Shown in pieces: positions 1 to 6,518 of a stretch of DNA of 6,518 bases (its first letter is position 1; the number at the start of each line of letters is the position of its first letter). This DNA comes from JADFSZ01 sp022560555 [NCBI: PVC group bacterium] (lineage in GTDB: Bacteria; GCA-001730085; JADFSZ01). The position numbers were made by a program, and so were the translations under genes. The DNA is taken from assembly GCA_022560555.1 (NCBI GenBank), contig JADFSZ010000099.1, positions 1 to 6,518 of the forward strand. The letters run 5' to 3'. Below the pieces are notes generated by a model. The model made no database searches. It saw only the letters and a list, made by a program, of their open reading frames with translations, and was not told the DNA's origin.

Positions 1-2514
1 GGAACTTTGTCTTTAGATCATGAGATCAGTGTTGTGGATAACAACTCAACGGATGGATCTCAGGAAGCGTTTCAAAGCACCTGGGGGTCTCGTATTGAAC
101 TGATTGAAAACCGGGTGAATTGCGGATTTAGCCAGGCGGTTAATCAGGGGCTTCGAAAATCGATTGGCAAGATGATCCTGCTGATCAATTCCGACGTTAT
201 TTTAAATGATGAAGCCCTGAAAGCGATGGCGGCCTATATAAAGGCGCATCCGGATTGCGGGATGGTGTCTGTTCAGCTCCTTGATGAGGATGGCAAAAAG
301 CAGAATTCTTATGATACCTACCCATGCCTGAGAACGGAAGTATTGGGGAAGCCCCTCACCCGGTATCTCACACGTCGTTTCGGAGCTCACAGGAGCCCCA
401 AGGATGAGGTGATGATGGTAGAGAGTTTGGTAGGAGCCTGTTTTTTGGTGTCACGTGAAGCTCTTGGGGTTGTGGGTCCTATGGATGAACGCTATTATTT
501 TTTTATGGAAGAAACAGAGTGGTGTTATCGCATGAATCGGCAAGGATTTCATATTGCGTTTTTACCCCAAGTCAATGTGATTCATAAACAGGGGCAAACA
601 GCGAGTCAATACTGGTATGAAGCTCGCGTTGAGTATCATATCAGCAAGTATCTTTTTTTTGATCAAGTTTACGGATGGCCCTTACGCGTATGCTCACAGG
701 GTTTATCCGCGTTTAGATGCGGAATCAATTTTCTTTTTAATGCCGTGTTAGGCGTTTTTGTGTCTCAAAATAGAAAAAGAGCGGGCCTTTATGGCTATTT
801 GTTGATGTGGCATGTGCGCGGATGTCCCGGAACGTGGGGCTTGAGAATGAATGAAGCGAAAAAGGTTGAAAAATGTGATGGTTCATCTTCGGGCAAAAAC
901 ACGGTTTGGGTTCGGCAACATATCCCTGAGGATGTAAAAAATGAAATTATCCGGATAACAAAAATGATAGATCAGCCTAGAGCGGAGACGGAATATTTCT
1001 CTTTATTAAAAGAATCGAGTGTGAGAAAAATATGGCGCTTCTCATCCGTTGGGGCGTCAGGATTTGTGATAAAAAAACACATACCCAAGGGAGCCGGAAA
1101 GTGGGTGCGGCAATGGTTCTCGCCCTCACAGGCGAAAAGAGAATATCAAGCTGCGTGGCATTTGCAATCCCTCGGCTTGCCGACGGTGACGCCACTTGCC
1201 TATGGCACAAGTACTCACCAGGGTCCCCGAAAGGAATCATTTATTATTTTTGAAGAAATAAAGAATTTAGGTGTTTTGTCAGTTATTTACGAAGATTTTC
1301 AAAAAAACGGCTGTTCATTTCCGAAGGACGATTTGAAATGTCTTGCCGAGATAACGGCCAAAATGCACACACGTAACATTTATCACGCGGATTTCCATAT
1401 CGGGAATATCGGTGTCGTCAGCCATGGATCAGGCAAACAGTTCATTATTATGGATCTACAGCGGATAAAGTTCAAAGGACATTTGTCTAAAAGGAATCGA
1501 AAAAGAGATCTAGCCTATTTTGTGAGTCGATTTTTAAAAAACGATGCTTTGGCTTTTATCAAAGCGTATAATTCATTTTGTTCGGGGCATAAAGATATTG
1601 TGTTTGATGAGATATGGAGGCTTAAACAAAACATTGGAAACAAAAAACGTAAAAGGCGTTTAGCGCAAGCTCTTTATCCGAAGGGAAGCTGTGTTGTCCG
1701 GGAACATGGCTATAAGATTATTTTAGCCGGACGAAATTTTCAAAATCTGATCAAGAACGAATCAATATGGCCGGCTAAGGTCAAAGCCAATCCGGAGAAT
1801 AGAGTCATAAAAAAGTCAAGAACGTCTCAGGTTTATTATGGGAATTTTGGTAATATTGGGACTTGTTATTATAAAATTGATAATTCCCGCGGAGTTTATG
1901 ATTTTATAAAAAATATATTTCGACCCAGCCGGGCTCTGAGAGCTTGGCGGGCCTTGGCTCGTTTAGAACTTTTGGGCTTTCGTGTGCCACAGGCCGTTTT
2001 GTGTGCCGAAAAAAGAAACCTGATATTTTGGCGGGAGAGTTTTCTTATCACAAAATCCGTATCAGGAGCCGTATCTTTAGACCGGTATATCAAAGAGAAC
2101 GAATTATCTGAGAACTTTGCCGCCAAAAAGAAGTTTATTCTGGAGAACTTGGCCGATTTGCTTTTCAGACTGCATCTGCACAAAATTTACCATGCGGATC
2201 TCAAAGCGGCGAATATTCTTATCGATCCAAAAAATCTCGAGATGACGATTATTGATACGGATCGTGTGTATTTTAAGAAATGTCTTTTCGAGAAACATAT
2301 TGTTAAAAATCTATCACAGCTCAATGCCTCGTTTTTTGAAAATGTCAGTATGAAAGAACGGATGCGTTTTTTTCAAAAATACACACAAGGCGCCATGAGT
2401 CGCCCCCAACGATCCCGAGTTTTAAAGGCTGTTCAAACGAAAACAATTTCACGTTGGAAAGAGATCGGAAGATCCGTAAAGAGTATTCCCGGGGGGGCGA
2501 TGAACCATGCCTAA
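1..2514 (+). CDS. GT2 glycosyltransferase fused to two WaaP/Kdo-kinase-like domains (5' partial)
   Basis: The reading frame is open to the left edge and the GT2 N-terminal strand with the first turn is missing, so roughly 30 or more residues lie upstream; the TTG at 7 is probably internal. Counting that codon as residue 1, residues 1 to about 280 are a GT-A fold glycosyltransferase of the rhamnosyltransferase-like COG1216 type: VVDNNSTDGS (9-18), a DxD-like NSD (61-63), GACFLVSRE (143-151) and an acidic EETEWCYR helix (168-175). Residues about 310-550 form a lipopolysaccharide-kinase-like domain with Lys356 in VIKK, helix-C Glu379, catalytic loop HADFHIGN (460-467) and metal Asp483 in MDLQR. 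Residues about 600-790 form a second such domain with Lys623, HADLKAAN (729-736) and Asp750 in IDTDR, but Ala646 where the helix-C Glu is expected. The predicted role is cytoplasmic or membrane-associated sugar transfer coupled to phosphorylation of a surface glycan. Acceptor and sugar donor are unknown. The domain calls rest on motifs only; the GT2 part is the most secure. Confidence 0.88.
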   Translation, partial: GTLSLDHEISVVDNNSTDGSQEAFQSTWGSRIELIENRVNCGFSQAVNQGLRKSIGKMILLINSDVILNDEALKAMAAYIKAHPDCGMVSVQLLDEDGKKQNSYDTYPCLRTEVLGKPLTRYLTRRFGAHRSPKDEVMMVESLVGACFLVSREALGVVGPMDERYYFFMEETEWCYRMNRQGFHIAFLPQVNVIHKQGQTASQYWYEARVEYHISKYLFFDQVYGWPLRVCSQGLSAFRCGINFLFNAVLGVFVSQNRKRAGLYGYLLMWHVRGCPGTWGLRMNEAKKVEKCDGSSSGKNTVWVRQHIPEDVKNEIIRITKMIDQPRAETEYFSLLKESSVRKIWRFSSVGASGFVIKKHIPKGAGKWVRQWFSPSQAKREYQAAWHLQSLGLPTVTPLAYGTSTHQGPRKESFIIFEEIKNLGVLSVIYEDFQKNGCSFPKDDLKCLAEITAKMHTRNIYHADFHIGNIGVVSHGSGKQFIIMDLQRIKFKGHLSKRNRKRDLAYFVSRFLKNDALAFIKAYNSFCSGHKDIVFDEIWRLKQNIGNKKRKRRLAQALYPKGSCVVREHGYKIILAGRNFQNLIKNESIWPAKVKANPENRVIKKSRTSQVYYGNFGNIGTCYYKIDNSRGVYDFIKNIFRPSRALRAWRALARLELLGFRVPQAVLCAEKRNLIFWRESFLITKSVSGAVSLDRYIKENELSENFAAKKKFILENLADLLFRLHLHKIYHADLKAANILIDPKNLEMTIIDTDRVYFKKCLFEKHIVKNLSQLNASFFENVSMKERMRFFQKYTQGAMSRPQRSRVLKAVQTKTISRWKEIGRSVKSIPGGAMNHA

Positions 2515-3289
2515 TGTATCCATTGTTGTGCCGGTTTACAATCAACCTGAAGTGACAAAACAATGTCTCGAGAGTTTGTTGGCTCACACTTATCAAGGGT
2601 GCGAAATACTTGTGATAGATAACGCTTCTGATGGCCCTACACAGTCGTATTTAAAAACACTGCCTGTGAGGCTTATCACAAACGATGTGAATCGAGGATG
2701 CGCGGGAGCCTGGAATCAGGGAGTGCGTTTGAGCTGCCACGAATATATTTGTATTGTTAACAATGATATTGTTGTCACGCCCGGCTGGCTGGAGGCCCTT
2801 ATGAATTTTTTTCAATCACATCATTATAGTATGATTTCACCCGCGATGAGGGAGGGTGAATTGGATTACGATCTTGATCAATTTAGTCGTCAATTCCAGA
2901 ATTTATGGCGTGATGTGACCCTGAGAGGCGAATTTTACGGAGTGTGTTTTCTGGCCCATCGTACGTTGTATCAAGAGGTGGGACTCTTTGATGAGAATTT
3001 TCGTTTCGGGAAATTTGAAGACGAAGACTTTTATTTTCGTATGCGAAATCAAAATAAAGAAGCGGCCGTAACATGTACCGCATTCATTCATCATTTCGGA
3101 AGCAGGACCATTCAAACTCTTAAGAAAACCCAGGGAGATTTTGAAGAGGATAACCGTAAGTATTTTCAAAAAAAGTGGAAAAAACTTTACTTATGGCGCA
3201 AACTCCGTAAGTGGCGTCTCCTCGGACATCATAAACATGTTACGGACCTTATAAACCGGACACGCGCTTTTATTGCCGGCTCTAAGTGA
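2507..3289 (+). CDS. Family 2 glycosyltransferase (rhamnosyltransferase-like)
   Basis: This 260-residue protein is a complete single-domain GT-A fold glycosyltransferase. Visible motifs are IVVPVYN near the N-terminus (6-12), DNASDG (38-43), the metal/nucleotide-binding NND (85-87), GVCFLAHR (145-152), the acidic FEDEDFYFR (170-178) that holds the usual catalytic-base region, and HHFGSRT (195-201). The C-terminal tail is very basic (KKWKKLYLWRKLRKWR), which would suit peripheral binding to the inner membrane. The ATG start overlaps the end of the preceding fusion gene by 8 bp, with a G-rich stretch (2491-2498) about 8 bases upstream as an imperfect ribosome-binding site; this points to translational coupling. 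It probably adds one sugar to a lipid-linked surface glycan. Sugar and linkage cannot be deduced. It has no transmembrane segments. Confidence 0.92.
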   Translation: MPNVSIVVPVYNQPEVTKQCLESLLAHTYQGCEILVIDNASDGPTQSYLKTLPVRLITNDVNRGCAGAWNQGVRLSCHEYICIVNNDIVVTPGWLEALMNFFQSHHYSMISPAMREGELDYDLDQFSRQFQNLWRDVTLRGEFYGVCFLAHRTLYQEVGLFDENFRFGKFEDEDFYFRMRNQNKEAAVTCTAFIHHFGSRTIQTLKKTQGDFEEDNRKYFQKKWKKLYLWRKLRKWRLLGHHKHVTDLINRTRAFIAGSK

Positions 3290-3324
3290 GATTTGGTACA
3301 ATACCAAAGGATGAACATAAGGGT

Positions 3325-4107
3325 ATGAATAAGACTATGAACAAAAAACCGCTCTCAAGCTTGTCGATATTTTTCCCCTGCTTTAATGATTCCGGGACCA
3401 TCGCGAGTCTTGTTGTTCTTGCGGATCAAATAGCGAATGAATTAACAGACGATTATGAAGTCATTGTTGTTGACGATGGGTCGACGGATGCCAGCCGTGA
3501 CATTCTTATCAGGTTATCCAAAGACTATCCTGCTCTAAAATTGATTCTGCATAGCAAGAATATGGGATATGGCGGTGCGTTAAGGTCAGGATTCCTCGGA
3601 GCGGATAAGGAATGGGTGTTTTATACGGACGGAGATAACCAATATGATGTGCGGGAATTGAAACGCTTGTGCGAACATGTATGTCCTGATATCGATGTGA
3701 TTAACGGATACAAAGTAGAGCGTTCGGACTCTTTGCACAGAATCATTATTGGTAAGACATATCACTATATTATGAAAATCATGTTTGGATTAAAGATCCG
3801 TGATGTTGACTGTGATTTTCGTCTGATAAGAAAAAGTGTTTTTAGCCAATTTCAATTAAAATATAAAAGCGGGGTTGTGTGTGTGGAACTCATAAAGAAA
3901 ATGGAGCTTTTGGGACTCAACTTCGTTAATGTCCCCGTTCAGCATTATTTCCGTATGCACGGTAAATCCCAGTTTTTTAATTTTCGACGATTGTTGAAAG
4001 TTGCTATTGATATTTTTCGCCTATGGGGGGATATCTTTATCGTGTCTAAAATTCGATATAACAAAGAATCGGCCCCGTCCAAAACCCGAGAGATATCATC
4101 AAGATGA
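3325..4107 (+). CDS. DPM1-like family 2 glycosyltransferase
   Basis: The product is 260 residues from the ATG at 3325. It shows the dolichyl-phosphate-mannose-synthase-like GT2 signature: IFFPCFND (15-22), VVDDGSTD (48-55), the DxD-type motif TDGDNQYD (101-108), CDFRLIRK (163-170), and a late YFRMHGKSQFF segment (208-218) of the type that contacts the acceptor phosphate in this group. The C-terminal helix (about 221-241) is amphipathic or weakly hydrophobic, and the GtrB/ArnC-style pair of transmembrane helices is absent. Known relatives transfer a sugar to polyprenyl phosphate or to a glycan; which applies here is unclear. Start choice is uncertain. A GTG at 3286 extends the frame by 13 residues but lies before the conserved core, and an ATG at 3337 is also possible. 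The 35-base gap before it is the only appreciable spacing between genes in this operon. Its stop overlaps the next start (ATGA). Confidence 0.9.
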   Translation: MNKTMNKKPLSSLSIFFPCFNDSGTIASLVVLADQIANELTDDYEVIVVDDGSTDASRDILIRLSKDYPALKLILHSKNMGYGGALRSGFLGADKEWVFYTDGDNQYDVRELKRLCEHVCPDIDVINGYKVERSDSLHRIIIGKTYHYIMKIMFGLKIRDVDCDFRLIRKSVFSQFQLKYKSGVVCVELIKKMELLGLNFVNVPVQHYFRMHGKSQFFNFRRLLKVAIDIFRLWGDIFIVSKIRYNKESAPSKTREISSR

Positions 4108-5108
4108 GAGAATTTGACATCGCAAAAATGTTTGATCATAAGAACGTTCTGATCACAGGTGGTCTTGGTTTTATCGGCAGCACCGTTGCCAGATATCTTG
4201 TCCAAAAAAGCTCGGCGCGCATTGTTCTGGTGGACTCATTGATTCCTGATTACGGCGGGAATCTTTTTAATATCAACGGGATTGAAGAACGCATGCATGT
4301 GAATATTGCGGATGTGCGTGATGAAAACACCATGAACAATATTGTTAAAAAGCAGGATGTTATATTCAATCTCGCGGGAACATCATCGCATGTTGATTCG
4401 ATGAAAGATCCGTTTACGGATTTGGATATCAACTGCCGAAGCCAATTGTCTATTTTGGAAGCCTGTAGAAAACATAATCCAAATGTCAAAATTGTTTTTT
4501 CGGGAACGCGGGGGGAGTATGGACGGGCAGATTATCTCCCGGTTGACGAGAAACATCCGTTGCATCCCACGGACGTTAACGGTATCAACAATATGGCCGG
4601 GGAATGGTATCACATATTGTATAACAATGTGTATGATATTCGTGCGACCTCATTGAGATTAACCAACACGTATGGACCGCGCCATCAGATGAAGCATAGT
4701 AAGCAAGGTTTCTTGAATTGGTTCATACGCCTCGCGATGGAGGATAAAGAAATTCCCATCTATGGCGACGGGGCTCAAAAAAGGGATTTTAACTTTGTTG
4801 ATGATGTGGCTATGGCCTTGATGATAGCGGCCGCGGATGACAAAGCGAATGGGAGAATCTATAATTTAGGAACCCTGGAACCCGTGAGCGTGGCGGATAT
4901 AGCCCGGATGATTATCAAAGAACTCGGACAGGGACGAATTAAGTTTGTTCCTTTCCCGGAGGATAAAAAGAGAATAGAAATCTGGGATTTTTATAGCGAT
5001 TACGGAAAAATAAAAGATGAGCTTGGTTGGAAGCCAAGTACTTCATTGGCTCGAGGGCTTAAAGATACGATCCGGTTTTATAAGAACAACAAAGAGCATT
5101 ATTGGTGA
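4104..5108 (+). CDS. Extended SDR NAD-dependent epimerase/dehydratase-like protein lacking YxxxK
   Basis: This 334-residue protein has the length and layout of sugar-nucleotide epimerases and dehydratases. The Rossmann dinucleotide motif is TGGLGFIGS (18-26), with an acidic residue after beta-2 (VLVDS, Asp44) that favours NAD over NADP. FNLAG (88-92), the Thr of SGTRGEYGR (133-141), LRLTNTYGPR (184-193), a late RDFNFVDDVA (227-236) and YNLGT (253-257) all match the extended SDR fold. At the active site, where YGxSK is expected, it reads NGINN (159-163), so Tyr and Lys are both Asn. From memory, a subgroup of these proteins carries a DVNGIN motif, so the Tyr loss may be ancestral; loss of Lys is less expected. 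It may catalyse a different reaction or bind a nucleotide sugar without oxidising it. It starts in a 4-base ATGA overlap with the upstream gene and sits before an aminotransferase, which fits a nucleotide-sugar modification step. Confidence 0.88.
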   Translation: MREFDIAKMFDHKNVLITGGLGFIGSTVARYLVQKSSARIVLVDSLIPDYGGNLFNINGIEERMHVNIADVRDENTMNNIVKKQDVIFNLAGTSSHVDSMKDPFTDLDINCRSQLSILEACRKHNPNVKIVFSGTRGEYGRADYLPVDEKHPLHPTDVNGINNMAGEWYHILYNNVYDIRATSLRLTNTYGPRHQMKHSKQGFLNWFIRLAMEDKEIPIYGDGAQKRDFNFVDDVAMALMIAAADDKANGRIYNLGTLEPVSVADIARMIIKELGQGRIKFVPFPEDKKRIEIWDFYSDYGKIKDELGWKPSTSLARGLKDTIRFYKNNKEHYW

Positions 5109-6229
5109 ATGTGAACATTCCTTTCTTCTATTATCAGCGTGAATATAAAAACATTCGAGCAGATCTCCAAAAAGCGGCCGGGGATGTATTTGCTTCAGGA
5201 CGATTTATTCTTGGCGATCATCTCAAATCATTTGAACAACAATTCGCACAATTTTGTGGGGCCCCATTTGCTGTTGGTGTCGCAAGCGGAACGGATGCGC
5301 TGACACTCGCCCTTTTGGCTTGTAGACTGAAGCCGGGAGATGAGGTGATAACAGTTGCCAATGGGGCTTATCCGACCATAGTGGGGATTGTAAGGGCAGG
5401 ACTTCGTCCGGTATTTGTTGATATTTGTCCCGAAACATGGCTCATGGATTCCAAACAGATCGCGGGCGCTTGTTCCAAAAAAACGAAAGCCATTATTCCC
5501 GTCCATCTTTTCGGGAATATGGTTGATATGAAGGCCTTGTCCAAAAGTGCGAAAACAAAAAAACTGATTGTTATTGAAGATGCGTGTCAAGCTCATGGAG
5601 GGATTCTTGATAAAAAGAAAGCCGGAACTTTTGGGCGTTTCGGATGTTTTAGTTTTTATCCAACCAAAAATTTGGGGGCCTTCGGAGACGGCGGGGCCAT
5701 CATTATGCATCGTCAAAAGGATTATAACGCCTTAAGACAGTCGAGAAATTATGGGCAATCGGATCGGTACAATCATCCCGTATTTGGATTGAACAGTCGT
5801 CTTGATGAATTGCAGGCGGCCTATTTGAGCGTTAAACTCAAATATTTAAAAAGATGGAATCAGTGGCGATCCCATCTAGCTCATTTGTATCGAGAACATC
5901 TGAAAAAAATTGATGAGATTTCCATGCCTTGTATAAACCCCTTAAGCCGGCAAACCCATCACTTATTTGTGATCCGAGTCAAAAAGAGAAATGCCCTGCA
6001 GGCCCATCTAGCCAAACAGGGGATTATGACCCTCATTCATTATCCGATTCCGGCTCACAGACAAAAAGCCTTTCTGGGGCTTGGTTATAAGGCGGGAGAT
6101 TTGCCTCATACGGAGAGATGCTGCCGCGAAATTTTATCCCTTCCCATAAGCCCCTTTTTAAAACCTTCTGAAGTGCGTACTATTTGCTCTTTGATTGAAG
6201 GGTATTATAAGAAAAATACCCGTTCGTGA
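5105..6229 (+). CDS. DegT/DnrJ/EryC1-family PLP-dependent sugar aminotransferase
   Basis: The product is 374 residues from a GTG start that overlaps the upstream stop codon (GTGA), the commonest coupled arrangement; a TTG one codon earlier and a GTG at 5111 are alternatives, and there is no in-frame ATG nearby. The family pattern is complete: IPFFYYQREY N-terminus, SGRFILG (31-37), SGTDALTLAL phosphate-cup region (61-70), IEDACQAHG with the PLP-contacting Asp (157-165), the Schiff-base Lys188 in SFYPTKNLG (183-191), GDGGA, and NSRLDELQAA (230-239). Such enzymes use glutamate to aminate a keto sugar bound to a nucleotide. The SFYPTKNLGAFGDGGA and NSRLDELQA features resemble the FdtB/QdtB 3-amino-sugar enzymes, but C3 versus C4 specificity cannot be settled here. 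It is cytosolic. It is the last gene of the operon in the window, and the preceding SDR is the obvious candidate partner for its substrate or product. Confidence 0.94.
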   Translation: MNVNIPFFYYQREYKNIRADLQKAAGDVFASGRFILGDHLKSFEQQFAQFCGAPFAVGVASGTDALTLALLACRLKPGDEVITVANGAYPTIVGIVRAGLRPVFVDICPETWLMDSKQIAGACSKKTKAIIPVHLFGNMVDMKALSKSAKTKKLIVIEDACQAHGGILDKKKAGTFGRFGCFSFYPTKNLGAFGDGGAIIMHRQKDYNALRQSRNYGQSDRYNHPVFGLNSRLDELQAAYLSVKLKYLKRWNQWRSHLAHLYREHLKKIDEISMPCINPLSRQTHHLFVIRVKKRNALQAHLAKQGIMTLIHYPIPAHRQKAFLGLGYKAGDLPHTERCCREILSLPISPFLKPSEVRTICSLIEGYYKKNTRS

Positions 6230-6292
6230 TGATGTCAAAGTAATAATAACAAACAGAGTTACTTACATAAAAATTAAAAGTAGATCGTTTTG

Positions 6293-6322
6293 TTGACATA
6301 TACGACATATATGTGCTACTTA
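6293..6322 (+). promoter_or_regulatory. Probable sigma70-type promoter for the riboswitch leader
   Basis: A perfect -35 hexamer TTGACA lies at 6293-6298. Eighteen bases downstream is TACTTA (6317-6322), preceded by TG-C (6314-6316), which would be an extended -10 element; TATAAA at 6321-6326 is a better hexamer but sits 22 bases from the -35. Transcription would begin near 6329-6332, just before the first aptamer. The flanking 6230-6292 stretch is AT-rich and shows no gene. Confidence 0.5.
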
Positions 6323-6342
6323 TAAATACACACATAATATAC

Positions 6343-6424
6343 TACTGAAATAGGGCATACTTTGGGTAACCAAAGGACGCAAAGTTACGGATCCCGCATG
6401 CACGGGATGGCCGATCTACCAGTG
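6343..6424 (+). promoter_or_regulatory. Cyclic di-GMP-I (GEMM-I) riboswitch aptamer, first copy
   Basis: The GEMM-I core is readable by eye. GGGCATAC (6353-6360) is followed by a 6-bp hairpin CTTTGG/CCAAAG (6360-6365 with 6370-6375) capped by the GNRA tetraloop GTAA, then GGACGCAAAG (6375-6384). A second arm has CGG (6388-6390) pairing with CCG (6411-6413) and an inner hairpin ATCCCG/CGGGAT (6391-6396 with 6403-6408), followed by ATGGCCG. The closing stem P1 is TACTG (6343-6347) with CAGTG (6420-6424). In known GEMM-I RNAs the G of the GGC block at Vc2 position 20 selects c-di-GMP over cGAMP; here it is G (6354). Departures from consensus are T at 6358 in the usual GCAAAC and weak pairing at the base of the second arm (GTTA). 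The target gene lies beyond the window. Confidence 0.88.
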
Positions 6425-6432
6425 AATTTGAT

Positions 6433-6473
6433 AATCGTATTGGTTGAGAAGCCGTACGATTTTTTTGGTTTTT
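6433..6473 (+). terminator. Intrinsic terminator between the two aptamers
   Basis: AATCGTA (6433-6439) pairs perfectly with TACGATT (6455-6461). The stem continues inward, after one bulged T, with TGGTT pairing to AGCCG through wobble pairs, capped by a GAGA tetraloop (6446-6449). The hairpin runs straight into seven T (6460-6466), then GG and five more T. It begins 8 bases after the P1 strand of the first aptamer, so it is the likely expression platform of that riboswitch. Whether ligand favours or prevents it cannot be read directly, because it does not overlap P1. Confidence 0.82.
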
Positions 6474-6518
6474 ACAGTCGATAAAGGCAAACCTTGAGTA
6501 ATCAAGGGACGCAAAACT
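6474..6518 (+). promoter_or_regulatory. Cyclic di-GMP-I (GEMM-I) riboswitch aptamer, second copy (3' truncated by window)
   Basis: AAAGGCAAACC (6483-6493) is the consensus GEMM-I entry. It is followed by the hairpin CCTTGA/TCAAGG (6492-6497 with 6502-6507) with a GTAA GNRA tetraloop, then GGACGCAAAA (6507-6516). The window ends before the second arm and the closing strand, so only about half the aptamer is visible. It fits the consensus better than the first copy in the GCAAAC block, and it also has G (6486) at the ligand-specificity position. Its core lies 132 bases downstream of the equivalent base in copy one. Confidence 0.85.

Follow-up and report, generated by a model that had tools for sequence, protein, structure and literature searches.

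A probable tandem c-di-GMP-I riboswitch downstream of polysaccharide genes in a little-sampled bacterial phylum

Tandem arrangements are well documented for c-di-GMP-I (GEMM-I) aptamers: a published survey counts 347 doublets and 12 triplets, the most of any class surveyed (PMC9481103). A second study places c-di-GMP, with classes I and II pooled, among three families for which contiguous arrangement is enriched (PMC12452182). In two papers, c-di-GMP riboswitches in series are each complete with their own expression platform (PMC12452182, PMC4759541), and control by a tested triple c-di-GMP-I riboswitch is described as more stringent and more digital (PMC4759541). An earlier note on the DNA analyzed here had called such tandems uncommon, which these counts contradict. 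Our own sample points the same way. Among 98 genomes, GEMM-I matches at E 0.001 were found in 22, the host's own included, and three of the 21 others (G052, G061, and G076) carry two or more such matches within 300 bases, as judged by eye. Their four tandem stretches comprise 11 aptamers over the cut-offs; the linkers, also read by eye, contain a run of at least five T in four of seven cases and none in the other three.

The window, that is, the whole stretch analyzed, is the entire contig C69 of the host genome (6,518 bases). This genome comprises 1.66 Mb in 222 contigs and is 91.5% complete. Its phylum is represented by two genomes in the comparison set, the host's included; the single other genome gave no GEMM-I match at E 0.001. 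Five polysaccharide-type genes, all running left to right according to the open reading frame (ORF) list and Pfam, precede the aptamers:

1–2514, plus strand: 837-aa frame, open at the left contig edge; combines one family 2 glycosyltransferase part with two Kdo/WaaP kinase stretches
After the 837-aa frame, plus strand: two further family 2 glycosyltransferases (Pfam and ORF list)
Between these and the DegT gene, plus strand: epimerase/dehydratase (Pfam and ORF list)
5102–6229, plus strand: DegT/DnrJ/EryC1 aminotransferase (Pfam PF01041, E 1e-100), final gene of the polysaccharide cluster
6293–6326, plus strand: possible promoter, weak (TTGACA at 6293, TATAAA at 6321, spacing 22)
6345–6424, plus strand: copy 1, complete c-di-GMP-I aptamer (cmscan and RF01051 score)
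6344–6347/6420–6423, plus strand: P1 of copy 1
6355–6356/6379–6380 and 6360–6365/6370–6375, plus strand: P2 of copy 1, with GUAA loop
6383–6397/6402–6417, plus strand: P3 of copy 1 (model pairs)
6433–6473, plus strand: terminator-like hairpin (6433–6461) and U tract, 8 nt after copy 1 (from energy, pairs, and letters)
6477–6518, plus strand: copy 2, 5' half of an aptamer (P1 5' strand, P2 with GUAA loop, and first P3 bases; cmscan)

In the first frame, the joining of a family 2 glycosyltransferase to two Kdo/WaaP kinase stretches may represent a fusion. The placement of the tandem downstream of polysaccharide genes, as described in the earlier note, was borne out, with a gap of 115 bases between the DegT stop at 6229 and copy 1. 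The aminotransferase gene is treated here as context for the aptamers, with putative regulation at most.

The two aptamer copies and their predicted ligand

Copy 1 scored 56.8 bits against RF01051 (clan CL00126), exceeding the curated cut-off of 35. By this covariance-model test it is secure as a c-di-GMP-I aptamer, for which ligand binding is predicted. In cmscan it matched RF03168 with 56.3 bits (E 2e-10, model positions 1–81), under the subfamily cut-off of 65.9, and its RF03167 score of 48.5 bits likewise lies under the cut-off of that subfamily (59). The copy can form P1, with all four pairs standard, P2 with a GNRA loop (GUAA), and P3; 20 of the 22 model pairs in P2 and P3 are standard, the exceptions being T6385/T6415 and C6397/A6402. 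Free folding of copy 1 prefers other pairings by about 2–3 kcal/mol.

Copy 2 is visible only as a 5' half because the contig ends at 6518. It gave a 3'-cut cmscan match to RF03167 (35.0 bits, E 1.8e-5, model positions 1–42 of 80) and is absent from the match lists of the whole-genome RF01051 and RF03167 searches. The RF01051 check that the earlier note had proposed for both copies upheld copy 1 and failed to list the contig-cut copy 2. Since the break falls at the contig end, absence of the 3' half says nothing, and we infer that copy 2 is very likely a whole aptamer.

The two cores lie on the plus strand, in the same orientation and 132 bases apart, as the earlier note had it, with GTAA loops at 6366 and 6498 and the block GGACGCAAA at 6375 and 6507; a scan of both strands found no further occurrence of G[GA]AC[GA]CAAA in the window. 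From copy 1 to copy 2, two of the six pairs of the P2 hairpin are altered on both sides with pairing kept (pair 2 from T-A to C-G, pair 6 from G-C to A-T), and the other four are identical. The earlier reading of these differences as compensatory change agrees with this comparison of two pairs in two sequences. In a comparison across 42 positions, copy 1 has 29 identities with copy 2 and 23 with a further aptamer of the same genome on contig C126; the C126 aptamer has 30 with copy 2. A recent local duplication is thus not favored, copy 2 being equally near to C126 and to copy 1.

The ligand-contact bases of c-di-GMP-I aptamers, which we take to be G20, A47, and C92, correspond in the cmscan alignments to G6354, A6381, and C6419 in copy 1 and to G6486 and A6513 in copy 2, where the third position would fall past the contig end. 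UAU and GGC, Rfam names that presumably denote variants at contact positions, were considered as a sign of altered specificity and dropped; neither copy has those bases. A published survey associates G at the first contact position with the c-di-GMP type and A with the type preferring c-AMP-GMP (PMC9481103). The G present in both copies therefore points to the c-di-GMP rather than the c-AMP-GMP type, and both aptamers are predicted to bind c-di-GMP. Genome-wide Pfam searches at E 0.001 yielded six GGDEF matches (one partial), 14 PilZ matches, and three matches to HD_5, and no EAL match at the same threshold. We take HD_5 to be HD-GYP-like. Judging from these families, the host probably synthesizes, senses, and degrades c-di-GMP.

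Several searches were directed at the sequence to the right of the contig. When the last 289 bases were searched against the own genome, 13 matches resulted; besides the window, these were 12 weak hits (E 0.12 to 5.05) that all stopped short of the query end. RF03167, applied to the own genome with E up to 10, found copy 1, the aptamers on contigs C51 and C126, and two weak matches, at positions 50–96 of contig C54 and on C175 (12.3 bits). The C54 stretch was considered as the missing half and rejected, as cmscan of the locus gave no c-di-GMP match. A guessed 3'-half pattern allowing up to two mismatches occurred 52 times in the own genome, whereas its reversed control occurred 144 times; the pattern therefore performed no better than chance. 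The 19-base copy 2 pattern had no match in viral contigs, a phage search with 6230–6518 returned one match of 21 bases (E 1), and a scan of genome contigs with the DegT protein found five relatives with 39–41% identity. These own-genome and viral-contig searches for a continuation past 6518 did not find the regulated gene.

The hairpin between the copies

The linker between the copies comprises 52 nt (6425–6476) and contains a terminator-like hairpin that was absent from the earlier note. The hairpin at 6433–6461 has an energy of −11.6 kcal/mol (z −2.28), which was equaled in 5 of 200 shuffles of 6425–6476. Behind it runs a U tract made up of seven T (6460–6466, of which the first two are the last stem bases), GG, and five T (6469–6473). 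The consensus terminator scan of the plus strand did not report this hairpin. In our assessment, hairpin and U tract are probably a terminator, and 6433–6473 is the probable expression platform of aptamer 1.

Folding models revealed no switching of this element. For RNAs starting at 6299 or 6332 and ending at 6476, the three terminator pairs followed had probabilities of 0.988–0.994 in free folding and 0.995–1.0 with the aptamer helices enforced, so that the hairpin forms with or without the aptamer fold; the model therefore yields no ON or OFF sign for copy 1. Pairing of the terminator arms with the leader was no better than that of shuffled arms (equaled in fractions of 0.60 and 0.48 of 1000 shuffles). 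A slightly longer stem, 6419–6468, would extend to C6419 and the P1 strand; its energy is −11.8 kcal/mol, compared with −11.6 kcal/mol for the core hairpin. When 6330–6518 is folded, the lowest-energy structure lacks P1 of copy 1: the 3' end of that copy is paired with the 5' end of copy 2, and the hairpin stays formed, enclosed by this pairing between the copies.

Possible serial riboswitches and competing explanations

The hairpin and U tract between the copies suggest two riboswitches in series. In this arrangement, which we favor with moderate confidence, the RNA leader of a gene beyond the right contig end would carry two c-di-GMP-I riboswitches. Copy 1, with its own terminator at 6433–6473, would present RNA polymerase with one c-di-GMP-dependent decision, and copy 2 would be met only by transcripts that read through. 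Two independent decisions on one signal would steepen the response, an arrangement published as "pseudo-cooperative". The explanation supposes that the hairpin would terminate, that it would be switched, and that a gene would lie downstream. It is consistent with the RF01051 score of copy 1 and the E value of copy 2 on half a model, with the U-tract hairpin between them, with the contact bases of both copies, with the GGDEF, PilZ, and HD_5 families of the genome, with the published c-di-GMP riboswitches in series, and with the T runs in four of the seven linkers elsewhere. Against it stand the lack of a modeled switch, the silence of the terminator scan, the three linkers without a T run, the pairing of the copy 1 3' end across the linker with copy 2, a hairpin core that spares P1, and a contig that lacks the second half of copy 2 and everything downstream.

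Alternatively, the hairpin may be no more than the terminator of the upstream operon. Copy 1 would then lie in the 3' end of the polysaccharide operon or belong to a separate short RNA, and only copy 2 would switch the next gene. This would fit the equal stability of the hairpin with and without the aptamer, a fold of 6230–6343 whose hairpins have no U run behind them, and the terminator scan, which lists none between 6229 and copy 1, though it also missed 6433–6461. However, riboswitches usually have the aptamer placed immediately ahead of a terminator, and the weak promoter-like stretch at 6293–6326 directly precedes the aptamer; its spacing of 22 is longer than usual, and a promoter scan of 6100–6518 found none by its rule, this stretch included. 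We consider an operon terminator rather unlikely.

Slightly less credible, and unlikely in our view, is a single platform beyond copy 2 that both aptamers would share, acting cooperatively like tandem glycine riboswitches, with the hairpin as part of the linker. The short linker, the lowest-energy fold joining the copies across it, and the tandems elsewhere whose linkers lack a run of five T would agree with such cooperation, but here the linker holds a U-tract hairpin that persists in that very fold, and published c-di-GMP tandems are described as having one platform each (PMC12452182, PMC4759541).

Decay of copy 2 to a half-copy, with copy 1 acting alone, is improbable: the visible part covers only 42 of 80 model positions, but its core is intact, P2 has changed with pairing kept, and a break at the contig end is uninformative about the missing half. 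Very improbable, finally, are different jobs or opposite signs for the copies, with copy 1 setting the 3' end of the polysaccharide operon or read-through and copy 2 switching the next gene, which is favored solely by the layout and by a terminator forming whatever the aptamer does, and which, if true, would let one signal couple the upstream and downstream units or give a band-pass response.

Related loci and known tandem systems

Two more GEMM-I aptamers of the genome exceed the RF01051 cut-off, with 58.8 bits on contig C51 and 36 bits on contig C126. Both are single copies, in contrast to the tandem in the window:

C51, 1592–69, minus strand: c-di-GMP-I aptamer locus, before a 442-aa protein
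C126, about 903–1112: c-di-GMP-I aptamer, P3 with 95 bases against 9 in the model

Like copy 1, the C51 aptamer is followed by a hairpin and a U run. Unlike in copy 1, the 11 terminator pairs rise from 0.15–0.26 in free folding to 0.56–1.0 with the aptamer enforced (nine of them to at least 0.96). Without enforcement, the lowest-energy fold has the P2 region paired with the 5' arm of the terminator. The complementarity of this arm was matched by 7.9% of 2000 shuffles and is suggestive only. The layout at C51 is OFF-like. The downstream 442-aa protein looks secreted by eye and has a HELAH motif, presumably zinc-peptidase-like; a Pfam search of the protein gave no match. A CHASE2-domain gene lies divergently.

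The C126 aptamer scores 53.8 bits with its P3 insert and 36–36.8 bits without it. Its 5' strand at about 903–923 has a long complementarity to the sequence behind the aptamer at about 1085–1112, to a degree equaled in 0.65% of shuffles. Between the aptamer and a tRNA at 1354–1424 there is no ORF longer than 41 aa; a UvrD-type helicase then follows at 1524. A platform survey of 31 of 69 GEMM-I aptamers (copy 1 of the window and 30 loci) labeled 11 hairpins as overlapping the aptamer and 10 as separate, with 10 aptamers lacking a terminator-like hairpin. We did not use it as evidence for polarity because its rule was too permissive, stretching weak stems, including that of copy 1, which it labeled as overlapping.

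The titles and abstract openings searched contain no mention of the locus, which does not bear on whether it is in print. As in the surveyed tandems, class I aptamers follow one another on one strand; here, in contrast, copy 2 is incomplete, the target gene would lie beyond the contig, and the host phylum is little sampled (PMC9481103). The window also resembles the Bc3-5 triple tandem of Bacillus thuringiensis in having aptamers in series. Each Bc3-5 aptamer has its own platform, and the ON model of Zhou et al. has a terminator whose formation is in competition with P3, the binding-site C, and P1 (PMC4759541). In the window, a terminator-like hairpin follows copy 1, and a platform of copy 2 would be located past the contig end; in contrast to Bc3-5, the hairpin core begins 8 nt past the aptamer and uses neither P3, the binding-site C, nor P1. 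Taken together, sequence and models describe a probable tandem c-di-GMP-I riboswitch, an arrangement already described and common, and add one such probable system from a little-sampled phylum, in a genome with GGDEF and PilZ matches; the downstream gene, if known, would show which behavior may be subject to sharp c-di-GMP control in this group.
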